Source: Thermoanaerobacterium sp. RBIITD
Lineage (GTDB): Bacteria; Bacillota; Thermoanaerobacteria; Thermoanaerobacterales; Thermoanaerobacteraceae
Assembly (NCBI RefSeq): GCF_900205865.1
Contig: NZ_LT906662.1
Location: forward strand, 1,550,001-1,614,000
Length of the DNA: 64,000 nucleotides
Direction: 5' to 3'
Shown: piece after piece, positions 1-64,000 of the stretch
How the letters are laid out: each line of letters begins with the position of its first letter
Position numbering within the stretch: position 1 is the stretch's first letter
Notes under the pieces: generated by a model
What the model was told of the DNA's origin: nothing
Seen by the model: only the letters and a program-made list of their open reading frames with translations
Databases searched by the model: none
Program-made: the position numbers and the translations under genes

Positions 1-453
1 CAGTTTATGAATGATGTTTACTGGGGAGAGCTTGACTACATGATACTTGATTTGCCACCAGGAACGGGTGATATTCCACTTACAATAATGCAGAAAATCC
101 CTGAACAGAAGTTTTTGCTTGTTACAACACCGCAGGCATCTGCCTCACATGTAGCGGGTAGAATTGCATACATGGCACAGAAAGTAAATATAGATGTAAT
201 AGGAATAACAGAGAATATGTCATATTTCGAATGCCCTGATTGCCATAAAAGATACAATATTTTTGGCGAAGGTGAGACAGAAAAACTTGCGAAAGAGCTT
301 AAAACAGAGATACTTGTAAAGATTCCTATAGATATAAAAATAAGAGAGAAAAGCGATATAGGATTGCCTATAGCATTTATAAATGGACCTGAAGCGGAAT
401 ACTATATAGAACTTGCAAAAAAGGTAGCAGAAAAAGTAAAACCGATACGGTGA
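1..453 (+). CDS. Mrp/NBP35-family Fe-S carrier ATPase (3' part)
   Basis: This is the C-terminal part of a P-loop ATPase of the Mrp/ApbC/NBP35 family, which bind and transfer Fe-S clusters in the cytoplasm. The reading frame is open from base 1, so the gene starts upstream of the window and the Walker A region is missing. The retained part has the family hallmark DLPPGTGD near its beginning, the 'TTPQ' strand, and a CPDC pair that in the family can hold a bridging cluster. The stop is the TGA at 451-453. Family assignment is firm; the exact client proteins cannot be told from the sequence. Confidence 0.9.
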   Translation, partial: QFMNDVYWGELDYMILDLPPGTGDIPLTIMQKIPEQKFLLVTTPQASASHVAGRIAYMAQKVNIDVIGITENMSYFECPDCHKRYNIFGEGETEKLAKELKTEILVKIPIDIKIREKSDIGLPIAFINGPEAEYYIELAKKVAEKVKPIR

Positions 454-564
454 TAAAACTATTTAGATAATAGCATTAAATTGGTGTGCTGGGCTTAATT
501 TATAGAATCCTAATGCATTATATAAAATAACTATTGATAATTTATCTAGGAAGTGATAAAAGTG

Positions 565-1002
565 ATGATAATGCCTTTATGTTATGAACAACAGGTTCAA
601 TATAATATTGAAAATGCTAAATATGATAAAAGACAAGAAATTTCCAATACATTTGTGTTAAGAAATAATGATAAATCAAATAATTGTTCTGATGTCTGGG
701 AGAAATTATCAGAGAAATTTAATATTAGCAATGCTTCTTTTAATGATATTAAATATGTTTCTTCTGAGTTATATAAAGCAGGACAGATATCATTATTGGA
801 TCACGGAATTCTAACTTTTGACCCAAGTGAATCGCCTCAAAGAATAAAACCAAATATTTTCCTGACACAGTCCGATAGTAATGCTAGAATGGATTGGATT
901 GCTGAATATGAGGCAAGAGCAAATAAAGATTTAAATATAGGAAATACAACTGGTTATTTAAATAATAAACGCATACTAAATATTTTAAAACAGCTTTTAT
1001 GA
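565..1002 (+). CDS. hypothetical protein, about 146 aa
   Basis: I do not recognise this protein. It is soluble, with no membrane segment or signal peptide, and rich in Asn, Asp and Lys. The middle reads like a short conserved helical domain (LYKAGQISLLDHGILTFDP). The start is ambiguous: an AGGAAG at 548-553 could serve GTG 562 or ATG 565, and an upstream GTG at 553 overlaps that ribosome site, so I prefer 565. A hairpin terminator follows at 1037, so it is probably a single-gene unit. Codon use resembles its neighbours. Confidence 0.65.
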   Translation: MIMPLCYEQQVQYNIENAKYDKRQEISNTFVLRNNDKSNNCSDVWEKLSEKFNISNASFNDIKYVSSELYKAGQISLLDHGILTFDPSESPQRIKPNIFLTQSDSNARMDWIAEYEARANKDLNIGNTTGYLNNKRILNILKQLL

Positions 1003-1036
1003 AGACTGTCTTATAATTATTATTAAGTAAAAGTAA

Positions 1037-1071
1037 GGCAGCAAAGGAGGGGAAACTTTGCTGCCCTTTCT
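1037..1071 (+). terminator. intrinsic terminator after the hypothetical gene
   Basis: A perfect 10-bp stem (1037-1046 with 1056-1065) with a 9-nt loop is followed by CTTTCT. The T tract is short, so termination may be partial. Confidence 0.7.
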
Positions 1072-1199
1072 AGTTATATAAATATTGATAAGGGTTTTGT
1101 TATTTTCAGAAAAATAACATCCAAAAATATCTCTCTATCTTTAAAATTTATTTTTATTATGTTACTATTATTGTAGATTTTTATGAAAGAGTGATTTAT

Positions 1200-1802
1200 A
1201 TGAATTATGAATCAACAGAAACGAGAGAAAAGATATTAAATGCAACTATTGATATAGTAGGCGTGAAGGGTGAAGTAACCATAAGGGAAATAACTGAAAA
1301 AGCTGGGGTTAATGTAGCTTCGATAAATTATTATTTTGGAAACAAAAACAATTTGCTTAAAGAAGTAGAAAATTATTATGCGGAGAAACTATTTAAATCA
1401 GGATATGATATTCTTACAGATGATAATTTAGATTTGGAAGATAAATTATTTGAATGGTCTATCAATTTAATAGAATATATGTTCAAATATCCTGCGCTTA
1501 TTGCCCTTATAGTAAAATTGACAACTGAAGACAAGAGCTATAATCCTGTAATAATAAAAAAGGTATATTTAAACAATGAAACACAAAGATTAATAGAAAA
1601 TATAATTGGAAAAATCACTAATATACAAGACAGTAAAATCTTAAATTTTAAATACATACAATTATTTTCAGGAATATTAGGTACTGTTATAAATCGTGTT
1701 GTTATAAATATGTATGGCGACAAAAAAAGTTTTTTGAATATAGATAATCCAGAAGAACTGAGACAATATATGAAACTTCTTATAACTAGCATACTAAAAT
1801 GA
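1200..1802 (+). CDS. TetR/AcrR-family transcriptional regulator
   Basis: About 200 aa. The N-terminus has the TetR helix-turn-helix: REKILNATIDIVGVKGE, then TIREITEKAGVNVASINYYF, the classic recognition-helix signature ending in YYF. The C-terminal two thirds is a helical ligand/dimer domain without recognisable specificity. I chose ATG 1200 because AAAGAGTG at 1187 lies at proper spacing; the GTG at 1191 overlaps that site. It stands directly upstream of a MacB/FtsX-type ABC exporter, and a palindrome sits just downstream of that exporter's promoter (1942-1973), so it is likely the exporter's local repressor. That link is inference. Confidence 0.9.
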   Translation: MNYESTETREKILNATIDIVGVKGEVTIREITEKAGVNVASINYYFGNKNNLLKEVENYYAEKLFKSGYDILTDDNLDLEDKLFEWSINLIEYMFKYPALIALIVKLTTEDKSYNPVIIKKVYLNNETQRLIENIIGKITNIQDSKILNFKYIQLFSGILGTVINRVVINMYGDKKSFLNIDNPEELRQYMKLLITSILK

Positions 1803-1815
1803 AAAATACTTTTAA

Positions 1816-1888
1816 AGGTTTTATCTTTTATGCGGAATAAGCACACTTTTTATATTACAACTCATGCATGAAGCATAAAAGTTAAGCC
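1816..1888 (+). repeat. 73-bp imperfect palindromic repeat, copy 1
   Basis: The two ends are near-complementary (CTTTTATGC near 1825 with GCATAAAAG near 1874). The whole unit matches the reverse complement of a 71-bp palindrome at 30317-30387, including non-stem interior sequence, so these are two copies of one dispersed element. Both lie just behind the stop codon of a gene. Confidence 0.65.
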
Positions 1889-1908
1889 AAAAATAATATT
1901 TGATTATA

Positions 1909-1973
1909 TTGACTGAAAAATTTTATTGTGCTAAAATTAAAACAAATATTTTAAACAAGTGTTTATCATTTGC
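1909..1973 (+). promoter_or_regulatory. sigma-A promoter plus palindromic operator for the ABC exporter
   Basis: TTGACT (1909-1914), a 17-bp spacer and TAAAAT (1932-1937) form a good promoter. Right behind the expected start lies the palindrome TAAACA-AG-TGTTTA (1952-1965), flanked further out by CAAAT and ATTTG. The position suits repression by the adjacent TetR protein. Confidence 0.6.
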
Positions 1974-2002
1974 TTGATTAAATTTCATAATTGAGGTTAG
2001 AT

Positions 2003-2710
2003 ATGATGGGAAACTTTGTAGAAGTAAAAAATATTGTAAAAAGATATAAGATGGGTGAAATCATTATAAATGCACTTTCGGGAGTAAGCTTCAATATAGA
2101 AAAAGGTGAATTTGCTGTAATAGTAGGTGAAAGTGGAGCTGGCAAAACGACTATTTTAAATATATTGGGTGGCATGGACATATGTGATGAAGGTCAAATA
2201 GTTGTCGACGGCAAAGAAATAAATAAATATAATCCTCGACAGCTAATAGAATATAGAAGAAAAGACATAGGCTTTGTTTTTCAATTTTACAATTTAGTTC
2301 CGAATCTTACAGCTTTAGAAAATGTAGAGCTTGCATCAGAAATTTGCAATGATCCGTTGGATCCTGTAGCAGTTCTTAAAGATGTAGGGCTTTTTGAGAG
2401 GCTTAACAATTTCCCTTCACAATTATCCGGTGGTGAACAGCAAAGGGTAGCAATAGCAAGAGCCCTTGCAAAAAATCCTAAACTTCTTTTATGTGATGAA
2501 CCAACAGGCGCATTAGATTATAAAACGGGAAGATCGATTCTAAAACTATTACATAACACATGCAAGCGAATGAAAATGACAATAATCATAATAACGCACA
2601 ATAAAGCAATAACCCCTATGGCAGATAAAGTTATCAATCTTAAAAATGGCAAAATTGAAAATATAGTTATTAATGACTGCCCAGTTCCTATAGAAAGGAT
2701 AGAATGGTAA
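2003..2710 (+). CDS. ABC transporter ATP-binding protein (LolD/MacB/SalX type)
   Basis: This is the nucleotide-binding subunit of an ABC exporter; about 236 aa is normal for the family. Visible motifs are Walker [10 protein letters not shown], the Q-loop near [10 protein letters not shown], the signature LSGGEQQRV, Walker [13 protein letters not shown] and the H-loop histidine in ITHNK. The [14 protein letters not shown] stretch is typical of the LolD/MacB branch that pairs with FtsX-like permeases, and the next gene, touching this one, is such a permease. GAGG at 1993 sets the start at ATG 2003 or 2006 rather than the TTG at 1991. Substrate unknown; peptides or antimicrobials are common for the family. 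Confidence 0.92.
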
Positions 2711-5338
2711 ATGGGAAAATCTCTATTAAAGGATATATTCAGAGAAATTGTTCATACGAAAAAGAGATTTTTATCTTTGTTTTTTATTGTTTTAATGGGT
2801 GTCGGAGTTTTTGGCGGTATAAAAGCGACGAGCCGCGATATGAAACTAACTGCTGATAAATATGCAGATGATTATAATCTCATGGATATACAAATTATAT
2901 CAACAATGGGACTTACGCAAAGTGATGCTGATAGTATAAGTAAAATAAAAGGTGTTAAAGCTGTTGATCCTACTTATTCAATAGACGCAGTTGTGAATAA
3001 AGGCAATAATGGATTTGTAATTAAAGTTCATGGACTCGACCTTGATAAAGTAAAAAATGATAACTCATATATAAATAAACCTAAGCTTATAGAAGGTAGG
3101 TTTCCTGAAAATAATTCCGAATGTGTAGTAGAAGCGAAATTTCTCAAAGATCTTGGATATTCTATTAATGATATTGTAACGTTGAATTTCGGAACACAAA
3201 ATCAAAAAAACCTCAAGAATAATAAATTTAAAATCGTCGGTGTAGTTGAAACGCCCTATTATATATCGAGAGATAGAGGGGCAAGTACTATTGGAAATGG
3301 TCAGATCCAAGCTTTTATGATGGTGCCTGAAACTGCTTTTTCAATGGATTCGTATACTGAAATAGATGTTTTAGTAAATGATGCAAAAAAGCTTTTTAGT
3401 TATTCAGATGAGTACTATAATTTGATACAGCCAGTAAAAGATGACTTAGTTGAACTAGGCAAAAAGCGCAGCGAAATAAGATACAACGATATAAAAAACA
3501 AAGTGCAAAGAGAGATTGATGACGCAAAAAAGGTTCTTGCATCAAAAGAAAGCGAATATAACAAAGAGCTATCCGAAGCAAAAACCAATAAACAAATAAG
3601 TCAAGCTAAGAACAAAATAGCACAGTCCGAAAAGAAACTTAATGAAATAAAAAAACCTGTATGGTATGTATTGGACCGGAAATCAAATATAGGCTTTGTT
3701 GAGTTCGGCGATGAAGCAGATAGAATAAAAGCAATAGGTAATGTATTTCCCACAATCTTTTTCCTTGTTGCCGCACTTGTGAGTCTTACAACGATGACAA
3801 GAATGGTAGAAGAACAACGTACTCAAATGGGAATATTGAAGGCTCTTGGTTACAGTAAATTTGCTATTATGCTCAAGTTTGTTATATATTCAGTTATCGC
3901 AACAATTTCGGGTGGTATTATAGGATTATTTCTTGGCTTCAGTATATTACCGAGGGTAATTTTTGGAGCATATAGTACAATGTACACATTGCCGGCAGTT
4001 ATAACTGAATTTAATGGTTATTATGCAGTTTTAGGAATAATAACTGCTATGATATCAACTACATTTGTTACTATTTTTGTATGTTTTAGCAACTTAAAAG
4101 AAACTCCTGCGGCTTTAATGAGATTGAAAGCACCAGTTGCTGGAAGAAGGGTTTTATTAGAAAAAATAAATTTTATTTGGTCCCGCTTAGGTTTTATTCA
4201 AAAAGTAACTGCAAGAAACTTATTTAGGTATAAAAAAAGATTTTTTATGACTGTTTTTGGCATAGGAGGTTGTACAGCACTGCTGCTTACAGGATTCGGA
4301 ATCAGAGATTCGATAAACACTATTGTAACCAAACAATATAATGAAATTTTTAAATATCAGATGGTTACAACTTTTGCGAATGATGTTTCTCCAAACGATA
4401 TAACAAAACTTATGGCAATTATAAAGAATGATAAGAGAATAAAAGAAAGCATGTTGCTTAGTCAGTCAAATATAGAAGTAAGAAATAACAAAGTCAAAAA
4501 AAGCGTATTTCTTGTCGTCCCTGATAACAGAGACAAATTTAAAGATTTCATATTATTAAGAAATAGAAATTACGGCACACCAATTTCCTTGATAGATAAC
4601 GGTGTTGTTATTACTGAAAAACTTTCAAACGTGCTTGATGTCAAAACAGGTGAATGTATTTATATAAAAAATGGAAACAACAAAGAAGTAAAAGTGAAAG
4701 TTACCGGTATAACTGAAAATTATGTACAGCATTATGTTTATATGAGTTCTGTGCTTTATAGAAGGTTATTTAACGAAAGTCCGGTTTCAAATGAAATAAT
4801 TTCAAAAATTATAGGAAGTTCTAAGTCATTAGAAGACGATTTATCCCAAAAAATGTTGAAATCACCTGCAGCTATGACAGTAAATTTTACTACATCAGTA
4901 AAAAAGACATTTCAAAACGTTATAAATAATTTACTGTCTGTTGTTTTAGTTCTGATTGTTTCTGCTGGTTCTCTGGCTTTTGTTGTATTATACAATCTCA
5001 CCAACATAAATATAACTGAGAGGATTAGAGAACTTGCAACTATGAAAGTATTAGGATTTTATGATTTTGAAGTATCTATGTATGTCATAAGGGAGAATGC
5101 AATACTTACTATAATCGGTATTTTATTAGGCTTCATTATGGGAATTTTTTTGCATAGATTTGTCATGACGACATCGGAAGTCGAAATACTTATGTTTGGA
5201 CGTAATATAAAACCCATAAGCTTTTTATGTTCTGCGCTAATGACAATTGGATTTTCAGCGCTTGTAAGTATTGTAGTACATTTCCAGCTTCAAAAAGTAG
5301 ATATGGTTCAATCTCTTAAAAGTCCTGATATTGATTAA
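2711..5338 (+). CDS. ABC transporter permease, FtsX/MacB-like, large
   Basis: An 875-aa membrane protein that begins immediately after the ATPase stop. The order is: N-terminal membrane segment (about residues 15-35), extracellular MacB-like domain, a charged Lys/Glu-rich coiled coil (about 255-315), three membrane segments of the first FtsX domain (about 340-460), a further membrane segment near 510-530, a second extracellular domain, and the C-terminal FtsX domain with three segments (about 735-865). This duplicated FtsX architecture is typical of Firmicute transporters for peptide antibiotics or lipids. It forms the exporter with the preceding ATPase. A strong hairpin terminator follows. 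Confidence 0.9.
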   Translation: MGKSLLKDIFREIVHTKKRFLSLFFIVLMGVGVFGGIKATSRDMKLTADKYADDYNLMDIQIISTMGLTQSDADSISKIKGVKAVDPTYSIDAVVNKGNNGFVIKVHGLDLDKVKNDNSYINKPKLIEGRFPENNSECVVEAKFLKDLGYSINDIVTLNFGTQNQKNLKNNKFKIVGVVETPYYISRDRGASTIGNGQIQAFMMVPETAFSMDSYTEIDVLVNDAKKLFSYSDEYYNLIQPVKDDLVELGKKRSEIRYNDIKNKVQREIDDAKKVLASKESEYNKELSEAKTNKQISQAKNKIAQSEKKLNEIKKPVWYVLDRKSNIGFVEFGDEADRIKAIGNVFPTIFFLVAALVSLTTMTRMVEEQRTQMGILKALGYSKFAIMLKFVIYSVIATISGGIIGLFLGFSILPRVIFGAYSTMYTLPAVITEFNGYYAVLGIITAMISTTFVTIFVCFSNLKETPAALMRLKAPVAGRRVLLEKINFIWSRLGFIQKVTARNLFRYKKRFFMTVFGIGGCTALLLTGFGIRDSINTIVTKQYNEIFKYQMVTTFANDVSPNDITKLMAIIKNDKRIKESMLLSQSNIEVRNNKVKKSVFLVVPDNRDKFKDFILLRNRNYGTPISLIDNGVVITEKLSNVLDVKTGECIYIKNGNNKEVKVKVTGITENYVQHYVYMSSVLYRRLFNESPVSNEIISKIIGSSKSLEDDLSQKMLKSPAAMTVNFTTSVKKTFQNVINNLLSVVLVLIVSAGSLAFVVLYNLTNINITERIRELATMKVLGFYDFEVSMYVIRENAILTIIGILLGFIMGIFLHRFVMTTSEVEILMFGRNIKPISFLCSALMTIGFSALVSIVVHFQLQKVDMVQSLKSPDID

Positions 5339-5351
5339 AATTAACGAATGT

Positions 5352-5386
5352 AAAATTCCCACTTAAATAAGTTGGAATTTTCTTTT
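5352..5386 (+). terminator. intrinsic terminator of the ABC exporter operon
   Basis: AAAATTCC at 5352 pairs with GGAATTTT at 5374-5381, and the stem extends inward through CACTT/AAGT with one mismatch. TCTTTT follows. Confidence 0.75.
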
Positions 5387-5460
5387 GGCATAAGGTATGC
5401 TACTAATAATACTTGGTATTTTTGAATTTCTAAATTAGCATTTTGTATTTAGAGAACTTA

Positions 5461-5832
5461 ATAATAATTTAAGAAGCAAACTACGAAAAAGTAGCAGTAA
5501 AGATAGCTTTGGAATTGAACCTGTGATTATTATTAGGGTTATTGGGAGATAATGGAGCTGGTAAGACAACAACAATGAAAATGCTTGCAACACTATATAA
5601 TCCTGATAAAGGCACTATAGAAATAAACGGTATGAATGTTTGCACAAAAAGCGGAAACGTTTTTTATGAACCTAGGCTTTATGAACAGCTAACTGGTGAG
5701 GAAAATATATTGTATTTTGCTTTATTGGCAAGTTTGAGTAAGAGTAAGTACAGAATGGATATAATATTTTTAATAATTGCAGCTGTATTAGGCATTATCA
5801 TTGGACTAATTATAAAGATGTTTAGAAATTAA
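5461..5832 (+). pseudogene. decayed ABC transporter: NatA-like ATPase fragment joined to a membrane tail
   Basis: An open stretch from TTG 5542 encodes LLGDNGAGKTTTMKMLATL, a Walker A region of a NatA/CcmA-type ATPase, then EPRLYEQLTGEENILYFA, which in the family lies downstream. Before 5542 the expected N-terminus (VAVKD, SFGIEP) is readable only by switching frames, so there are at least two frameshifts. After about residue 70 the homology stops and the frame ends in one hydrophobic helix (MDIIFLIIAAVLGIIIGLII) that looks like a permease tail. Signature motif and Walker B are gone. An internal deletion joining ATPase to permease is the simplest reading. Confidence 0.75.
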
Positions 5833-5842
5833 GAGATAATAG

Positions 5843-5877
5843 TAGAGCAGGTCATTCAAAAGATCTGCTCTATTTTG
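5843..5877 (+). terminator. hairpin between convergent units
   Basis: A perfect 8-bp stem TAGAGCAG (5843-5850) / CTGCTCTA (5865-5872) is followed by TTTT. It lies between the ABC remnant and the convergent NifX-like gene. Confidence 0.55.
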
Positions 5878-5884
5878 CCACATT

Positions 5885-6247
5885 TTATTTTCTTTTAAAA
5901 AGTTCATCTTCTGGTATTTCCGACGCTATGTAATTCAGGTATGTTGATAAATTTTCTATTACATTTTCGTATGGCAAGCTTTCTTCAAGTCTTATAAATC
6001 TAATTCCATTTTTTTTTGCCTTACCATATGACATATCACAGAAAGCCTCTGGAACTGTTATGACTATATCCACCTTTTTATCAATGAATAAATCTACAAC
6101 TGCATTCCTCCTGCCATCCTTCAATGGAAAACCAGGGTTATCATATTTTTCGGCGTCTTTTTTATCTGTATCGAATATTACAATGTATGGGCCTTCTGGA
6201 AGTTCGGTGATAAAACCTTCTTTTGTTATTGTTGCAGCTATCCTCAT
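5885..6247 (-). CDS. NifX/NafY-like (dinitrogenase iron-molybdenum cofactor fold) protein
   Basis: A 120-aa protein starting MRIAATITKEG with a later VIFDTD strand and a GRRNAVVDLFIDKKVDIVIT block. This is the layout of the small RNase H-like NifX/NifB-C-terminal domain that binds Fe-S or FeMo-type cofactor precursors. The start is the ATG at 6247; GAGGAG lies upstream at proper distance, while the GTG three codons earlier overlaps it. No nif genes are nearby, so a role in nitrogen fixation is not supported. In clostridia such orphans are often of unknown function. Family assignment moderate. Confidence 0.6.
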   Translation of the reverse strand: MRIAATITKEGFITELPEGPYIVIFDTDKKDAEKYDNPGFPLKDGRRNAVVDLFIDKKVDIVITVPEAFCDMSYGKAKKNGIRFIRLEESLPYENVIENLSTYLNYIASEIPEDELFKRK

Positions 6248-6374
6248 AATAATCACTCCTCATATATTTTAAACTATTATAATATTATGTGAGCCCTTAA
6301 TCAAATATGTGTTGTCCTAATATATATTATGTGATATAATATGATATATCATGCCGCTATGGAGGGGGGATATT

Positions 6375-6902
6375 ATGTTTAAAGGATTGAAATGGCAGAT
6401 AGTAATTGTTACGGTTGCAGTTATGTTAGGATTACTTATAGGGGGATTTAATTTATATCAAAATCGTATTTTACCAGGCAAAATCGCAAAAGATATATCG
6501 ACTGTTAAATATGTAAAGTCTACTACTATTGATATTGGAGATAATGGATATGTTGCGAATATAAAGTTAGCAAGAACCAATAATATCATGGAAACATACA
6601 GGAGTATAGAAAAGAAAATTAATAAATATCCTGTAAAAATAGAGATAAAAATATTTGACAATTCGAATGCAAAACTTAATAATATTTACTATGAGGACCA
6701 ATTTGCAATATATCAAGCTATTCAAAATGGCGATTATATAAAAATGAATGAAATAGTAAATAAAAACGGAAATAATCAAAGTGTTAAGTCACATATTTAT
6801 ATTGATGAAAATAATATATATTTGATCATTGAAGATGGTCCAAATTATTTGTATAAGATAATACCACGCAGTTTGACAAAGGGGGAAAAACCGAATGGTT
6901 AA
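6375..6902 (+). CDS. small membrane-anchored protein of unknown function
   Basis: A 175-aa protein with one N-terminal membrane segment (about residues 8-26) and an external domain of about 145 residues with no motif I recognise. The ribosome site GGAGGGGGG (6361-6369) fixes the start at ATG 6375. Its last 8 bases overlap the start of the FtsH-like protease gene, which implies translational coupling and a shared function, perhaps as substrate, adaptor or anchor. The external part (YRSIEKKINKYPVKIEIKIF, later HIYIDENNIYLIIEDG) looks like alternating helices and strands. Function unknown. Confidence 0.7.
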   Translation: MFKGLKWQIVIVTVAVMLGLLIGGFNLYQNRILPGKIAKDISTVKYVKSTTIDIGDNGYVANIKLARTNNIMETYRSIEKKINKYPVKIEIKIFDNSNAKLNNIYYEDQFAIYQAIQNGDYIKMNEIVNKNGNNQSVKSHIYIDENNIYLIIEDGPNYLYKIIPRSLTKGEKPNG

Positions 6903-8379
6903 AGAAATACTAATAGGTGTTTCAATTGCACTTATGATTTTCGCCGCTATTTTGGGTATAAACATTACACCGATTTTATTAATAGGTGCGATGTTCTTTG
7001 CCTTAAGTTTTATACTTGAAAATAAGGGATTAATAAGTGCGACAGGAAAAGTTGTTAATCCTGACACAAATATCTCATTTGAAGATATTGGTGGGCAAAA
7101 TACAGCAATTTCAGAGTTAAAAGAAGCATTAGATTTCGTGATTAATAGAGACAAGATTAAAAAGATGGGAATAAGGCCTATAAAAGGAATACTTTTAAGT
7201 GGACCACCTGGCACAGGGAAGACACTTCTAGCAAAAGCTGCAGCAAAATATACTGACTCCAGCTATGTAGCGACATCTGGCAGTGAATTTATAGAGATGT
7301 ATGCAGGTGTTGGTGCACAGAGAGTCAGGAAATTATTTGATTCGGCAAAGGCATTAGCAAAAAAAGAGGAGAAAGGAAGCGCTATAATATTTATTGATGA
7401 GATAGATATTCTTGGTGCAAAAAGGGGCACTAATGAAAGCCATCACGAATATGACCAGACGTTGAATCAGCTTCTTGTTGAGATGGATGGTATCAAAAGT
7501 GATAATGATATAAGTGTTTTAGTTATCGCAGCAACAAATAGGCCTGATATGTTAGATCCGGCATTATTGCGTCCTGGTAGATTTGATAGACAGGTTAGTG
7601 TAGACCTTCCAGACAAAAGTGGAAGACTTCAAATATTGAAAATTCATACGAAGAATAAACCGCTTGATGAAAATGTAAATCTTGAGGCAATTGCAGAAGA
7701 TACCTTTGGTTTTTCAGGAGCACACCTCGAGAGTCTTTGCAATGAAGCAGCTATATTAGCTATGAGAGATGGCTCAGAGAAAATAATGCAGAAACATTTA
7801 CAGGAAGCCGTCGACAAAGTTATACTTGGTGAGAAAACCGACAGAAAACCGACAGAAGAGGAGATATTGAGAGTATCAATCCATGAAGCTGGTCATGCTA
7901 TAGTTGGTGAAACTGTAAATCCTAATTCAGTTGCGACTGTTACAATAGTTCCGAGAGGCAAGGCACTTGGATTTGTGAGACAGACTGAAAAAGATGATAC
8001 ACTTATATATACAAAAGAACAGCTTGAACATGAGATAATGGTTTCACTTGGTGGAACTGTTGCTGAACTTTTAATTTTAAATAGCAGAAGCACAGGATCT
8101 GCCAACGATTTTGAGCAGGCAGTAAATATAGCCAAGAAGATTGTTTACACCGGACTTTCATCGCTTGGCATAATTAGTAAAGATGATATTTCTGGTGATA
8201 AAGTAAATGAAGAAGTAAATAGGATAATCGAAGAGCAGGAAAAGAAAGTTAAAGAGATATTAAAGGAAAAAATTAATGAGTTAAATGTGATATCTGGCAT
8301 TTTAGTAAAAGAAGAAACAATATCTGGAGATAATTTAAGAAAAATATTAAAAGGTAAAGAAATAGCAAAAGCATGTTAA
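6895..8379 (+). CDS. short FtsH-like AAA+ zinc metalloprotease
   Basis: A 494-aa membrane-bound ATP-dependent protease. Two hydrophobic segments at the N-terminus (about 5-41) are nearly adjacent, so the extracytoplasmic domain of about 75 residues that separates them in ordinary FtsH is missing. The AAA+ module has Walker A GPPGTGKT (103-110), Walker B IIFIDEID and an SRH with RPGRFDRQ. The protease has HEAGH (from residue 330) and the third zinc ligand Asp near 405 in SANDFEQA. All catalytic residues are present. It is shorter than the usual 600 or more aa and is coupled to the upstream small membrane protein, so it looks like a specialised paralog rather than the housekeeping FtsH. Confidence 0.9.
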   Translation: MVKEILIGVSIALMIFAAILGINITPILLIGAMFFALSFILENKGLISATGKVVNPDTNISFEDIGGQNTAISELKEALDFVINRDKIKKMGIRPIKGILLSGPPGTGKTLLAKAAAKYTDSSYVATSGSEFIEMYAGVGAQRVRKLFDSAKALAKKEEKGSAIIFIDEIDILGAKRGTNESHHEYDQTLNQLLVEMDGIKSDNDISVLVIAATNRPDMLDPALLRPGRFDRQVSVDLPDKSGRLQILKIHTKNKPLDENVNLEAIAEDTFGFSGAHLESLCNEAAILAMRDGSEKIMQKHLQEAVDKVILGEKTDRKPTEEEILRVSIHEAGHAIVGETVNPNSVATVTIVPRGKALGFVRQTEKDDTLIYTKEQLEHEIMVSLGGTVAELLILNSRSTGSANDFEQAVNIAKKIVYTGLSSLGIISKDDISGDKVNEEVNRIIEEQEKKVKEILKEKINELNVISGILVKEETISGDNLRKILKGKEIAKAC

Positions 8380-8381
8380 TT

Positions 8382-8418
8382 AAAAAGGCAGAGAATTAGT
8401 ATAAATTCTGCCTTTTTA
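8382..8418 (+). terminator. intrinsic terminator after the FtsH-like gene
   Basis: A 16-bp stem (8382-8397 with 8403-8418) contains AAAAAGGCAG and CTGCCTTTTT. The T tract on both strands makes it potentially bidirectional. Confidence 0.85.
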
Positions 8419-8461
8419 ATTTATTTGATATTGGAAAACAACAATCCTATGTCAATATGTA

Positions 8462-8688
8462 TTATTTGTTTGCAGCAATTTTATAGAGTGTAATGGCAGT
8501 TAAATTTGAATCACCGGAAGTCGCCATTACCATATATTTTTCATATGAGATATATCCATGAGAATGCTTAATGTCTTTTCATCCGGATCGCCATTTATAC
8601 TGCTTTTATCTGGCTCATAATTTTGATACTTGCTATAAAAATTTACAATATTACTGTTTTTTGCATCTATTTTACATAAATATACCAT
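8462..8688 (-). pseudogene. small frameshifted ORF remnant
   Basis: On the minus strand an ATG at 8688 opens MVYLCKIDAKNSNIV and runs to a stop after HMKNIW. A shift into another frame continues with SYEKYMVMATSGDSNLTAIT to a stop at 8462, giving one plausible small protein of about 75 residues. The combined reading is compositionally normal for a protein, but I do not recognise it, and a chance pair of short open frames cannot be excluded. Confidence 0.3.
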
Positions 8689-8787
8689 TTATATATCATA
8701 TAAAAGTTACAGAATCATAAATTTTTTATTAAATCTTATTTAAGAAATAGTGTTTAGAAATTATTAAATAAAAATTATTAAATTTTA

Positions 8788-8816
8788 TTGACTTATGTAT
8801 GCATTGGATTTATAAT
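8788..8816 (+). promoter_or_regulatory. strong sigma-A promoter facing the IS element
   Basis: TTGACT (8788-8793), a spacer of exactly 17 bp and a consensus TATAAT (8811-8816). No gene follows on this strand before the IS110 element, which begins about 120 bp downstream; the next plus-strand gene is echA. The rest of 8689-8936 holds nothing else that I can recognise. Confidence 0.6.
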
Positions 8817-9023
8817 CAAGTTGAATGTTAGATAATGTATACAATATATAATATGTAATTTATGGTACTTAGTAAAGACCAGCTAGTAAAAGTCAATAGG
8901 TTTTAGAAAGAAATTTAAACTTTTTTACGTTGCAAAAAAGGGTATAGCAAACAAACTCAATTAAGAGCCGAACTTTGAAAACTTAATAGAGTTAATAGTT
9001 ATTTCCAAGCATAATGCAGAAGT

Positions 9024-10316
9024 TTAAGCAGCTTTATGAATGTTCTGATATTGTAGTTTGTGTTCATCAGGTGTCTTTAATACAAAAGGCTTATTATCCC
9101 TTAGAACAGCAAATACAATGTCTGAAATCTTGTGCATAATTGCTCCAAGAGCTACTTTTTTAGGTTTGGATTCCTTCTTTTTCTGGTAATAATCATAAAG
9201 TACAGGATTTATTGCTATGTCATTTCTTTTTACTCTTACAGAAGCTAAAGCAATGGCATAAAGAACACGCCTAGCAATTTTAGAACCTCTTTTGGACATT
9301 TTATTGTCAGTACCTTTAAAATGTCCAGATTCATTAACAGAAGGATCTACACCAAAATATGCAAAAAGCTGCTTGGGTTTGCTAAATGCTGAAAAATCGC
9401 CTATCTCACACATAAGAGTAACCGCTGAAAGAAAACCAACACCAGGTATAGAATCGAGGTAATAAATTTGTTGTACAAATTTCTCAGACTTATTTTTATC
9501 CACAAATGCCTTGATTGCAGATAATATCAGGTTAATCTTTTTATCAAATTCTTCTATGAAATAAATATACATTTTTAGTACATCATAGACAGAAGACAAA
9601 TTATACCTGAAATTTAAGGCGTTTTTAGCAGATTTAAATAACTTATCATACTTAGCTTTAGCGTAATTTAAGCCTTTTCTTGATAACAATGAGATAAGTT
9701 CAATAATTTCATCAGGTTGAGCATTTATAACATCTTCTGGTGTTGGGAATCTTTTTAACACAGAAATAGCTGTAATTCCAGTAATATCAGAGAAAACCTT
9801 GCAGAAGCCAGGAAAAACAATATGCAATTGAGCTTTAAGTTTATTCACATAAGAAGTACGATTATCGGCAAGGCTATAGTACTCTCTGCATAAACATCTA
9901 AGATTTAAAATTAATTCAGTAGGCATAACAGAAAGCTTAGTGTCAGGCGAATAACCAATAGCAGCAATACGTTTTGCATCAAATCTATCATTTTTCACTT
10001 TTCTTATACCAATATTTTTGTTAGAATTAGTAATGAGAGGATTAATAACAAAAACCTCAAATCCTAATTCTTTTAGGTGGCAGAAGAGTGGGAAATGGTA
10101 GATTCCCGTAGACTCCAGAAATATCTTAGATTTCATGGAGAATTGCTCTTCTGCCTTTTTAATTGTCAGAACAGCGTTCTTTAGAGAATCAGCATTATCG
10201 TGTTCAACCTTAAATGGCTTTTTAAACTCCTTTCCATCAGGTGTCAAGATGCAAAACCAGCTAAAATCAGCTGCAACATCAATACCAACACTAATATAAT
10301 TAGGCAAAAAATTCAT
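9024..10316 (-). CDS. IS110-family transposase (DEDD recombinase)
   Basis: 430 aa, full length for the family. The N-terminal RuvC-like DEDD domain starts with YISVGIDVAADFSW (first Asp) and continues with FLESTGIYHFPLF (Glu), then NDRFDAKRIA with the later acidic pair. The C-terminal Transposase_20 domain is visible at YYLDSIPGVGFLSAVTLMCE and GVDPSVNESG, with the conserved serine nucleophile region near SKRGSKIARRVLY. No frameshift or stop is seen, so the element may be active. The enzyme acts with a non-coding bridge RNA in this family, and a candidate lies just upstream. Confidence 0.95.
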   Translation of the reverse strand: MNFLPNYISVGIDVAADFSWFCILTPDGKEFKKPFKVEHDNADSLKNAVLTIKKAEEQFSMKSKIFLESTGIYHFPLFCHLKELGFEVFVINPLITNSNKNIGIRKVKNDRFDAKRIAAIGYSPDTKLSVMPTELILNLRCLCREYYSLADNRTSYVNKLKAQLHIVFPGFCKVFSDITGITAISVLKRFPTPEDVINAQPDEIIELISLLSRKGLNYAKAKYDKLFKSAKNALNFRYNLSSVYDVLKMYIYFIEEFDKKINLILSAIKAFVDKNKSEKFVQQIYYLDSIPGVGFLSAVTLMCEIGDFSAFSKPKQLFAYFGVDPSVNESGHFKGTDNKMSKRGSKIARRVLYAIALASVRVKRNDIAINPVLYDYYQKKKESKPKKVALGAIMHKISDIVFAVLRDNKPFVLKTPDEHKLQYQNIHKAA

Positions 10317-10359
10317 TAAACAACAACTCCTTTAAGTAAAAGTGAATAAGAGTATCCAT

Positions 10360-10562
10360 TCTATTTAGTGAGTAAACAACCTAGCATGTGACGCGGGTAT
10401 CCCGAAAAGCCGGTCCCAACCAGCCAAAACATTAATCCTCACTAAATGGAAAAATTAGCTTAATCACAGGTATAGACCATAAAGATGATCTCCCAGGGGG
10501 TGGTACATCTATCCTCTATTCAGAGAAGATTGTACACAAAGTTAAAGCTTAAGTCTATACCG
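10360..10562 (-). ncRNA. candidate IS110 bridge RNA
   Basis: The non-coding leader upstream of the transposase can fold into two long stem-loops. One is closed by a perfect 10-bp stem (10363-10372 with 10438-10447). The other is closed by a 9-bp stem (10469-10477 with 10553-10561) and contains an inner hairpin (GTACATCT near 10503 with AGAT and GTAC near 10526-10534). Two internal-loop stem-loops in the left end of an IS110 element is the known plan of bridge RNAs. The first loop contains GGGTATCCC (10395-10403), similar to GGATATCCC at the presumed element end (10570-10578). Exact ends are not known. Confidence 0.55.
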
Positions 10563-10658
10563 GCTTAAAGGATATCCCAAATTATTTATTTAAAAGCAGC
10601 TTAAATGACTTTTAAGATGTGACATATAAAGTCATTTAAGACAAGATATGCATAATAT

Positions 10659-10730
10659 GGGAGTTAAGTATTAGAATAAATCCGAACATAGAAAGGCTAT
10701 GTTAAATTATTGTTCGGTGTATTAACTCCC
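10659..10730 (+). promoter_or_regulatory. nested inverted repeats upstream of the ech operon
   Basis: GGGAGTTAA (10659-10667) pairs with TTAACTCCC (10722-10730). Inside, CCGAACA (10682-10688) pairs with TGTTCGG (10711-10717), and AACATAG (10685-10691) pairs with CTATGTT (10697-10703). The CCGAAC cores in opposite orientation, 24 bp apart, resemble the paired PurR boxes of Bacillus. It could instead be a structured leader RNA or a left-over from the gene formerly upstream. Confidence 0.45.
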
Positions 10731-10745
10731 GATTTGATATAAATC

Positions 10746-10774
10746 ATGTAACTTTGTTACAAATATATTATACT
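10746..10774 (+). promoter_or_regulatory. probable ech promoter with operator-like inverted repeat
   Basis: TATACT at 10769-10774 is a good -10 box 13 bp before the echA start codon; the -35 match (ATGTAA at 10746) is weak. The inverted repeat TGTAAC-TTT-GTTACA (10747-10761) covers the -35 and spacer, a position suited to a regulator of the hydrogenase operon. Confidence 0.45.
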
Positions 10775-10787
10775 AGGGAGTGGTTTT

Positions 10788-12671
10788 ATGTCTGGTGATT
10801 TAATACTATTAAGTATTATAATTCCGATTTTAATGGGGATGATAACATTTACAATCGACAAAGCACTTGCGAGAAAAACAATGGTTTTAGCTACATTGTT
10901 GGCGATATTTTTAAGCGCATTATCGATATTAAAAGTAGTCAATGTGCCTACTGTTATTAGTACAACATATTATGGTACGTTAGACAAGTTCATTAAAGTT
11001 GGGGATTTTTTGTTATTATTTTATACATTATATATATCCTTCAAAGTTAAGGAACCAAAGATAGCAGTATTTTCATTACTTCAGATATTACCTCTTACAT
11101 TTTTTGAACTATTTATGTTAAATGAGAAAGAGATAAGCACTTTTTACGTTGATGATTTATCTATTATAATGAATCTGATAGTATCAGTTATAGGGCCGAT
11201 AATAGCTATATATGCTTTTGGCTATATGAATCATCATGAAAGGGAAAAGAAGCTTACAAGGTCAAGGCAACCAAGGTTTTTTGCGATAATACTTGTATTT
11301 ATAGGTGCTATGAACGGAATCATATTTTCAAATAATTTGATGTGGGTGTATTTCTTCTGGGAGATTACGTCGCTTTCTTCATTCCTTTTAATTTCCCACG
11401 ATAAGACCGAAGAGGCTATAAAAAATGCTTCAAGGGCATTATGGATAAATATGATGGGTGGCTTTTCTCTATTAGTTGGCATTATGGTGCTTTACAAATG
11501 CACTGGCATAATAACACTTAATGCTTTATTAAAGACAAATAGCTCTTATATATTATTAATACCGGTATTCTTTATGGTATTGGCGGCATTTACAAAGTCT
11601 GCACAGATGCCTTTCCAAAGCTGGCTTTTAGGTGCGATGGTGGCACCAACACCTGTATCTGCACTTTTACATTCAAGTACTATGGTAAAGGCTGGTATAT
11701 ACCTTGTGCTGAGATTAGCACCTACATTTAGAGGAAGCACCTTGAGTAGCTTTATTGCTCTATATGGTGCATTTACATTTGTCGCAACGGCGGTCCTTGC
11801 ATTGAGCCAGAGCAATGCTAAGAAAATATTGGCGTATTCAACTATTTCAAATCTCGGACTTATGATAGCAAGTATTGGCATAAATACATCAAGTGCTATA
11901 GCTGCAGCAATTTTACTCCTGATATTTCATGCAGTTTCTAAAGCACTTTTATTCCTTTGTGTTGGAACGATTGAGCAAAATATCGGTAGCCGGGATATAG
12001 AGGATATGAAAGGTCTTATAGCAAAGATGCCCGTTACGACGGCAATCACATTCCTCGGTATATTGTCGTTGATGATTGCTCCTTTTGGAATGCTCTTAAG
12101 TAAGTGGCTTGCAATAGAAGCTGCATCTAAAGAAATTGCCGTAGCATTATTGCTGATAGTCGGCAGTGCAGTAACTGTCATGTATTATACTAGATGGATA
12201 GGTAATCTGCTATCAGAAGGACACAATAGCAAATGGTTTGTTGAAAAGCAGCCTGTAAGTATTAGGTTCTCTTTGTATACATTGATGGCGATTGCATTAG
12301 GATTAAGTTTTGAGGTTACACAGCTTTTTAACAAAGTAGTTAACCCTGAAATAAATATGCTGAGAATGGAAGTATCAATAAAAGCTGCAAAAGGCTTTAT
12401 AGGAAGCAGCATGGGCGGTTTTACTATATATCCAATATTTATGGCAATTGGCCTTGCAATACTTTTATCGGTATTGACGATAAAAAAGACTACAAATATG
12501 GTGCAGACAACACCATATGAATGTGGATTAAATTATGTTGATACAAATAAGGGGTATGATGTTAAGAATTATTATCTATCAAATATAATTAATGAAAGTG
12601 TAATGACGAAATATATGGATTATATTTCTATAGCTTTAATTGTCGTGCTTTTTGGAGGGATTTTGCTATGA
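10788..12671 (+). CDS. echA: Ech hydrogenase membrane subunit A (NuoL/antiporter-like)
   Basis: A 627-aa polytopic protein of the NuoL/MrpA-type proton-translocating family, with about 14-16 membrane segments. The conserved region around the ion-translocating lysines is visible (YFFWEITSLSSFLLI, later FTKSAQMPFQSWLLGAM and ALLHSSTMVKAGIY). In Ech this subunit couples ferredoxin-driven H2 formation to ion export. GGGAG at 10776 sets the ATG at 10788. It is the first gene of an operon in the canonical order echABCDEF, and its stop overlaps the next start in an ATGA. Confidence 0.93.
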   Translation: MSGDLILLSIIIPILMGMITFTIDKALARKTMVLATLLAIFLSALSILKVVNVPTVISTTYYGTLDKFIKVGDFLLLFYTLYISFKVKEPKIAVFSLLQILPLTFFELFMLNEKEISTFYVDDLSIIMNLIVSVIGPIIAIYAFGYMNHHEREKKLTRSRQPRFFAIILVFIGAMNGIIFSNNLMWVYFFWEITSLSSFLLISHDKTEEAIKNASRALWINMMGGFSLLVGIMVLYKCTGIITLNALLKTNSSYILLIPVFFMVLAAFTKSAQMPFQSWLLGAMVAPTPVSALLHSSTMVKAGIYLVLRLAPTFRGSTLSSFIALYGAFTFVATAVLALSQSNAKKILAYSTISNLGLMIASIGINTSSAIAAAILLLIFHAVSKALLFLCVGTIEQNIGSRDIEDMKGLIAKMPVTTAITFLGILSLMIAPFGMLLSKWLAIEAASKEIAVALLLIVGSAVTVMYYTRWIGNLLSEGHNSKWFVEKQPVSIRFSLYTLMAIALGLSFEVTQLFNKVVNPEINMLRMEVSIKAAKGFIGSSMGGFTIYPIFMAIGLAILLSVLTIKKTTNMVQTTPYECGLNYVDTNKGYDVKNYYLSNIINESVMTKYMDYISIALIVVLFGGILL

Positions 12672-13510
12672 CATGGCAAATTATTGCAGCAGTAGTTTTG
12701 ACACCATTAATAGGTGGGCTTATTAATGGTTTTGATAGGAAGATTACTGCATTAATGCAAGGAAGGTATGGCCCACCTATATTACAACCTTTTTATGATG
12801 TTACAAAGCTTTTGTTTAAAGAGAAGATGATTGTAAATGACTTCCAGGTGTTTTCTGCATATATTTATCTGCTTTCAGCTATCTTAAGTATAGGCTTTCT
12901 TGCCTTAAAGGCAGATCTCCTCATGATAATATTTATTATGTCAATAGGTATTATATTTTACATCATAGGTGCTCTTGCAACAAGGTCTCCTTATAGCGAA
13001 GTTGGTGCTCAAAGAGAGTTAATGCAAATGTTAGCGTACGAGCCTCTTTTGATATTCGTTCTGATTGGTTTGCATTATGATACGGGCAGTTTTAGCCTTG
13101 GTGACATTATGTCATATGGAAGACTAATTCTCGATTTACCACTTTTGTTTTTAGTATTATGCCTTGTACTTGATATAAAGATAAAAAAGTCGCCATTTGA
13201 TTTTTCTACATCGGAGCATGCACACCAAGAGCTTGTGAGAGGTATTCTGACAGATTATTCTGGACCATATCTTGCACTTATTGAGATAGCTGACTGGTAT
13301 GAGCTTGTTTTGATACTTGCTATGATTGCAATCTTTTGGTCGGAGAATCTCATAATTGGAGCTATTATATCACTTTTAGTGCTTTTTATTGATATAATAA
13401 TAGATAATGTATCAGCGAGAATGACACTCAAATGGATGCTTGGTTTTAGTTGGATTACGGGTATCTTATTCACGATATCAAATATTGCGTATTTGTATTT
13501 TAGGAAGTAA
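12668..13510 (+). CDS. echB: Ech hydrogenase membrane subunit B (NuoH-like)
   Basis: 280 aa with about eight membrane segments, homologous to NuoH/complex I subunit 1, which anchors the soluble hydrogenase arm to the membrane. Family features include GGLINGFDRKITALMQGRYGP near the N-terminus and the SEVGAQRELMQMLAYEP and KKSPFDFSTSEHAHQELV loops, which carry the conserved acidic residues. Translational coupling to echA is indicated by the 4-base overlap. Confidence 0.93.
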   Translation: MTWQIIAAVVLTPLIGGLINGFDRKITALMQGRYGPPILQPFYDVTKLLFKEKMIVNDFQVFSAYIYLLSAILSIGFLALKADLLMIIFIMSIGIIFYIIGALATRSPYSEVGAQRELMQMLAYEPLLIFVLIGLHYDTGSFSLGDIMSYGRLILDLPLLFLVLCLVLDIKIKKSPFDFSTSEHAHQELVRGILTDYSGPYLALIEIADWYELVLILAMIAIFWSENLIIGAIISLLVLFIDIIIDNVSARMTLKWMLGFSWITGILFTISNIAYLYFRK

Positions 13511-13534
13511 ATGATGTATTGAGGTGATGTTATC

Positions 13535-14008
13535 ATGGGATTAAAAGAATTTGTAAAAAAGTCATTTGCAAAATCTCCATGGGTTATTCACTATGACTGT
13601 GGCAGTTGCAATGGCTGTGATATAGAGGTACTTGCATGTATGACACCTATATATGATATGGAAAGGTTCGGTATGGTGAATGTGGGCAATCCTAAGCATG
13701 CGGATATTCTTATAGTTACAGGTACGGTAAATGAGAAGAATAAGGATGTATTAAAAAATGTATATGATATGATGCCGAATCCTAAGGTAGTTGTTGCAGC
13801 CGGCATATGTGCATCAAGCGGTGGTATATTTAGGGAATGTTACAATGTTATCGGTGGCATTGATAAGATTGTTCCAGTAGATGTTTATGTGCCTGGTTGC
13901 CCAGCTAAGCCGGAGGCCTTGATAGATGGTTTATACAAGGCAGCACAGATATTAAAGGATAAGTATGGAAAGAAAGAAGTAACAGTTGCGGTTAGAAGCT
14001 TAGGTTAG
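13535..14008 (+). CDS. echC: Ech [NiFe] hydrogenase small subunit C (NuoB-like)
   Basis: 157 aa. It carries the proximal [4Fe-4S] cluster through CGSCNGCD (residues about 22-29), the cysteine of VAAGICASSG and the cysteine of VPGCPAKP. This is the short single-cluster form found in Ech and complex I rather than the long multi-cluster small subunit of classical uptake hydrogenases. GAGGTGAT lies at 13521. It passes electrons between the EchF clusters and the NiFe site in EchE. Confidence 0.95.
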   Translation: MGLKEFVKKSFAKSPWVIHYDCGSCNGCDIEVLACMTPIYDMERFGMVNVGNPKHADILIVTGTVNEKNKDVLKNVYDMMPNPKVVVAAGICASSGGIFRECYNVIGGIDKIVPVDVYVPGCPAKPEALIDGLYKAAQILKDKYGKKEVTVAVRSLG

Positions 14009-14019
14009 GAGTGAATGTG

Positions 14020-14397
14020 ATGATTGTAAAAAGCAAGGAAGTAACAACAGATAATTTACTTGATATGGTTAAAGAATATCATGATTGCGGATATAGATTT
14101 GTCACAGAAACCTGTGTAAATATCGATAATGGTTTCAAACTGCTTTATAGTTTTGCCAAAGGCTATGACATCGAGAATATACACCTTATTACAGATGGAT
14201 CTGATGTGCCAAGTATATCAAAGATCTATTTGTGCGCATTGCTAGTCGAAAATGAGATAAAAGAGCTATTTGGCATAAATTTCAGCAATTTAGCTGTTGA
14301 TTTTGGAGGAAATCTGATGCTTGGGGAAAGCTCTCCTATAAGCCCGCAGGCGAATATTGAAATAATTAAAAGAGCAAAGGGTGGTAAAGATGAGTGA
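14020..14397 (+). CDS. echD: Ech hydrogenase subunit D (NuoC-like)
   Basis: About 125 aa, homologous to the 30-kDa subunit of complex I (NuoC). Recognisable elements are CGYRFVTETCVNID, YSFAKGYDIENIHLIT, and the family hallmark VENEIKELFGINF, where complex I has a closely related EREVYDLFGI-type motif. GGAG at 14008 places the start at ATG 14020; the GTG at 14011 overlaps this site. The gene overlaps echE by 8 bp. Its role is structural, holding the hydrogenase module on the membrane arm. Confidence 0.85.
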   Translation: MIVKSKEVTTDNLLDMVKEYHDCGYRFVTETCVNIDNGFKLLYSFAKGYDIENIHLITDGSDVPSISKIYLCALLVENEIKELFGINFSNLAVDFGGNLMLGESSPISPQANIEIIKRAKGGKDE

Positions 14398-15472
14398 AAA
14401 AGGTACTATACCGTTTGGACCACAGCACCCTGTTTTACCTGAACCAATACATTTAAAGCTTGTTGTAGAAGATGAGAAAGTAATTGAAGCATATCCCGCA
14501 TTGGGATTTGTTCATAGAGGCCTTGAAACCCTTGCAAAAAAGAAGGATATAAACCAGATGGTTTATGTTGTTGAGCGCGTATGCGGTATCTGCAGTTGCA
14601 TGCATGCACAAGCGTATTGTCAAGGTCTAGAAGAATTAATGGATATCAAAATTCCTGAAAGAGCTGAATATTTAAGGACTATATGGGCAGAGCTTCACAG
14701 AATACACAGCCATCTACTATGGTTGGGGCTTTTTGCAGATGCATTTGGCTTCGAGAATTTGTTTATGCAGACATGGAAAATACGTGAAAAGGTCATGGAT
14801 ATTCTCGAAGCTACATCAGGTAATAGGGTTATAATATCTGTAAATATTGTTGGCGGTGTAAGAAAAGATATAAATAGTGAACAGGCCAAATGGATTTTGC
14901 AAGAACTGGATGAAATCGAAAGAGAATTAAAAAGCATAAATGATGTTGTGGTAAATAATTATTCAGTTAAAGAAAGAACAGTTGGTGTTGGTGTACTGTC
15001 AAAAGATGAAGCGTATGAACTTGGTGTAACAGGTCCTATGGCAAAGGGGAGCGGTATCGACCTTGATTTAAGGACTACAGGTTATGCGGCATATAAATAT
15101 CTTGATTTTGAACCTATTGTTGAAAAAGATGGTGACAGCTATGCCAGAAATCTCGTTAGGATGAGAGAGATATTTCAATCTATTGACATCGTTAGGCAAG
15201 CTTTAAGCAAGATGCCAGAGGGTGAGATAAATGTTATGGTAAAGGGCAATCCACCGGAGGGTGAAGTGATATCAAGGGTTGAGCAGTCAAGAGGTGAAGT
15301 TTACTACTATCTTAAATCAAATGGAAGCAAATTCTTAGACAGACTCCGCATAAGAACCCCTACATTTGCAAATATACCGGCACTATTAAAGATGCTTCCA
15401 GGATCACAGTTACAGGATGTTCCTGTGCTAATATTGACGATTGATCCATGCATTAGCTGTACCGAAAGATAG
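14390..15472 (+). CDS. echE: Ech [NiFe] hydrogenase large subunit E (NuoD-like)
   Basis: The catalytic subunit, 360 aa. The four nickel-binding cysteines are present: RVCGICSCMH near residue 65 and DPCISCTER at the very C-terminus. The stop codon follows the arginine of CTER directly. Most [NiFe] large subunits carry a cleavable tail after this motif; its absence is known for some Ech/CooH-type enzymes and means that no maturation protease is needed. No hycI-like gene occurs in the operon, in agreement. The start is ATG 14390 with AAGGGTGG upstream, not the GTG at 14381. Confidence 0.95.
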   Translation: MSEKGTIPFGPQHPVLPEPIHLKLVVEDEKVIEAYPALGFVHRGLETLAKKKDINQMVYVVERVCGICSCMHAQAYCQGLEELMDIKIPERAEYLRTIWAELHRIHSHLLWLGLFADAFGFENLFMQTWKIREKVMDILEATSGNRVIISVNIVGGVRKDINSEQAKWILQELDEIERELKSINDVVVNNYSVKERTVGVGVLSKDEAYELGVTGPMAKGSGIDLDLRTTGYAAYKYLDFEPIVEKDGDSYARNLVRMREIFQSIDIVRQALSKMPEGEINVMVKGNPPEGEVISRVEQSRGEVYYYLKSNGSKFLDRLRIRTPTFANIPALLKMLPGSQLQDVPVLILTIDPCISCTER

Positions 15473-15495
15473 TATGAAAGAAGGGAGTGGTTTTG

Positions 15496-15852
15496 ATGTT
15501 TGATATGCTTAAAAATGTCATTGGCAATTTGACAAAAAGACCAGTTACACGATTATATCCATTTGTTGCAAGAAAGCCATTTGATATAGATAGAGGGCAC
15601 ATTGAAAATGACATTGATCAATGCATATTATGCGGTATGTGTCAAAGAGTATGTCCATCTGGTTGCATAACAGTCGATAGGAAGAAGGGTACATGGACAT
15701 ACGAACCTTTTAAATGCGTAATATGTGGTGTTTGCGTTGATAAATGCCCGAAAAAGTCTTTAAACCTTAATGAACATTATAGAAGCTGTACAGACAAAAA
15801 ATATGAGGTGTGCCTTGAAAAGCCAAAAGTTTCAGAGAAAGTTGGTGCGTAG
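15496..15852 (+). CDS. echF: Ech hydrogenase ferredoxin-like subunit F (NuoI-like)
   Basis: 118 aa with two [4Fe-4S] motifs, CILCGMCQRVCPSGC and CVICGVCVDKCP. It is the entry point for electrons from reduced ferredoxin. AAGGGAG at 15481 selects ATG 15496 over the GTG at 15487. The stop codon abuts the ATG of hypA with no gap, so structural and maturation genes are one transcription unit. Confidence 0.93.
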   Translation: MFDMLKNVIGNLTKRPVTRLYPFVARKPFDIDRGHIENDIDQCILCGMCQRVCPSGCITVDRKKGTWTYEPFKCVICGVCVDKCPKKSLNLNEHYRSCTDKKYEVCLEKPKVSEKVGA

Positions 15853-16194
15853 ATGCACGAGCTTTCTGTAACTGAGAGCATTGTTAATATGGTCTTGAAT
15901 GAGACTAAAAAACGAGATATAAAGAAAGTCACTAAAATTAATCTCGTTTTAGGAGAATTAACGGGTTTTGAAGAGGACAGCATCAAATTTTATTTTGATA
16001 TATTGAGTGAAAATACACCACTATATGGTGCAGTACTAAATTTTAAAAAGATAAAAGCAGAGTTTAAATGCCGCAAATGCGGCATGATTTATAATAGGAG
16101 CAATTTTACTTTTAAATGCCCTAACTGCGGTGAAAGCGGTGTCCTTATAGAGAAAGGGAAAGAGCTTTATATAGATAGTATTGATGTAGAATGA
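15853..16194 (+). CDS. hypA: hydrogenase nickel-insertion protein HypA
   Basis: 113 aa. It begins MHELSVTES; His2 is the conserved nickel ligand. The zinc site is formed by CRKCG and CPNCG near residues 73-97. HypA delivers nickel to the hydrogenase large subunit together with HypB. It starts at the base after the echF stop and is the first gene of the maturation block hypA-B-F-C-D-E. Confidence 0.95.
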   Translation: MHELSVTESIVNMVLNETKKRDIKKVTKINLVLGELTGFEEDSIKFYFDILSENTPLYGAVLNFKKIKAEFKCRKCGMIYNRSNFTFKCPNCGESGVLIEKGKELYIDSIDVE

Positions 16195-16227
16195 TTAAAA
16201 AGCCTTTTAAAGGAGTGTATTTAAAAA

Positions 16228-16881
16228 ATGGAGATAAAGATTATAAAGGATGTCCTTGAGGCGAATAACAATATTGCAGAAGAAAACAAAAATATTAAAG
16301 ATGAAAGAAATATATTAATGGTTAACATTATTGGTTCACCCGGCACCGGTAAAACCAGCTTTATATTAAAACTTATTGATAATATTGACATTCCATGTGG
16401 TGTAATAGAAGGTGATATAGCATCAGATATTGACGCACGCAAAATGGCAGAAAGAAATATACCTGTCATACAGATAAACACAGGCGGGGAATGTCATTTA
16501 AATGCCAATTCAATAAATAAAGCTCTTATGAACTTTGACTTTCATGATGGTATTTTGTTTATAGAAAACGTAGGGAATCTCGTTTGTCCTTCAGAATTTG
16601 AAATCGGTGAGGATTTTAAACTTGCATTGTCAAATGTTGCGGAAGGTGATGACAAGCCGTATAAATATCCATTACTTTTTGCAAAAGCTAAAGCGGTCGT
16701 AATAAATAAGATTGACCTTATACCGTATTTTGATTTTAATAAAAAATATTTTTATGATGGCGTTAAGACATTGAATGACAATGCAGAGATTTTTGAAGTA
16801 TCATCAAAAACGGGTGAAGGCTTTGAGGTGTTATCAAAATGGCTGAAAGATCGCTACAAAGAATATATGCAAAAGCGATAG
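16228..16881 (+). CDS. hypB: hydrogenase maturation GTPase HypB
   Basis: 217 aa SIMIBI-class GTPase. Visible are the P-loop GSPGTGKTSF, the metal-site region GVIEGDIASDIDA, GGECHLNA with the conserved Cys and His of the interface metal site, ENVGNLVCP, and the guanine-specificity motif NKID. There is no histidine-rich N-terminal stretch, so this form does not store nickel. Its 3' end overlaps hypF by 43 bases in another frame. Confidence 0.95.
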   Translation: MEIKIIKDVLEANNNIAEENKNIKDERNILMVNIIGSPGTGKTSFILKLIDNIDIPCGVIEGDIASDIDARKMAERNIPVIQINTGGECHLNANSINKALMNFDFHDGILFIENVGNLVCPSEFEIGEDFKLALSNVAEGDDKPYKYPLLFAKAKAVVINKIDLIPYFDFNKKYFYDGVKTLNDNAEIFEVSSKTGEGFEVLSKWLKDRYKEYMQKR

Positions 16882-19085
16882 ATGTAAAAGGTATTGTACA
16901 GGGCGTTGGTTTTCGCCCTTTTATATTTAAGCTTGCATCTAAATATGACTTAAATGGCATTGTGTACAATACATCATCTGGCTTACACATAGATATAGAA
17001 GGTGACGAGGGAAACTTAGACTCATTTATAGATGAGCTTAAATCAAATCCGCCAAAGCTTTCTAAAATAGATGATGTAGTTATTAATGAAAGTGAGATAA
17101 AGGGATATAGGGATTTTAGCATAAAATTAAGCAAAGAAGATAATGGTTTTGTCCTGGTTTCGCCTGATATGGGAGTGTGTGATGACTGCATAAGGGAGAT
17201 GATGGACAAAAGCGATCGGAGGTATAGATATCCATTTATAAATTGTACAAACTGTGGTCCAAGGTTTTCCATAATAGAAGATATACCATATGATAGGCCC
17301 AAAACATCGATGAAGAAATTCCCCATGTGCAGACTATGTGAGAAAGAATACACAGATCCGCGTAATAGGAGATTTCATGCACAACCTGTAGCATGCTATG
17401 ACTGTGGTCCATCGCTTCGGTACATAGGTGAAAATGATGACAAAAATCCGATTAAGTCAGCGTCAGAGGATTTAAAAAGAGGAAAGATTGTCGCCATTAA
17501 AGGAATTGGCGGTTATCACCTCGCTGTTAATGCTCTTATGTATGATGCTGTTTTAAGACTAAGAGAAAGAAAATTTAGATATGGCAAACCATTAGCTTTA
17601 ATGATGAAAGATATTAATCAAGTTGAAAAGTATTGTTATTTAAATAATGGTGAAAAAGAGCTTCTTTTAAGCCAGAGGAGGCCTATTGTACTTTTAAAGA
17701 AAAAATACGATTTCAAATGGATCAGTGATGGACTTGATAGCGTAGGCGTTATGCTTCCATATACGCCGATACATTATCTTCTATTTGATATAATAGATTT
17801 TCCACTTGTCATGACGAGCGGAAATATAAGTGACGAACCACTTTGTAAGGATAATGGAGAGGCCTTATCAAGGCTTAAAGATATTGCAGATAGTTTTCTT
17901 TTAAACAACCGCGACATAGTAAATAGGATTGATGATACTGTTACAAGCTATAAAGCGGGAAAAGAGAGGATAATAAGGCGTGCAAGAGGATATGCGCCAC
18001 AGCCTATCATATTAAAGGATAATGTTAAATCAATACTTGCGGTTGGAGGATTTTACAAAAATGCCTTTTGCCTTACAAAAGATGATTATGCTTTTATGAG
18101 CCATCATATAGGAGACCTTGACAACAGCAAAACATATGATTATTTTAAAAATGAAATACAGAAATATATGAAATTATTTCGAGTAACACCAGAATTTGTA
18201 GCATGTGACATGCATCCAGGATACTTGTCGACACAATATGCAAAATCTTGTGGACTACCAGTAATTTCTACACAGCACCACCATGCACATATAGTCAGCT
18301 GCATGGCAGAATATGGCATAGAGGATAGAATCATTGGCATTGCTTACGATGGCACGGGATATGGTGTTGACGGCAACATTTGGGGAGCGGAATTTTTAAT
18401 TGCTGATCTAAAAGACTTTACAAGAGCTGGCCATCTTAAATACAATCCACTACCAGGTGGTGAACTTGCAATTAAGAAAATATATAGGACCGCAATAGGT
18501 TTCATAAATGATGATTTAAATTATTATGACAAGTTTTTACGAGGGTTTAATATGAAAGAATTAGATATTATAAAAAAGCAGATAGATAAGAAAATTAATG
18601 CACCGTTGGTTTCCAGTATGGGAAGACTTTTTGATGCGGCTGCATCACTTATTGGTATAACCTATGAAGTACAATATGAAGGTCAGGCCGCGATGGAACT
18701 TGAAAGTATTATTAAAAATGATTCTTCATCATATGATTATGTTATAACAAGAGATGATGGATATATTATTGATACCGCGGATATTTTAAAGCAGGTTTAT
18801 GCTGATTATTTAGATGATATCGACAAGGGGATAATATCATCAAGATTTCATAATACAATAGTGAATTTTACGATTGATATGGCGATAAAATTGAGAGATG
18901 ATTATGGCATAAATAAGATTGTTTTAAGCGGTGGAAGCTTTCAGAATAAATATCTACTTGAGAATATCATATATAAACTCGAGAATAAAGGCTTTTTAGT
19001 GTATTCCAATAGCACTGTCCCATGTAATGACGGTGGAATATGTTTAGGACAGGCGGTAATAGCAAATAGTAAAATGGAGGGGTAA
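16839..19085 (+). CDS. hypF: carbamoyltransferase HypF
   Basis: 748 aa, the usual length. The order is an N-terminal acylphosphatase domain (GIVQGVGFRPFIFKLA), two zinc-finger-like CxxC repeats (CDDCIREMM, NCTNCGPRF, CRLCEKEY, CYDCGPS), a YrdC-like domain (KGIGGYHLAVNA), and the Kae1-like C-terminal domain (QHHHAHIVSCMAEYG, VLSGGSFQNKYLLE). It transfers carbamoyl from carbamoyl phosphate to the HypE C-terminal cysteine to make the CN ligands. The start at ATG 16839 lies within hypB with GAGGTG ahead of it; the acylphosphatase domain would be cut by any later start. Confidence 0.95.
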   Translation: MAERSLQRIYAKAIDVKGIVQGVGFRPFIFKLASKYDLNGIVYNTSSGLHIDIEGDEGNLDSFIDELKSNPPKLSKIDDVVINESEIKGYRDFSIKLSKEDNGFVLVSPDMGVCDDCIREMMDKSDRRYRYPFINCTNCGPRFSIIEDIPYDRPKTSMKKFPMCRLCEKEYTDPRNRRFHAQPVACYDCGPSLRYIGENDDKNPIKSASEDLKRGKIVAIKGIGGYHLAVNALMYDAVLRLRERKFRYGKPLALMMKDINQVEKYCYLNNGEKELLLSQRRPIVLLKKKYDFKWISDGLDSVGVMLPYTPIHYLLFDIIDFPLVMTSGNISDEPLCKDNGEALSRLKDIADSFLLNNRDIVNRIDDTVTSYKAGKERIIRRARGYAPQPIILKDNVKSILAVGGFYKNAFCLTKDDYAFMSHHIGDLDNSKTYDYFKNEIQKYMKLFRVTPEFVACDMHPGYLSTQYAKSCGLPVISTQHHHAHIVSCMAEYGIEDRIIGIAYDGTGYGVDGNIWGAEFLIADLKDFTRAGHLKYNPLPGGELAIKKIYRTAIGFINDDLNYYDKFLRGFNMKELDIIKKQIDKKINAPLVSSMGRLFDAAASLIGITYEVQYEGQAAMELESIIKNDSSSYDYVITRDDGYIIDTADILKQVYADYLDDIDKGIISSRFHNTIVNFTIDMAIKLRDDYGINKIVLSGGSFQNKYLLENIIYKLENKGFLVYSNSTVPCNDGGICLGQAVIANSKMEG

Positions 19086-19086
19086 T

Positions 19087-19329
19087 ATGTGTATTGCAGT
19101 TTCACAGAAAGTTGTAAAAATTGATGGTAAGGTTGCTGAAACAGATTTAAATGGATTAAAAAGAAGAGTTTCGATAGAAATGGTGCCAGGCGTTAAAATT
19201 GGTGATTATGTTATGGTTCATGCAGGTGTTGCCATAAGCATAGTCGATGAAAAAGAGGCAGAAGAAGAGAGAAAGCTAATGCAGGAATTGGAAGAGGCAT
19301 TGAATGAGAGTCAATTTAAAAAATCATAG
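19087..19329 (+). CDS. hypC: hydrogenase assembly chaperone HypC
   Basis: 80 aa. It begins MCIAVSQKV; Cys2 is the residue that binds the Fe(CN)2CO unit or the large-subunit precursor. The VMVHAGVAISIVDEKEA stretch is typical of the beta-barrel family. It starts one base after the hypF stop, with GGAGGGG inside the hypF tail as the ribosome site. It works with HypD as the scaffold. Confidence 0.95.
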   Translation: MCIAVSQKVVKIDGKVAETDLNGLKRRVSIEMVPGVKIGDYVMVHAGVAISIVDEKEAEEERKLMQELEEALNESQFKKS

Positions 19330-19361
19330 ATAGTTTTACAAATACTATGGAGGAATTGAGA

Positions 19362-20420
19362 GTGAGCTCTAATAAATTTGTAAAAAAAGCAAAAGAGCTA
19401 ATTGATGCATATAATCCGGGTAGCCCTATAAAAATCATGGAAGTATGTGGTTCACATACAATGGCAATATCTAGATTCGGGTTAAGGCAGATTATGCCTA
19501 AAAATATCAAGCTTATATCAGGACCTGGATGTCCCGTTTGTGTAACGGCTCAAAACGAAATTGATTCTATTGTTTCATTGGCCGAAAAAGATGTGACAAT
19601 TGCCACATTTGGTGACCTTATAAGAGTACCAGGCAATAAATCATCGCTTCAGAGAGAAAGAGCAAATGGAAGAGATATAAAAGTATTTTATTCACCATTG
19701 GAAGCCTTAAAATACGCTATCGATAATCCTTCAAAAGAAGTGATTTTTATAGGCATAGGTTTTGAAACAACGATTCCTTCTGTTGCATTGACAATAAAAG
19801 AAGCTTCTGATAGAAGGTTAAATAATTACAGTGTATATTGTTTGCACAAGACAATGCCTGAAGTTCTGAAGGCTCTTATTGAAAACGGTGCAGATATACA
19901 AGGATTTTTGCTTCCTGGGCATGTGAGTACGATAACTGGGAGTAGAATTTACGATTTTTTAGTTAATGATTATGGTATAGGTGGTGTGATTTCCGGTTTT
20001 GAAGCAGAGGATATAATGATGAGTATAATAATGATGCTTAAATCTTTGAGTAATCCTAAAATAGAAATAGAATATAAAAGAGTCGTAAGGGAAGAAGGAA
20101 ACATCGAGGCACAAAAACTTATAGAAGAGGTTTTTGAAATCAGCGATAGTACATGGAGAGGCCTTGGCATGATAAAGAATTCGGGACTTAGAATTAAGGA
20201 CAAGTATAGTGGATTTGATGCAGAAAAGAAATATAATATAAAAAGAATGAACGGTGAAGTAGAAATAAGAGGCTGTAAATGTGGTGATGTATTAAAAGGC
20301 TTCATATCACCAAAAGAGTGCCCATTATTTGATAAAGTATGTACACCAATTAATCCTGTAGGACCATGTATGGTTTCATCAGAAGGGTCTTGCGCAGCAT
20401 ATTTTAAATATGGATCTTAA
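19362..20420 (+). CDS. hypD: hydrogenase maturation protein HypD
   Basis: About 352 aa. It has the conserved VCGSHT, SGPGCPVCVT and GFETT motifs of the Fe/CN scaffold, and C-terminal cysteines binding the [4Fe-4S] cluster (CKCGDVL, CPLFDKVC, GPCMVSSEGSCAAYF). I prefer GTG 19362, since GGAGG at 19349-19353 lies 8 bp ahead; the ATG at 19347 overlaps that ribosome site. With HypC it assembles the Fe(CN)2CO group. A 126-bp gap without a gene separates it from hypE. Confidence 0.94.
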   Translation: MSSNKFVKKAKELIDAYNPGSPIKIMEVCGSHTMAISRFGLRQIMPKNIKLISGPGCPVCVTAQNEIDSIVSLAEKDVTIATFGDLIRVPGNKSSLQRERANGRDIKVFYSPLEALKYAIDNPSKEVIFIGIGFETTIPSVALTIKEASDRRLNNYSVYCLHKTMPEVLKALIENGADIQGFLLPGHVSTITGSRIYDFLVNDYGIGGVISGFEAEDIMMSIIMMLKSLSNPKIEIEYKRVVREEGNIEAQKLIEEVFEISDSTWRGLGMIKNSGLRIKDKYSGFDAEKKYNIKRMNGEVEIRGCKCGDVLKGFISPKECPLFDKVCTPINPVGPCMVSSEGSCAAYFKYGS

Positions 20421-20546
20421 TGTATTTCTCTGAATTCTGAGGCATTGAAAAATCACATGATTTTTTGATTCTGTTATGATTTAGTAACTTCCCATAAAGT
20501 GTGTCTTATGACTTTATCATTTAATAAGGAAAGGGGTGTTTAGAAA

Positions 20547-21536
20547 ATGGACAAAATAATGTTGTCACATGGTGGTGGAGGTTCAATGATGCAGAGCCTC
20601 ATTGAGGATGTTTTTATTGATAAATTTGATAATGAATATCTTAAAATGATGGAAGATGCTGCAATACTTCCAGGGAATATCGTATTTACGACAGATAGTT
20701 TCGTTGTAAAACCACTGTTTTTCCCCGGTGGTGATATTGGAAAGCTATCTATATGTGGGACAGTTAATGACCTTTCCATGAGAGGTGCTAAGCCTATTTA
20801 TTTAAGCACATCTTTTATAATAGAAGAAGGCTTTCCTATAGAAGATTTAAAAAGAATAGTTGATTCAATGGTTAAAACTGCGAAAGAAGCTGGTGTGCAA
20901 ATTGTAACTGGTGATACGAAAGTTGTAGAAAAGAATAGTGCAGACGGATTATTTATTAATACGACCGGAATTGGAATGTTACAGAGAGGCATTGATATTT
21001 CAATAAAAAATGCGAAACCAGGTGATATAGTCATTATTTCCGGTACGATTGGCGACCACGGAATGGCTGTATTAAGTGCAAGGGAAGGACTTAATTTTGA
21101 TCCACCTTTAGCATCAGATGTATCACCTCTTAATAAACTTGTAGAAGATTTATCATTACTTGGAAGAGTTGTAAAAGCTTTAAGAGACCCGACAAGAGGC
21201 GGCGTAGCAGAAATTCTTTATGAGATTGCGAAAATGAGCAAAGTCGGAATAAAGATATATGAAGATAAACTTCCAGTAAAAGAAAGTGTGAAATCAGCAT
21301 GTGATATGTTAGGCCTTGATTTTTTGCATCTTGCAAATGAAGGGAAGCTTGTATGTGTTGTTGATAAGGATTATGCTAATTATGCTATAAATATAATGAA
21401 AAAGAATAAATATGGCAAAGATGCCACAATAATAGGTGAAATAAATGATTCAAATCTTGTGACTGTAGAAACCAAATATGGAACCTCAAGGATAGTTGAC
21501 AGACCTGTAGGTGAGCTATTACCGAGAATATGCTAG
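20547..21536 (+). CDS. hypE: hydrogenase maturation protein HypE
   Basis: 329 aa, a PurM-like ATP-dependent dehydratase. Features are LSHGGGGSMMQSLI at the N-terminus, FTTDSFVVKPLFFPGGDIGKL, DPTRGGVAEIL, and the C-terminal PRIC, whose last cysteine is carbamoylated by HypF and dehydrated to thiocyanate. AAGGAAAGGGG lies upstream. It is the last gene of the hydrogenase operon; beyond it begins decayed sequence with no clear terminator. Confidence 0.95.
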   Translation: MDKIMLSHGGGGSMMQSLIEDVFIDKFDNEYLKMMEDAAILPGNIVFTTDSFVVKPLFFPGGDIGKLSICGTVNDLSMRGAKPIYLSTSFIIEEGFPIEDLKRIVDSMVKTAKEAGVQIVTGDTKVVEKNSADGLFINTTGIGMLQRGIDISIKNAKPGDIVIISGTIGDHGMAVLSAREGLNFDPPLASDVSPLNKLVEDLSLLGRVVKALRDPTRGGVAEILYEIAKMSKVGIKIYEDKLPVKESVKSACDMLGLDFLHLANEGKLVCVVDKDYANYAINIMKKNKYGKDATIIGEINDSNLVTVETKYGTSRIVDRPVGELLPRIC

Positions 21537-21539
21537 CAA

Positions 21540-21763
21540 ATATTCGGACAGGGATATGTGAAGATAAAATGATTTATGATAGAGCTACAGGTTTAAGGCA
21601 AGAGATAAAAATATCTGGTTGAGAATCGACTATTTCTTTGTATCAGATAATATGATCGAAAGTGTAAAGGGCGTTGACATATTGAATGCTGTTTATGGTT
21701 TATGATCATTGTTCTGTTGTACTTTATCTGAAGTTTTTGGTTGAATGTAATTTAATAAAGTGA
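21540..21763 (+). pseudogene. exodeoxyribonuclease III (XthA/ExoA) C-terminal remnant
   Basis: From 21583 one frame reads SYRFKARDKNI-WL-RIDYFFVSDNMIESVKGVDILNAVYG, then after a one-base shift near 21703 DHCSVVLYLKF to a stop at 21763. This matches the end of AP endonuclease/exonuclease III, where the usual sequence is GWRIDYF, a variable part, and a catalytic SDHCPV. The catalytic D-H pair is still readable. The rest of the gene is missing; the fragment abuts the hypE stop, so the deletion edge is at or near 21537. Confidence 0.75.
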
Positions 21764-21810
21764 TAATATAATGTTAATTATATGTCATCATACTTTTGGG
21801 AGGTAATATT

Positions 21811-22005
21811 ATGGAGTATTTGTGCCCAAAATGAAGTACAAAGATGACAGAATGTCGCGCATCAAGTTTTATGGGAAAATTTAGTGCTATAAAGTTTCCG
21901 ATAAAGTATTTAACTGCTAAGGAAAGCAGTGAACTAATACCATATGTGTGCTCAAACTGTGGACATGTTGAATGGTATGTTGAAAAGCCAGAGAATTTCA
22001 AATAA
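21811..22005 (+). pseudogene. zinc-ribbon small protein with an in-frame UGA at codon 8
   Basis: A 64-codon frame with a strong GGGAGG ribosome site begins MEYLCPK, then TGA at 21832-21834, then STKMTECRASSFMGKF, and ends with VCSNCGHVEWYVEKPENFK. The C-terminal CSNC pair and the N-terminal CPKx show a zinc ribbon in which the UGA replaces the second cysteine of CPxC. A TGC/TGT-to-TGA nonsense mutation is the plain reading; a CxxU selenocysteine site is the exotic one. The remainder of the frame is undamaged, so any mutation is recent. Confidence 0.65.
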
Positions 22006-22023
22006 ATTTTTGGAGGGCTAAAC

Positions 22024-22509
22024 ATGCTCATTAGAAAAGCTACGATTCATGATGTGAAAAGTATAAATTATATTTACAATCAGGCCGTACTAAATACGAC
22101 AGCAACAATTGATACAGAGCCAAGGCCTATTGAATATCAATTGGATTGGTTTAAAAAGCATGATGATAGATTTGCAATTTATGTTGCAGAAGAAAACAAT
22201 AGTGTAATAGGTTGGGCATCTTTGTCACTTTGGTCTGATAAATGTGGCTATAAAGGCGTTGCAGAAGACTCTATATATATCGATGAAAAATATAGAGATC
22301 GCGGTGCGGGGAAAAAACTATTAAATGCAATAATTGACCATGCAAAATCAAATGAATTTCACACAATAATAGCAAGAATATCCGACGGAAATGATGTAAG
22401 TGTACATCTTCATGAAAGATACGGATTTAAATTGATAGGAACATTAAAAGAACTCGGCTATAAATTTGATAAATATATAGATATACATATATTTCAACTA
22501 ATATTATAA
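22024..22509 (+). CDS. GNAT acetyltransferase, phosphinothricin-acetyltransferase type
   Basis: 161 aa, a single GNAT domain. The N-terminus (IRKATIHDVKSINYIYNQAV, then TATIDTEPR) is characteristic of the Pat/YwnH branch that acetylates amino-acid analogues such as phosphinothricin or methionine sulfoximine. The acetyl-CoA site is YRDRGAGKKLL, and the C-terminus has VHLHERYGFKLIGTLKELGYKF. GGAGG at 22012 positions the ATG. The substrate is not known from the sequence. It lies in a patch of small, apparently acquired genes. Confidence 0.88.
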   Translation: MLIRKATIHDVKSINYIYNQAVLNTTATIDTEPRPIEYQLDWFKKHDDRFAIYVAEENNSVIGWASLSLWSDKCGYKGVAEDSIYIDEKYRDRGAGKKLLNAIIDHAKSNEFHTIIARISDGNDVSVHLHERYGFKLIGTLKELGYKFDKYIDIHIFQLIL

Positions 22510-22524
22510 CAAAAGGAGATGATA

Positions 22525-23154
22525 ATGATGCTTTTAAAAAACAATGATATTGTATTATTTCAAGGTGATAGTGTAACAGATGCAGGACGCATAAAAGAAA
22601 AACCTGATGACCTTGGTATGGGATATCCATATTTTGTAGCATCATGGTTTGCTGCATTACATCCCGAATTGAAAGTAAAATTTATTAATAGGGGTGTAAG
22701 CGGTGATAGAGTAAGGGACCTTAAAAAACGTTGGGTTGAAGATTGCCTTAATTTAAAACCAACGGTTTTAAGTATTCTTATTGGTATAAATGACACATGG
22801 AGAAGGTATGATAGCAATGATCCAACATCACCAGAGAAATTTGAAGAAGATTATAGATACATATTGCAACAAGTTAAAGAAAATCTTGATGCTAAGATCA
22901 TTTTATGCGAGCCATTTGTAATGTCTGAGCCACCTGATCGCAGAGAATGGAGAGTAGACTTGGATCCTAAAATACATGTTGTAAGAAAACTCGCAAAAGA
23001 ATTTGGTACATATTATATTCCATTTGATGGAATAATGGCACAGGCGGCTATATTACGTGATCCACTTTTCTGGACGCAGGATGGTGTACACCCGACAGGT
23101 GAAGGCCATGCCTTAATGGCTAAGGAATGGATTAAGACTGTCGAAGCTTTATAA
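22525..23154 (+). CDS. SGNH/GDSL-family hydrolase (esterase)
   Basis: About 209 aa, cytoplasmic (no signal peptide). All SGNH blocks are present: GDSVTDAGR (nucleophile Ser), GVSGDR (Gly), LIGINDTW (Asn) and DGVHPTGEGH (Asp-His). Relatives act on acetylated sugars, so a role as a carbohydrate deacetylase is plausible but unproven. AGGAG at 22514 makes ATG 22525 (or 22528) the likely start; the ATG at 22519 touches the ribosome site. A terminator hairpin follows. Confidence 0.9.
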   Translation: MMLLKNNDIVLFQGDSVTDAGRIKEKPDDLGMGYPYFVASWFAALHPELKVKFINRGVSGDRVRDLKKRWVEDCLNLKPTVLSILIGINDTWRRYDSNDPTSPEKFEEDYRYILQQVKENLDAKIILCEPFVMSEPPDRREWRVDLDPKIHVVRKLAKEFGTYYIPFDGIMAQAAILRDPLFWTQDGVHPTGEGHALMAKEWIKTVEAL

Positions 23155-23195
23155 TATCTTACGAAAAAACATTTATTTTGTATGGATATCGGAAA

Positions 23196-23236
23196 AAAGA
23201 TCTTCTCATAAAATAAAGGAGATCTTTCATTTTTAT
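23196..23236 (+). terminator. intrinsic terminator after the SGNH gene
   Basis: A perfect 8-bp stem AAAGATCT (23196-23203) / AGATCTTT (23220-23227) is followed by CATTTTT. Confidence 0.6.
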
Positions 23237-23341
23237 AAAGAAAATAGAAAAATTATTATAAAGTGATATATAATGGAAATGATATTCACTGGAAATTACA
23301 CACAAAGATATTCACAATATAAATAAATGAACAATAAAAGG

Positions 23342-23445
23342 TCGTGAAATTTAGGAAAGCCGAGATGTTTGAATGTTAATGCTAGATGGGGAGGCTTCAC
23401 GAAGTACTGTAGCTATATAGTCGATAGCGTAAAGAGTCATATAGT
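23342..23445 (+). promoter_or_regulatory. structured leader ahead of a GNAT gene
   Basis: GTGAA (23344-23348) and AAGCC (23357-23361) together pair with GGCTTCAC (23393-23400). Behind it, GCTAT (23412-23416) can pair with ATAGC (23424-23428), or alternatively CTATAT (23413-23418) with ATATAG (23439-23444). The two latter pairings exclude each other, as in attenuators. No known RNA family was recognised. Confidence 0.35.
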
Positions 23446-23468
23446 GGGGAAAGTGGTGGTTTTATAAT

Positions 23469-23960
23469 ATGATTAGAAAAGGATGTTTGGATGATCAATT
23501 ATTTATTATGGGGATAATACATAATGCAATTATTGATATGGAAGCAAAAGGTATTTATCAGTGGGATAGCATTTATCCGAATGATGAGGTGATCAATAAT
23601 GATTTAAGCAATGAAACACTTTATGTATATGAAGATGGTGGTATAATCAAAGGCATTATTGTCTTGAATGAATATCAAGATAAGGAATATGAAGATATGA
23701 AATGGGAATTTAATTCAGGAAAACACTTAATTATACATCGTTTATGTATTGATCCAAAGTATCAAGGACAAGGGATTGCAAGATTGTTAGTGGATTATGC
23801 AGAACAACAAGGAAAAGCTTTGGGGTATGAATCCATTCGGCTGGATGCTTTTGTGAATAATGAGCGTGCATGTAATCTTTATAAAAAGCTTGGATATAAG
23901 GCAGTAGGAATTGTGGAGTTTAGGAAAGGGAAGTTTTATTGTTTCGAGAAAGGGTTGTAA
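23469..23960 (+). CDS. GNAT acetyltransferase
   Basis: 163 aa GNAT domain: IRKGCLDDQLFIMGIIHNAI at the N-terminus, then LIIHRLCIDPKYQGQGIARLL, the acetyl-CoA pyrophosphate loop (Q-G-Q-G-I-A), and NERACNLYKKLGYKAVG. Related proteins occur widely in Firmicutes without known substrate. The ribosome site is poor (GTGGTGG at 23454). The gene and its structured leader are followed at once by the tail of a helicase gene that lacks its 5' part, as if the acetyltransferase segment had been inserted there. Confidence 0.85.
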   Translation: MIRKGCLDDQLFIMGIIHNAIIDMEAKGIYQWDSIYPNDEVINNDLSNETLYVYEDGGIIKGIIVLNEYQDKEYEDMKWEFNSGKHLIIHRLCIDPKYQGQGIARLLVDYAEQQGKALGYESIRLDAFVNNERACNLYKKLGYKAVGIVEFRKGKFYCFEKGL

Positions 23961-24006
23961 CATAAGTATTACCCACTACGCTATATTTAGCCTTGGTGAA
24001 GAAAAT

Positions 24007-24207
24007 ATGCCACAGGATGTTGAATCATATGTATATAGTGAAACTGCGAATGTTAGTAAAGATGATATTGGCGATATAGAGATATACGATAAATTTGCTT
24101 TTATTGATGCTAAAGAAAAGGTTTCTAAATCCATATTAAAGAATTCCTCAGGCAGAAGTTTTGGTGGTAGAAAAATTAAGATAGAAGTATCAAAACCTAA
24201 AAATTAA
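24007..24207 (+). pseudogene. C-terminal fragment of a DbpA-type DEAD-box RNA helicase
   Basis: The last part of the frame, DDIGDIEIYDKFAFIDAKEK followed by GRSFGGRKIKIEVSKPKN, is a DbpA-type RNA-binding domain normally found at the end of CshA/DbpA helicases. Upstream, IFSLGEENMPQDVESYVY corresponds to the linker strand of the same domain. No helicase core precedes it; instead the GNAT gene ends 46 bases before. It may be translated from ATG 24007 as a free 66-aa RNA-binding domain, but a truncated gene is more likely. Confidence 0.65.
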
Positions 24208-24224
24208 ATAAGAAACCATAAAAA

Positions 24225-24252
24225 GGCTATAAATAAATTAATATTTATAGCC
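24225..24252 (-). terminator. terminator for the nitronate monooxygenase gene
   Basis: A perfect 11-bp stem (24225-24235 with 24242-24252). Reading on the minus strand it is followed by TTTTTATGG, so it serves the leftward gene. Confidence 0.75.
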
Positions 24253-24264
24253 TGAGATACAAAT

Positions 24265-25368
24265 TTATTCAATTATCCCATTTTTCTGGGATGCTGCAAC
24301 ATATTCATTTATCAACGTTTTAATCAGTTCTTTTACAGAAATAATTTTGTCTATTCTAAATGCATTTGCACCGGCGAAAGCAAAGCCATTTTTCAAAAAA
24401 CCCTTTTGTGCATTGATAAGTGCTCGTGCTATACAGTATGGACTTTTTTTATAATCACAGGGGGTTATACAGTGATATAAGCACTTATATGGTTTTTTCT
24501 CACCAGCTTTTACACTTTCAAGGAACTGATTTATAATTGCTCTTCCCGGCATACCGACGGGACTTTTTATTATGTCAATATCATCTTTTTCACAATTAAT
24601 ATAGGCATTTTTAAATTCTGTTGATGCATCACATTCATCTGTTGCAACAAAACGTGTTGCCATCTGTACACCCGATGCGCCTAAGCTTAGAAATCTGTAG
24701 ATATCTTCACCCGTATATATACCTCCAGCAGCAATAACAGGTATAGCCTTTCCTGATGCATCTTCGTATGATTTCATTTCATCAATTACATTTTTAACTA
24801 TCTTTTCCAATGAATAAGTCGGGTTTGAAACTTCATCAGGTGAATACCCAAGATGACCTCCAGCCATCGGACCTTCAACAACTACTGCATCTGGTGCATA
24901 ATTATATTTTTGAAACCATTTTTTTGCAATAAGGTTTGCAGCTCTTCCCGATGAAACTATAGGAACAATTTTGGTATTCGTTGTTCCATTTAAAAACTTA
25001 GGAAGACTTAATGGGAGCCCAGCTCCGGAGAAAATTATATCTATACCTTCATCTATGGCGGTTTTAACCATATCAGTGAAATTCGAAAGTGCAACCATAA
25101 TGTTGACACCGATAATTCCCTTTGTTTTTTCGCGAGCTTTTTTTATCTCTTTCTTTAATGCTCTTATATTTGCTTCAATATAATTTACTGCAAAATCTGG
25201 CTCATTAAAACCGATACCAGCGGCTGATATCACACCGATACCACCTTCATTTGCAACGGCTGATGCAAGATTATTTAAAGAAACTCCTATCCCCATACCA
25301 CCTTGAATTATAGGTAATCTTGCAGTCAAGTTTCCTATTTTTAAACTTTTCATATAAAAATTTTTCAT
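24265..25368 (-). CDS. nitronate monooxygenase / 2-nitropropane dioxygenase-like flavoprotein
   Basis: 367 aa FMN-dependent TIM-barrel protein of the NPD/FabK family. Signatures are PIIQGGMGIGVS near the N-terminus, VVVEGPMAGGHLG, VIAAGGIYTGEDIYRFLSLGASGVQMATRFV, and a late cysteine-containing insert (CLYHCITPCDYKKSPYCI) common in clostridial members. AAGGAGG precedes the ATG at 25368; the longer frame starting at 25407 lacks a ribosome site. It is not FabK in an operon with fatty-acid genes, so nitronate detoxification or an unknown oxidation is more likely. Confidence 0.85.
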   Translation of the reverse strand: MKNFYMKSLKIGNLTARLPIIQGGMGIGVSLNNLASAVANEGGIGVISAAGIGFNEPDFAVNYIEANIRALKKEIKKAREKTKGIIGVNIMVALSNFTDMVKTAIDEGIDIIFSGAGLPLSLPKFLNGTTNTKIVPIVSSGRAANLIAKKWFQKYNYAPDAVVVEGPMAGGHLGYSPDEVSNPTYSLEKIVKNVIDEMKSYEDASGKAIPVIAAGGIYTGEDIYRFLSLGASGVQMATRFVATDECDASTEFKNAYINCEKDDIDIIKSPVGMPGRAIINQFLESVKAGEKKPYKCLYHCITPCDYKKSPYCIARALINAQKGFLKNGFAFAGANAFRIDKIISVKELIKTLINEYVAASQKNGIIE

Positions 25369-25626
25369 GTGAACCTCCTTATATTCTATACCATTTAACT
25401 TTAACACTTATACATATGAATTGTCAATGAAAATTATAGGTTTGCTAATAATACCAAATAATAAATGAGATTTTATTTAATAAAAGGATTCCTGATTTAT
25501 CTGCTGATAATCTATATAACGAAAAAGAAAAAAATTTTTTGTTAAATTTATGTAAATTAGAAGGATTGATGTGTGCTATATCGAATATTATAAATTGAAC
25601 AAATTAAATATGTAAAGGAGTCTATT

Positions 25627-26496
25627 ATGGGATCATATAGAATTTTAAAAATATTATCCAGCATAGTTGCCTTATTAGCGCTGATAGCATCATCTGTTGG
25701 TCTTTTTTGGATTAACAGCGGAACGCCCTTTTATGTCAATAATATATATGGAAACAGTGTTCAAATGTACGGAAATGGTTTGTACGCAAATGATACATAT
25801 TTTAAAGCGCCCATACAAAGAGGAACAGATTTAGTAACACTATTTTTGGCAATACCATTGCTTGTATATTTGATTCTATATAATAAGCAAAATATGATCA
25901 AATGCAGGTTAATGCTTGTTAGTGTGCTTTCATATTTTTTATATTATTCGGCATCATTAGCTTTCGGGGTATCATACAATATATTGTTTCTTGTTTATAT
26001 CATGCTTTTTTCTTCAAGCCTTTTCGCCTTCATGGTTGGTATAACAGGTATTGAATCAAAAAGTATATCAGATAAAATATCTGATAAAATGCTTCGCCGC
26101 AGTATTGCAATCTATATGGTTTTTGCAGGATCATCGGTTTTTGTGTGGCTATTTGAAATTATTGGCGCTTTATCTACAGGAAAACCACCAATAAGCTTAG
26201 GTATTTATACAACAGAACCAACATATGTTTTAGATCTGGGCATCATTGCACCCTCTGCCTTTACATGTGCTATTTTACTTTTTCGCAAAAAATCGTTGGG
26301 CTACATTTATGCAGCAATCTTACTCGTTTTAAATGCATTTGTTGGAGTTGTAGTCATTTCACAAACAATGTTTCAAAAGATCGCAGGAATTAATATAAGT
26401 GTACAAGAATTCATTACATTTGTAGGTGTTTTTATAATAATGAGCTTTATTGCGGCATTTCTTAATGCAAGGTTGTTGAAAAATATAAGCGATTAA
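25627..26496 (+). CDS. polytopic membrane protein of unknown function
   Basis: 289 aa with about eight hydrophobic segments, beginning with a signal-anchor-like helix (residues 8-28) and a short external loop rich in Asn, Tyr and Gly (NNIYGNSVQMYGNGLYAND). No transporter or enzyme motif was recognised. The ribosome site AAAGGAG at 25614 fits ATG 25627. It appears monocistronic. Confidence 0.75.
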   Translation: MGSYRILKILSSIVALLALIASSVGLFWINSGTPFYVNNIYGNSVQMYGNGLYANDTYFKAPIQRGTDLVTLFLAIPLLVYLILYNKQNMIKCRLMLVSVLSYFLYYSASLAFGVSYNILFLVYIMLFSSSLFAFMVGITGIESKSISDKISDKMLRRSIAIYMVFAGSSVFVWLFEIIGALSTGKPPISLGIYTTEPTYVLDLGIIAPSAFTCAILLFRKKSLGYIYAAILLVLNAFVGVVVISQTMFQKIAGINISVQEFITFVGVFIIMSFIAAFLNARLLKNISD

Positions 26497-26604
26497 GTAT
26501 AAAATGTATCTGTCCTTTCATAGTGCATCTAATATTGATTAATAAATAATAATTGCATGCTGAAGCAGTTTATAGTTTTTCATAAGAGCCTTAAGAGGTA
26601 TGAA

Positions 26605-26754
26605 TCGGACAAAGAGCATGTGAAGTAACATGTATTGATTTAGCTATGCATATTGTTGCCGAAAAACCATTAGGCGTACCTCAAAATAGTCGTGATGCTA
26701 TAGCAATGGGATTAAGTATAAGTAAGTGTTTCATTATAAGCCTGTTTTAAATAT
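26605..26754 (+). pseudogene. gene fragment with the motif LGVPQNSRDA
   Basis: The 26497-26855 gap lacks an intact gene. One frame from about 26617 reads ACEVTCIDLAMHIVAEKPLGVPQNSRDA and then IAMGLSISKCF to a stop near 26750. A similar fragment (VSQKFLGIPQNSRDA) lies at 40935-41020, and the two are similar at the DNA level. The parent family is not recognised. Confidence 0.35.
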
Positions 26755-26855
26755 TATAAATAAAAAATATAAGATGGCAACGAATGTCGTTATAAGTTAT
26801 TACAATACTTCCAAAGTCTATAGATTCTTGAAGTATTATATTTCAAGTAAAATAT

Positions 26856-27245
26856 TTAGTTAGTGCCCAAATAAGGAAGAATAACTTTTATAAATTTTAT
26901 TATCAAATCTAATTCTTTCGGAGAACATTTTTCTAATAAACTATTAATCTCAGCATTTTTACTGGAATTTAAAGTACTATAATTGCTAACTGAATCGTGC
27001 ACATAGTATTCATTATTTGGGGATTTACCAAAAATAAGGTAGTCTAAAGATACATGCAAACAATTTGCCACATTGATTAGTACTGGCAAACTCATTTGCC
27101 TCTCTCCTCTTTCCAGTTGCCCAACATAGTAATCCGAAAGATCTATAATTTCCGCAAATTCTTCTCTTGTAAGGTTGAGTTTTTCTCTCTCTTCCCGTAT
27201 TCTTTGACCAATAGACTTTGTATCTACATTAATATTTTTTGCCAT
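26856..27245 (-). CDS. XRE-family transcriptional regulator
   Basis: 129 aa. The N-terminal half is a Cro/C1-type helix-turn-helix: IGQRIREEREKLNLTREEFA, then IIDLSDYYVGQLERGERQMS and PVLINVANCLHVSLDYLIFG. The C-terminal half is a short helical tail ending in the LDLIIKFIKVILPYL helix, probably a dimerisation element as in SinR-like regulators. It is divergent from a Spo0E-like gene, and ATATGC/GCATAT repeats between the two (27299-27336) are likely operators. A role in the decision to sporulate is inferred. Confidence 0.88.
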   Translation of the reverse strand: MAKNINVDTKSIGQRIREEREKLNLTREEFAEIIDLSDYYVGQLERGERQMSLPVLINVANCLHVSLDYLIFGKSPNNEYYVHDSVSNYSTLNSSKNAEINSLLEKCSPKELDLIIKFIKVILPYLGTN

Positions 27246-27298
27246 TTATAACACTCCTATATAAAACTACTTTACCTAATTTTCATTATCATATGAAT

Positions 27299-27351
27299 AT
27301 GCGATATGCATAATTATAATATTTGCAAATAGCATATATTTGATGTAGAAT
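27299..27351 (+). promoter_or_regulatory. promoter of the Spo0E-like gene with ATATGC repeats
   Basis: TTGCAA (27323-27328), a 17-bp spacer and TAGAAT (27346-27351). Four copies of ATATGC or GCATAT-like hexamers occur between 27297 and 27337, overlapping the -35 box, which suits control by the divergent XRE protein. Confidence 0.5.
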
Positions 27352-27383
27352 TATAAAGTAATGCTATAAAAGGAGTGAACTTT

Positions 27384-27545
27384 GTGAACGTCAAAGATAG
27401 AATTGAAACTGCAAGGCGGATTCTCAATAATGCAGTTGAAATGAATATGCGCCAAGAAATTATAATGAAATTAAGTAAGATAATAGACAGATATATTATT
27501 GAATATTATCAAACCAGATTAGAACAAGAATGTGATAAGAAATAA
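27384..27545 (+). CDS. Spo0E-like aspartyl-phosphate phosphatase
   Basis: A 53-aa protein starting at GTG 27384 with AAAGGAGTG at spacing 8. The sequence has the Spo0E family pattern: RIETARRILNNAVE helix, then MKLSKIIDRYIIEYYQ, where Ser-Lys-x-x-Asp-x-x-Ile corresponds to the SQELD signature needed for dephosphorylating Spo0A-P. Such two-helix proteins of about 50-60 aa delay entry into sporulation. It is transcribed away from the XRE regulator. Confidence 0.75.
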   Translation: MNVKDRIETARRILNNAVEMNMRQEIIMKLSKIIDRYIIEYYQTRLEQECDKK

Positions 27546-27594
27546 AAAATATTTGCATATAGGTTAAGGTTAAATAAACTTATATTTAGTATTG

Positions 27595-27614
27595 TTTTTT
27601 TTTTTTTTTTTTTT
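27595..27614 (+). repeat. T20 homopolymer
   Basis: Twenty consecutive T in an AT-rich gap (27546-27758) that otherwise shows nothing apart from AT-rich palindromes such as TTAATTTAAATTAA. It may behave as a slippage-prone spacer; length may vary between isolates or reads. Confidence 0.8.
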
Positions 27615-27758
27615 GAAAAATATTTTTACTTAGGATTACAAATTTCAATTTTATAACCTTAATTTAAATTAAAAATATAATAAATTAATCAATGAATGGT
27701 TATGTATTCGTTTAATAACGAAAATATAATGTAAATAAATGAAAATTTTAATTTAATA

Positions 27759-27787
27759 TTGACATTTTATAATAGTTACATTATACT
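27759..27787 (+). promoter_or_regulatory. sigma-A promoter of the LacI-family gene
   Basis: TTGACA (27759-27764), 17-bp spacer, TATACT (27782-27787), about 50 bp ahead of the start codon. Confidence 0.65.
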
Positions 27788-27836
27788 TAAATTAAGTTAA
27801 AAATAAAACATAAAATAAACGGAAATGGTGATAAAT

Positions 27837-28853
27837 ATGGAGAAAGTAACCTTACAAGATATTGCAGATGTAATCGGTGTATCAAAAAATACGGTATCAA
27901 AGGCTTTGCGTGGCTCTGACGGAGTAAGTGCGGAAGTAAAAAATAAAATATTGGATACAGCAATTAGAATGGGATATAAAAAAATAAAAGACTTACCCAA
28001 TAAAATTATTAATGTAACAGTATTGTGCCGTGAAGACTTTCTTGTGGAATCAACTTTTTGGTCAAATGTTTTATTTGGTATCGAAAATTCAACTAGAAAC
28101 AATAATTTAAAATTAAGTATTACTGCTATTGACGTTGAGGGTGAAGAAAATTTAAATATACCTCAAACTATTACCAAAGAAACAACAAACGGAATAATAA
28201 TTGTAGGAACTTTGAACGACAAATTTATAAAAAAGGTAGAAGCAACAAAGATCCCATTTGTTATAGTAGATCATTATAGTGAAGAAATTGAATGCGACTA
28301 TATAAATTCTGCTAATGAGAATGGCATATATAAAGCACTAAAATATTTTTATGAAAATGGGCATAAAAAAATAGGTTTTATTGGAAATAACGAATGGGCA
28401 TATAGTTTTAAACAAAGATATTACTCGTATGTGAGATATATGAAAGAATTTAATTTAAGCATAGATAGTGAATATGTATGGCTTGATATAAACCTCAAGG
28501 GAACTGACTTTTTTAAAGATGTTGAATATTTTAAAAGAAAAATTTCTCTGACTGATGACTTCCCAACGGCATGGATATGTGCAAATGATAAAATAGCATT
28601 GGTTTTCATCAGAAGTTTAGTAGAAATGGATATAAATGTACCTGATAGGGTTTCAGTAATAGGATTTGATAATATCGAAATTGGCGCTCTTTCTTATCCT
28701 GCATTAACTACAGTAAATATCCCCAAACAGGCCCTTGGTGAAAAAGCTGTTCAGCAATTAATATATAGAATGAATGATCCTGAGAGACCATATGAAGACA
28801 TCAGATTAAGTACAAACCTTGTTATTCGTGATTCTGTTAAAAAGGTGATTTAA
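27837..28853 (+). CDS. LacI/GalR-family regulator of the mannoside locus
   Basis: 338 aa. The N-terminal HTH with hinge is TLQDIADVIGVSKNTVSKALRG; the rest is a periplasmic-binding-protein-like sugar domain (ICANDKIALVFIRSL, VSVIGFDNIEIGALSYPALTTVNIP). It heads the cluster of sugar importer and glycosidase genes and most likely represses it, with a mannosyl or galactosyl oligosaccharide or phosphate as inducer. GGTGAT at 27828 favours ATG 27837 over 27825. No classical operator with a central CG was found. Confidence 0.92.
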   Translation: MEKVTLQDIADVIGVSKNTVSKALRGSDGVSAEVKNKILDTAIRMGYKKIKDLPNKIINVTVLCREDFLVESTFWSNVLFGIENSTRNNNLKLSITAIDVEGEENLNIPQTITKETTNGIIIVGTLNDKFIKKVEATKIPFVIVDHYSEEIECDYINSANENGIYKALKYFYENGHKKIGFIGNNEWAYSFKQRYYSYVRYMKEFNLSIDSEYVWLDINLKGTDFFKDVEYFKRKISLTDDFPTAWICANDKIALVFIRSLVEMDINVPDRVSVIGFDNIEIGALSYPALTTVNIPKQALGEKAVQQLIYRMNDPERPYEDIRLSTNLVIRDSVKKVI

Positions 28854-28966
28854 ACCTTTTTATAAATCTTTATTAAAAAGGAGATGGGATTAGCATTAAT
28901 GAAAACATTTATATTTAATTACTTAAAAATAAATATAAAAATTAATTTTGCGTGGGAGGAGCAGTT

Positions 28967-30265
28967 ATGAAAGTTAAAAAATTAATTTCACTTCTAGTAA
29001 CTACAACAGTAATTTCCACTTCACTTGCTGGCTGTGCTAAAACGAACGATAGTAACAACAATAAAACGAGCAGTACAAACGGACAGCTAAAAGGTTCGAT
29101 TACAGTATTGACACACAGGACAGATATGACGGATGTTTTTAATAAATACGCAGAAGAATTCCAAAAGTTACATCCTGGAACAATTGTTAAATTTGAGAAT
29201 TTAAATGATTATCAAAATGCGATTTCAACAAGAATGTCCACTGGGAACTATGGCGATGTTTTGATGCTTCCTGCTAATATCACAAAAGATAAATATAAAG
29301 ACTTTTTTGCGCCGCTAGGGACAAGAAAAGAACTTTCAAAAACTTATAATTATCTTGATAATTTTGATGTCAATGGTACAATTTATGGTATCCCTACAGG
29401 TGCAAATGCAACAGGTTTTGTATACAATGAAAAGGTTCTAAAAGAAGCAGGTGTAACTAGCCTTCCAACAACTCCAGAGGAATATATAAATATGCTTAAA
29501 GCGATTAAGGAAAAGACAGATGCTATTCCTTATTACACGAACTATACATCTGATTGGGCGCTAACAAACTTTTCTAATGCGTTGCAAATAGGAATTTCCG
29601 GTGATATAGATTACATGAACAAGATGATCTACAATCCAAACGAATTTATAAAAGGTTCTGCCACATATACTTCATTAGATTTTCTTTATGAAGCTGTTAA
29701 AAATAAATTAGTAGAACAGGATCCAATGACTTCTGATTGGGAACGGTCAAAACAAGAAATGGCTGATGGCAAGATTGGCGTGATGTGTTTAGGTTCTTGG
29801 GCTATAGGCCAGATTCAAGCGAAGTCAAAAACACCAGAGGACATAAAGTTCATGCCAGTTCCAGTACGCCATGACGGAAAAGCAGTAGTTCAGGTAGGTC
29901 CTGACTATGGTATGGGTGTAAACGTCCATAGTAAGAATATCGAATTAGCAAAAGAGTTTTTAAAATTTTTCATCACAAAATATCCAAAGGATTCTAACAT
30001 GTTTTCTCCTATTGTAGGTGCAAGTTTACCTGACTATTTAAGCGGCGCAAGTGACATTAAATTAGTTGAAGCCAAGCCAGGGACAACTCAACAGGCTAAA
30101 GACTTAGATACAGTTCAAAAAGTATCATTGATAAATTTAAACGATGGTACATGGATAAAGAAAATCATTGAAATTGGTTTAGGAGTTAGTAATGAAACTT
30201 TTGACCAATACATGTCTGAGTTAAATTCTAAATGGGCTAAAGGAGTTAAAGCTGTAGGGAAATAA
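28967..30265 (+). CDS. ABC sugar transporter substrate-binding lipoprotein
   Basis: About 432 aa. A lipoprotein signal peptide ends in LAGC (Cys at about residue 22), followed by a Ser/Asn/Thr-rich linker and a family 1 solute-binding domain (ITVLTHRTDMTDVFNKYAEEF at its beginning, later VMCLGSWAIGQIQ). GGGAGGAG at 28953 fixes ATG 28967. The binding protein captures oligosaccharides outside the cell for the two permeases that follow; mannooligosaccharides are inferred from the downstream enzymes. A palindromic element separates it from the permease genes. Confidence 0.92.
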   Translation: MKVKKLISLLVTTTVISTSLAGCAKTNDSNNNKTSSTNGQLKGSITVLTHRTDMTDVFNKYAEEFQKLHPGTIVKFENLNDYQNAISTRMSTGNYGDVLMLPANITKDKYKDFFAPLGTRKELSKTYNYLDNFDVNGTIYGIPTGANATGFVYNEKVLKEAGVTSLPTTPEEYINMLKAIKEKTDAIPYYTNYTSDWALTNFSNALQIGISGDIDYMNKMIYNPNEFIKGSATYTSLDFLYEAVKNKLVEQDPMTSDWERSKQEMADGKIGVMCLGSWAIGQIQAKSKTPEDIKFMPVPVRHDGKAVVQVGPDYGMGVNVHSKNIELAKEFLKFFITKYPKDSNMFSPIVGASLPDYLSGASDIKLVEAKPGTTQQAKDLDTVQKVSLINLNDGTWIKKIIEIGLGVSNETFDQYMSELNSKWAKGVKAVGK

Positions 30266-30316
30266 TTTTAATATGAAAGCGTGATAAATTTATATTCTTT
30301 AAAGTGATAATAATTT

Positions 30317-30387
30317 AGGTTTAGCTTTTATGCTTCATGTTCACGTTGCGGTATAAAGAGTGTGTGCATGGAGCATAAACTAAACCT
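30317..30387 (-). repeat. 71-bp palindromic repeat, copy 2
   Basis: AGGTTTAG at the left end pairs with CTAAACCT at the right, continuing inward (TTTATGCT with AGCATAAA, CATG with CATG). Its reverse complement matches the repeat at 1816-1888 along the whole length. It sits between the binding protein and permease genes, where an mRNA hairpin could protect or limit the upstream message. There is no T tract. Confidence 0.65.
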
Positions 30388-30492
30388 ATTAAATTATGTA
30401 AGCTGAATGTTTATATGATAAAGGAAACAAAAAATAGTATAATGTCATAATTGGTACTAGTCACGTTATCATAAATTCGAAAGGATGATTAT

Positions 30493-31401
30493 ATGGAAGC
30501 CTGTATTAAAAAGAAAAAGTTCAGTTTTTCTTCTTTAACATATAAAAAACAAAAGATAATAATCTCTATAACATTTTTATTTGTTCCACTATTATTGCTT
30601 ATTTTATTTACCTATATTCCATCGATTTTTATGTTTGGATACAGCTTTACTGATTGGGATGGCATTAGTCCAACCAAAAATTTTGTAGGATTATATAATT
30701 ATAAAATAATATTTAGTAGTGTAGATTATTTTAGACCGTTATTTGTCAGCTTATATTATATTGTGGCTGCTTTTATTCAAATTATACTGGCTGTTTGTAT
30801 TTCTTACTTAATAAGTTTCAGATGTAAGTTTGCTAATTTATTTAAAGGTGTATATTTTTTTCCTTCACTGATTAACAGTGTTGCAATTAGCTTTATATTT
30901 ATTTTCTTTTTCCAACCAGGTTCTACACTGGATACCGTTATGAAATTAGTTGGACTTGGAAAATTTATAAAGTTTTGGCTGCAGGATCCTAAGCTTATAA
31001 ATATTTCGTTAGCATTTGTCTCTGTCTGGAGATATATAGGCTATGATATTGTTATGTTTTCTGCTGCTATGCAGTCAATACCTACGGATATTATAGAAGC
31101 TGCAGAAGTAGATGGCGCAAATAGGTTTCAACAATTTATTCATATTATAATTCCAGGTATATCAACAATTCTAAAATTGTTAATCTTTCTTTCCGTTACA
31201 GGTTCGCTAGCTGCTTTTGAAATACCATATATTATGACGGGCGGCGGCAATGGCAGTATGACATTTGTTATTCAAACAGTTAATTATGCGTTCCAAAACT
31301 ATAGAGTTGGTTTAGCATCTGCTCTTGCTGTAATTCTGCTTTTGATCAGTATTTCAATATTCGTTATTCAAAGAGTTGTTTTAAAGGCGAGAGGTGCATA
31401 A
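30493..31401 (+). CDS. ABC sugar transporter permease (MalF/UgpA type)
   Basis: 302 aa with six membrane segments. The EAA loop that contacts the ATPase reads IPTDIIEAAEVDGANRFQQF with the conserved glycine-containing turn. It pairs with the next gene's product to form the channel of a carbohydrate-uptake type 1 importer. No ATPase gene lies in the cluster, so a shared MsmX/UgpC-type ATPase elsewhere must energise it. Confidence 0.92.
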   Translation: MEACIKKKKFSFSSLTYKKQKIIISITFLFVPLLLLILFTYIPSIFMFGYSFTDWDGISPTKNFVGLYNYKIIFSSVDYFRPLFVSLYYIVAAFIQIILAVCISYLISFRCKFANLFKGVYFFPSLINSVAISFIFIFFFQPGSTLDTVMKLVGLGKFIKFWLQDPKLINISLAFVSVWRYIGYDIVMFSAAMQSIPTDIIEAAEVDGANRFQQFIHIIIPGISTILKLLIFLSVTGSLAAFEIPYIMTGGGNGSMTFVIQTVNYAFQNYRVGLASALAVILLLISISIFVIQRVVLKARGA

Positions 31402-31405
31402 GATT

Positions 31406-32251
31406 ATGGTTAAAAAAATGAATTTCAAGGATATATTTTTTAGTACTCTTAAATATGCCATACTTATATTTTTGCTTTTTGTATTTGTTATACCTGTTTT
31501 AGTTATTTTCTTTGCAGCATTTAAAACTAATAAAGAATATGCAACAACTAGCGTTTTGACTTTACCGACAAGCTTTTTCGACTTTAAAAACTTTATTACT
31601 GCATTTGTAGATGGTCACATGCTAACCGGTTTTAAAAATACAATCATTATAATGATTTTTTCACTAGCTGGTTCTGTGCTTACAGGGTCGATGTCTGCTT
31701 TTATATTTAGTCGGTTTAAATCTCAAATAAGTAAAATCGCAAATTTTCTGTTTTTAGTTGCGACGATGATCCCTATGATTTCTACACAAGTTGCGACTTT
31801 CCAGATTATTAATGCTTTAGGCTTGTTCAATACGAGGCTGGCTCCAATAATATTGTATTGTGGTACTGATATTGTATCTATTTATATTTTTCTACAATTC
31901 ATGGAAAATATTTCTGTTTCATTAGATGAATCAGCTATCATAGATGGGGCGAATTATTTTCAAGTATTTTTTAAAATTATTTTTCCGCTGATTAGGCCAG
32001 CAATTGCAACGGTATTAATTACAAAAGGTGTAGCTATTTACAACGACTTTTACATTCCATTTCTATATACACCTGATCAAAGCTTATTAACTGTATCAAC
32101 AGCTTTATTTGCATTTAAGGGACCGTATGGTGCACATTGGGAGATAATATCTGCAGGCATAATTCTTATTATGATACCGACTTTGATTACTTTTATAGCC
32201 TTACAAAAACAAATTTATAATGGTTTAGTTGTAGGTTCTGTTAAGGAATAA
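31406..32251 (+). CDS. ABC sugar transporter permease (MalG/UgpE type)
   Basis: About 281 aa, six membrane segments, EAA loop SLDESAIIDGANYFQVFFKI. GAGGTG at 31391 gives ATG 31406, five bases after the stop of the partner permease; the GTG at 31394 overlaps this ribosome site. It is the second half of the oligosaccharide channel. Confidence 0.92.
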   Translation: MVKKMNFKDIFFSTLKYAILIFLLFVFVIPVLVIFFAAFKTNKEYATTSVLTLPTSFFDFKNFITAFVDGHMLTGFKNTIIIMIFSLAGSVLTGSMSAFIFSRFKSQISKIANFLFLVATMIPMISTQVATFQIINALGLFNTRLAPIILYCGTDIVSIYIFLQFMENISVSLDESAIIDGANYFQVFFKIIFPLIRPAIATVLITKGVAIYNDFYIPFLYTPDQSLLTVSTALFAFKGPYGAHWEIISAGIILIMIPTLITFIALQKQIYNGLVVGSVKE

Positions 32252-32270
32252 ATAAAAAGGAGATGTTATT

Positions 32271-33287
32271 ATGAGCAAAATCATTGGTAGCAGTTTGAAA
32301 AACATACCATGGCAGGATAAGCCAGAAGGATTCGATGGGCCAATTTGGCGGTATACAGAAAATCCAATAATTGAGCGCAATCCAATGAAAGGAGTAACGC
32401 GTATTTTTAACAGTGCAGTTGTACCGTATGAAGGTTCTTTTATTGGGGTATTTCGCGGTGAAACTATCAATGGTAGACCGCATATATATTTAGGAAGAAG
32501 CAAAGATGGTTTGCATTGGGACTTCGATGAAGAAAAAATACAGTTTGTTGATGAAGATGGCAAACCATATCAACCACTTTACGCATATGATCCTAGGCTC
32601 GTTAAAGTAGAAGATGCCTATTACATCATTTGGTGTGGCGACTTTGATGGAGCTTCTATTGGCCTTGCAAGAACAACTGATTTCAAAACATTTACGCGTT
32701 TAGAAAATCCATTTTTACCATTTAATAGAAATGCTGTTTTATTTCCGCGTAGGATAAATGGCAAATACATCATGTTGTCTCGTCCAAGTGATAACGGGCA
32801 CACTCAATTTGGTGATATTATGTTAAGCCAAAGCCCTGATTTGAAATACTGGGGAGAACATAGGCTTGTTATGCAAAAGGGTGGAAATGGATGGTGGCAG
32901 TCTGTTAAAATTGGATGCGGACCGGCACCGATTGAATTAGATGAAGGATGGCTGATTTTCTATCATGGAGTAACAGGTACATGTAATGGATTGGTTTACT
33001 CCATGAGCGCAGCTATATTAGATAAGGGCAATCCAGCTAAAGTTTTGTATCGTGCTGGAAGTTTTATGATGACGCCAGAAGAATGGTATGAAGAAAAGGG
33101 ATTTGTTCCAAATGTGGTATTTCCATGTGCTGCATTATGCGATGCCGATACTGGAAGAATTGCACTATACTATGGTGCTGCTGATTCGTATGTTGCAGTA
33201 GCTTATACAACCGTAGATGAAACTTTAAACTTCATTAAAGAGCATAACGAACTTTTAGGCTTTGATAAAACAGACGGAAGAATATAG
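32271..33287 (+). CDS. GH130 beta-1,4-mannooligosaccharide phosphorylase
   Basis: 338 aa five-bladed beta-propeller of family GH130. The opening (NIPWQDKPEGFDGPIWRY, then NPIIERNP) and the stretch RIFNSAVVPYEGSFIGVFRGE resemble the short GH130_2 phosphorylases such as the Thermotoga homologue. The catalytic Asp lies in YAYDPRLVKVED. The reaction removes a terminal mannose with phosphate, giving mannose 1-phosphate. The enzyme is cytoplasmic and follows the importer with AAAGGAG at 32257. Assignment to GH130 is firm; the subfamily is probable. Confidence 0.88.
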   Translation: MSKIIGSSLKNIPWQDKPEGFDGPIWRYTENPIIERNPMKGVTRIFNSAVVPYEGSFIGVFRGETINGRPHIYLGRSKDGLHWDFDEEKIQFVDEDGKPYQPLYAYDPRLVKVEDAYYIIWCGDFDGASIGLARTTDFKTFTRLENPFLPFNRNAVLFPRRINGKYIMLSRPSDNGHTQFGDIMLSQSPDLKYWGEHRLVMQKGGNGWWQSVKIGCGPAPIELDEGWLIFYHGVTGTCNGLVYSMSAAILDKGNPAKVLYRAGSFMMTPEEWYEEKGFVPNVVFPCAALCDADTGRIALYYGAADSYVAVAYTTVDETLNFIKEHNELLGFDKTDGRI

Positions 33288-33300
33288 AGGAAGATTTTAT

Positions 33301-34275
33301 ATGGATAAGTTATATGAATGTCAAATAGAACATCTGAAAAACTACAAAGGAATTGGAGATGCACCAGCAGATTATGATGAGTATTGGGAAAGAGCAAAAA
33401 AGGATTTGGAAAATGCTTCTTTAAACTATGAGTTGATACGAAGCGATTTTGTAACTCGAAGTTGTGATGCATATGATTTGTATTTTACAGGTGTAGGGGG
33501 AGCCAGAATCCACTGCCAGTTTTTAAAGCCTAAAAATATAGTGGGAAAAATTCCAGCCATTGTAATGTTTCATGGATATTGGAGCAACTGTGGTGAGTGG
33601 AGTGGGAAACTGCAGTATATTGCAGAAGGCTTCTGCGTTTTAGCTATGGATGTTAGAGGGCAGGGCGGTACAAGCATTGATAATGGCATATATAAAGGGA
33701 ACACTCAAAGTGGACATATTATACGTGGATTAGAAAGCAATAGTCCGGATGATTTATTCTATAGGAATGTATTTTTAGATGCTGCACAATGCGTAAGGAT
33801 TCTCCAAAGCATGGATTTTGTAGATGAAAAGAATGTATTTGCTACCGGAGCATCCCAAGGTGGAGCACTAACAATCGCATGTGCATCGCTGGTAGATGAC
33901 TTAAAAGGAGCAGCAGCAATATATCCGTTCCTTTGCGATTTCCGGGGCATTTACCAAAATAATTTTAAATGTCCAAGCTACGAAGAAATCACATGGTACT
34001 TTAGACAGAAGGATCCAAATCATTTAATGGAAGATTTTTTCTTTGAACGTCTTGGATATATAGATTTGAAAAATCGTGCGAAAGATGTCAAGTGTAATGT
34101 ATTATGGATGACAGCTTTGATGGATACTGTATGTCCGCCATTTTCACAAATGGCAGCATACAACAATATTACATCAGAAAAGCAGATTATATTTTTCCCG
34201 GAATATCAACATGAGTATCTGCTATATTCAGGGGATATAATTCTCAAATATTTTATTGAACTTTTAGAACCATGA
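33301..34275 (+). CDS. CE7 acetyl esterase (acetyl xylan esterase / cephalosporin-C deacetylase family)
   Basis: 324 aa alpha/beta-hydrolase of carbohydrate esterase family 7. Visible are the oxyanion-region HGYWSNCGEW, the RGQGG motif, the nucleophile elbow GASQGG, the Asp in ALMDTVCPP, and the His in PEYQHEY. No signal peptide, so it deacetylates imported oligosaccharides in the cytoplasm; acetylated mannan fragments are the likely substrate here. GAGGAAG at 33288 sets the start at ATG 33301, not at the longer frame. A terminator-like hairpin follows. Confidence 0.9.
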   Translation: MDKLYECQIEHLKNYKGIGDAPADYDEYWERAKKDLENASLNYELIRSDFVTRSCDAYDLYFTGVGGARIHCQFLKPKNIVGKIPAIVMFHGYWSNCGEWSGKLQYIAEGFCVLAMDVRGQGGTSIDNGIYKGNTQSGHIIRGLESNSPDDLFYRNVFLDAAQCVRILQSMDFVDEKNVFATGASQGGALTIACASLVDDLKGAAAIYPFLCDFRGIYQNNFKCPSYEEITWYFRQKDPNHLMEDFFFERLGYIDLKNRAKDVKCNVLWMTALMDTVCPPFSQMAAYNNITSEKQIIFFPEYQHEYLLYSGDIILKYFIELLEP

Positions 34276-34277
34276 TC

Positions 34278-34305
34278 AAAAGCGCATCATTGTGTGCGCT
34301 TTTTT
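34278..34305 (+). terminator. intrinsic terminator or attenuator inside the mannoside locus
   Basis: AAAAGCGCA (34278-34286) pairs with TGCGCTTTT (34295-34303), followed by TT. It lies between the CE7 and epimerase genes, so downstream genes may be expressed at a lower level. Confidence 0.75.
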
Positions 34306-34327
34306 AGAGTTAAGATAGGAGGTTTGC

Positions 34328-35509
34328 ATGTTGACATTTGATTTGTTATATAAGGAAACTAAAAAAGAATTATTAAACCATATTATGCCCTTTTGGAATA
34401 AATTAAAAGATGACCGCGGAGGGTTTTATGGATATATGGATTATGATTTGAATGTGGATAAAAATGCGGTAAAGGGTGTTATATTAAATAGCCGTATTTT
34501 GTGGTTTTATTCCAATGTTTATTTAACTTGTAAAATTAAAGAAGCTTTAAACTATGCAAAACATGCATTTGAATTTTTAAAAAACTACTGCATAGATAAA
34601 GAAAATGGTGGTGTATACTGGTCATTAAATTATGATGGTACTCCTTTTGATGATGTGAAGTATACCTATAATCAGGCATTTGCCGTTTATGGATTATCTT
34701 CTTATTATGACGCTACTAAAGATGAAAATGCACTTAAGCTAGCTTACGAACTTTTTAACATTATGGAAACTAAATGTGTAGATCAGTATGGATATACAGA
34801 AGCTTTTGATAGAACTTGGAACTTAATCGATAATGAGCAGCTTTCAGAGGATGGATTTCGTGCGGACAAGACTATGAATACATTATTACACATTCTGGAA
34901 GCATACACAGAACTTTATCGTGTAGATAGAAATGAAAAAGTAGGAAGAAAATTAAAGGATATACTTCTTGCCTTTAAAGATATAGTTTATAATGCAGATA
35001 CTCATATCTTAAGAGTGTTTTTTGACAGTAAGATGAACTCCATTGCAGATATATATTCCTACGGACACGATATTGAAGCAAGCTGGCTTATAGACAGAGC
35101 TTGTGAGGTTCTTGGTGATGCAGAGCTTACAAAAGAAATTGCACCAATGACATCAGGGATTGTTGACATGGTGCTAAAGACTGCTTATGAAAATGGTGCA
35201 CTTAATAATCAAAATTGTGCAGGGAGAATTGATAAAACAAGAGTATGGTGGGTACAGGCAGAAAGCGTTGTAGGTTTTTTAAATGCATATGAGAAAACGA
35301 AGGATAAGAAATACCTGGTCGCAGCTTTGGAAATTTGGGACTATATTAAAAAGCATATCATTGATAAAAGGGTAGGTTCGGAGTGGTTTTGGGATGTTGA
35401 TTTTGAAGGTAAGCCTTCCAGCAGAAAACCAATTGTAGAACCCTGGAAATGTCCTTATCATAATGGGAGAATGTGTATGGAGGTAATTAAAAGATATAAA
35501 AAGTTTTAA
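34328..35509 (+). CDS. cellobiose/mannobiose 2-epimerase (AGE family)
   Basis: 393 aa (alpha/alpha)6-barrel of the N-acylglucosamine 2-epimerase superfamily, with length and motifs of cellobiose 2-epimerase: GGFYGYMDYD and LNSRILWFYS in the N-terminal part, GGVYWSLNYDGTP, the catalytic histidine in SYGHDIEASWL, and RVWWVQAESVVGF. It interconverts the reducing-end glucose and mannose of beta-1,4-disaccharides, for example mannobiose to mannosyl-glucose. In known mannan pathways its product is cleaved by a GH130_1 phosphorylase, whose gene is decayed directly downstream. Confidence 0.9.
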   Translation: MLTFDLLYKETKKELLNHIMPFWNKLKDDRGGFYGYMDYDLNVDKNAVKGVILNSRILWFYSNVYLTCKIKEALNYAKHAFEFLKNYCIDKENGGVYWSLNYDGTPFDDVKYTYNQAFAVYGLSSYYDATKDENALKLAYELFNIMETKCVDQYGYTEAFDRTWNLIDNEQLSEDGFRADKTMNTLLHILEAYTELYRVDRNEKVGRKLKDILLAFKDIVYNADTHILRVFFDSKMNSIADIYSYGHDIEASWLIDRACEVLGDAELTKEIAPMTSGIVDMVLKTAYENGALNNQNCAGRIDKTRVWWVQAESVVGFLNAYEKTKDKKYLVAALEIWDYIKKHIIDKRVGSEWFWDVDFEGKPSSRKPIVEPWKCPYHNGRMCMEVIKRYKKF

Positions 35510-35521
35510 TAAATTAGTAAA

Positions 35522-35810
35522 ACAAGAACAGAAAAAATACGAGCTTTATTTACAGGAAAAAATTAAGTAGATGAGCGCTTCTACAATGGAATTTACGAAA
35601 GATATAAATATCTTGTTTTAACTCGTGATCATACACCATTATTTTGGAAATATGACTTCAATCTAGAGATAAATCCATATTTTATGGAAAGATTAGGGTT
35701 TAATGCTATAATGAATTTTGGCGCTACTGAACTAAATGGCAAGTTTTATTTAATATGATATTAGCAAAAGCATTTTTGAATGCAAAAGAATTTTACTGGA
35801 ATAAATAATA
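35522..35810 (+). pseudogene. GH130_1 mannosylglucose phosphorylase remnant
   Basis: The 334-bp gap contains a readable N-terminal piece: NGIYERYKYLVLTRDHTPLF, WKYDFNLEINPYFMERLGFN, then GATELNGKFYLI followed by TGA. This is the start of the long GH130 form (4-O-beta-mannosylglucose phosphorylase: HTPxFWRYD, NPYFMERLG, NGKYYLVAR). An in-frame TAA near 35567 and the stop after FYLI, plus loss of about 300 downstream residues, show that it is dead. Confidence 0.8.
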
Positions 35811-35843
35811 GACTTTCTTTTAGAGAAAAAATGGAGGATTATT

Positions 35844-38033
35844 ATGCCTATTCATTATTATGAAAAATCAAAGTCCTTTAAGCTTGATGCAAAAGATACA
35901 AGCTATGTAATAGCAATTGTTGATGAAGAGCAATTTTTAGGACATGTTTATTTTGGTGAGAAAATTCCAGATGAAAATGTAAATTATTTAATGCGCCTAG
36001 AGGAGCCACCATTTATACCTTCAAAAAACAATAGGGATAGAATGTCCTTTTTAGATAGCTTTCCAACTGAATATTCTACAGGAGGGTTAGGAGATTTTAG
36101 GGAATCGTGCTTACAGGTTATGACAAAGTCAGGCATATCTGCTTGTGGTATTTTCTATAATTCACACAAAATTTATGAAGGCAAGCCTAAATTAAAAGGC
36201 TTACCGGCTACATTTGGGGGAGAAAAAGACTGTACAACTTTAGAAATAACTTGCATGGATAAGAATTTGAATTTAGAAGTAGTTTTAATTTATACCGTTT
36301 TTGAAAACCTGGATGTTATAACAAGAAGTGTAAGGGTAAAGAATTGTTCAAATGAAGATATCATATTAACAAGAGTTTTATCCGCTTGTGTGGATTTTGA
36401 CAGAATTGACATGGACATGATCACTTTGCATGGTTCATGGGCAAGAGAATGCCATATATGCAGAAGAAGTGTTAACTTAGGAAAGCAGGGTATTTCTTCT
36501 GCAAGAGGTGAATCAAGCCATCAAGTTAATCCATTTCTGGCAGTGATGGATAAAAGTGCTACTGAAGATTCTGGCGAAGTGTATGGATTTAATTTTGTAT
36601 ATTCCGGAAATTTTTTTGCTCAGGCAGAAGGATGCCAATTTGACACAACCCGTGTTATAATGGGTATTAATCCTTTTGATTTTGCCTGGAAGCTGGAACC
36701 ACAAGAGGAGTTTGTAGCTCCTGAAGTTGTTATGGTTTATTCAAATAGCGGTATAGGGAAAATGTCTAGAACTTTTCATGACTTATACCGGAATCACCTT
36801 ATTCGTGGAGAATACAAGGACAAAAAGCGTCCTATTTTAATTAATAATTGGGAAGCTACTTACTTTGATTTTGATACAGAAAAACTATTAAGTATAGCAA
36901 GAGAAGCATCTAAGCTTGGTATTGAAATGCTGGTTATGGATGATGGTTGGTTTGGGAAAAGAAACAGTGACAATTGTTCTTTAGGTGATTGGGTAGTTAA
37001 CGAATATAAAATAAAAGGCGGGCTTAAATATTTAGTAGATGAAGTTAACAAGCTTGGAATGAAGTTTGGAATTTGGTTTGAACCTGAAATGATTTCACCA
37101 GATTCTGATTTATATAGAGCACATCAAGACTGGTGCATTCATATTGAAGGAAGAGTAGGTACGCTTTGTCGCAGCCAATACGTATTAGATTTGTCTAGAA
37201 GAGAAGTTAGAGATTATGTTTATGAAAGCTTAAGAAATATTTTACTTAGTGCAAATATTGAATATGTAAAATGGGATATGAACCGGCAGCTTAGTGATGT
37301 TGGAAATAGTATTCTTCCACCTGAGCGCCAGAGAGAAATCTGGCATAGATATGTGCTAGGGGTTTATGAGTTAATGGACAGGTTAACTACAGAATTCCCA
37401 CATATACTTCTAGAAAATTGCTCAGGAGGTGGTGCTAGGTTAGATCCTGGTATGTTATACTACAGTCCTCAAATTTGGATTTCAGATGATACAGATGCTA
37501 TTGAAAGGTTAAAAATTCAGCATGGTGCTTCTTATGTTTATCCTGTATCAGCTATGGGTACCCACGTAAGTGATTGCCCAAATCATATTGTTGGAAGAAT
37601 AACTCCTTTTGAAACTAGAGGATTAGTTGCTCTTTCTGGAACTTTTGGATACGAGCTGGATATTACTAAAATTTCGCAGGAAGATAGAAATATGATACCA
37701 AAACAAATAGCCATGTATAATAAATATAATGATTTGATACGTGGAGTACACCGTATTGGGAATTCATTTGAAAATCCGGAGTTTTACTGTGTGAAGTATG
37801 TTGCAAAAGATAAAAGCGAAGCCTTGGTGGTTTATGTTCAAGTTTTAAATCGGCCAAATTATCACAGCAGAAGAATTCGTTTAAAGGGGCTACGAAAGAA
37901 TGCCTTCTACCGCAACGAAGAGACAAATGAAGTGTATTCAGGAAGTACACTTATGAATGGTGGCTTTCTCATAAAAGGTTTATGGGGAGACTTTAAATGT
38001 ATATTGTTGTATTTTATATGTGAGCAAAATTAA
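35844..38033 (+). CDS. GH36 alpha-galactosidase
   Basis: 729 aa, full length for family GH36 group I. After an N-terminal beta-sandwich (residues 1 to about 300) comes the catalytic barrel with EMLVMDDGWFGKR, FGIWFEPEMISPDSDLY, the nucleophile Asp in VKWDMNRQ and the acid/base Asp in WISDDTDAIERLKIQ. CSGGG in the middle is typical of the family. No signal peptide: it removes alpha-1,6-galactose from imported galactomanno- or raffinose-type oligosaccharides. TGGAGG at 35831 places the start. Confidence 0.95.
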   Translation: MPIHYYEKSKSFKLDAKDTSYVIAIVDEEQFLGHVYFGEKIPDENVNYLMRLEEPPFIPSKNNRDRMSFLDSFPTEYSTGGLGDFRESCLQVMTKSGISACGIFYNSHKIYEGKPKLKGLPATFGGEKDCTTLEITCMDKNLNLEVVLIYTVFENLDVITRSVRVKNCSNEDIILTRVLSACVDFDRIDMDMITLHGSWARECHICRRSVNLGKQGISSARGESSHQVNPFLAVMDKSATEDSGEVYGFNFVYSGNFFAQAEGCQFDTTRVIMGINPFDFAWKLEPQEEFVAPEVVMVYSNSGIGKMSRTFHDLYRNHLIRGEYKDKKRPILINNWEATYFDFDTEKLLSIAREASKLGIEMLVMDDGWFGKRNSDNCSLGDWVVNEYKIKGGLKYLVDEVNKLGMKFGIWFEPEMISPDSDLYRAHQDWCIHIEGRVGTLCRSQYVLDLSRREVRDYVYESLRNILLSANIEYVKWDMNRQLSDVGNSILPPERQREIWHRYVLGVYELMDRLTTEFPHILLENCSGGGARLDPGMLYYSPQIWISDDTDAIERLKIQHGASYVYPVSAMGTHVSDCPNHIVGRITPFETRGLVALSGTFGYELDITKISQEDRNMIPKQIAMYNKYNDLIRGVHRIGNSFENPEFYCVKYVAKDKSEALVVYVQVLNRPNYHSRRIRLKGLRKNAFYRNEETNEVYSGSTLMNGGFLIKGLWGDFKCILLYFICEQN

Positions 38034-38080
38034 TACAAGAGCTTTTTAAATATAACGGCAGAATATTGAGGAATAAAATA

Positions 38081-38119
38081 AAAATAATGGGACGTATACA
38101 AAGTGCATCCCATTATTTT
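38081..38119. terminator. bidirectional terminator between GH36 and MFS genes
   Basis: A perfect 12-bp stem (38081-38092 with 38108-38119) has A and T tracts on both sides, serving the convergent galactosidase and transporter genes. Confidence 0.85.
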
Positions 38120-38123
38120 TATT

Positions 38124-39407
38124 TTATTCAACTACCATTTCAAGGTTAACTTCTTTTTCATTCTCAACATCAACAAAATATAGTACAATTGCACCTAATA
38201 TGATAAAAAAGATAAGTGAGAATATACCAAAACGGCTGTTTCCTGTAAATAAGCTGGCAAAACCGAAAATCATTGGTCCCATCCAATCCGATAGTTTATT
38301 GAATATACTATAAAAACCGAAAAACTCTGCTGTTCTCTCCTTAGGAACGAGATTTGAGAAAAGCGAACGGCTTAGAGCTTGACTGCCGCCTTGCACCATT
38401 GATACAGCAAAAGCTAAAATCCAGAAATGCAAAGCATTCTTCATAAAAAAACCGCCTATACATATAAGACCATATATGAAAAGGCATATGTATATACTAT
38501 TCTTTGTGCCCCATCTATTAGCATATTTTCCGAAAATCATTGTAAATGGGAATCCAGCAAATTGTGTCAACAATAATGCGCCCATAAGCGATACTTGATT
38601 TATACCGATATCTCTTCCATATGTTGTTGCCATTGCTATGATAGTTCCTATTGCATCATTATATAACCAGAAAGCTATTAGAAATTTAAATAACTCCTTA
38701 TATTTCATTATATTTAAGAATGTATTTCCAAGTCTATTAAAACTTCCAATTATTAATTTACTAAAATGGTGTTTCTCAATTTTTGCAGGTTTACGCTCTT
38801 TTAGATTAATAAATATCGGCAATGAAAAGATAAACCACCATATGCTTACAGATAAAAATGAAAGTTTAGTTGCTTCTAATGTATCATGTATGAAAAAGAA
38901 TTTTGGGAATTGTATCATTAATATATTTATTGCTAGAAGAAGTCCACCACCGAGATATCCAAATGCAAAACCTTTTGATGAAACATAATTTCTTTCTTCT
39001 TCGTCAACTATGTCGGGTAAAAATGAATCATAAAAGACATTTCCACCGGCAAAACCTATTACAGCAATTATATATATTGCTGATGCTAATAAATATTGTC
39101 CTTTATTTACCATCATAAAAAAACCAGTAGATATTATTCCAAGCAATGCTAGTGTGATAAGATATTTCTTTTTAGAATAAGAATAATCTGCGAGTGTACC
39201 AATAATCGGTGATAAAATTATAAGGACAAGCATTGAAATTCCTGCAGTAAAGCCCCAATAGGCAGATGCTACCGACCCAGGCAAGTTTCCTGCTGCTACA
39301 TCATGATAAAAAATTGGGAATACTGCGGCACAAATTGTCGTTGCAAATGCCGAATTTGCCCAGTCATACATAACCCATGAAAATACTTCTTTTTTGTTAG
39401 AATCCAT
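38124..39407 (-). CDS. MFS transporter, UMF1/Atg22-like
   Basis: 427 aa with 12 predicted membrane segments. The beginning VFSWVMYDWANSAFATTI is diagnostic for the UMF1 family, which includes yeast Atg22 and many bacterial permeases. GTLADYSYSKKKYL in loop 2-3 is the major-facilitator loop motif. Substrate unknown; amino-acid or sugar efflux has been proposed for relatives. It points leftward, away from the TetR gene, and ends at a shared terminator. Confidence 0.88.
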   Translation of the reverse strand: MDSNKKEVFSWVMYDWANSAFATTICAAVFPIFYHDVAAGNLPGSVASAYWGFTAGISMLVLIILSPIIGTLADYSYSKKKYLITLALLGIISTGFFMMVNKGQYLLASAIYIIAVIGFAGGNVFYDSFLPDIVDEEERNYVSSKGFAFGYLGGGLLLAINILMIQFPKFFFIHDTLEATKLSFLSVSIWWFIFSLPIFINLKERKPAKIEKHHFSKLIIGSFNRLGNTFLNIMKYKELFKFLIAFWLYNDAIGTIIAMATTYGRDIGINQVSLMGALLLTQFAGFPFTMIFGKYANRWGTKNSIYICLFIYGLICIGGFFMKNALHFWILAFAVSMVQGGSQALSRSLFSNLVPKERTAEFFGFYSIFNKLSDWMGPMIFGFASLFTGNSRFGIFSLIFFIILGAIVLYFVDVENEKEVNLEMVVE

Positions 39408-39758
39408 AAGTTATTCATCCTTTCTTTTAATCTCAAGGATATTATAACATTGTATATTAGTGACTTATGTTAAATTTAGGTTAAAAGATAAGGGGGAGAA
39501 ATTAAGTACATATGATAAATTTGTTATAAGTATATAATATTTAATTGTAGTGGTTTGATTTATCAAATCTTTTTTGGGCCTTTAAGAATAATGACAATTC
39601 AATTAATCTAACATATATATGTCAAAGATAGGATTTTAATAAGTTTAATTTTATTGCAAATGATTAAGTATAAGAATAACAAAAAAGGATTAATATGGAT
39701 TATAATAATCTATAAGATCTTGTGAACTATTATTATTAACTTAATACAAGAGTATTAC

Positions 39759-39787
39759 TATAATGTTATTAGGACGTATGTCCTAAT
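39759..39787 (+). promoter_or_regulatory. -10 box and palindromic operator of the TetR gene
   Basis: TATAAT (39759-39764) is followed directly by ATTAGGAC-GTAT-GTCCTAAT (39768-39787), a perfect 8-bp-arm palindrome at the expected transcription start. The -35 region is weak. Autorepression by the TetR protein encoded at 39917 is likely. The rest of the 39408-39916 gap shows only AT-rich DNA and the promoter region of the MFS gene. Confidence 0.6.
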
Positions 39788-39916
39788 TATAAGTCTTCAA
39801 AGAAAGACGGCTGTCTAACATAAGGTGTGAAAGAATTGCCGATTAATAAATTTAAGTCAGCGAAATATTAATATAATCAATCTGGATGGTTATGATTTAG
39901 AAAGAGGTTATGCTTT

Positions 39917-40487
39917 ATGGAAGAAAAAACTCAGGCACAAAAAATTTTAGATGCAGCGTATAATTGTATTTCATCAAAGGGATATGCAAATGTATCTTTA
40001 AGAGAAATAGCTGATGAAGCGGGTGTAGTACTAAGCCAACTTAATTATTATTTCGGGAATAAGGAAGGGCTTTTTGCTGAAGTAATAAAAATTATGATTA
40101 ACAAATACATGAAAGAAATAGTTAAGGCATTAAGAAAAGGTGAATCAGCTAAAGAAAAGTTGTTATCAATAATTAATTTTTTTAGGGAAATGCTTAAAAA
40201 CAATCCGGAATTATTTCGGATGTTATATGATTTGACTGGATTATCCATTTGGTCAACTTCATTTAATGATTTATTGAAAGAGTTATTTAATGGAATATCA
40301 GAATTGATCGAAGAAAATATATTGTCAAAAACAACTTTAAATGGAAGTCTAAAAGGATATTCATCAAAATCAATAGCGCGAATGATACTTGGCGCGATGT
40401 TTGGTACAGCCATACCAGATAGTATTGGAACCTGATCAAAAAGAAATATCAGATGCATTGGATGCTGTTCAGATAATATTTGAATAA
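39917..40487 (+). pseudogene. TetR-family regulator with a C-terminal frameshift
   Basis: The frame from ATG 39917 gives an intact TetR DNA-binding domain (ILDAAYNCISSKGYANVSLR, EIADEAGVVLSQLNYYFGNK) and helical domain, but ends at 40435 after PDSIGT. A neighbouring frame from 40419 continues smoothly with VLEPDQKEISDALDAVQIIF to a stop at 40487. A one-base change near 40405-40418 has therefore replaced the last 20 or so residues. The truncated protein may still bind its operator at 39768. A decayed gene follows. Confidence 0.75.
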
Positions 40488-40559
40488 TGTAGGTGAAACA
40501 TGTAGGTGAAACAGGTACAAAAACAATTAATTCGATGACAACGGCTAATTGATTTGAGA

Positions 40560-40957
40560 ATACCACGAAAGGGTCTTATAAGGGGTGACGAAATAGAGGC
40601 ATATTTATCAAATTATATTAAGGAAGACTTTAAAGATTTAAATATACCGCTATATGTAATAGATACAGATATAAATAAAGGTAAAGAAGTAATATTTTCA
40701 GAGGGGTCTTTATTAAAAGCTGTATGAGCAAGTATATTTATACCAGTAATACTATTACACAGAAAAACAAATGAAAAGAATGAGGTATATGGAGATATAA
40801 AAGTTTATATGATAAGGCCTGGAGTTGAAAAATTAAGTGGTTTAGGTTCGATTGTGCAGAGGATTGTATAAAAAAAGGATTAGAAGCTGTTGAACCCATT
40901 ATTATGGAAATAAAGGGTCAAGATTTTGATATTATTAAATATTCAAAGAGTATGTGA
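40560..40957 (+). pseudogene. patatin-like phospholipase remnant
   Basis: The frame reads IPRKGLIRGDEIEAYL, then DLNIPLYVIDTDINKGKEVI and FSEGSLLKAV, then TGA where AVRAS is expected (CGA to TGA), then KVYMIRPGVEKLSGLG. A frameshift near 40852 restores FDCAEDCIKKGLEAVEPIIM. This is the second half of a RssA/patatin-family phospholipase. The N-terminal GxSxG half is missing. The normal gene would follow the TetR regulator as its target. Confidence 0.75.
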
Positions 40958-41135
40958 AGCCTCATTTATTGTTTCACAAAAATTTTTAGGCATCCCGCAA
41001 AATAGTCGAGATGCTTTTGAACTGCATAAAAACGAAAATATGCAGGTAATGAGTAAATCAGTTATATTAGCATTACTTATATATACATTTTCTTATTTTC
41101 TTTCTGCTAAATTTTATAAAAGTCGCGAATTTTAA
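40926..41135 (+). pseudogene. fragment with the motif LGIPQNSRDA and a membrane tail
   Basis: A 69-codon open frame overlapping the end of the phospholipase remnant. It contains VCEASFIVSQKFLGIPQNSR followed by DAFELHKN and ends in one hydrophobic helix (VILALLIYTFSYFLSAKFY). The first part resembles the fragment at 26605. No ribosome site is evident. Probably the tail of a lost gene, though a short translated membrane peptide cannot be excluded. Confidence 0.35.
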
Positions 41136-41235
41136 TTAACTTTGAATTATAGCTGCTTCAAAAAATCAATTGAAAACATATGTAAAAACTAATATACTAT
41201 ATATGGAGTAAATATTTTATATAGGAGTGTTGTGA

Positions 41236-41898
41236 GTGTTTGAAGCAGCGATTTTTGATATGGATGGTGTGTTGATTGACAGTGAACCACTGCATCTTAA
41301 ACTTGAAGAGGAATTTTATAAGATACTGGGTGTCGATGTTTCACTGGAAGAGCATCTTACATATGTAGGTACAACATCACATTTTATGTGGAGTAATATC
41401 ATCAATAAATATAAGCTTCCATATACTGTTGAGGAACTCGTAGAAAAAGATAGGAAGAGATATCTTGACTATATAACAGATAATAAAGAAGATGGAATTA
41501 TCCCTATAGAAGGTGTAAAAGACCTTATAGAAGATTTATATAAAAGAGGAACGAAACTTGCAGTTGCATCATCTTCTCCATTTAACGTAATTGAAATTGT
41601 AGTAGAGAAGTTGGGTATTTCAAAGTATTTTGATGAACTTGTTACAGGGGACTTTGTTGAAAAAAGCAAACCTGAACCGGATATATTTTTATATGCTGCA
41701 AACAAACTAAAAAAGGATCCCAAAAACTGTGCTGTTATTGAAGATTCACATAATGGGGTTTTGGCAGCGAAGAAGGCTGGTATGAAAGTTATTGGATTTC
41801 AAAATCCTAATTCGGGCAATCAAGATTTGAAAGTGGCAGATATTATAGTGAATTCTTTTCATGAATTAAATTATGATAAAATAAAAGCCTTATTTTAG
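41236..41898 (+). CDS. HAD-family phosphatase / beta-phosphoglucomutase-like
   Basis: 220 aa, subclass I HAD hydrolase. Motif 1 is FDMDGVLIDSEPLH (nucleophile Asp and general acid Asp), motif 2 is AVASSSP, motif 3 the lysine in EKSKPEPDIFL, and motif 4 VIEDSHNG. Length and the DSEPLH cap entry match the phosphoglucomutase-like group acting on small sugar phosphates. It starts at GTG with TAGGAG at 41222. The actual substrate is open. Confidence 0.9.
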   Translation: MFEAAIFDMDGVLIDSEPLHLKLEEEFYKILGVDVSLEEHLTYVGTTSHFMWSNIINKYKLPYTVEELVEKDRKRYLDYITDNKEDGIIPIEGVKDLIEDLYKRGTKLAVASSSPFNVIEIVVEKLGISKYFDELVTGDFVEKSKPEPDIFLYAANKLKKDPKNCAVIEDSHNGVLAAKKAGMKVIGFQNPNSGNQDLKVADIIVNSFHELNYDKIKALF

Positions 41899-42106
41899 GT
41901 TTATATTATTAATTAATATACAAATTGCTTTTATATTATCTATAAAATGTGGAAAGAGAGTGGAAAACAATAAAATCACAATGGAACAATTATATTGATG
42001 AATAATAGAAGGATATATGAATAATTTGTAGAAATATATATATAGTTATTTTTGCTAATAGAGAGAAGTCATAAAGAGGTCCATTGTGAAAGGAATGAAT
42101 GCTTAG

Positions 42107-43450
42107 ATGGAACAATACGATGTCTTACTAATAAACCCACCTTCGAGAAATATGAAGGAAAAATATGAGCACCTTGGTTTAATGTATATAGCCGCAGTTT
42201 TAAGGAAGAATGGAATACGAGTTAAAATTGATGATATACCATTATATGATTTAGATCCAAATATCGTTGTTAGTGATATAAAGATTGAGAAGCCGAAAAT
42301 AATAGGTGTAAGTGTACCATTTCAAGATAGTGCCAAAGAAGCATTTGAATTTATTGAAAATATAAGAAAATCTGGATTTTTAGAGCATATTTCTATAGGC
42401 GGTATTTATCCGACTTTTTCTTATGAAGAAATAATGAATTTATATCCTTCAATTGATTCGGTGGTTATTGGCGAAGGCGAACTTACATTTTTGGAGCTTA
42501 CAAAGAAAATTTTAAATGATGAAAATTGGAAAGATGTGATAGGTATTGCATATCATGAAGGAAATGGTATCAAATTAAATGAAAAGAGACCTTTAATTGA
42601 GGACATTGATAGTTTTCCGTTTCCTGAAAGGGATACACTGCCAATTGTATTACTTAAATCAGGTTTTGCGTCAATTCTTACATCAAGGGGTTGCTATGGT
42701 AGATGTAGCTTTTGCAGTGTTGGGCCTTTCTTTTCACAGTTCGGCCCCAAATATAGACTTAGAAGTACGGAAAATGTCTTGGAGGAAATTGATCTTTTGT
42801 ATAATAAATACAATGTGAGGAATCTATTTTTCAATGATGCGGAATTTATAGGTGGCAAGGGAAGAGGGTATGAAAGGGCGTGGAAACTGGCTGAAGAGCT
42901 AATTGCGAGAAATTATGATTTGCATTTTAGCATACAGTGTAGGGTAAATGATGTCGATGAAGAACTTTTTACACTTCTTAAAAATGCAGGCTTAAGAAGG
43001 GTGTTCCTTGGTGTTGAATCAGGTTCACAGACTATACTTGACCGCTTTAACAAAGATGCTACTGTAGAAGAAAATATTAAGGCTTTAAAGATATTGAATA
43101 AACTTGAGTTATATATTTCGATGGGATTTATAATGTTTGATCCACATATAAATTATAAGGAACTTAGCGATAATATTGCATTTATAAACAATGCTAGTAA
43201 ACTAATAGGCAAAGATAGACTTAATTATTATCCGATAAGTAAGCTTTTGCCGCTTGCTGGGACACAAGTTGAGAGTGAAATGAAAAAATCAGGAAGATAT
43301 AAAGGGAATACACTTAATTATAGTTACGATTTTGATGATCATACTATAGGTATGATTTACAATGTTGCTGATGGCCTATATAAACTTTTCAGCAATATTA
43401 AGAAATCATTTGGACATAGAAATAACGATAATAAGTGGATGGAAAGATAA
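42107..43450 (+). CDS. B12-binding-domain radical SAM protein
   Basis: 447 aa. An N-terminal Rossmann domain of the cobalamin-binding type (DVLLINPPSRN, HLGLMYIAAVLRKNGI, SIDSVVIGEGELTFLEL) is followed by a radical SAM domain with the [4Fe-4S] motif CYGRCSFC in SRGCYGRCSFC and GVESGSQTILDRFNKD. Members of this class (BchE, methyltransferases, lipid-modifying enzymes) are diverse; the cobalamin base-off DxHxxG motif is not seen. Product unknown. It stands alone and ends at a terminator. Confidence 0.88.
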   Translation: MEQYDVLLINPPSRNMKEKYEHLGLMYIAAVLRKNGIRVKIDDIPLYDLDPNIVVSDIKIEKPKIIGVSVPFQDSAKEAFEFIENIRKSGFLEHISIGGIYPTFSYEEIMNLYPSIDSVVIGEGELTFLELTKKILNDENWKDVIGIAYHEGNGIKLNEKRPLIEDIDSFPFPERDTLPIVLLKSGFASILTSRGCYGRCSFCSVGPFFSQFGPKYRLRSTENVLEEIDLLYNKYNVRNLFFNDAEFIGGKGRGYERAWKLAEELIARNYDLHFSIQCRVNDVDEELFTLLKNAGLRRVFLGVESGSQTILDRFNKDATVEENIKALKILNKLELYISMGFIMFDPHINYKELSDNIAFINNASKLIGKDRLNYYPISKLLPLAGTQVESEMKKSGRYKGNTLNYSYDFDDHTIGMIYNVADGLYKLFSNIKKSFGHRNNDNKWMER

Positions 43451-43452
43451 AA

Positions 43453-43483
43453 CCCCTTTACTAAATTGCAAAGGGGGCTTTTT
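43453..43483 (+). terminator. intrinsic terminator after the radical SAM gene
   Basis: CCCCTTT (43453-43459) pairs with AAAGGGG (43470-43476), followed by GCTTTTT. Confidence 0.8.
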
Positions 43484-43547
43484 CTAACAACATTATTCTA
43501 TTTTATCATGAAATTATGAGTTGCATATTTAATGAAAATATCTTTAG

Positions 43548-43847
43548 CTAATAGTATATCTGCTTAGTTGTACAATTATTATAGGTATGATAATGATTTT
43601 TATCATATGATGTCTTACCATCCATTCTGTGGACATGACCATTCTTAGTTCTTATACCAGGACCTGTGTATTCGCAAATATAGTGTTTATGGCCACTTTC
43701 AACTGTTGTATATCCTGAATAATAATGAATATGGCTCAAGCCATAATTTATTGCATAGCTTGTGGCGCCACAATAATTATGACAATGTTCGAGTACGGTA
43801 CTTGTAGTTCCGGAATAATCGTGATAGTGTTTATCTCCATCTGGCAT
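43548..43847 (-). CDS. YmaF-like histidine-rich protein
   Basis: 99 aa with about 15 histidines, in repeated H-x-H or HxHxY units: KHYHDYSGTTS, EHCHNYCGATS, SHIHYYSGYTT, GHKHYICEYTG, GHVHRMDGKTS, NHYHTYNN. These near-periodic repeats of about 17 residues match the YmaF family of Bacillus and clostridia, of unknown function. Metal binding is plausible from the His content. GGAGGT lies before the ATG at 43847. Confidence 0.8.
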   Translation of the reverse strand: MPDGDKHYHDYSGTTSTVLEHCHNYCGATSYAINYGLSHIHYYSGYTTVESGHKHYICEYTGPGIRTKNGHVHRMDGKTSYDKNHYHTYNNCTTKQIYY

Positions 43848-44011
43848 ATATATACCTCCAAATATATATATTTAAATATAGAATATAATATGCCATTTCT
43901 TATATTATGTTAATATATATTTAAGTTTCAAAATAATATAAGATATTTATTTACTATAAAATAATTAAATGTATATTAAAAAAATGGGACAAGGAAACGA
44001 TCCCTGTTCCA

Positions 44012-44422
44012 CTATTGTATGTCTATTCTTCTACCTTTTTGCTTTTCAGGATGAAGTTTTGGCATTACAATTGTAAGTATGCCATTTTCAAATTTTGCTG
44101 TTGTCCTCTCTGAATCTACTTCAGATGGAAGTCCTACTCTTCTTTCAAATGAACCATAATACCTTTCATTTAGGTAATAATTTTGGTTTTTCTTCTCAGC
44201 CACTTTTGAAGTTTGCCCTTTAATCTCAAGTACGTTGTCATGTACATTTATTTCAATATCTTTTTTATCGACACCTGGCAGTTCTGCAGTTGCAGTTACT
44301 TCTGTATCTGATTCTGTTATATCAATTTTTGGCCTTACAAACATGTTTGAAAATGCCGGTAAATTAAAATCGAAGTTAAAATCGGGCCATAATTCATTAC
44401 AATGCCATTTGATTAAACTCAT
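44012..44422 (-). CDS. Hsp20/alpha-crystallin small heat-shock protein
   Basis: 136 aa. The N-terminal arm is rich in Phe, Trp and Asp; the alpha-crystallin domain has ATAELPGVDKKDIEINVHDN, LEIKGQTS and KFENGILTIVMPK, followed by a short basic tail. It is an ATP-independent holdase in the cytoplasm. GGAGGTG precedes the ATG at 44422. No CIRCE element is visible in its upstream region, so control by HrcA is not supported. Confidence 0.93.
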   Translation of the reverse strand: MSLIKWHCNELWPDFNFDFNLPAFSNMFVRPKIDITESDTEVTATAELPGVDKKDIEINVHDNVLEIKGQTSKVAEKKNQNYYLNERYYGSFERRVGLPSEVDSERTTAKFENGILTIVMPKLHPEKQKGRRIDIQ

Positions 44423-44547
44423 TTAAGACACCTCCAAAATTTTTTTTCAATAATATTTTGTGAGAAATATATTTTTTTATTCTTACATTTTTATTATATG
44501 TATGGTAAAATCAAATGTAGACAATTTTAAAAAAGAGGAGTTTTATT

Positions 44548-45489
44548 ATGAGACCATCAGAAAAAGATGCAAATAAAGTATATCTCTTAGTTTTAATACT
44601 CTTTATATTTGTTGGGTCTTATGTTCAAAGGAAATCGTTGTATTCGGGCCTTGTTATAACGGAATTTGGCATTGTTCTTTTGCCAGTTATACTTTTTTTG
44701 GCTTTAAAGAGATTTGACATAAAATACGTATTGAGATTCAATCGACTTAAAGTTGGTCATGCATTATTGATCATTGCTATAATGATATGTGGATTATTTG
44801 TATCAAGTTTTTTAGGTGTTTTAACAAACTATTTTTTGAGCAAAATAGGGAGAGTACCGCTTCCACCTATTACTGCTGCAAGCGATTTTAAAGGATTAAT
44901 TATACAGATTCTAATTGTTTCCGGAACTGCGGCACTATGTGAAGAAATTCTCATGAGAGGATTAATCATGAGGAGCTACGAGATGAGAGGGTCGATTAAA
45001 GCTGTTGTGATATCCGGTATAATGTTTGCAGCTCTTCATTTGAATATACAAAACTTTTTAAGCATAATTTTTTTGGGCTGCCTTCTCGGATATGTGGTAC
45101 ATAGGACAGATTCCATATTTGCTGGTATGTTAGGACATTTTACAAATAATACTTTGGCACTAATGACTCAATATATCACATTTAATTTTGCAAAGGTTCA
45201 AAAATTGCAACCAAATTCTATGATAAAAGTGGATATATCGTTTATTTCAGTCATTGCGTATAGCATTGTAGCTATTATATTTGGCTTTATCCTTTATCTA
45301 TTGTTAAAATTATTAGTGAATACGACAAACCCATATATAATATATAGTCCTACAAAAATCAAAGATGATTTTAAGATATTGTTGCACTGGCCTTTATCTA
45401 TATCGGTATTTATTTTTATTGCTATGATTATACTAGAGGTTTTGAAGATATCTGGTTCATCATTTAGCTTTTTTAAAATGTTGACATAA
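44548..45489 (+). CDS. CPBP-family intramembrane metalloprotease (CAAX-like)
   Basis: 313 aa with about eight membrane segments. The CPBP/Abi motifs are present: motif 1 CEEILMRGLIMRSYE (Glu-Glu and Arg), motif 2 MFAALHLNIQNF (His), and motif 3 GMLGHFTNNTLAL (His, Asn). These residues form the active site of Rce1-type proteases. In bacteria such proteins often concern bacteriocin immunity or envelope processing; the target is unknown. AGAGGAG at 44534 sets the start. Confidence 0.88.
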   Translation: MRPSEKDANKVYLLVLILFIFVGSYVQRKSLYSGLVITEFGIVLLPVILFLALKRFDIKYVLRFNRLKVGHALLIIAIMICGLFVSSFLGVLTNYFLSKIGRVPLPPITAASDFKGLIIQILIVSGTAALCEEILMRGLIMRSYEMRGSIKAVVISGIMFAALHLNIQNFLSIIFLGCLLGYVVHRTDSIFAGMLGHFTNNTLALMTQYITFNFAKVQKLQPNSMIKVDISFISVIAYSIVAIIFGFILYLLLKLLVNTTNPYIIYSPTKIKDDFKILLHWPLSISVFIFIAMIILEVLKISGSSFSFFKMLT

Positions 45490-45549
45490 GTTATAAATTG
45501 CGATAAAATATAGTTAGATGCAATCGGTTTCACTAAGGCGGTGATATTA

Positions 45550-46569
45550 ATGAACGTAACAATAAAAGATGTAGCACGGCGTGCAAATGTTGCACCTTCA
45601 ACTGTATCAAGGGTTATAGCAGACAACCCGAGGATAAGCAAGGAGACAAAAGATAGAGTCTGGAAGGTGATGGAGGAATTGGGATACTATCCAAATGCAA
45701 TAGCTAGAAGCCTTGCTAGCAAGATGACATATACAATCGGACTAATTATGCCTCGTTCTGCGGAGGATGCCTTTTCAAACCCATTCTTTCCAGAAGTGAT
45801 GAGAGGTATTAGCGTTGTAGCACACAATGAAAAATACGACTTGTTAATTTCTACATCAGGAAATGAAGAAGAGGAAAAAGATGCTGTTATAAATATGGTA
45901 AAGGGTAGAAAAGTCGATGGAATCGTACTTCTGTGTTCCAGGACTACAGATAAACTTATACCATGGCTTAGAAAAGAGAGGTTTCCTTTTACAGTTATCG
46001 GCAAGCCACTTGATTCAAAGGATGTCTGCTGGGTTGATAATGATAATATCGGTGCATCAAGACTTGCTACAAATTATTTAATAAAGCATGGCCATAGGAA
46101 GATCGCTTTTATTAGTGGTTCACTCGAGTTCGTCGTAAGTTTGGATAGGCTTGATGGATATAAATTGGCCCTTGAAGAAAATCATATTCCTTTTGACAGA
46201 GATTTGGCACAACAGGATGAGTTTTCAGAAGATGGCGGATATAATGCAATGATGAGGATTTTAAAGCATAAAAAACCGACAGCCGTCGTTGTTACAGATG
46301 ATATAATGTCATTTGGGGTAATAAGGGCAGCAATTGATTCGGGCTTTAAAGTACCACAAGATATATCCCTAATCGGTTTTAATAATATACCACTTTCTGA
46401 GTTTGCAAATCCGCCACTTACAACAATTGATATTTCAACATTTGAATTGGGCGTTAAATCTGCAGAACTTTTAATTCACAATCTTAAAAACAAGGATGCC
46501 AAAGCAAATCATATTATAGTTCCTGTAAAGCTTATAGAAAGAAAATCATGCATAATAAAAAATAAATAG
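45550..46569 (+). CDS. LacI/GalR-family transcriptional regulator
   Basis: About 339 aa. HTH: VTIKDVARRANVAPSTVSRV, then IADNPRISKETK and the hinge ALARSLA-type sequence AIARSLASK. The sugar-binding domain has GLIMPRSAEDAFSNPFF and LIGFNNIPLSEFANPPLTTID. No adjacent sugar genes are found, so it acts elsewhere or globally (the sequence is also compatible with a CcpA-like protein, but I cannot prove it). AAGGCGGTG sets ATG 45550 rather than the GTG at 45541. Confidence 0.9.
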   Translation: MNVTIKDVARRANVAPSTVSRVIADNPRISKETKDRVWKVMEELGYYPNAIARSLASKMTYTIGLIMPRSAEDAFSNPFFPEVMRGISVVAHNEKYDLLISTSGNEEEEKDAVINMVKGRKVDGIVLLCSRTTDKLIPWLRKERFPFTVIGKPLDSKDVCWVDNDNIGASRLATNYLIKHGHRKIAFISGSLEFVVSLDRLDGYKLALEENHIPFDRDLAQQDEFSEDGGYNAMMRILKHKKPTAVVVTDDIMSFGVIRAAIDSGFKVPQDISLIGFNNIPLSEFANPPLTTIDISTFELGVKSAELLIHNLKNKDAKANHIIVPVKLIERKSCIIKNK

Positions 46570-46588
46570 GCCCTTAAAAGGCCTATTT
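46564..46588. terminator. bidirectional terminator between lacI-type gene and murC
   Basis: A perfect 9-bp stem AAATAGGCC (46564-46572) / GGCCTATTT (46580-46588) lies between two convergent stop codons. Confidence 0.75.
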
Positions 46589-46589
46589 A

Positions 46590-47987
46590 TTATGCACCTA
46601 CAGCGGCTTTCTTATTGTAGTTTAAAAGTAATTCTCCAATTTTGTAGATATCGCCGGCACCTATTGTTATAACCAAATCACCGCTCTTTAATATGCTTTT
46701 TAGATATTCTGCTATGTCGGTAAACTCTTTTATATAATATGTTTCATTTCCTCTTTCTTTGATCAAATTGGCAAGATCTCTTGCATGTATAATGCCAGAA
46801 TCTTTTTCTCTAGCAGCATAAATATCCGTAATTATCGTTATGTCCGAGTTATCAAAAGAACTTGCAAAATCGCACAATAAGGATTTTGTTCTTGAATACG
46901 TGTGGGGCTGAAACACGCAAATTATACGCTTATGAGGATAATTTAATGCAGATAACAAAGTCGCTTTAATTTCTGTCGGATGGTGTGCGTAATCGTCAAT
47001 TATAATAGCACCATCGATTGCTCCTTTAACTTCAAATCTCCTATGGGTTCCTTTAAATTTTTTCATCCATGTTGCAGCTTTTTTTACATCAACCCCCAAT
47101 AAGCTACAAACTGCTAATGTGGCAAGGGCATTATAGACATTATGCCTACCTACAATAGATAATTCATAGTTACCAACATATTTACCATTGTAATATGCAT
47201 CAAAAGAGGGACAACCCTTTTCATCAAATTTTATTTTTTTGGCATTCCAGTTACACTTATTATCTATTCCAAATGTTATTATATTGCGGTCGACATTTTT
47301 AAGGACACTCATGGTGTTTGCATCGTCACCACATGCGACTACAAATCCATCACTTGGCACGAGGTTTGCAAATTGTGTGAAGGATTGCTTTATATTGTCA
47401 ATGTTTTTAAAATAGTCGAGGTGGTCTGAATCAACATTTAGGATGACAGCTATATATGGATAAAATTTAAGAAAGCTGTCAGTGTATTCGCATGCCTCAG
47501 TAACAAAATAATCTGAGTTTCCCACTCTTACATTTCCACCTATAACGTCGACTTCTCCTCCAACAAGGACTGTTGGGTCATAACTCATTTCTTCAAGGAG
47601 TACAGATATTAATGATGTTGTTGTTGTCTTACCATGACTTCCTGCAATACCTACTCCATATTTGTATTTTTTCATTATTTTTCCGAGCAATGTTGCTCTA
47701 TCTATAACTGGTATATTAAGCTCCTTAGCTCTTACCATTTCAGGGTTATCCTGTTTTACAGCTGCAGTGTAGACAACTAAATCTGACCCTTCAACAGACT
47801 TTGCATCATGAGGAATATTTATGATTGCGCCTTCATTTCTTAATCTTTGTATAATATGTGAATCCTTAAGGTCAGAGCCTGTTACAATATGACCGGCATT
47901 AAGCATTATATGCGCAAGCCCGCTCATGCTTATTCCGCCAATTCCAATAAAATGTACTCTATTAAAATTTTCTATATTTATATCCAT
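46590..47987 (-). CDS. murC: UDP-N-acetylmuramate--L-alanine ligase MurC
   Basis: 465 aa, normal length. The N-terminal UDP-binding domain starts VHFIGIGGISMSGLAHIML, the ATP loop is GIAGSHGKTTTTSL, and the Mur ligase C-terminal domain contains IDDYAHHPTEI and FQPHTYSR. It adds the first alanine to the peptidoglycan precursor in the cytoplasm. GAGGTG sits ahead of ATG 47987; the longer frame to 48029 has no ribosome site. It is transcribed opposite to purR. Confidence 0.97.
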   Translation of the reverse strand: MDINIENFNRVHFIGIGGISMSGLAHIMLNAGHIVTGSDLKDSHIIQRLRNEGAIINIPHDAKSVEGSDLVVYTAAVKQDNPEMVRAKELNIPVIDRATLLGKIMKKYKYGVGIAGSHGKTTTTSLISVLLEEMSYDPTVLVGGEVDVIGGNVRVGNSDYFVTEACEYTDSFLKFYPYIAVILNVDSDHLDYFKNIDNIKQSFTQFANLVPSDGFVVACGDDANTMSVLKNVDRNIITFGIDNKCNWNAKKIKFDEKGCPSFDAYYNGKYVGNYELSIVGRHNVYNALATLAVCSLLGVDVKKAATWMKKFKGTHRRFEVKGAIDGAIIIDDYAHHPTEIKATLLSALNYPHKRIICVFQPHTYSRTKSLLCDFASSFDNSDITIITDIYAAREKDSGIIHARDLANLIKERGNETYYIKEFTDIAEYLKSILKSGDLVITIGAGDIYKIGELLLNYNKKAAVGA

Positions 47988-48145
47988 TAAAATTACACCT
48001 CTTTCAGGTTTTGCTATTATTATTACCATAAATTAGCTAAATTATTAATGACAAAATACTATACAAAAAGATTATATCATATATTGCAAATTTATGAACT
48101 TTAAAATATAATTTAAAGTAAAAGTTTGTCTTTGGAGGTTTTTCG

Positions 48146-48964
48146 ATGAATATTTATAAAAGGTACGAGAGAATTAGTGTAATACTAAAAATCCTGTCCG
48201 AAAACCCCAATACATTATTTAATTTGAATTATTTTATGGATCTATTTAAGACGGCAAAGTCAACTGCATCTGAGGATATAGAAATACTTAAAAGTACCTT
48301 AAAAAAGTTCGGCTTTGGTGAAATAAAAACGGTAGCAGGTGCTGGTGGTGGAATAAAATATATTCCTATCAATAGTATAGATAGTTATCACGAATTTATG
48401 ATAGATATATGCAAAAAGCTTGAAGACCCGAAAAGAATAATACCGGGGGGGTTTTTGTATACTGCAGACATAATTTATTCGCCATCTGCAGCAAATAAAA
48501 TAGGGGAGATTCTTTCGCATCCGTTTCAGGAGAAAGAAGTAGATGCTGTTGTAACTGTGGAAACGAAGGGGATACCTATAGCCTTAATGTGTGCAAGATC
48601 ACTAAATGTTCCACTTGTTATTATAAGGCAGGACAACAGAGTAACTGAGGGTTCATCTGTTTCAATAAATTATGTATCTGGGTCTAAGATGCAAATAAGA
48701 GCGATGTCACTTTCAAGAAGGTCACTTGAGCGAAATTCAAAAGTCGTCCTTATTGATGATTTTATGAAGGCGGGTGGCACAATAAAAGGAATGATGGAGC
48801 TTATGAATGAATTCGACGCAGAAGTCTTAGGTGCTGGTGTTATGATTGCTACGAAAGAGCCAGAAGTTAAAGTTGTTAAAAATTATTTTTCACTTTTTAC
48901 CCTGGTTGAAATGGATGAAGAGAAAAACTTAATAGAGATGGAAATAAGTGACTGGCTTAAATAG
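48146..48964 (+). CDS. purR: pur operon repressor PurR
   Basis: 272 aa. An N-terminal winged helix domain (YERISVILKILSENPNTLFN) precedes a type I phosphoribosyltransferase-like domain with the PRPP loop VVLIDDFMKAGGTIKGM. This is the Bacillus-type PurR that senses PRPP and represses purine genes. TTGGAGG precedes the ATG. The neighbours spoVG, glmU and prs are in the classic Firmicute order. Confidence 0.95.
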   Translation: MNIYKRYERISVILKILSENPNTLFNLNYFMDLFKTAKSTASEDIEILKSTLKKFGFGEIKTVAGAGGGIKYIPINSIDSYHEFMIDICKKLEDPKRIIPGGFLYTADIIYSPSAANKIGEILSHPFQEKEVDAVVTVETKGIPIALMCARSLNVPLVIIRQDNRVTEGSSVSINYVSGSKMQIRAMSLSRRSLERNSKVVLIDDFMKAGGTIKGMMELMNEFDAEVLGAGVMIATKEPEVKVVKNYFSLFTLVEMDEEKNLIEMEISDWLK

Positions 48965-49054
48965 ATGTATAAGGCGAAAAATTATGGAAATAATAGACAA
49001 GATGGCATAAAATGAAATTTTTTATCAAAATTTTTCTGAATTTTAAATTTTGAT

Positions 49055-49084
49055 GGAGGAAATTTAGAATTGATGGCGAATAAT
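49055..49084 (+). promoter_or_regulatory. sigma-H-type promoter for spoVG
   Basis: AGGAAATTT (49057-49065) and GAAT (49078-49081) at about 12 bp match the sigma-H pattern (AGGAWWT and RnnGAAT) known for spoVG in Bacillus. The same AGGA could be misread as a ribosome site for a 16-codon frame at 49073-49123. Confidence 0.55.
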
Positions 49085-49164
49085 AATAAGGTAAAGAAAT
49101 TTTATTTAGTAATTTTCAAATAATCACCCATTATGGGCTTATTTTGCAGGAAGGTGGTGAGCTT

Positions 49165-49446
49165 ATGGAAATTACAGACGTCAGGGTGAGAAAGATAAAC
49201 GAGGAAGGCAAAATGAGAGCTGTGGTTTCTGTAACCTTCGATAATGAATTTGTTGTTCATGATATTAAGGTTATTGAGGGACAGAATGGCTTGTTTATTG
49301 CAATGCCAAGTCGTAAAACTCCCGAAGGAGAGTTTAAAGATATTGCACACCCGATAAATTCTGAGACAAGGGCGAAAATACAGGACGCAATACTTAATGA
49401 ATACGAGAAAGCGAAAGAACAGGACAAGCCACAGGATCAGGAATAA
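49165..49446 (+). CDS. spoVG: septation/sporulation regulator SpoVG
   Basis: 93 aa. The sequence [59 protein letters not shown] is the highly conserved SpoVG core, an RNA/DNA-binding protein affecting septation and sporulation. AAGGTGGTGA at 49151 sets ATG 49165 over the upstream TTG at 49144. The C-terminal tail is short and charged. A terminator follows at once. Confidence 0.97.
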
Positions 49447-49472
49447 AAAGGAGTTATCTCCTTTTTATTTTT
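49445..49472 (+). terminator. intrinsic terminator of spoVG
   Basis: A perfect 9-bp stem AAAAAGGAG (49445-49453) / CTCCTTTTT (49458-49466) followed by ATTTTTT. Confidence 0.9.
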
Positions 49473-49554
49473 TGTTGAAGTTTAATTAAAATATAGTTAA
49501 AATAATATAGTAAAGAATTGAAAAAATAAAAGAAAAGTAGTAGAAGGTGTCAAA

Positions 49555-50928
49555 ATGAAGAAATTATATACACTCATACTTGCAGCCGGTCTTGGCAAGA
49601 GAATGAAGTCAAGACATCCTAAGGTTGCACATAAGGTTTGTGGTAGACCAATGGTAGAATGGGTTGTTAGAAGTGCAAAAGCGGCAGGTTCTGATGATGT
49701 TATAGTTGTCGTTGGGCATGGGGCAGATGAAGTAAAGAGCATATTAAGTGATGATGTAAAATTTGCATATCAGGAAAAGCAACTTGGTACTGGACATGCA
49801 GTCATGATGGCAAAGGATATGCTACCTGATGAGGGTGATATAATGATTTTGACTGGTGATACACCTCTTATCACATCGGGAACTTTAAAAGAATTTTATG
49901 ATTTTCATTTGAATGAGGGGAATTCTATAACTATATTATCTTCTATATTTGATGATCCGCAGGGCTACGGAAGAATTGTGAGGGGTTCTGATGGCGGTGT
50001 TTTAAAAATTGTAGAGGATAAAGATGCAGATGAAAAGATAAAAGGCATCCATGAGATAAATTCTGCCATGTACATTTTTAAATTGGATTATTTAAAGAAA
50101 TCTCTTGAGCATATTAATAACAATAATGCACAGAGTGAATATTATCTGACGGATGCTATCGAAATTGTAAAAAACATGGGCGGCAAGATAGGAGCATACA
50201 AGGTTCATAGCGAAGAGATCATGGGTGTTAATTCGAGAGTCCAACTTGCTGAGGCAGAGAAAGTCATGAGGAAAAGAATAAATGAAAGACATATGTTAGA
50301 AGGTGTAACAATTATAGATCCTGATAATACCTATATAGGTCCGGATGTAAATATTGGTATAGATACAATAATTTATCCAGGGACCATAATTGAGGGTAAT
50401 TCTACAATCGGCAAGGATTGCGAAATAGGACCAAATTCTCGTATAATCGATTCGGAGATTGGCAATGGATGTAAAATTATATTCTCAATGATTACTGAAT
50501 CAAAACTCTGCAATAATATTAAACTTGGACCATTTGCGCAGATTAGACCGGATAGTGTAATACATGATAATGCAAAGCTTGGTAATTTTATTGAAATCAA
50601 AAAATCTATTATTGGGGAAGGTACAAAAGTACCACATCTCACTTATATAGGTGATGCAGAAGTTGGGAAGCGCGTCAATATGGGCTGTGGCTCAATAGTT
50701 GTAAATTACGATGGTAAGAGGAAGCACAAGACTACGATAGGTGATGATGTTTTTGTTGGATGCAATGTAAACCTCGTATCACCTGTTAAAGTAAATAATA
50801 ATGCATTTATAGCAGCCGGTTCGACAATAACAGATGAGGTACCGGACGGTGCACTTGCTATTGCAAGATGTCGTCAGACAAACAAAGAAGGTTGGGTAGA
50901 AGGAAGAAGAAAAAAAGGAGGACTATAA
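49555..50928 (+). CDS. glmU: bifunctional GlmU (acetyltransferase/uridylyltransferase)
   Basis: 457 aa. The N-terminal pyrophosphorylase domain begins LYTLILAAGLGKRMKSRHPK; QEKQLGTGHAV and LTGDTPLI follow. The C-terminal left-handed beta-helix of hexapeptide repeats runs from about residue 255, with the acetyltransferase histidine in KVPHLTYIGDAEVG. It makes UDP-N-acetylglucosamine. It shares a transcript with prs, whose start is only 3 bases behind the stop. Confidence 0.97.
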   Translation: MKKLYTLILAAGLGKRMKSRHPKVAHKVCGRPMVEWVVRSAKAAGSDDVIVVVGHGADEVKSILSDDVKFAYQEKQLGTGHAVMMAKDMLPDEGDIMILTGDTPLITSGTLKEFYDFHLNEGNSITILSSIFDDPQGYGRIVRGSDGGVLKIVEDKDADEKIKGIHEINSAMYIFKLDYLKKSLEHINNNNAQSEYYLTDAIEIVKNMGGKIGAYKVHSEEIMGVNSRVQLAEAEKVMRKRINERHMLEGVTIIDPDNTYIGPDVNIGIDTIIYPGTIIEGNSTIGKDCEIGPNSRIIDSEIGNGCKIIFSMITESKLCNNIKLGPFAQIRPDSVIHDNAKLGNFIEIKKSIIGEGTKVPHLTYIGDAEVGKRVNMGCGSIVVNYDGKRKHKTTIGDDVFVGCNVNLVSPVKVNNNAFIAAGSTITDEVPDGALAIARCRQTNKEGWVEGRRKKGGL

Positions 50929-50931
50929 GAA

Positions 50932-51882
50932 GTGGTGAGACACGGAGGATCAATAAAGATTTTTACAGGTAATTCCAATCCGGAATTGGCAAAGGAGATT
51001 GCCGAAAATTTGGGACTTACACTTGGTGATTCAGAAGTTGGAACATTTAGCGATGGAGAGATTAGTGTTAGAATAGGTGAAAGTATAAGAGGTGCAAATG
51101 TTTTTGTAGTGCAATCGACATGTGCACCTGTAAATAACAATTTAATGGAACTTTTGATAATGATAGATGCTTTTAAGAGAGCATCTGCAGGTGAGATAAC
51201 CGCAGTTATACCATACTATGGCTATGCAAGGCAGGATAGAAAAGCAAAGCCAAGAGATCCAATAACAGCAAAATTGGTGGCAGACCTTATAACAGTTGCA
51301 GGTGCCGACAGGGTACTTACAATGGATCTGCATGCTGCACAGATACAAGGATATTTTAATATACCTGTTGACCATCTTCTTGGTGGACCAATTCTTGCCA
51401 AATATTTTATAGAAAAAGAACTTGGTGGTGATGTTGTAGTTGTTTCACCTGACCACGGAAGTGTAGTAAGAGCGAGAAATTTTGCCGAAAAATTGAATGC
51501 ACCTATTGCTATAATTGATAAAAGAAGACCAAAGGCCAATGTAGCTGAGATTATGAATCTTATCGGCGATGTAAGAGGCAAAATTGCAATTCTCGTAGAT
51601 GACTTAATAGACACAGGAGGCACATTACAGCAGGGTGCACAGGCTCTCATAGATAATGGCGCAAAAGAAGTCTATGCGTGTGCAACACATGGAGTCTTGT
51701 CAGGCCCTGCTATTGACAGGATTAAAGATTCCCCTATAAAGGAATTAGTGATAACGGATACTATACCATTGCCTGATGAGAAAAAAATAAGCAAAATAAA
51801 GATTAGATCTGTTGCACCACTTTTGGCAGAAGCTATAATGCGCATTTATGAAGGTATGTCAGTAAGTAAATTATTTGTATAG
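50932..51882 (+). CDS. prs: ribose-phosphate pyrophosphokinase Prs
   Basis: 316 aa class I PRPP synthase. [16 protein letters not shown] at the N-terminus, [20 protein letters not shown] (ATP-binding flexible loop), the metal-binding [11 protein letters not shown], and the PRPP loop [12 protein letters not shown]. Product: PRPP, which is also the ligand of PurR encoded nearby. Starts at GTG 50932 or 50935 after AAAGGAGG. glmU-prs linkage is usual in Firmicutes. Confidence 0.97.
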
Positions 51883-51902
51883 GCACTAAGGTGCCTTTTT
51901 TT
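51881..51902 (+). terminator. intrinsic terminator of glmU-prs
   Basis: AGGCAC-TAAG-GTGCCT followed by seven T; the stem starts inside the prs stop codon. Confidence 0.85.
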
Positions 51903-51915
51903 AATGCAAATTTAA

Positions 51916-51958
51916 TTCATATTACTTCATTGCGGTTTAATGATATATTATGTATAAT
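51916..51958 (+). promoter_or_regulatory. promoter of the two-component system with TTCAT repeats
   Basis: TTGCGG (51930-51935), 17 bp, TATAAT (51953-51958). TTCATA (51916) and TTCATT (51926) repeat at 10-bp spacing over the -35. They resemble the repeats ahead of htrA, so autoregulation by the response regulator is possible. Confidence 0.5.
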
Positions 51959-51987
51959 AGTTTTAAGATATAATAAGGGGTGTTTTT

Positions 51988-52671
51988 ATGGGAGAGAATA
52001 AAAAGATATATATTGTTGATGATGATAGAAATATATGTGAAATAATTTCTTTGTACCTTGAAAAAGAGGGATTCAGCACTTTGAGAATCGGTGATGGCAC
52101 AACGGCTCTTAATAAAATAAAAGAAGAAAACCCTATGCTTATTATACTTGACTTAATGCTTCCAGGCATTGATGGTATGACGTTATGCAAGGAAGTGAGA
52201 AAATTCACGGATGTTCCGATAATCATGCTTACGGCAAAAGGTGATACTTTTGACAAAGTATTGGGGCTTGAGATAGGTGCAGATGATTATATTGTTAAGC
52301 CTTTTGATGGAAAAGAATTAGTTGCGAGAGTTAAAGCTGTTTTAAGAAGATACGAACATAAAGAGGATAATGGTGACTATATAACATATCCAGATTTGTC
52401 CATAAGCTTAAGTGAATACAAAGTCATATACAAGGGGAAAAATATTGATTTGACGCCAAAGGAATTAGAGCTTTTTTACTTTTTGTGCACACATCCCAAC
52501 AAGGTTTTTACAAGGGATCAGCTTTTGGAAAATGTTTGGGGATATGAATACATGGGTGATAGCAGAACTGTAGATGTCCATGTAAAGAGGTTGAGGGAAA
52601 AAATGGGAGATGGGCCAAACTGGAAGTTAACAACAGTATGGGGTGTCGGATATAAATTCGAGGTGAAATGA
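51988..52671 (+). CDS. OmpR/PhoB-family response regulator
   Basis: 227 aa. The receiver domain has the acidic pair in VDDDRNICEI, the phosphoacceptor Asp in IILDLMLPGIDG, and the Lys in DDYIVKPFDGKEL. The C-terminal winged helix shows DLTPKELELFYFLCTHPNKV and SRTVDVHVKRLREK. It is coupled to the histidine kinase gene, whose TTG start is one base after the stop. By position next to htrA and by the repeats found there, it resembles CssR of Bacillus; this is inference. Confidence 0.93.
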   Translation: MGENKKIYIVDDDRNICEIISLYLEKEGFSTLRIGDGTTALNKIKEENPMLIILDLMLPGIDGMTLCKEVRKFTDVPIIMLTAKGDTFDKVLGLEIGADDYIVKPFDGKELVARVKAVLRRYEHKEDNGDYITYPDLSISLSEYKVIYKGKNIDLTPKELELFYFLCTHPNKVFTRDQLLENVWGYEYMGDSRTVDVHVKRLREKMGDGPNWKLTTVWGVGYKFEVK

Positions 52672-52672
52672 T

Positions 52673-54094
52673 TTGGGTAGAAACAGGCTTTTTAGAAGGC
52701 TGCTTTTTACTAATATAGCGATTATTTTTATAACTATGGTAATGCTGTTTATATTATTTTATATAATGTTTCAAAATTACTATTTTCAAGAAAAAGAAAG
52801 AATAATGGTTGAAGAAGGAAAGCAGATAAATACTATATTGAATGATTATATAATAGGTGATATAGACCTTGATAGATTAAGTCAGAATTTAAATGTTGTC
52901 GATAGATTTATAAATGCATCAATTTGGGTCGTCAGTACGGACGGACGTATATACATTCAATCGAGGAACTTTGAAAAAAACTGGACAGGAGTAAAGTTAA
53001 GTCAAGATGATATTAAAAATATTTTACATGGTGAGACTATCGTAAGAAGGGGTTATTTTGGCGGAAGATTTACACAGCCGGTATTGACAGTAGGACTGCC
53101 ACTTGTACTAAATGGAAAGATTCAAGGTGCAATATTTATGCATGCACCCATTGTTGAGATGCAAAAAACATTGATGGATATATTTTTAATAATGATTATT
53201 GCCATATCAGCATCTATATTGGTTGCATTTATATTAATTTCATACACATCTAAAAGAATTTCAGATCCTTTAAAAGAGATGAGCCTTGCTACAAAGAAAA
53301 TGGCAAAAGGGGATTTTTCGACTAAGATAAATGTCATTGATGATGATGAAATAGGTGATCTTTCAAAATCATTTAATGTCATGTCAAGTGAGCTAGGAAG
53401 AATAGACAGTGCGAGAAAGGAATTTGTTGCAAATGTTTCTCATGAACTGCGTTCGCCACTTTCGACAATTCAAGGATATATCGATGGTGTTGTCGATGGT
53501 ACAATACCTCAGGATAAAGCGAATTTTTACCTTGGGATAGCACAAAAAGAAACGCGGCGCATGGCGAGGCTTATTTCTGAGCTTCTAGATATTACAAAGA
53601 TGGAATCAGGTGAATTTCCTTTAACCATTTCAGAATTTGATGTCAATGAGTTGATAAGACTAACATTGATCAAGATGGAATCCCGCATAAATGATAAAAA
53701 ATTAATGGTAAAGGTAGACTTTGATAGTGAAAAAAATATTGTTGAGGCAGATAAGGACAGAATAGAACAGGTTTTAACAAATTTAATTGATAATGCGATT
53801 AAATTCTCGGACATAGAAGGTTACATCCATGTATTAACAGAGAAAGCAAAAGATAAACTGTATATAAAGATACAAAACAAAGGCAAGATAATACCAGATG
53901 ATGAAATACCACATATATGGGATAGATTTTATAAAGCGGATAAGTCAAGAAGCGGCAGCAATGGTGTTGGTTTAGGCTTATATATCGTAAAGAATATAAT
54001 AAACCAGCATAACGAAGACATTTGGGTAAAAAGCAACAAAGAGGATGGAACGACCTTTACATTCACATTAAAGCTGAAAAAAATTAAATCATAG
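52673..54094 (+). CDS. sensor histidine kinase
   Basis: 473 aa membrane kinase starting at TTG with GAGGTG upstream. Order: membrane helix (about 8-30), extracellular sensor domain (31-165), second helix (about 168-190), HAMP (191-240), H-box FVANVSHELRSPLSTIQGY with the phospho-His, N-box QVLTNLIDNAIKFSD, and G-boxes (IWDRFYK, GVGLGLYIVK). It phosphorylates the preceding response regulator. The sensor part has no recognised ligand motif. An htrA-type protease gene behind it suggests sensing of envelope or secretion stress. Confidence 0.93.
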   Translation: MGRNRLFRRLLFTNIAIIFITMVMLFILFYIMFQNYYFQEKERIMVEEGKQINTILNDYIIGDIDLDRLSQNLNVVDRFINASIWVVSTDGRIYIQSRNFEKNWTGVKLSQDDIKNILHGETIVRRGYFGGRFTQPVLTVGLPLVLNGKIQGAIFMHAPIVEMQKTLMDIFLIMIIAISASILVAFILISYTSKRISDPLKEMSLATKKMAKGDFSTKINVIDDDEIGDLSKSFNVMSSELGRIDSARKEFVANVSHELRSPLSTIQGYIDGVVDGTIPQDKANFYLGIAQKETRRMARLISELLDITKMESGEFPLTISEFDVNELIRLTLIKMESRINDKKLMVKVDFDSEKNIVEADKDRIEQVLTNLIDNAIKFSDIEGYIHVLTEKAKDKLYIKIQNKGKIIPDDEIPHIWDRFYKADKSRSGSNGVGLGLYIVKNIINQHNEDIWVKSNKEDGTTFTFTLKLKKIKS

Positions 54095-54103
54095 AATAAA
54101 ATT

Positions 54104-54146
54104 TTTACAATTTGTTCATAGTTTATTCATAAATTAAAGATATAAT
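54104..54146 (+). promoter_or_regulatory. regulated promoter of a putative small RNA
   Basis: TTTACA (54104), TTCATA (54115) and TTCATA (54126) form three 6-mers at exact 11-bp spacing, ending 10 bp before TATAAT (54141-54146). There is no good -35 box, as in promoters activated by OmpR-type regulators. The arrangement is the same as at 54262-54304 ahead of htrA. Confidence 0.65.
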
Positions 54147-54153
54147 AATAATT

Positions 54154-54224
54154 GAGAGAGAGAAAAGCCTCTCCTTGACCTCCCTTATTATAGCAGTCCG
54201 AGCCACCCCTCGGGCTGCATTTTA
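54154..54224 (+). ncRNA. putative C-rich small RNA upstream of htrA
   Basis: A transcript from about 54154 would end at the hairpin 54193-54218 after about 70 nt and holds no reading frame. It contains the C/U-rich segments CTCTCC, CCTCCC and the terminator loop CCACCCC, a hallmark of Gram-positive regulatory RNAs that target ribosome sites. CTCTCCTT (54169-54176) is exactly complementary to AAGGAGAG (54324-54331), the htrA ribosome site. A 5' GAGAG can pair with CTCTC as a small hairpin. Existence of the RNA is inferred from promoter, terminator and composition. Confidence 0.55.
54193..54223 (+). terminator. intrinsic terminator of the putative small RNA / two-component operon
   Basis: GCAGTCCGA (54193-54201) pairs with TCGGGCTGC (54210-54218) with one G-T wobble, followed by ATTTT. 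Confidence 0.85.
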
Positions 54225-54261
54225 ATTTATAATTAAAAATAATATAAATTCTTAAAAATTA

Positions 54262-54304
54262 TTTACAAAGTGTTCACAGTTTATTAAAAATTCTCTTCTA
54301 TAAT
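54262..54304 (+). promoter_or_regulatory. regulated promoter of htrA
   Basis: TTTACA (54262), TTCACA (54273) and TTAAAA (54284) at 11-bp spacing end 10 bp before TATAAT (54299-54304). The stretch is nearly identical to 54104-54136. Confidence 0.65.
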
Positions 54305-54339
54305 GTAATTATGAAAGATAATTAAGGAGAGTGAATCAT

Positions 54340-55692
54340 ATGGATTTAAATAATAATCAAAATCAAAACATAAACAATGATGATATAAAAAATGATGACG
54401 AAATATTTACTTCAAATGAGGACTTTGAAAATTCTATGGACAAGACAGCAGAAATTCCCGCAACATATAATCAAAGTGGGGGAGTATCTGATAGCCATGA
54501 GATGCCAAGAGTAGAGTTTAGAAACAACAAAAAGAGCTTGGGAAAGATGGTAAAAAGATTTAGAAGAAGAATGTTTGTTTCTTTTGTTGCTGTCGCTTTA
54601 ATAGCTGCTTTAGCAGGTGGTGGAACTGTCGCTGGTGTGATGAGGTATTACAATGTAGGTCAACAGCCGCAAATTATAAATAGATACTTACCATTGTCAT
54701 CTGATAATAATAATTTTAGTCTTATAACAAATATTGCAAAGATAGTAAGCCCTGCCGTTGTCGGTATTGATACAAGCGTATCATATTCAAATGGTTATAG
54801 AAGCGCTCTTGTACCTCAAGGTAGTGGGTCTGGTATAATATTTGATTCACAGGGATATATTGTTACAAATAATCATGTAATAAATGGTGCATCGAAAATT
54901 ACAGTTAACCTTTCCGATGGTAGGAAATTCTCTGCTCAATTGGTTGGCAAAGATGATAAGACAGACCTTGCAGTCTTAAAGATAAACGCGCCAAATTTAA
55001 CTGTTGCTAAATTCGGTGATTCATCAAAGCTTGAAGTTGGTGAGCTTGCTGTTGCAATAGGAAATCCACTTGGAGAAAGCTTTGCAGGAACTGTTACAGC
55101 GGGAATAATAAGTGGCTTAAATAGGAATCTTCAAAGTGATTATGGCCCTGTGAGACTTATACAAACAGATGCGGCTATAAACCCTGGTAACAGCGGTGGA
55201 CCCCTTGTAAATAGCAAAGGTGAAGTAGTTGGCATAACAAGTGTCAAGTTAACATCGACAGGTGGGTCAGATGTTCAGGATCCATTTGGTATGTTTCAGA
55301 GTCAAGGTACACCTGTAGAAGGGATGGGGTTTGCAATTCCAATTGATGAAGCAAAGCCAATAATAGACCAGCTTATAAAACATGGTTATGTTGAAAGACC
55401 GATGATGGGTGTTAGCATACAGGAAGTTTCACAACAGGATTCAAAGCAATACAATATACCAGTCGGAGTATATATCGCACAAGTTCAACAAGGAAGTGCT
55501 GCAGATAATGCAGGACTTCAAGCAGGTGATATAATAACATCAATAGATGGGACACAGATAAAAACATTTGATGATTTACAGGGAATATTGAACAAGCATA
55601 AAGTCGGTGATACGATAAATGTCACCTTCTGGAGAAATGGGAAAACTCTTAGTGCAAAGGTAAAACTTATGAGCAGTGCTAATGCACAATAG
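54340..55692 (+). CDS. htrA: HtrA/DegP-like membrane-anchored serine protease
   Basis: 450 aa. A charged cytoplasmic N-terminus (1 to about 80), one membrane helix (about 84-106), a trypsin-like domain with His in VTNNHVING, Asp in DKTDLAVLK and Ser in NPGNSGGPL, then one PDZ domain (GVYIAQVQQGSAADNAGL, GDIITSIDGTQI). It degrades or refolds misfolded exported proteins outside the membrane. AAGGAGAG at 54324 sets ATG 54340, not the GTG at 54331. The upstream repeats suggest control by the adjacent two-component system. Confidence 0.95.
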   Translation: MDLNNNQNQNINNDDIKNDDEIFTSNEDFENSMDKTAEIPATYNQSGGVSDSHEMPRVEFRNNKKSLGKMVKRFRRRMFVSFVAVALIAALAGGGTVAGVMRYYNVGQQPQIINRYLPLSSDNNNFSLITNIAKIVSPAVVGIDTSVSYSNGYRSALVPQGSGSGIIFDSQGYIVTNNHVINGASKITVNLSDGRKFSAQLVGKDDKTDLAVLKINAPNLTVAKFGDSSKLEVGELAVAIGNPLGESFAGTVTAGIISGLNRNLQSDYGPVRLIQTDAAINPGNSGGPLVNSKGEVVGITSVKLTSTGGSDVQDPFGMFQSQGTPVEGMGFAIPIDEAKPIIDQLIKHGYVERPMMGVSIQEVSQQDSKQYNIPVGVYIAQVQQGSAADNAGLQAGDIITSIDGTQIKTFDDLQGILNKHKVGDTINVTFWRNGKTLSAKVKLMSSANAQ

Positions 55693-55711
55693 TATACAAT
55701 AATGTACAATT

Positions 55712-55753
55712 GGTTCTTTACCAGATTCCTCCCGCTGGTAAAGAGCCTTTTTT
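55712..55753 (+). terminator. intrinsic terminator of htrA
   Basis: A 13-bp stem (55712-55724 with 55735-55747, one wobble) followed by six T. Confidence 0.9.
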
Positions 55754-55833
55754 AATTGTAAAAAATACCTTATCTTTTTTTTAAAATGATTTATGATATA
55801 ATTAAAAATAGTACGACGGGAGGTTTTTTTATT

Positions 55834-56406
55834 ATGTATATTATTGCAGGGCTTGGAAATCCAGGCAAAGAATACGAAGGAACAAGGCATAATATGGGTT
55901 TTAATGTAATAGATAATCTTGCTTCAAAACTTAATATTGATGTACTAAAGCTTAAATTTAAGTCATTAATTGGTGAGGGAATCTTTAAAGGTGAAAAGAT
56001 TATATTGCAAAAGCCACAAACATTTATGAATTTAAGTGGTGAAGCAATATATGATATAATAAATTTTTATAAGGTACCTCTTTCAAATCTTATCGTTGTA
56101 TATGATGATAAAGATCTTGATGTTGGTAAAATAAGAATTAGAAAGAAAGGCAGTGCAGGTGGACATAACGGCATGAAATCGATTATATATCTTTTAAATA
56201 GTGAAGACTTTCCAAGAGTGCGCGTTGGCATTGGAAAACCTGATGGAGATATGATAAAACATGTCCTTGGAAGATTTAATGATAGCGATATGGAGCTTGT
56301 AAATAGTGCTTTATCAAATGCCTCAAATGCTGTACTTGACATTATAGAGAATGGAGTTGAACATGCCATGAATTTATATAATGGCAATGGTACATGTGGG
56401 TTATAG
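55834..56406 (+). CDS. pth: peptidyl-tRNA hydrolase
   Basis: 190 aa. MYIIAGLGNPGKEYEGTRHN contains the catalytic His in TRHNMGF; KPQTFMNLSGEA, DDKDLDVGKIRIRKKGSAGG and HNGMKSI follow. It recycles peptidyl-tRNA released from stalled ribosomes. GGGAGG at 55819 fixes ATG 55834. Its 3' end overlaps the next small membrane gene by 13 bases, and mfd follows, so the three form one unit. Confidence 0.96.
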   Translation: MYIIAGLGNPGKEYEGTRHNMGFNVIDNLASKLNIDVLKLKFKSLIGEGIFKGEKIILQKPQTFMNLSGEAIYDIINFYKVPLSNLIVVYDDKDLDVGKIRIRKKGSAGGHNGMKSIIYLLNSEDFPRVRVGIGKPDGDMIKHVLGRFNDSDMELVNSALSNASNAVLDIIENGVEHAMNLYNGNGTCGL

Positions 56407-56762
56407 GTGGACTAATAAGTACTTTCATGGCTTATTTTTTAAATAAGTTTATAGTAAATAAATATGGCGATAAGGCTATAATATATGGAGTACCTTTCGC
56501 AGAGGAGTCTTCAAAAACCATTATTGGGTATTTTTCTGGCAGTATAATAGGTGTACATGCTGTATTCGGTATAACAGAAGCATTGAATGATTTTTTTTCA
56601 GCATCTAAAAGAGTAAACTTTCGCGCGGCAATGTTAAGTATAATGAGCCATGTGGTATTTGGTTTAATGACATATTATATAACAACTTATATAAATATAT
56701 ATGTTGCGGTAATTTTTGCATCATTTATACATGGGTACTGGAATAGGATTATGTTGAGGTGA
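56394..56762 (+). CDS. PrsW-like putative intramembrane protease, small
   Basis: 122 aa with about four hydrophobic helices. The spacing of acidic and His residues is like a reduced PrsW/CPBP core: PFAEESSKTIIG (Glu-Glu-x-x-Lys), FGITEALNDF (Glu), SHVVFGLM (His) and FIHGYWN (His, Asn). PrsW proteins are normally about 200 aa, so this is a minimal form or only a distant relative. It overlaps pth and ends 3 bases before the mfd start region. Protease activity is inference. Confidence 0.5.
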   Translation: MWVIGGLISTFMAYFLNKFIVNKYGDKAIIYGVPFAEESSKTIIGYFSGSIIGVHAVFGITEALNDFFSASKRVNFRAAMLSIMSHVVFGLMTYYITTYINIYVAVIFASFIHGYWNRIMLR

Positions 56763-56764
56763 TA

Positions 56765-59700
56765 GTGTTGTTTATAAAACCCATAGAAAATTTAAAAGAG
56801 ATTATAGATATAAAAGAGGCAATTGAGAAAGATAATGTACCAATTTTAATATATGGTCTTACAGATTCGCAAAAATCTCATGTAGCTCATTATATTATAA
56901 AGGAATTTAATAAGAAAGTATTATTTATAACGTACGATGATGTTGAGGCAAGGATGCTTTACGAAGATATGACCTCTTTTTTACATGGTGATGCATATTT
57001 ATTTCCATCAAGAGACGCTCTTTTTTATAAAGTAGATGCGGCGAGCCTTGACCTAATTGGAAGAAGGCTTAAGACAATAAAAAATATCATTGATGAAAAG
57101 CCTGGTGCTTTCGTTGCATCAATAGACGCTGTAATGAATAAAATTATGCCATTAGATATATTTAGAAAATACAGCTTTTCATATAAGATTGGCGATGCTG
57201 TAGATTTAGAAGAGATTACTTCATCATTAGTTACTATGGGATATGAAAGAGTGCCAATGGTAGAAGGCAAGGGACAATTCAGCATAAGAGGCGGAATAAT
57301 AGATTTCTTCTCACCTATGATGGAGGAGGCATACAGGATAGAGCTATTTGATGATGTTATTGATTCAATTAGAAGCTTTGATGTATTCACACAGAGGTCA
57401 TTAAATAATGCTGATGTGATAGAGATATTTCCTGCAAGAGAATTTATCCTTGAAGATAAAAATATCAAATTGGGTATGAAAAATTTGAGCAGCTGTTTGA
57501 ATTCATATATATCAAGAATAAAGGAGAGCCATAGCGGTAGAGCAGAAAAACTAAAAAAGAAATTTGATGAGATAATGGAGAATATAGAAGAGACGAAAAA
57601 CACATCAAATATAGGGGAACTTCTCAATTTTTTTTATGAAAAATTATATTCTATAATTGATTATTTTGATGATGCAATTATTATTCTCGATGAAAATATT
57701 AGGGTCAAAGAAAGAGCCACAAATATCCTAACAGAATTTAGCGAAAATTTTAAATCACTTTTAGTATCTGGAGAAGTTTTGCCAGAGCAATCAGGCTTGC
57801 TATACGATTATGAGGAATTATTAAAAAAACTTAAACAAAAGCCACTAATTTTGATGAATACCATTATAAAATCTGATAGTAATATAGAACCAAAAAGTAT
57901 TGTTAATTTTGTGTCAAAGTCAATGCATCCATTTCATGGCAAATTGGAATTGTTAGTTGACGATTTAAAATATTATAAAAGAGCTGGTTACAAGGTTATA
58001 CTGTTATCCAGCAATATTGAAAGAGGAAAAATACTAAAAAATTCTTTAATGAGCTATGGAATGGAGATTCCAATAATCGATGATGATGATTATGATATTC
58101 CGGAAGGAAATATTTTAATATATCCGGGGACGGTAAACAAAGGCTTTGAATATGTTGATGCGAAATTTGCTTTAATAAGTGATGCTGAGATATTTGGGCA
58201 GTCAAGAAAACCTCGAAAGACATTTAAAATAAAAAATGGCAATAGAATAAAGAATTTTACTGAACTTACTGTTGGTTCATATATAGTGCATGTAAATTAT
58301 GGAATTGGTAAATATGAAGGGATAGAGAAAATAACTGTCGATGGTGTGACAAAGGATTATCTTAAAATTATTTATGCAGGTGGTGATAAACTTTTTATTC
58401 CTGTTGAGCAGTTAGATCTAATTCAAAAATATATAGGTCCTGAGGACAAACCGCCTAAGCTTAATAAACTTGGTGGTAATGAATGGGCAAGAGCAAAAAG
58501 AAAAGCTAAAAAAGCCGTAGAAGAACTTGCAAAGGATCTTATTAAACTATATGCAAAAAGACAGACAATGAAGGGATATGCTTTTTCAAAAGACACGCCA
58601 TGGCAAAAGGATTTCGAAGAGAGATTTCCATATGAAGAAACAGAAGACCAATTAAGATGTATTCAAGAAATAAAGGAAGATATGGAAAAAGAAAAACCTA
58701 TGGACAGGCTTCTTTGTGGTGATGTTGGATATGGTAAGACAGAAGTTGCTTTAAGGGCTGCATTTAAAGCCGTAGCAGATGGTAAACAAGTTGCTTTTTT
58801 ATGTCCTACGACAATATTAGCCGAGCAACATTATACGAATTTTATTCAGCGCTTTAAAGATTTTCCTGTTAAGATCGAGATGCTTTCGAGATTTAGAAGT
58901 CACAGAGAACAATCAGAAATAATAAAATCTCTTAACGAAGGAATTATCGACATCCTAGTAGGAACACATAGAATTTTGCAGGATGATGTTAAATTTAAAA
59001 ATTTAGGGCTTTTGATAATAGATGAAGAGCAGAGATTTGGTGTTGCACACAAAGAGAAGATAAAAAGATTAAAAGAAAATGTGGATGTTCTGTCATTGTC
59101 AGCCACACCGATTCCAAGGACGCTACACATGTCACTAATAGGTATAAGGGACATGAGCGTCATTGAAAACCCGCCAGAAGATAGATATCCTGTTCAGACA
59201 TATGTTGTTGAATTTAATGAAGAATTGATAAGGGATGCAATACTAAGGGAAATGGGCCGCGGTGGTCAAGTGTATTTTGTATACAATAGAATAAGTGGGA
59301 TTAATAAAATGGCGGCACTTATTAAAGAATTGATACCAGATGCAAAGGTAGTTGTAGCACACGGACAGATGGATGAAAGGCAGCTCGAGGAAATAATGAT
59401 GGGGTTTTTAAATGGTGATTACGATGTGCTTGTATGTACGACTATTATTGAAACAGGTCTTGATATACCAAATGTCAATACTATTATAGTATGTGATGCT
59501 GACAGAATGGGGCTTTCGCAGCTATATCAATTAAGAGGTAGGGTCGGAAGGTCGAACAGATTAGCGTATGCTTATTTCACTTATAGAAAGGACAAGGTCA
59601 TAACCGAGGTTGCTGAAAAAAGATTAGAAGCCATAAAAGAGTTTACCGAATTCGGTTCAGGTTTTAAAATTGCGATGAGGGACCTTGAAATAAGGGGTGC

Positions 59701-60268
59701 TGGTAATCTCCTTGGAGCAGAACAACATGGACATATAGATGCTATAGGCTATGACATGTATTTAAAGCTTCTCGACGAGGCTATAAGGAATTTAAAAGGT
59801 GAAATAAGTGAAGAAAAGCCAAATACGACGATAGATATTAAGATAAGCGCATATATTGATCAGGAATATATAGAAGATGAAAACCAAAGGCTTGAGATGT
59901 ATAAAAAGATTTCGTCTATTGAAACGAAAAAGGATGTCGATGATATCATAGATGAGCTTATAGACAGGTTTAAGGAATATCCAAAACCAGTTGAAGCACT
60001 TATAGATGTAGCATACCTTAAAGCATTGGCGAGAAGTGTAAATATCACTGAAATTTCGGAAAAAGGCTCATCTATAATACTAAAATTTAAAGATGCTAAC
60101 TCTATTAATATGGGAATAGTTGATAATTTGATAAAGGAATACAAAGGTAGTCTTATGTTTTCAGGGCAGCTTCCACCATATCTCACATATAAATATATGA
60201 AAAAAGAGAGCATTTTGAAAGAATTAATTGGACTTGTGGGGAAAATTAAATGTTTGCAGATTAATTGA
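56765..60268 (+). CDS. mfd: transcription-repair coupling factor Mfd
   Basis: About 1168 aa. The N-terminal UvrB-homology region (PILIYGLTDSQKSHVAHYII and further) is followed by the RNA polymerase-interacting CarD-like domain (GSYIVHVNYGIGKYEGIEKI), the helicase motifs CGDVGYGKTEVALRAA, IIDEEQRFG, LSATPIPRTL, ETGLDIPN and QLRGRVGRS, and the TRCF C-terminal domain. It removes stalled polymerase and recruits UvrA. GAGG at 56756 suggests GTG 56765 or TTG 56768; the GTG at 56759 overlaps the ribosome site. Confidence 0.97.
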   Translation: MLFIKPIENLKEIIDIKEAIEKDNVPILIYGLTDSQKSHVAHYIIKEFNKKVLFITYDDVEARMLYEDMTSFLHGDAYLFPSRDALFYKVDAASLDLIGRRLKTIKNIIDEKPGAFVASIDAVMNKIMPLDIFRKYSFSYKIGDAVDLEEITSSLVTMGYERVPMVEGKGQFSIRGGIIDFFSPMMEEAYRIELFDDVIDSIRSFDVFTQRSLNNADVIEIFPAREFILEDKNIKLGMKNLSSCLNSYISRIKESHSGRAEKLKKKFDEIMENIEETKNTSNIGELLNFFYEKLYSIIDYFDDAIIILDENIRVKERATNILTEFSENFKSLLVSGEVLPEQSGLLYDYEELLKKLKQKPLILMNTIIKSDSNIEPKSIVNFVSKSMHPFHGKLELLVDDLKYYKRAGYKVILLSSNIERGKILKNSLMSYGMEIPIIDDDDYDIPEGNILIYPGTVNKGFEYVDAKFALISDAEIFGQSRKPRKTFKIKNGNRIKNFTELTVGSYIVHVNYGIGKYEGIEKITVDGVTKDYLKIIYAGGDKLFIPVEQLDLIQKYIGPEDKPPKLNKLGGNEWARAKRKAKKAVEELAKDLIKLYAKRQTMKGYAFSKDTPWQKDFEERFPYEETEDQLRCIQEIKEDMEKEKPMDRLLCGDVGYGKTEVALRAAFKAVADGKQVAFLCPTTILAEQHYTNFIQRFKDFPVKIEMLSRFRSHREQSEIIKSLNEGIIDILVGTHRILQDDVKFKNLGLLIIDEEQRFGVAHKEKIKRLKENVDVLSLSATPIPRTLHMSLIGIRDMSVIENPPEDRYPVQTYVVEFNEELIRDAILREMGRGGQVYFVYNRISGINKMAALIKELIPDAKVVVAHGQMDERQLEEIMMGFLNGDYDVLVCTTIIETGLDIPNVNTIIVCDADRMGLSQLYQLRGRVGRSNRLAYAYFTYRKDKVITEVAEKRLEAIKEFTEFGSGFKIAMRDLEIRGAGNLLGAEQHGHIDAIGYDMYLKLLDEAIRNLKGEISEEKPNTTIDIKISAYIDQEYIEDENQRLEMYKKISSIETKKDVDDIIDELIDRFKEYPKPVEALIDVAYLKALARSVNITEISEKGSSIILKFKDANSINMGIVDNLIKEYKGSLMFSGQLPPYLTYKYMKKESILKELIGLVGKIKCLQIN

Positions 60269-60282
60269 ATATGATATATAAT
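60254..60282 (+). promoter_or_regulatory. sigma-A promoter of the PrsA-like gene
   Basis: TTGCAG (60254-60259) inside the mfd 3' end, 17 bp, TATAAT (60277-60282). Confidence 0.6.
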
Positions 60283-60321
60283 GAAAGTATATAATATTGA
60301 TATTATGAGAGGATGAATGTT

Positions 60322-61230
60322 TTGAAGTTAAAAAAACTTAGCACGATTTTGGTATTGTCATTAGCACTTACCACATTGACATCTTGTGCATCAAGCAAAA
60401 ATATAGTTGCAAAAGTTGATGGGCAGAATATAACTGTAAAAGAATATCAGGATTCTTTTAATCAGGTAAAAGATCAGATAAAGAGCAATCCTCAATATAA
60501 TAAAGATGTCTGGAATCAAGATTACAATGGGAAAAAATTCATTGACGCAGTAAAAGAATCTGTTTTGGATAACCTAATAATGGAGAAAGTATTACTTAAA
60601 GAGGCACAAAAAGAGAAGTTAACTGTTACAGATAAAGAAATTAATAATGAATATAACAGTGAAAAAACATCAAATAAAAATGTAACAAAAGATATGGCTA
60701 AGAACAATTTGCTAATAAATAAGCTTGTTAGTGATTGGACAAAAAATGTAAAAGTTTCTGATAGCGATGCTGAGAAATATTATAATGATAATAAAAGCCA
60801 ATTTGAAGTTGTTAAAGCAAGTCACATATTAGTGGCGGATGAAAAGACAGCTAATGAAGTTTATGACAAATTACAAAAAGGCGCTAATTTTGCGGATCTC
60901 GCCAAACAGTATTCTACAGATACTGGAACAAAGGACAAAGGTGGTGACTTAGGAGAGTTTCCAAGAGGTACTATGGTGTCAGAATTTGACCAAGCTGTTT
61001 TTGCATTAAAAGCTGGTGAGATATCAAAACCTGTCAAAACACAGTTTGGGTATCATATAATAAAATCAGAAGGAACATCGATAAAACCATTTAATGACGT
61101 AAAAAATAGTATAATATCGTATCTTGAAAACAATAAGAAGAAAGAAGTTTTTGATAATAAGTACAACGAGCTTAAGAAGGTTGCAAAGATTGAAAAATTT
61201 CCACAAAATATAAAGGTTACCGTAGACTAA
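60322..61230 (+). CDS. prsA: PrsA-like peptidyl-prolyl isomerase lipoprotein
   Basis: About 302 aa. A lipoprotein signal peptide ends in LTSC (Cys near residue 22). A SurA/PrsA N-terminal helical part ([15 protein letters not shown]) encloses a parvulin domain from about 165 ([47 protein letters not shown]). It helps fold secreted proteins on the outer face of the membrane. GAGG at 60309 fits TTG 60322 better than ATG 60313. Functionally it pairs with the HtrA protease nearby. Confidence 0.92.
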
Positions 61231-61258
61231 AAAAGACACCATAAAGTGTCTTTTTTTT
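61229..61258 (+). terminator. intrinsic terminator of prsA
   Basis: An 11-bp stem AAAAAAGACAC (61229-61239) / GTGTCTTTTTT (61246-61256) with further T. Confidence 0.9.
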
Positions 61259-61260
61259 AT

Positions 61261-61290
61261 GTATAAAATTATGGTAATACATAAATACTA
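61261..61290 (+). promoter_or_regulatory. candidate sigma-G promoter of spoVT
   Basis: GTATA (61261-61265), 18 bp, AATACTA (61284-61290) approximates the forespore sigma-G pattern; spoVT is sigma-G dependent in Bacillus. Confidence 0.35.
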
Positions 61291-61330
61291 ATCATTGAAC
61301 TTAAAATTTCATGGAATGGAGGTACATATA

Positions 61331-61882
61331 TTGAAAGCAACAGGAATAGTTAGAAGAATAGATGACCTCGGTAGGGTCGTTATTCCAAAAGAAATAAGAA
61401 GGACATTAAGGATAAGAGAAGGTGACCCGCTAGAGATATTTACTGACAGGGAAGGCGAGATAATCCTAAAGAAGTACTCTCCTATAAGTGAACTTGGAGA
61501 TTTTGCACAGGAATATGCTGATAGTATATATCAGTCGACAAAGCAGTCTGTCTGCATTACAGATGGCGACAATGTAATTGCTGTTGCTGGAATGCCAAAA
61601 AAAGAGCTGATCGAGAAACCTATTAGTTCCGAGTTGGAGAAATACATGGAAGAGAAAAGAACAGTTGTACTTGGTGAGGGCAAAGAAAAGGGTGCTATAA
61701 CAATTGCTGATGGTCAAGAATTTATGCCTGTATCACAAGTGATTGTTCCTATAATTTCAAGAGGTGATACAATAGGTTCTGTTATAATATTTACCCGTGA
61801 AAGCGGAGTAGTATTGACAGAGGTAGAGGCAAAAATAGCTGAGACAGCAGCTACTTTCTTAGGAAAGCAGATGGAAGAATAA
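61331..61882 (+). CDS. spoVT: stage V sporulation regulator SpoVT (AbrB family)
   Basis: 183 aa. The N-terminal AbrB swapped-hairpin domain reads KATGIVRRIDDLGRVVIPKE, then IRRTLRIREGDPLEIF; the C-terminal GAF domain (DNVIAVAGMPKKEL, RGDTIGSVIIFTRE) distinguishes SpoVT from AbrB. It tunes forespore gene expression. GGAGG at 61318 selects TTG 61331 as the start; the longer open frame from 61295 lacks a ribosome site. Confidence 0.95.
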   Translation: MKATGIVRRIDDLGRVVIPKEIRRTLRIREGDPLEIFTDREGEIILKKYSPISELGDFAQEYADSIYQSTKQSVCITDGDNVIAVAGMPKKELIEKPISSELEKYMEEKRTVVLGEGKEKGAITIADGQEFMPVSQVIVPIISRGDTIGSVIIFTRESGVVLTEVEAKIAETAATFLGKQMEE

Positions 61883-61889
61883 ATATATA

Positions 61890-61917
61890 ACATATATATA
61901 AAACCCTGCATATTATA
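61890..61917 (+). promoter_or_regulatory. candidate sigma-K promoter of yabG
   Basis: AC (61890-61891), 17 bp, CATATTATA (61909-61917), which fits CATANNNTA; yabG is a mother-cell sigma-K gene in Bacillus. Confidence 0.4.
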
Positions 61918-61956
61918 GTATATAAGATATGACTATAATGTTGTGGGGGGATATTA

Positions 61957-62805
61957 ATGCCATTTAAGATTAATGATATTGTTGTTAGGAAATCACATGG
62001 CTTTGACATACTGTTTAAAGTTATAGATGTTATTGAAAATAGGGGCGTAAAGCATTATCTTCTACATGGTATTACCATGAGGATAGTTGCCGATGCGCCT
62101 GAAGATGACCTTATGCCAGCATCGATGTCCAGAATTAATGAATATGATGAACCATATCAAAAAAAGGCAAACTACCTTATAAAAAAAATTGCAGAGTCAA
62201 AAGACTTAAAAAGACGGGGGATGATGCGGTCAAACCGAAGTGAGCCATATGGCAAACCCGGAACGGTTCTTCATATTGATGGCGATGAAGGATATTTAAA
62301 TATTTGCCTTGATGCATATAAAAAGGCGAATATTGAGGCACATGGTGAAATTGTTGATGAGGAAGATCAGCCAGATAAGGTTTTAGACCTTCTTAATAAA
62401 TATAGACCTGATATACTTGTATTGACAGGACATGATGGCGTAAAAAACAGTAGGAATTATTCAGATTTAAATAATTACAGAAATTCGAAGTATTTTATTG
62501 ATGCTGTAAAAAATGCCAGAAAATATGAACCTTCACTAGATGATTTGGTTGTTTTTGCGGGCGCCTGTCAATCAAATTATGAAGCGATAATTGCCGCAGG
62601 TGCTAACTATGCAAGTTCACCTGAGCGAGTTTTGATACATTGCCTTGATCCAGTTTTGGTATGTGAGAAAGTTGCATACTCCCATATTAATGAAATAGTC
62701 AAAATAGAAGACCTCATTGAAAATACTATAACTGGATCTCCTGGGATTGGTGGTCTTCAAACAATGGGTAAATTTAGATATGGAGCGCCGAAAGCAAAAT
62801 ACTAA
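61957..62805 (+). CDS. yabG: sporulation-specific protease YabG
   Basis: 282 aa, typical length. The N-terminus FKINDIVVRKSHGFDILFKV and the block GTVLHIDGDEGYLNICLDAY, ILVLTGHDGVKN, VVFAGACQSNYEAII are diagnostic for the YabG coat-protein protease (a cysteine protease, with the Cys in GACQS and the His in TGHDG as likely catalytic residues). It processes spore coat proteins in the mother cell. The ribosome site is GGGGGG at 61945. Confidence 0.95.
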   Translation: MPFKINDIVVRKSHGFDILFKVIDVIENRGVKHYLLHGITMRIVADAPEDDLMPASMSRINEYDEPYQKKANYLIKKIAESKDLKRRGMMRSNRSEPYGKPGTVLHIDGDEGYLNICLDAYKKANIEAHGEIVDEEDQPDKVLDLLNKYRPDILVLTGHDGVKNSRNYSDLNNYRNSKYFIDAVKNARKYEPSLDDLVVFAGACQSNYEAIIAAGANYASSPERVLIHCLDPVLVCEKVAYSHINEIVKIEDLIENTITGSPGIGGLQTMGKFRYGAPKAKY

Positions 62806-62807
62806 AA

Positions 62808-62840
62808 GCGAGTCTTTAAAGGCTCGCCATTTGTTTTTTT
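62808..62840 (+). terminator. intrinsic terminator of yabG
   Basis: GCGAG (62808-62812) pairs with CTCGC (62823-62827), extended inward by T-G and CT/AG pairs; seven T at 62834-62840. Confidence 0.75.
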
Positions 62841-62905
62841 CGTAATAATACTTAAAAATCTTACTATGACAAAGTAATTTGCATTTTTACTTGGCAAATA
62901 TCTTA

Positions 62906-62974
62906 TTGACAAATAACTTTTTCACTGGTATAATATTTTATTTATTTGACAATGAATGAAAAATGTGTTATAAT
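62906..62974 (+). promoter_or_regulatory. two tandem consensus sigma-A promoters of veg
   Basis: P1: TTGACA (62906-62911), 17 bp, TATAAT (62929-62934). P2: TTGACA (62946-62951), 17 bp, TATAAT (62969-62974). Both match the consensus at all twelve positions and lie 40 bp apart, as expected for the very strongly expressed veg gene. Confidence 0.9.
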
Positions 62975-63004
62975 ATTTTCAGAATGCTTTAAGGAGTGAT
63001 GAAG

Positions 63005-63268
63005 TTGGCCGATAGATTAGCCCTACATGAGATTAAGAAGAAGCTGGATGACCATGTTGGAGCGAGAGTCCGGCTAAAAACCAATGGTGGTAGAAAAAAG
63101 ACAATAATCCGTGAAGGATTTTTAGAGAAGACATATCCGAGTATTTTTATTATAGTTATAGATGGACAGGGAGCAACCCGCAGGGTCTCTTATAGTTATT
63201 CAGACATTTTAACAGATACAGTTGAACTTACTTTGATGAAAGATGAAAAAGAAATACAGTGCATGTGA
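63005..63268 (+). CDS. veg: Veg protein
   Basis: 87 aa. ADRLALHEIKKKLDDHVGAR, VRLKTNGGRKKTIIREGFLE, KTYPSIFIIV and RRVSYSYSDILTDTVELT match Veg of Bacillus over the whole length. The protein is small, cytoplasmic and linked to biofilm regulation in Bacillus. AAGGAG at 62991 fits TTG 63005, giving MADRL like other Veg proteins; ATG 62999 is too close to the ribosome site. Confidence 0.93.
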   Translation: MADRLALHEIKKKLDDHVGARVRLKTNGGRKKTIIREGFLEKTYPSIFIIVIDGQGATRRVSYSYSDILTDTVELTLMKDEKEIQCM

Positions 63269-63304
63269 CAAAAGACCGATTATTTATCGGCCTTTTGTTT
63301 TTTT
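63269..63304 (+). terminator. intrinsic terminator of veg
   Basis: CAAAAGACCGAT (63269-63280) pairs with ATCGGCCTTTTG (63286-63297) with one mismatch, followed by seven T. Confidence 0.85.
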
Positions 63305-63418
63305 AGCATATTTTAACCCTTCCCATTATATTATTATATTAGATATTCATGTCATTAAAAAAGTGGATTTTTAATTCAGTAGAATATCATGAATTTCTAA
63401 TATAAAGGAGGTTAAAAT

Positions 63419-64000
63419 ATGGCTCAAGGTATTTTAACAAATACGATAAGTTATGACAGATTTTTAGGCGGAGAAGACAGCCAGGCGCTTGTTGAAAATG
63501 ACATTATAGTGCCTGAGGATATGCCTGATGTATTAAATATAACTGCAGTTGATGCCAAAGTCATAGTAAATGGAATAACATCAAGTGATGGGAAAGCCCA
63601 GGTTGACGGAGAGTTAAGGCTTAATATCTTATATGCGGCAGATAAAGAAAAAAAGCTTGCGAAAATTGATAAATCTATTGATTTTACACATTTTCTCGAA
63701 ATTGAAGGGGCAAATCCTAAGTGTATGGCATTTGTTAATGCGAGAGTGGAACATGTTGACTTTTCCTTGATTAATAGCAGAAAAATGAACGTCAAAATAA
63801 TTTTAAATGTGTCTGGAAGAGCATTTGAAAGAGACAAAAAGGATGTAGTTGTTGGCATTCAAGACAATAATGACATAGAATATCTGAGAAAATCAGTGAA
63901 ATTTGTAAAGACCGTTGGACAAAATAGTGCTGAGACATTTTTGAAAGAACAGGTGAAAATACCTGATGGAGCACCAAAAATTTCTAAGATATTAAAAACT
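63419..64000 (+). CDS. SPOCS/DUF3794-domain spore protein (5' part)
   Basis: The frame runs open from ATG 63419 (AAAGGAGG at 63405) to the window end, 194 codons without stop. The translation begins MAQGILTNTISYDRFLGGED, with IIVPEDMPDVLNITAVDAKV following: this is the DUF3794/SPOCS domain (SipL/YpbE-like) in which the DMPDV and a later KIPDGAPKI strand recur. Clostridial members carry several SPOCS domains and a C-terminal LysM domain and help assemble the spore envelope. The rest lies outside the window. Confidence 0.85.
   Translation, partial: MAQGILTNTISYDRFLGGEDSQALVENDIIVPEDMPDVLNITAVDAKVIVNGITSSDGKAQVDGELRLNILYAADKEKKLAKIDKSIDFTHFLEIEGANPKCMAFVNARVEHVDFSLINSRKMNVKIILNVSGRAFERDKKDVVVGIQDNNDIEYLRKSVKFVKTVGQNSAETFLKEQVKIPDGAPKISKILKT

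Follow-up and report, generated by a model that had tools for sequence, protein, structure and literature searches.

A previously uncatalogued small RNA (sRNA) gene is strongly conserved in heat-loving Thermoanaerobacter-type bacteria, where it apparently answers to the regulator that also activates the protease gene htrA and, to judge from its nucleotides, is built to block ribosome sites. In Thermoanaerobacterium sp. RBIITD (genome G000) the gene is about 71 nt long and occupies positions 54153-54223 of the window, the whole stretch of 64,000 nucleotides that was analysed; its start is inferred from the -10 box and its end from the terminator, and all features given here from the response regulator to htrA lie on the + strand. 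We consider it probable that the product is a real trans-acting sRNA of an uncatalogued family, co-induced with htrA by a common regulator, which would block the Shine-Dalgarno (SD) regions of several mRNAs. Comparison among genomes supports this reading through conservation, covariation, the architecture of co-control and the existence of further copies.

The gene order at the locus is glmU, prs, response regulator, histidine kinase, sRNA, htrA, pth and mfd, where glmU, prs, pth and mfd are names that we presume from our own reading of the translations. The response regulator (51988-52671; Pfam Response_reg and Trans_reg_C) belongs to the OmpR family, received no equivalog assignment from the NCBIfam models, and is the candidate activator; it adjoins the kinase, the promoter repeats and htrA in 20/20 family genomes. 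The sensor histidine kinase (52673-54094; Pfam HAMP, HisKA and HATPase_c) is 81-83% identical to those of T. butyriciformans and T. saccharolyticum, the nearest named relatives. The gene htrA (54340-55692) encodes a trypsin-like PDZ protease matching Pfam Trypsin_2 and PDZ_2, which scores below the equivalog cut-offs of the NCBIfam HtrA/DegP models. Farther along, a 122-aa protein (56394-56762), with pth on one side and mfd on the other, has no Pfam or NCBIfam match.

The sRNA and htrA are each preceded by a promoter of the same design, here called P1 and P2. The initial annotation had described this repeat region as hexamers of TTTACA/TTCAYA type in 11-bp steps, and both its sequence and its coordinates proved correct on re-reading. 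P1 begins ten bases past the kinase stop codon with the predicted regulator site TTTACA-N5-TTCATA-N5-TTCATA (54104-54131; 97% identical in the genus and 90% in the family), whose half-sites start at 54104, 54115 and 54126, followed by the -10 box TATAAT at 54141-54146. P2, separated from the sRNA terminator by an A+T-rich spacer, carries the predicted site TTTACA-N5-TTCACA-N5-TTAAAA (54262-54289; 94% identical in the genus and 84% in the family), with half-sites at 54262, 54273 and 54284 and a TATAAT (54299-54304) that is invariant in the 20 genomes. The 11-bp spacing is exact in both promoters, and nine bases separate the last half-site from TATAAT in each; the third half-site of P2, TTAAAA, departs from the hexamer type that had been claimed for it. 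The 11-bp arrangement is specific: with at most three mismatches, the pattern gave 123 matches in the nine genus genomes, whereas reversing it gave 7 and setting the half-sites at 10-bp spacing gave 10. When one mismatch was allowed across the 20 genomes, the reversed control gave 0 matches and the twin sites were found in 19, the sole exception being G009, where P1 and P2 are present in a more diverged form.

Between the two promoters, the sRNA is laid out as a 5' hairpin, a C-rich linker and a terminator, and it folds far better than its shuffled versions (z -5.3; 0/200 shuffles as good). The predicted 5' hairpin (54154-54176), in which GAGAG pairs with CTCTC, is retained in most copies with a shifting loop length, and in these it partly hides the CUCUCC motif; none is predicted in the copies located beside macA-like operons. 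The almost invariant C-rich linker, CUCUCCUUGACCUCCCUUAUUA, falls in the near-invariant core CTCTCCTTGACCTCCCTTATTATA (54169-54192), whose identity reaches 100% within the genus and 98% within the family and which holds two SD-complementary segments, ACCUCCC and CUCUCCUU. The intrinsic terminator anticipated at the end of the unit was confirmed as a hairpin of 10 pairs followed by a T-rich tail (54193-54218). Its stem covaries, with 95% of cells paired and five pairs in which both sides have changed, whereas slid controls of the whole structure were paired in 35-49% of cells. Of the three C-rich segments proposed earlier, the third, in the terminator loop, lacks conservation outside the genus. 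The RNA contains two non-ATG frames of 8 and 16 codons, but several relatives have TCG where the first begins, so the earlier description of the RNA as free of reading frames is essentially correct. A leaderless peptide, LRERKASP, starting with the TTG at 54152, was ruled out because several relatives have TCG or TGT in place of this start codon.

A covariance model (R1) built from 17 copies of the sRNA scores 97.1 bits at 54152-54226 and finds the gene in 20/20 genomes of the family (Thermoanaerobacterium and Thermoanaerobacter-like), always at the same locus, with the kinase upstream and htrA downstream. The alignment of relatives that the initial annotation had proposed shows that P1, the core and the terminator are kept in all 20. 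The core is better conserved than the neighbouring coding sequence: against its 100/98% identity in genus and family, the 3' end of the kinase reaches 70/65% and the spacer between the terminator and P2 59/58%. The model matched none of the 17 other members of the class, and among 299 sampled genomes of the phylum it matched none that lies outside the family. Searches of Rfam 15 returned 0 matches above the gathering threshold, the best sub-threshold match reaching 22.5 bits where 50 are required, and a known Rfam family was thereby ruled out as the identity of the sRNA.

Two class-level relatives, G024 and G032, carry a TTAACA/TTAATA-type repeat directly between a related kinase and htrA and have no sRNA, and in two Clostridium species a gap of about 40 bp, which holds neither repeats nor sRNA, separates the kinase from htrA. 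Because these relatives pair kinase and htrA without the RNA, the pairing of the two-component system with htrA is probably older and the sRNA a later, family-specific insertion. Two other loci were noted. In the distant relative G038 (L216), a kinase 41% identical is followed just downstream by an 11-bp-type repeat promoter and then by a structured, non-C-rich stretch of about 80 nt (fold -24.8 kcal/mol) with a strong terminator, possibly another, unrelated sRNA under the same regulator. In G042 (L219) the place of htrA after the kinase is taken by a stretch with repeats and a TATAAT, followed by a gene for a small, apparently exported protein.

Additional copies of the sRNA occur at unrelated sites and retain promoter, core and terminator. 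The RBIITD genome has three copies in all, two of them close to 1.319 Mb and separated by about 1 kb (L022 442-515 and 1523-1596), beside a hicA/hicB-like pair; one of these faces the 3' end of a recA-like fragment that converges on it, and has a weakened terminator. Four relatives possess one extra copy, flanked by a rodA/ftsW-like gene on one side and a macA-like/ABC efflux operon on the other, and a second repeat promoter then follows, serving the macA-like operon. Diverged or decaying copies were also noted downstream of a small exported protein gene: at about 1510-1660 of the reversed locus L028 (G005) the promoter is kept and ACAACCTTCTTATAG replaces the core, and in L062 (G002:C16:7845-7926) ACCTCCC and the terminator are kept.

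Other genes found behind the repeat promoter are a second htrA paralog (L027, L029 and L030), in some species a third (L091), an ABC-transporter ATPase (L079 and L090), and, after the macA-type operon, the gene for the small exported protein. Their content suggests an envelope-stress-like set. The neighbouring response regulator is the likely binder of the repeats, because similar repeats directly precede htrA in class relatives that have the response regulator, kinase and htrA only. The earlier proposal that the adjacent system co-induces a protease and an RNA is borne out as far as the arrangement goes, with a separate sRNA gene, its own promoter and terminator, and repeats in common with htrA in 20/20 genomes; binding of the regulator to them is predicted.

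From these comparisons we infer transcription of the sRNA, regulator binding, an envelope-stress signal, anti-SD action and the targets. Under envelope stress, the kinase would phosphorylate the adjacent OmpR-type regulator, which would then bind the 11-bp-spaced half-sites that replace a -35 element. The sRNA and htrA would be induced together, along with the htrA paralogs, the efflux and ABC genes and the further sRNA copies. With the 5' hairpin on one side and the terminator on the other, the C-rich linker would be exposed, pair with the SD regions of several mRNAs and block ribosome entry, so that other proteins, plausibly part of the envelope load and perhaps the regulator itself, would be shut down while HtrA is produced. 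SD blocking of multiple targets is, in our analysis, the most likely mechanism.

Candidate targets were ranked within background samples of ribosome sites taken from 464 kb of G000 (n=360) and 400 kb of the Thermoanaerobacter-like genome G015 (n=350), in which the start codons of translation start regions were picked by a simple SD rule. The best-scoring duplex of the 360 sites in G000 is that with the start region of the response-regulator mRNA (51968-51998; -26.7 kcal/mol; fourth by net binding), which engages the two core halves through 11 contiguous complement-identical positions at the SD and seven pairs at codons 1-3. Conceivably, the sRNA acts chiefly on its own regulator, the core halves clamping its ribosome site and codons 2-3 as a negative feedback on the regulon. 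None of 2000 shuffled cores pairs as well in G000, and among the 350 sites of G015 the same region forms the fifth-best duplex, but there 7% of shuffled cores equal the pairing, and the candidate was chosen once the ranking was known. Furthermore, the pairing is in the top 5% in 13 of the 20 genomes and weak in 7 (five Thermoanaerobacterium genomes, G009 and G017) despite an unchanged core. Such feedback is a lead, apparently not kept in all species, and as the chief role of the RNA it is possible yet well short of an even chance. The compound reading, in which an htrA-controlling envelope-stress system of a thermophile lineage gained an anti-SD sRNA family in its locus, independently of streptococci and Listeria, and the bipartite core acts back on the system by clamping the ribosome site of the response regulator, seems rather unlikely.

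A single long conserved target was ruled out, as the complement of 21 nt of the core, searched in the genus with at most three mismatches, matched only the sRNA genes themselves. The shorter AAGGGAGGTCR matches mainly the sRNA itself and scattered, mostly non-orthologous sites. A separate observation concerns AAGGGAGGTCAA, a sequence complementary to the core that lies about 60 nt before a sugar-binding lipoprotein gene (L165, around 1501-1512 in G003, and orthologues). This site is kept in several close relatives, is off the ribosome site and has no counterpart in G000; as a target it is only a lead.

The near-invariance of the whole core exceeds what anti-SD pairing would need, and protein binding could be the cause. 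The core might then mainly bind a protein, for instance Hfq, a cold-shock protein or a component of the ribosome, and so serve as a sponge or a mimic of the 16S 3' end, with no pairing to particular mRNAs. The invariance of 24 nt lacking a long complement elsewhere would fit this explanation, as would the presence of an Hfq gene in 9/9 genus genomes and what we take to be a resemblance of the core to the 16S anti-SD tail. However, known analogues with similar motifs work by pairing with mRNA (PMC4132741, PMC8186281), and we regard a mainly protein-binding role as decidedly unlikely.

The initial annotation had suggested, as one of two roles for the RNA, that it restrains the co-induced protease by pairing at the ribosome site of htrA. 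The complementarity on which this rested is exact, CTCTCCTT at 54169-54176 matching AAGGAGAG at 54324-54331, and the gene is adjacent. The proposed role nonetheless found no support: 5% of the sampled ribosome sites, one in twenty, have a match of at least 8 nt to the sRNA, and the htrA site ranks 72/360 by net binding. Moreover, the ribosome site of htrA varies between species while the sRNA stays invariant, so that the 8-nt match is lost in other species; in G015 the pairing is worse than average, and some copies of the sRNA are nowhere near htrA. We thus hold a limiter of htrA to be very improbable; the main target is probably something other than htrA, and the earlier suggestion that the RNA silences other messages appears to be the better half of that inference. 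Finally, a mere leader or attenuator acting on htrA through read-through, to which the position of the sRNA on the same strand immediately upstream of htrA, and of the macA-side copy likewise upstream of a gene, might point, is most improbable, because copies at unrelated sites have their own promoter (those beside the hicAB-like pair, one facing the recA-like fragment, do not precede htrA) and htrA has a conserved promoter of its own downstream of the sRNA terminator.

The preferred reading, a trans-acting anti-SD sRNA co-induced with htrA, comes with a compact predicted regulon, a covariance model and the sequence of the core, for bacteria that are used in thermophilic biofuel work. No sRNA studies on Thermoanaerobacter or Thermoanaerobacterium were found in the open literature searched.

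Several known systems resemble the one described here. In Bacillus, the two-component system CssRS induces htrA under secretion stress; we know of no sRNA in the CssRS-htrA circuit. RsaE/RoxS and other UCCC-type sRNAs of Gram-positive bacteria use C-rich motifs to pair with SD regions, and their motifs are like those of the present sRNA, which has no Rfam match.

Closer parallels, backed by experiment, are found in Streptococcus and Listeria. The strongest promoters of the streptococcal CiaRH system, with the site TTTAAG-N5-TTTAAG, drive the csRNAs, in which an unpaired anti-SD linker is flanked by two stem-loops (PMC3091779, PMC8186281); htrA is described as CiaR-regulated (PMC10197876), and CiaH has been reported in streptococci only (PMC3091779). 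Like the sRNA studied here, the csRNAs combine an OmpR-type regulator, 11-bp direct repeats and several similar sRNAs of similar size, and the two stem-loops with an unpaired anti-SD linker are common to both, apart from the first stem, which is unpredicted in the macA-side copies. The half-sites differ (TTTACA/TTCATA versus TTTAAG) with equal 11-bp geometry, the csRNA nonamer [A/C]UCCUAAA[A/C] has no exact match, CTCCTTGAC having two mismatches at a comparable position, the CAU anti-start codon of the csRNAs is absent, and the gene lies between kinase and htrA, unlike the csRNA genes. In Listeria, LisRK controls htrA and LhrC1-5 (PMC4132741, PMC11236296), and again an envelope-stress two-component system, htrA, and multicopy C-rich sRNAs directed at SD regions come together. 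The LhrC RNAs are, however, 111-114 nt long with three redundant UCCC motifs (loop, linker and terminator), opposite to the one UCCC, at 54181, in the present sRNA. Because it lacks the sequence features of the csRNAs and of LhrC and has no Rfam match, the sRNA apparently represents a new, convergent family of two-component-linked anti-SD sRNAs, and it is best read as an unrelated counterpart of the csRNAs and LhrC. An HtrA-inducing regulator would then also drive C-rich small RNAs in a third lineage, apparently unrelated to the other two, which suggests that Gram-positive bacteria have repeatedly answered envelope stress by producing the protease and silencing other messages at the same time.
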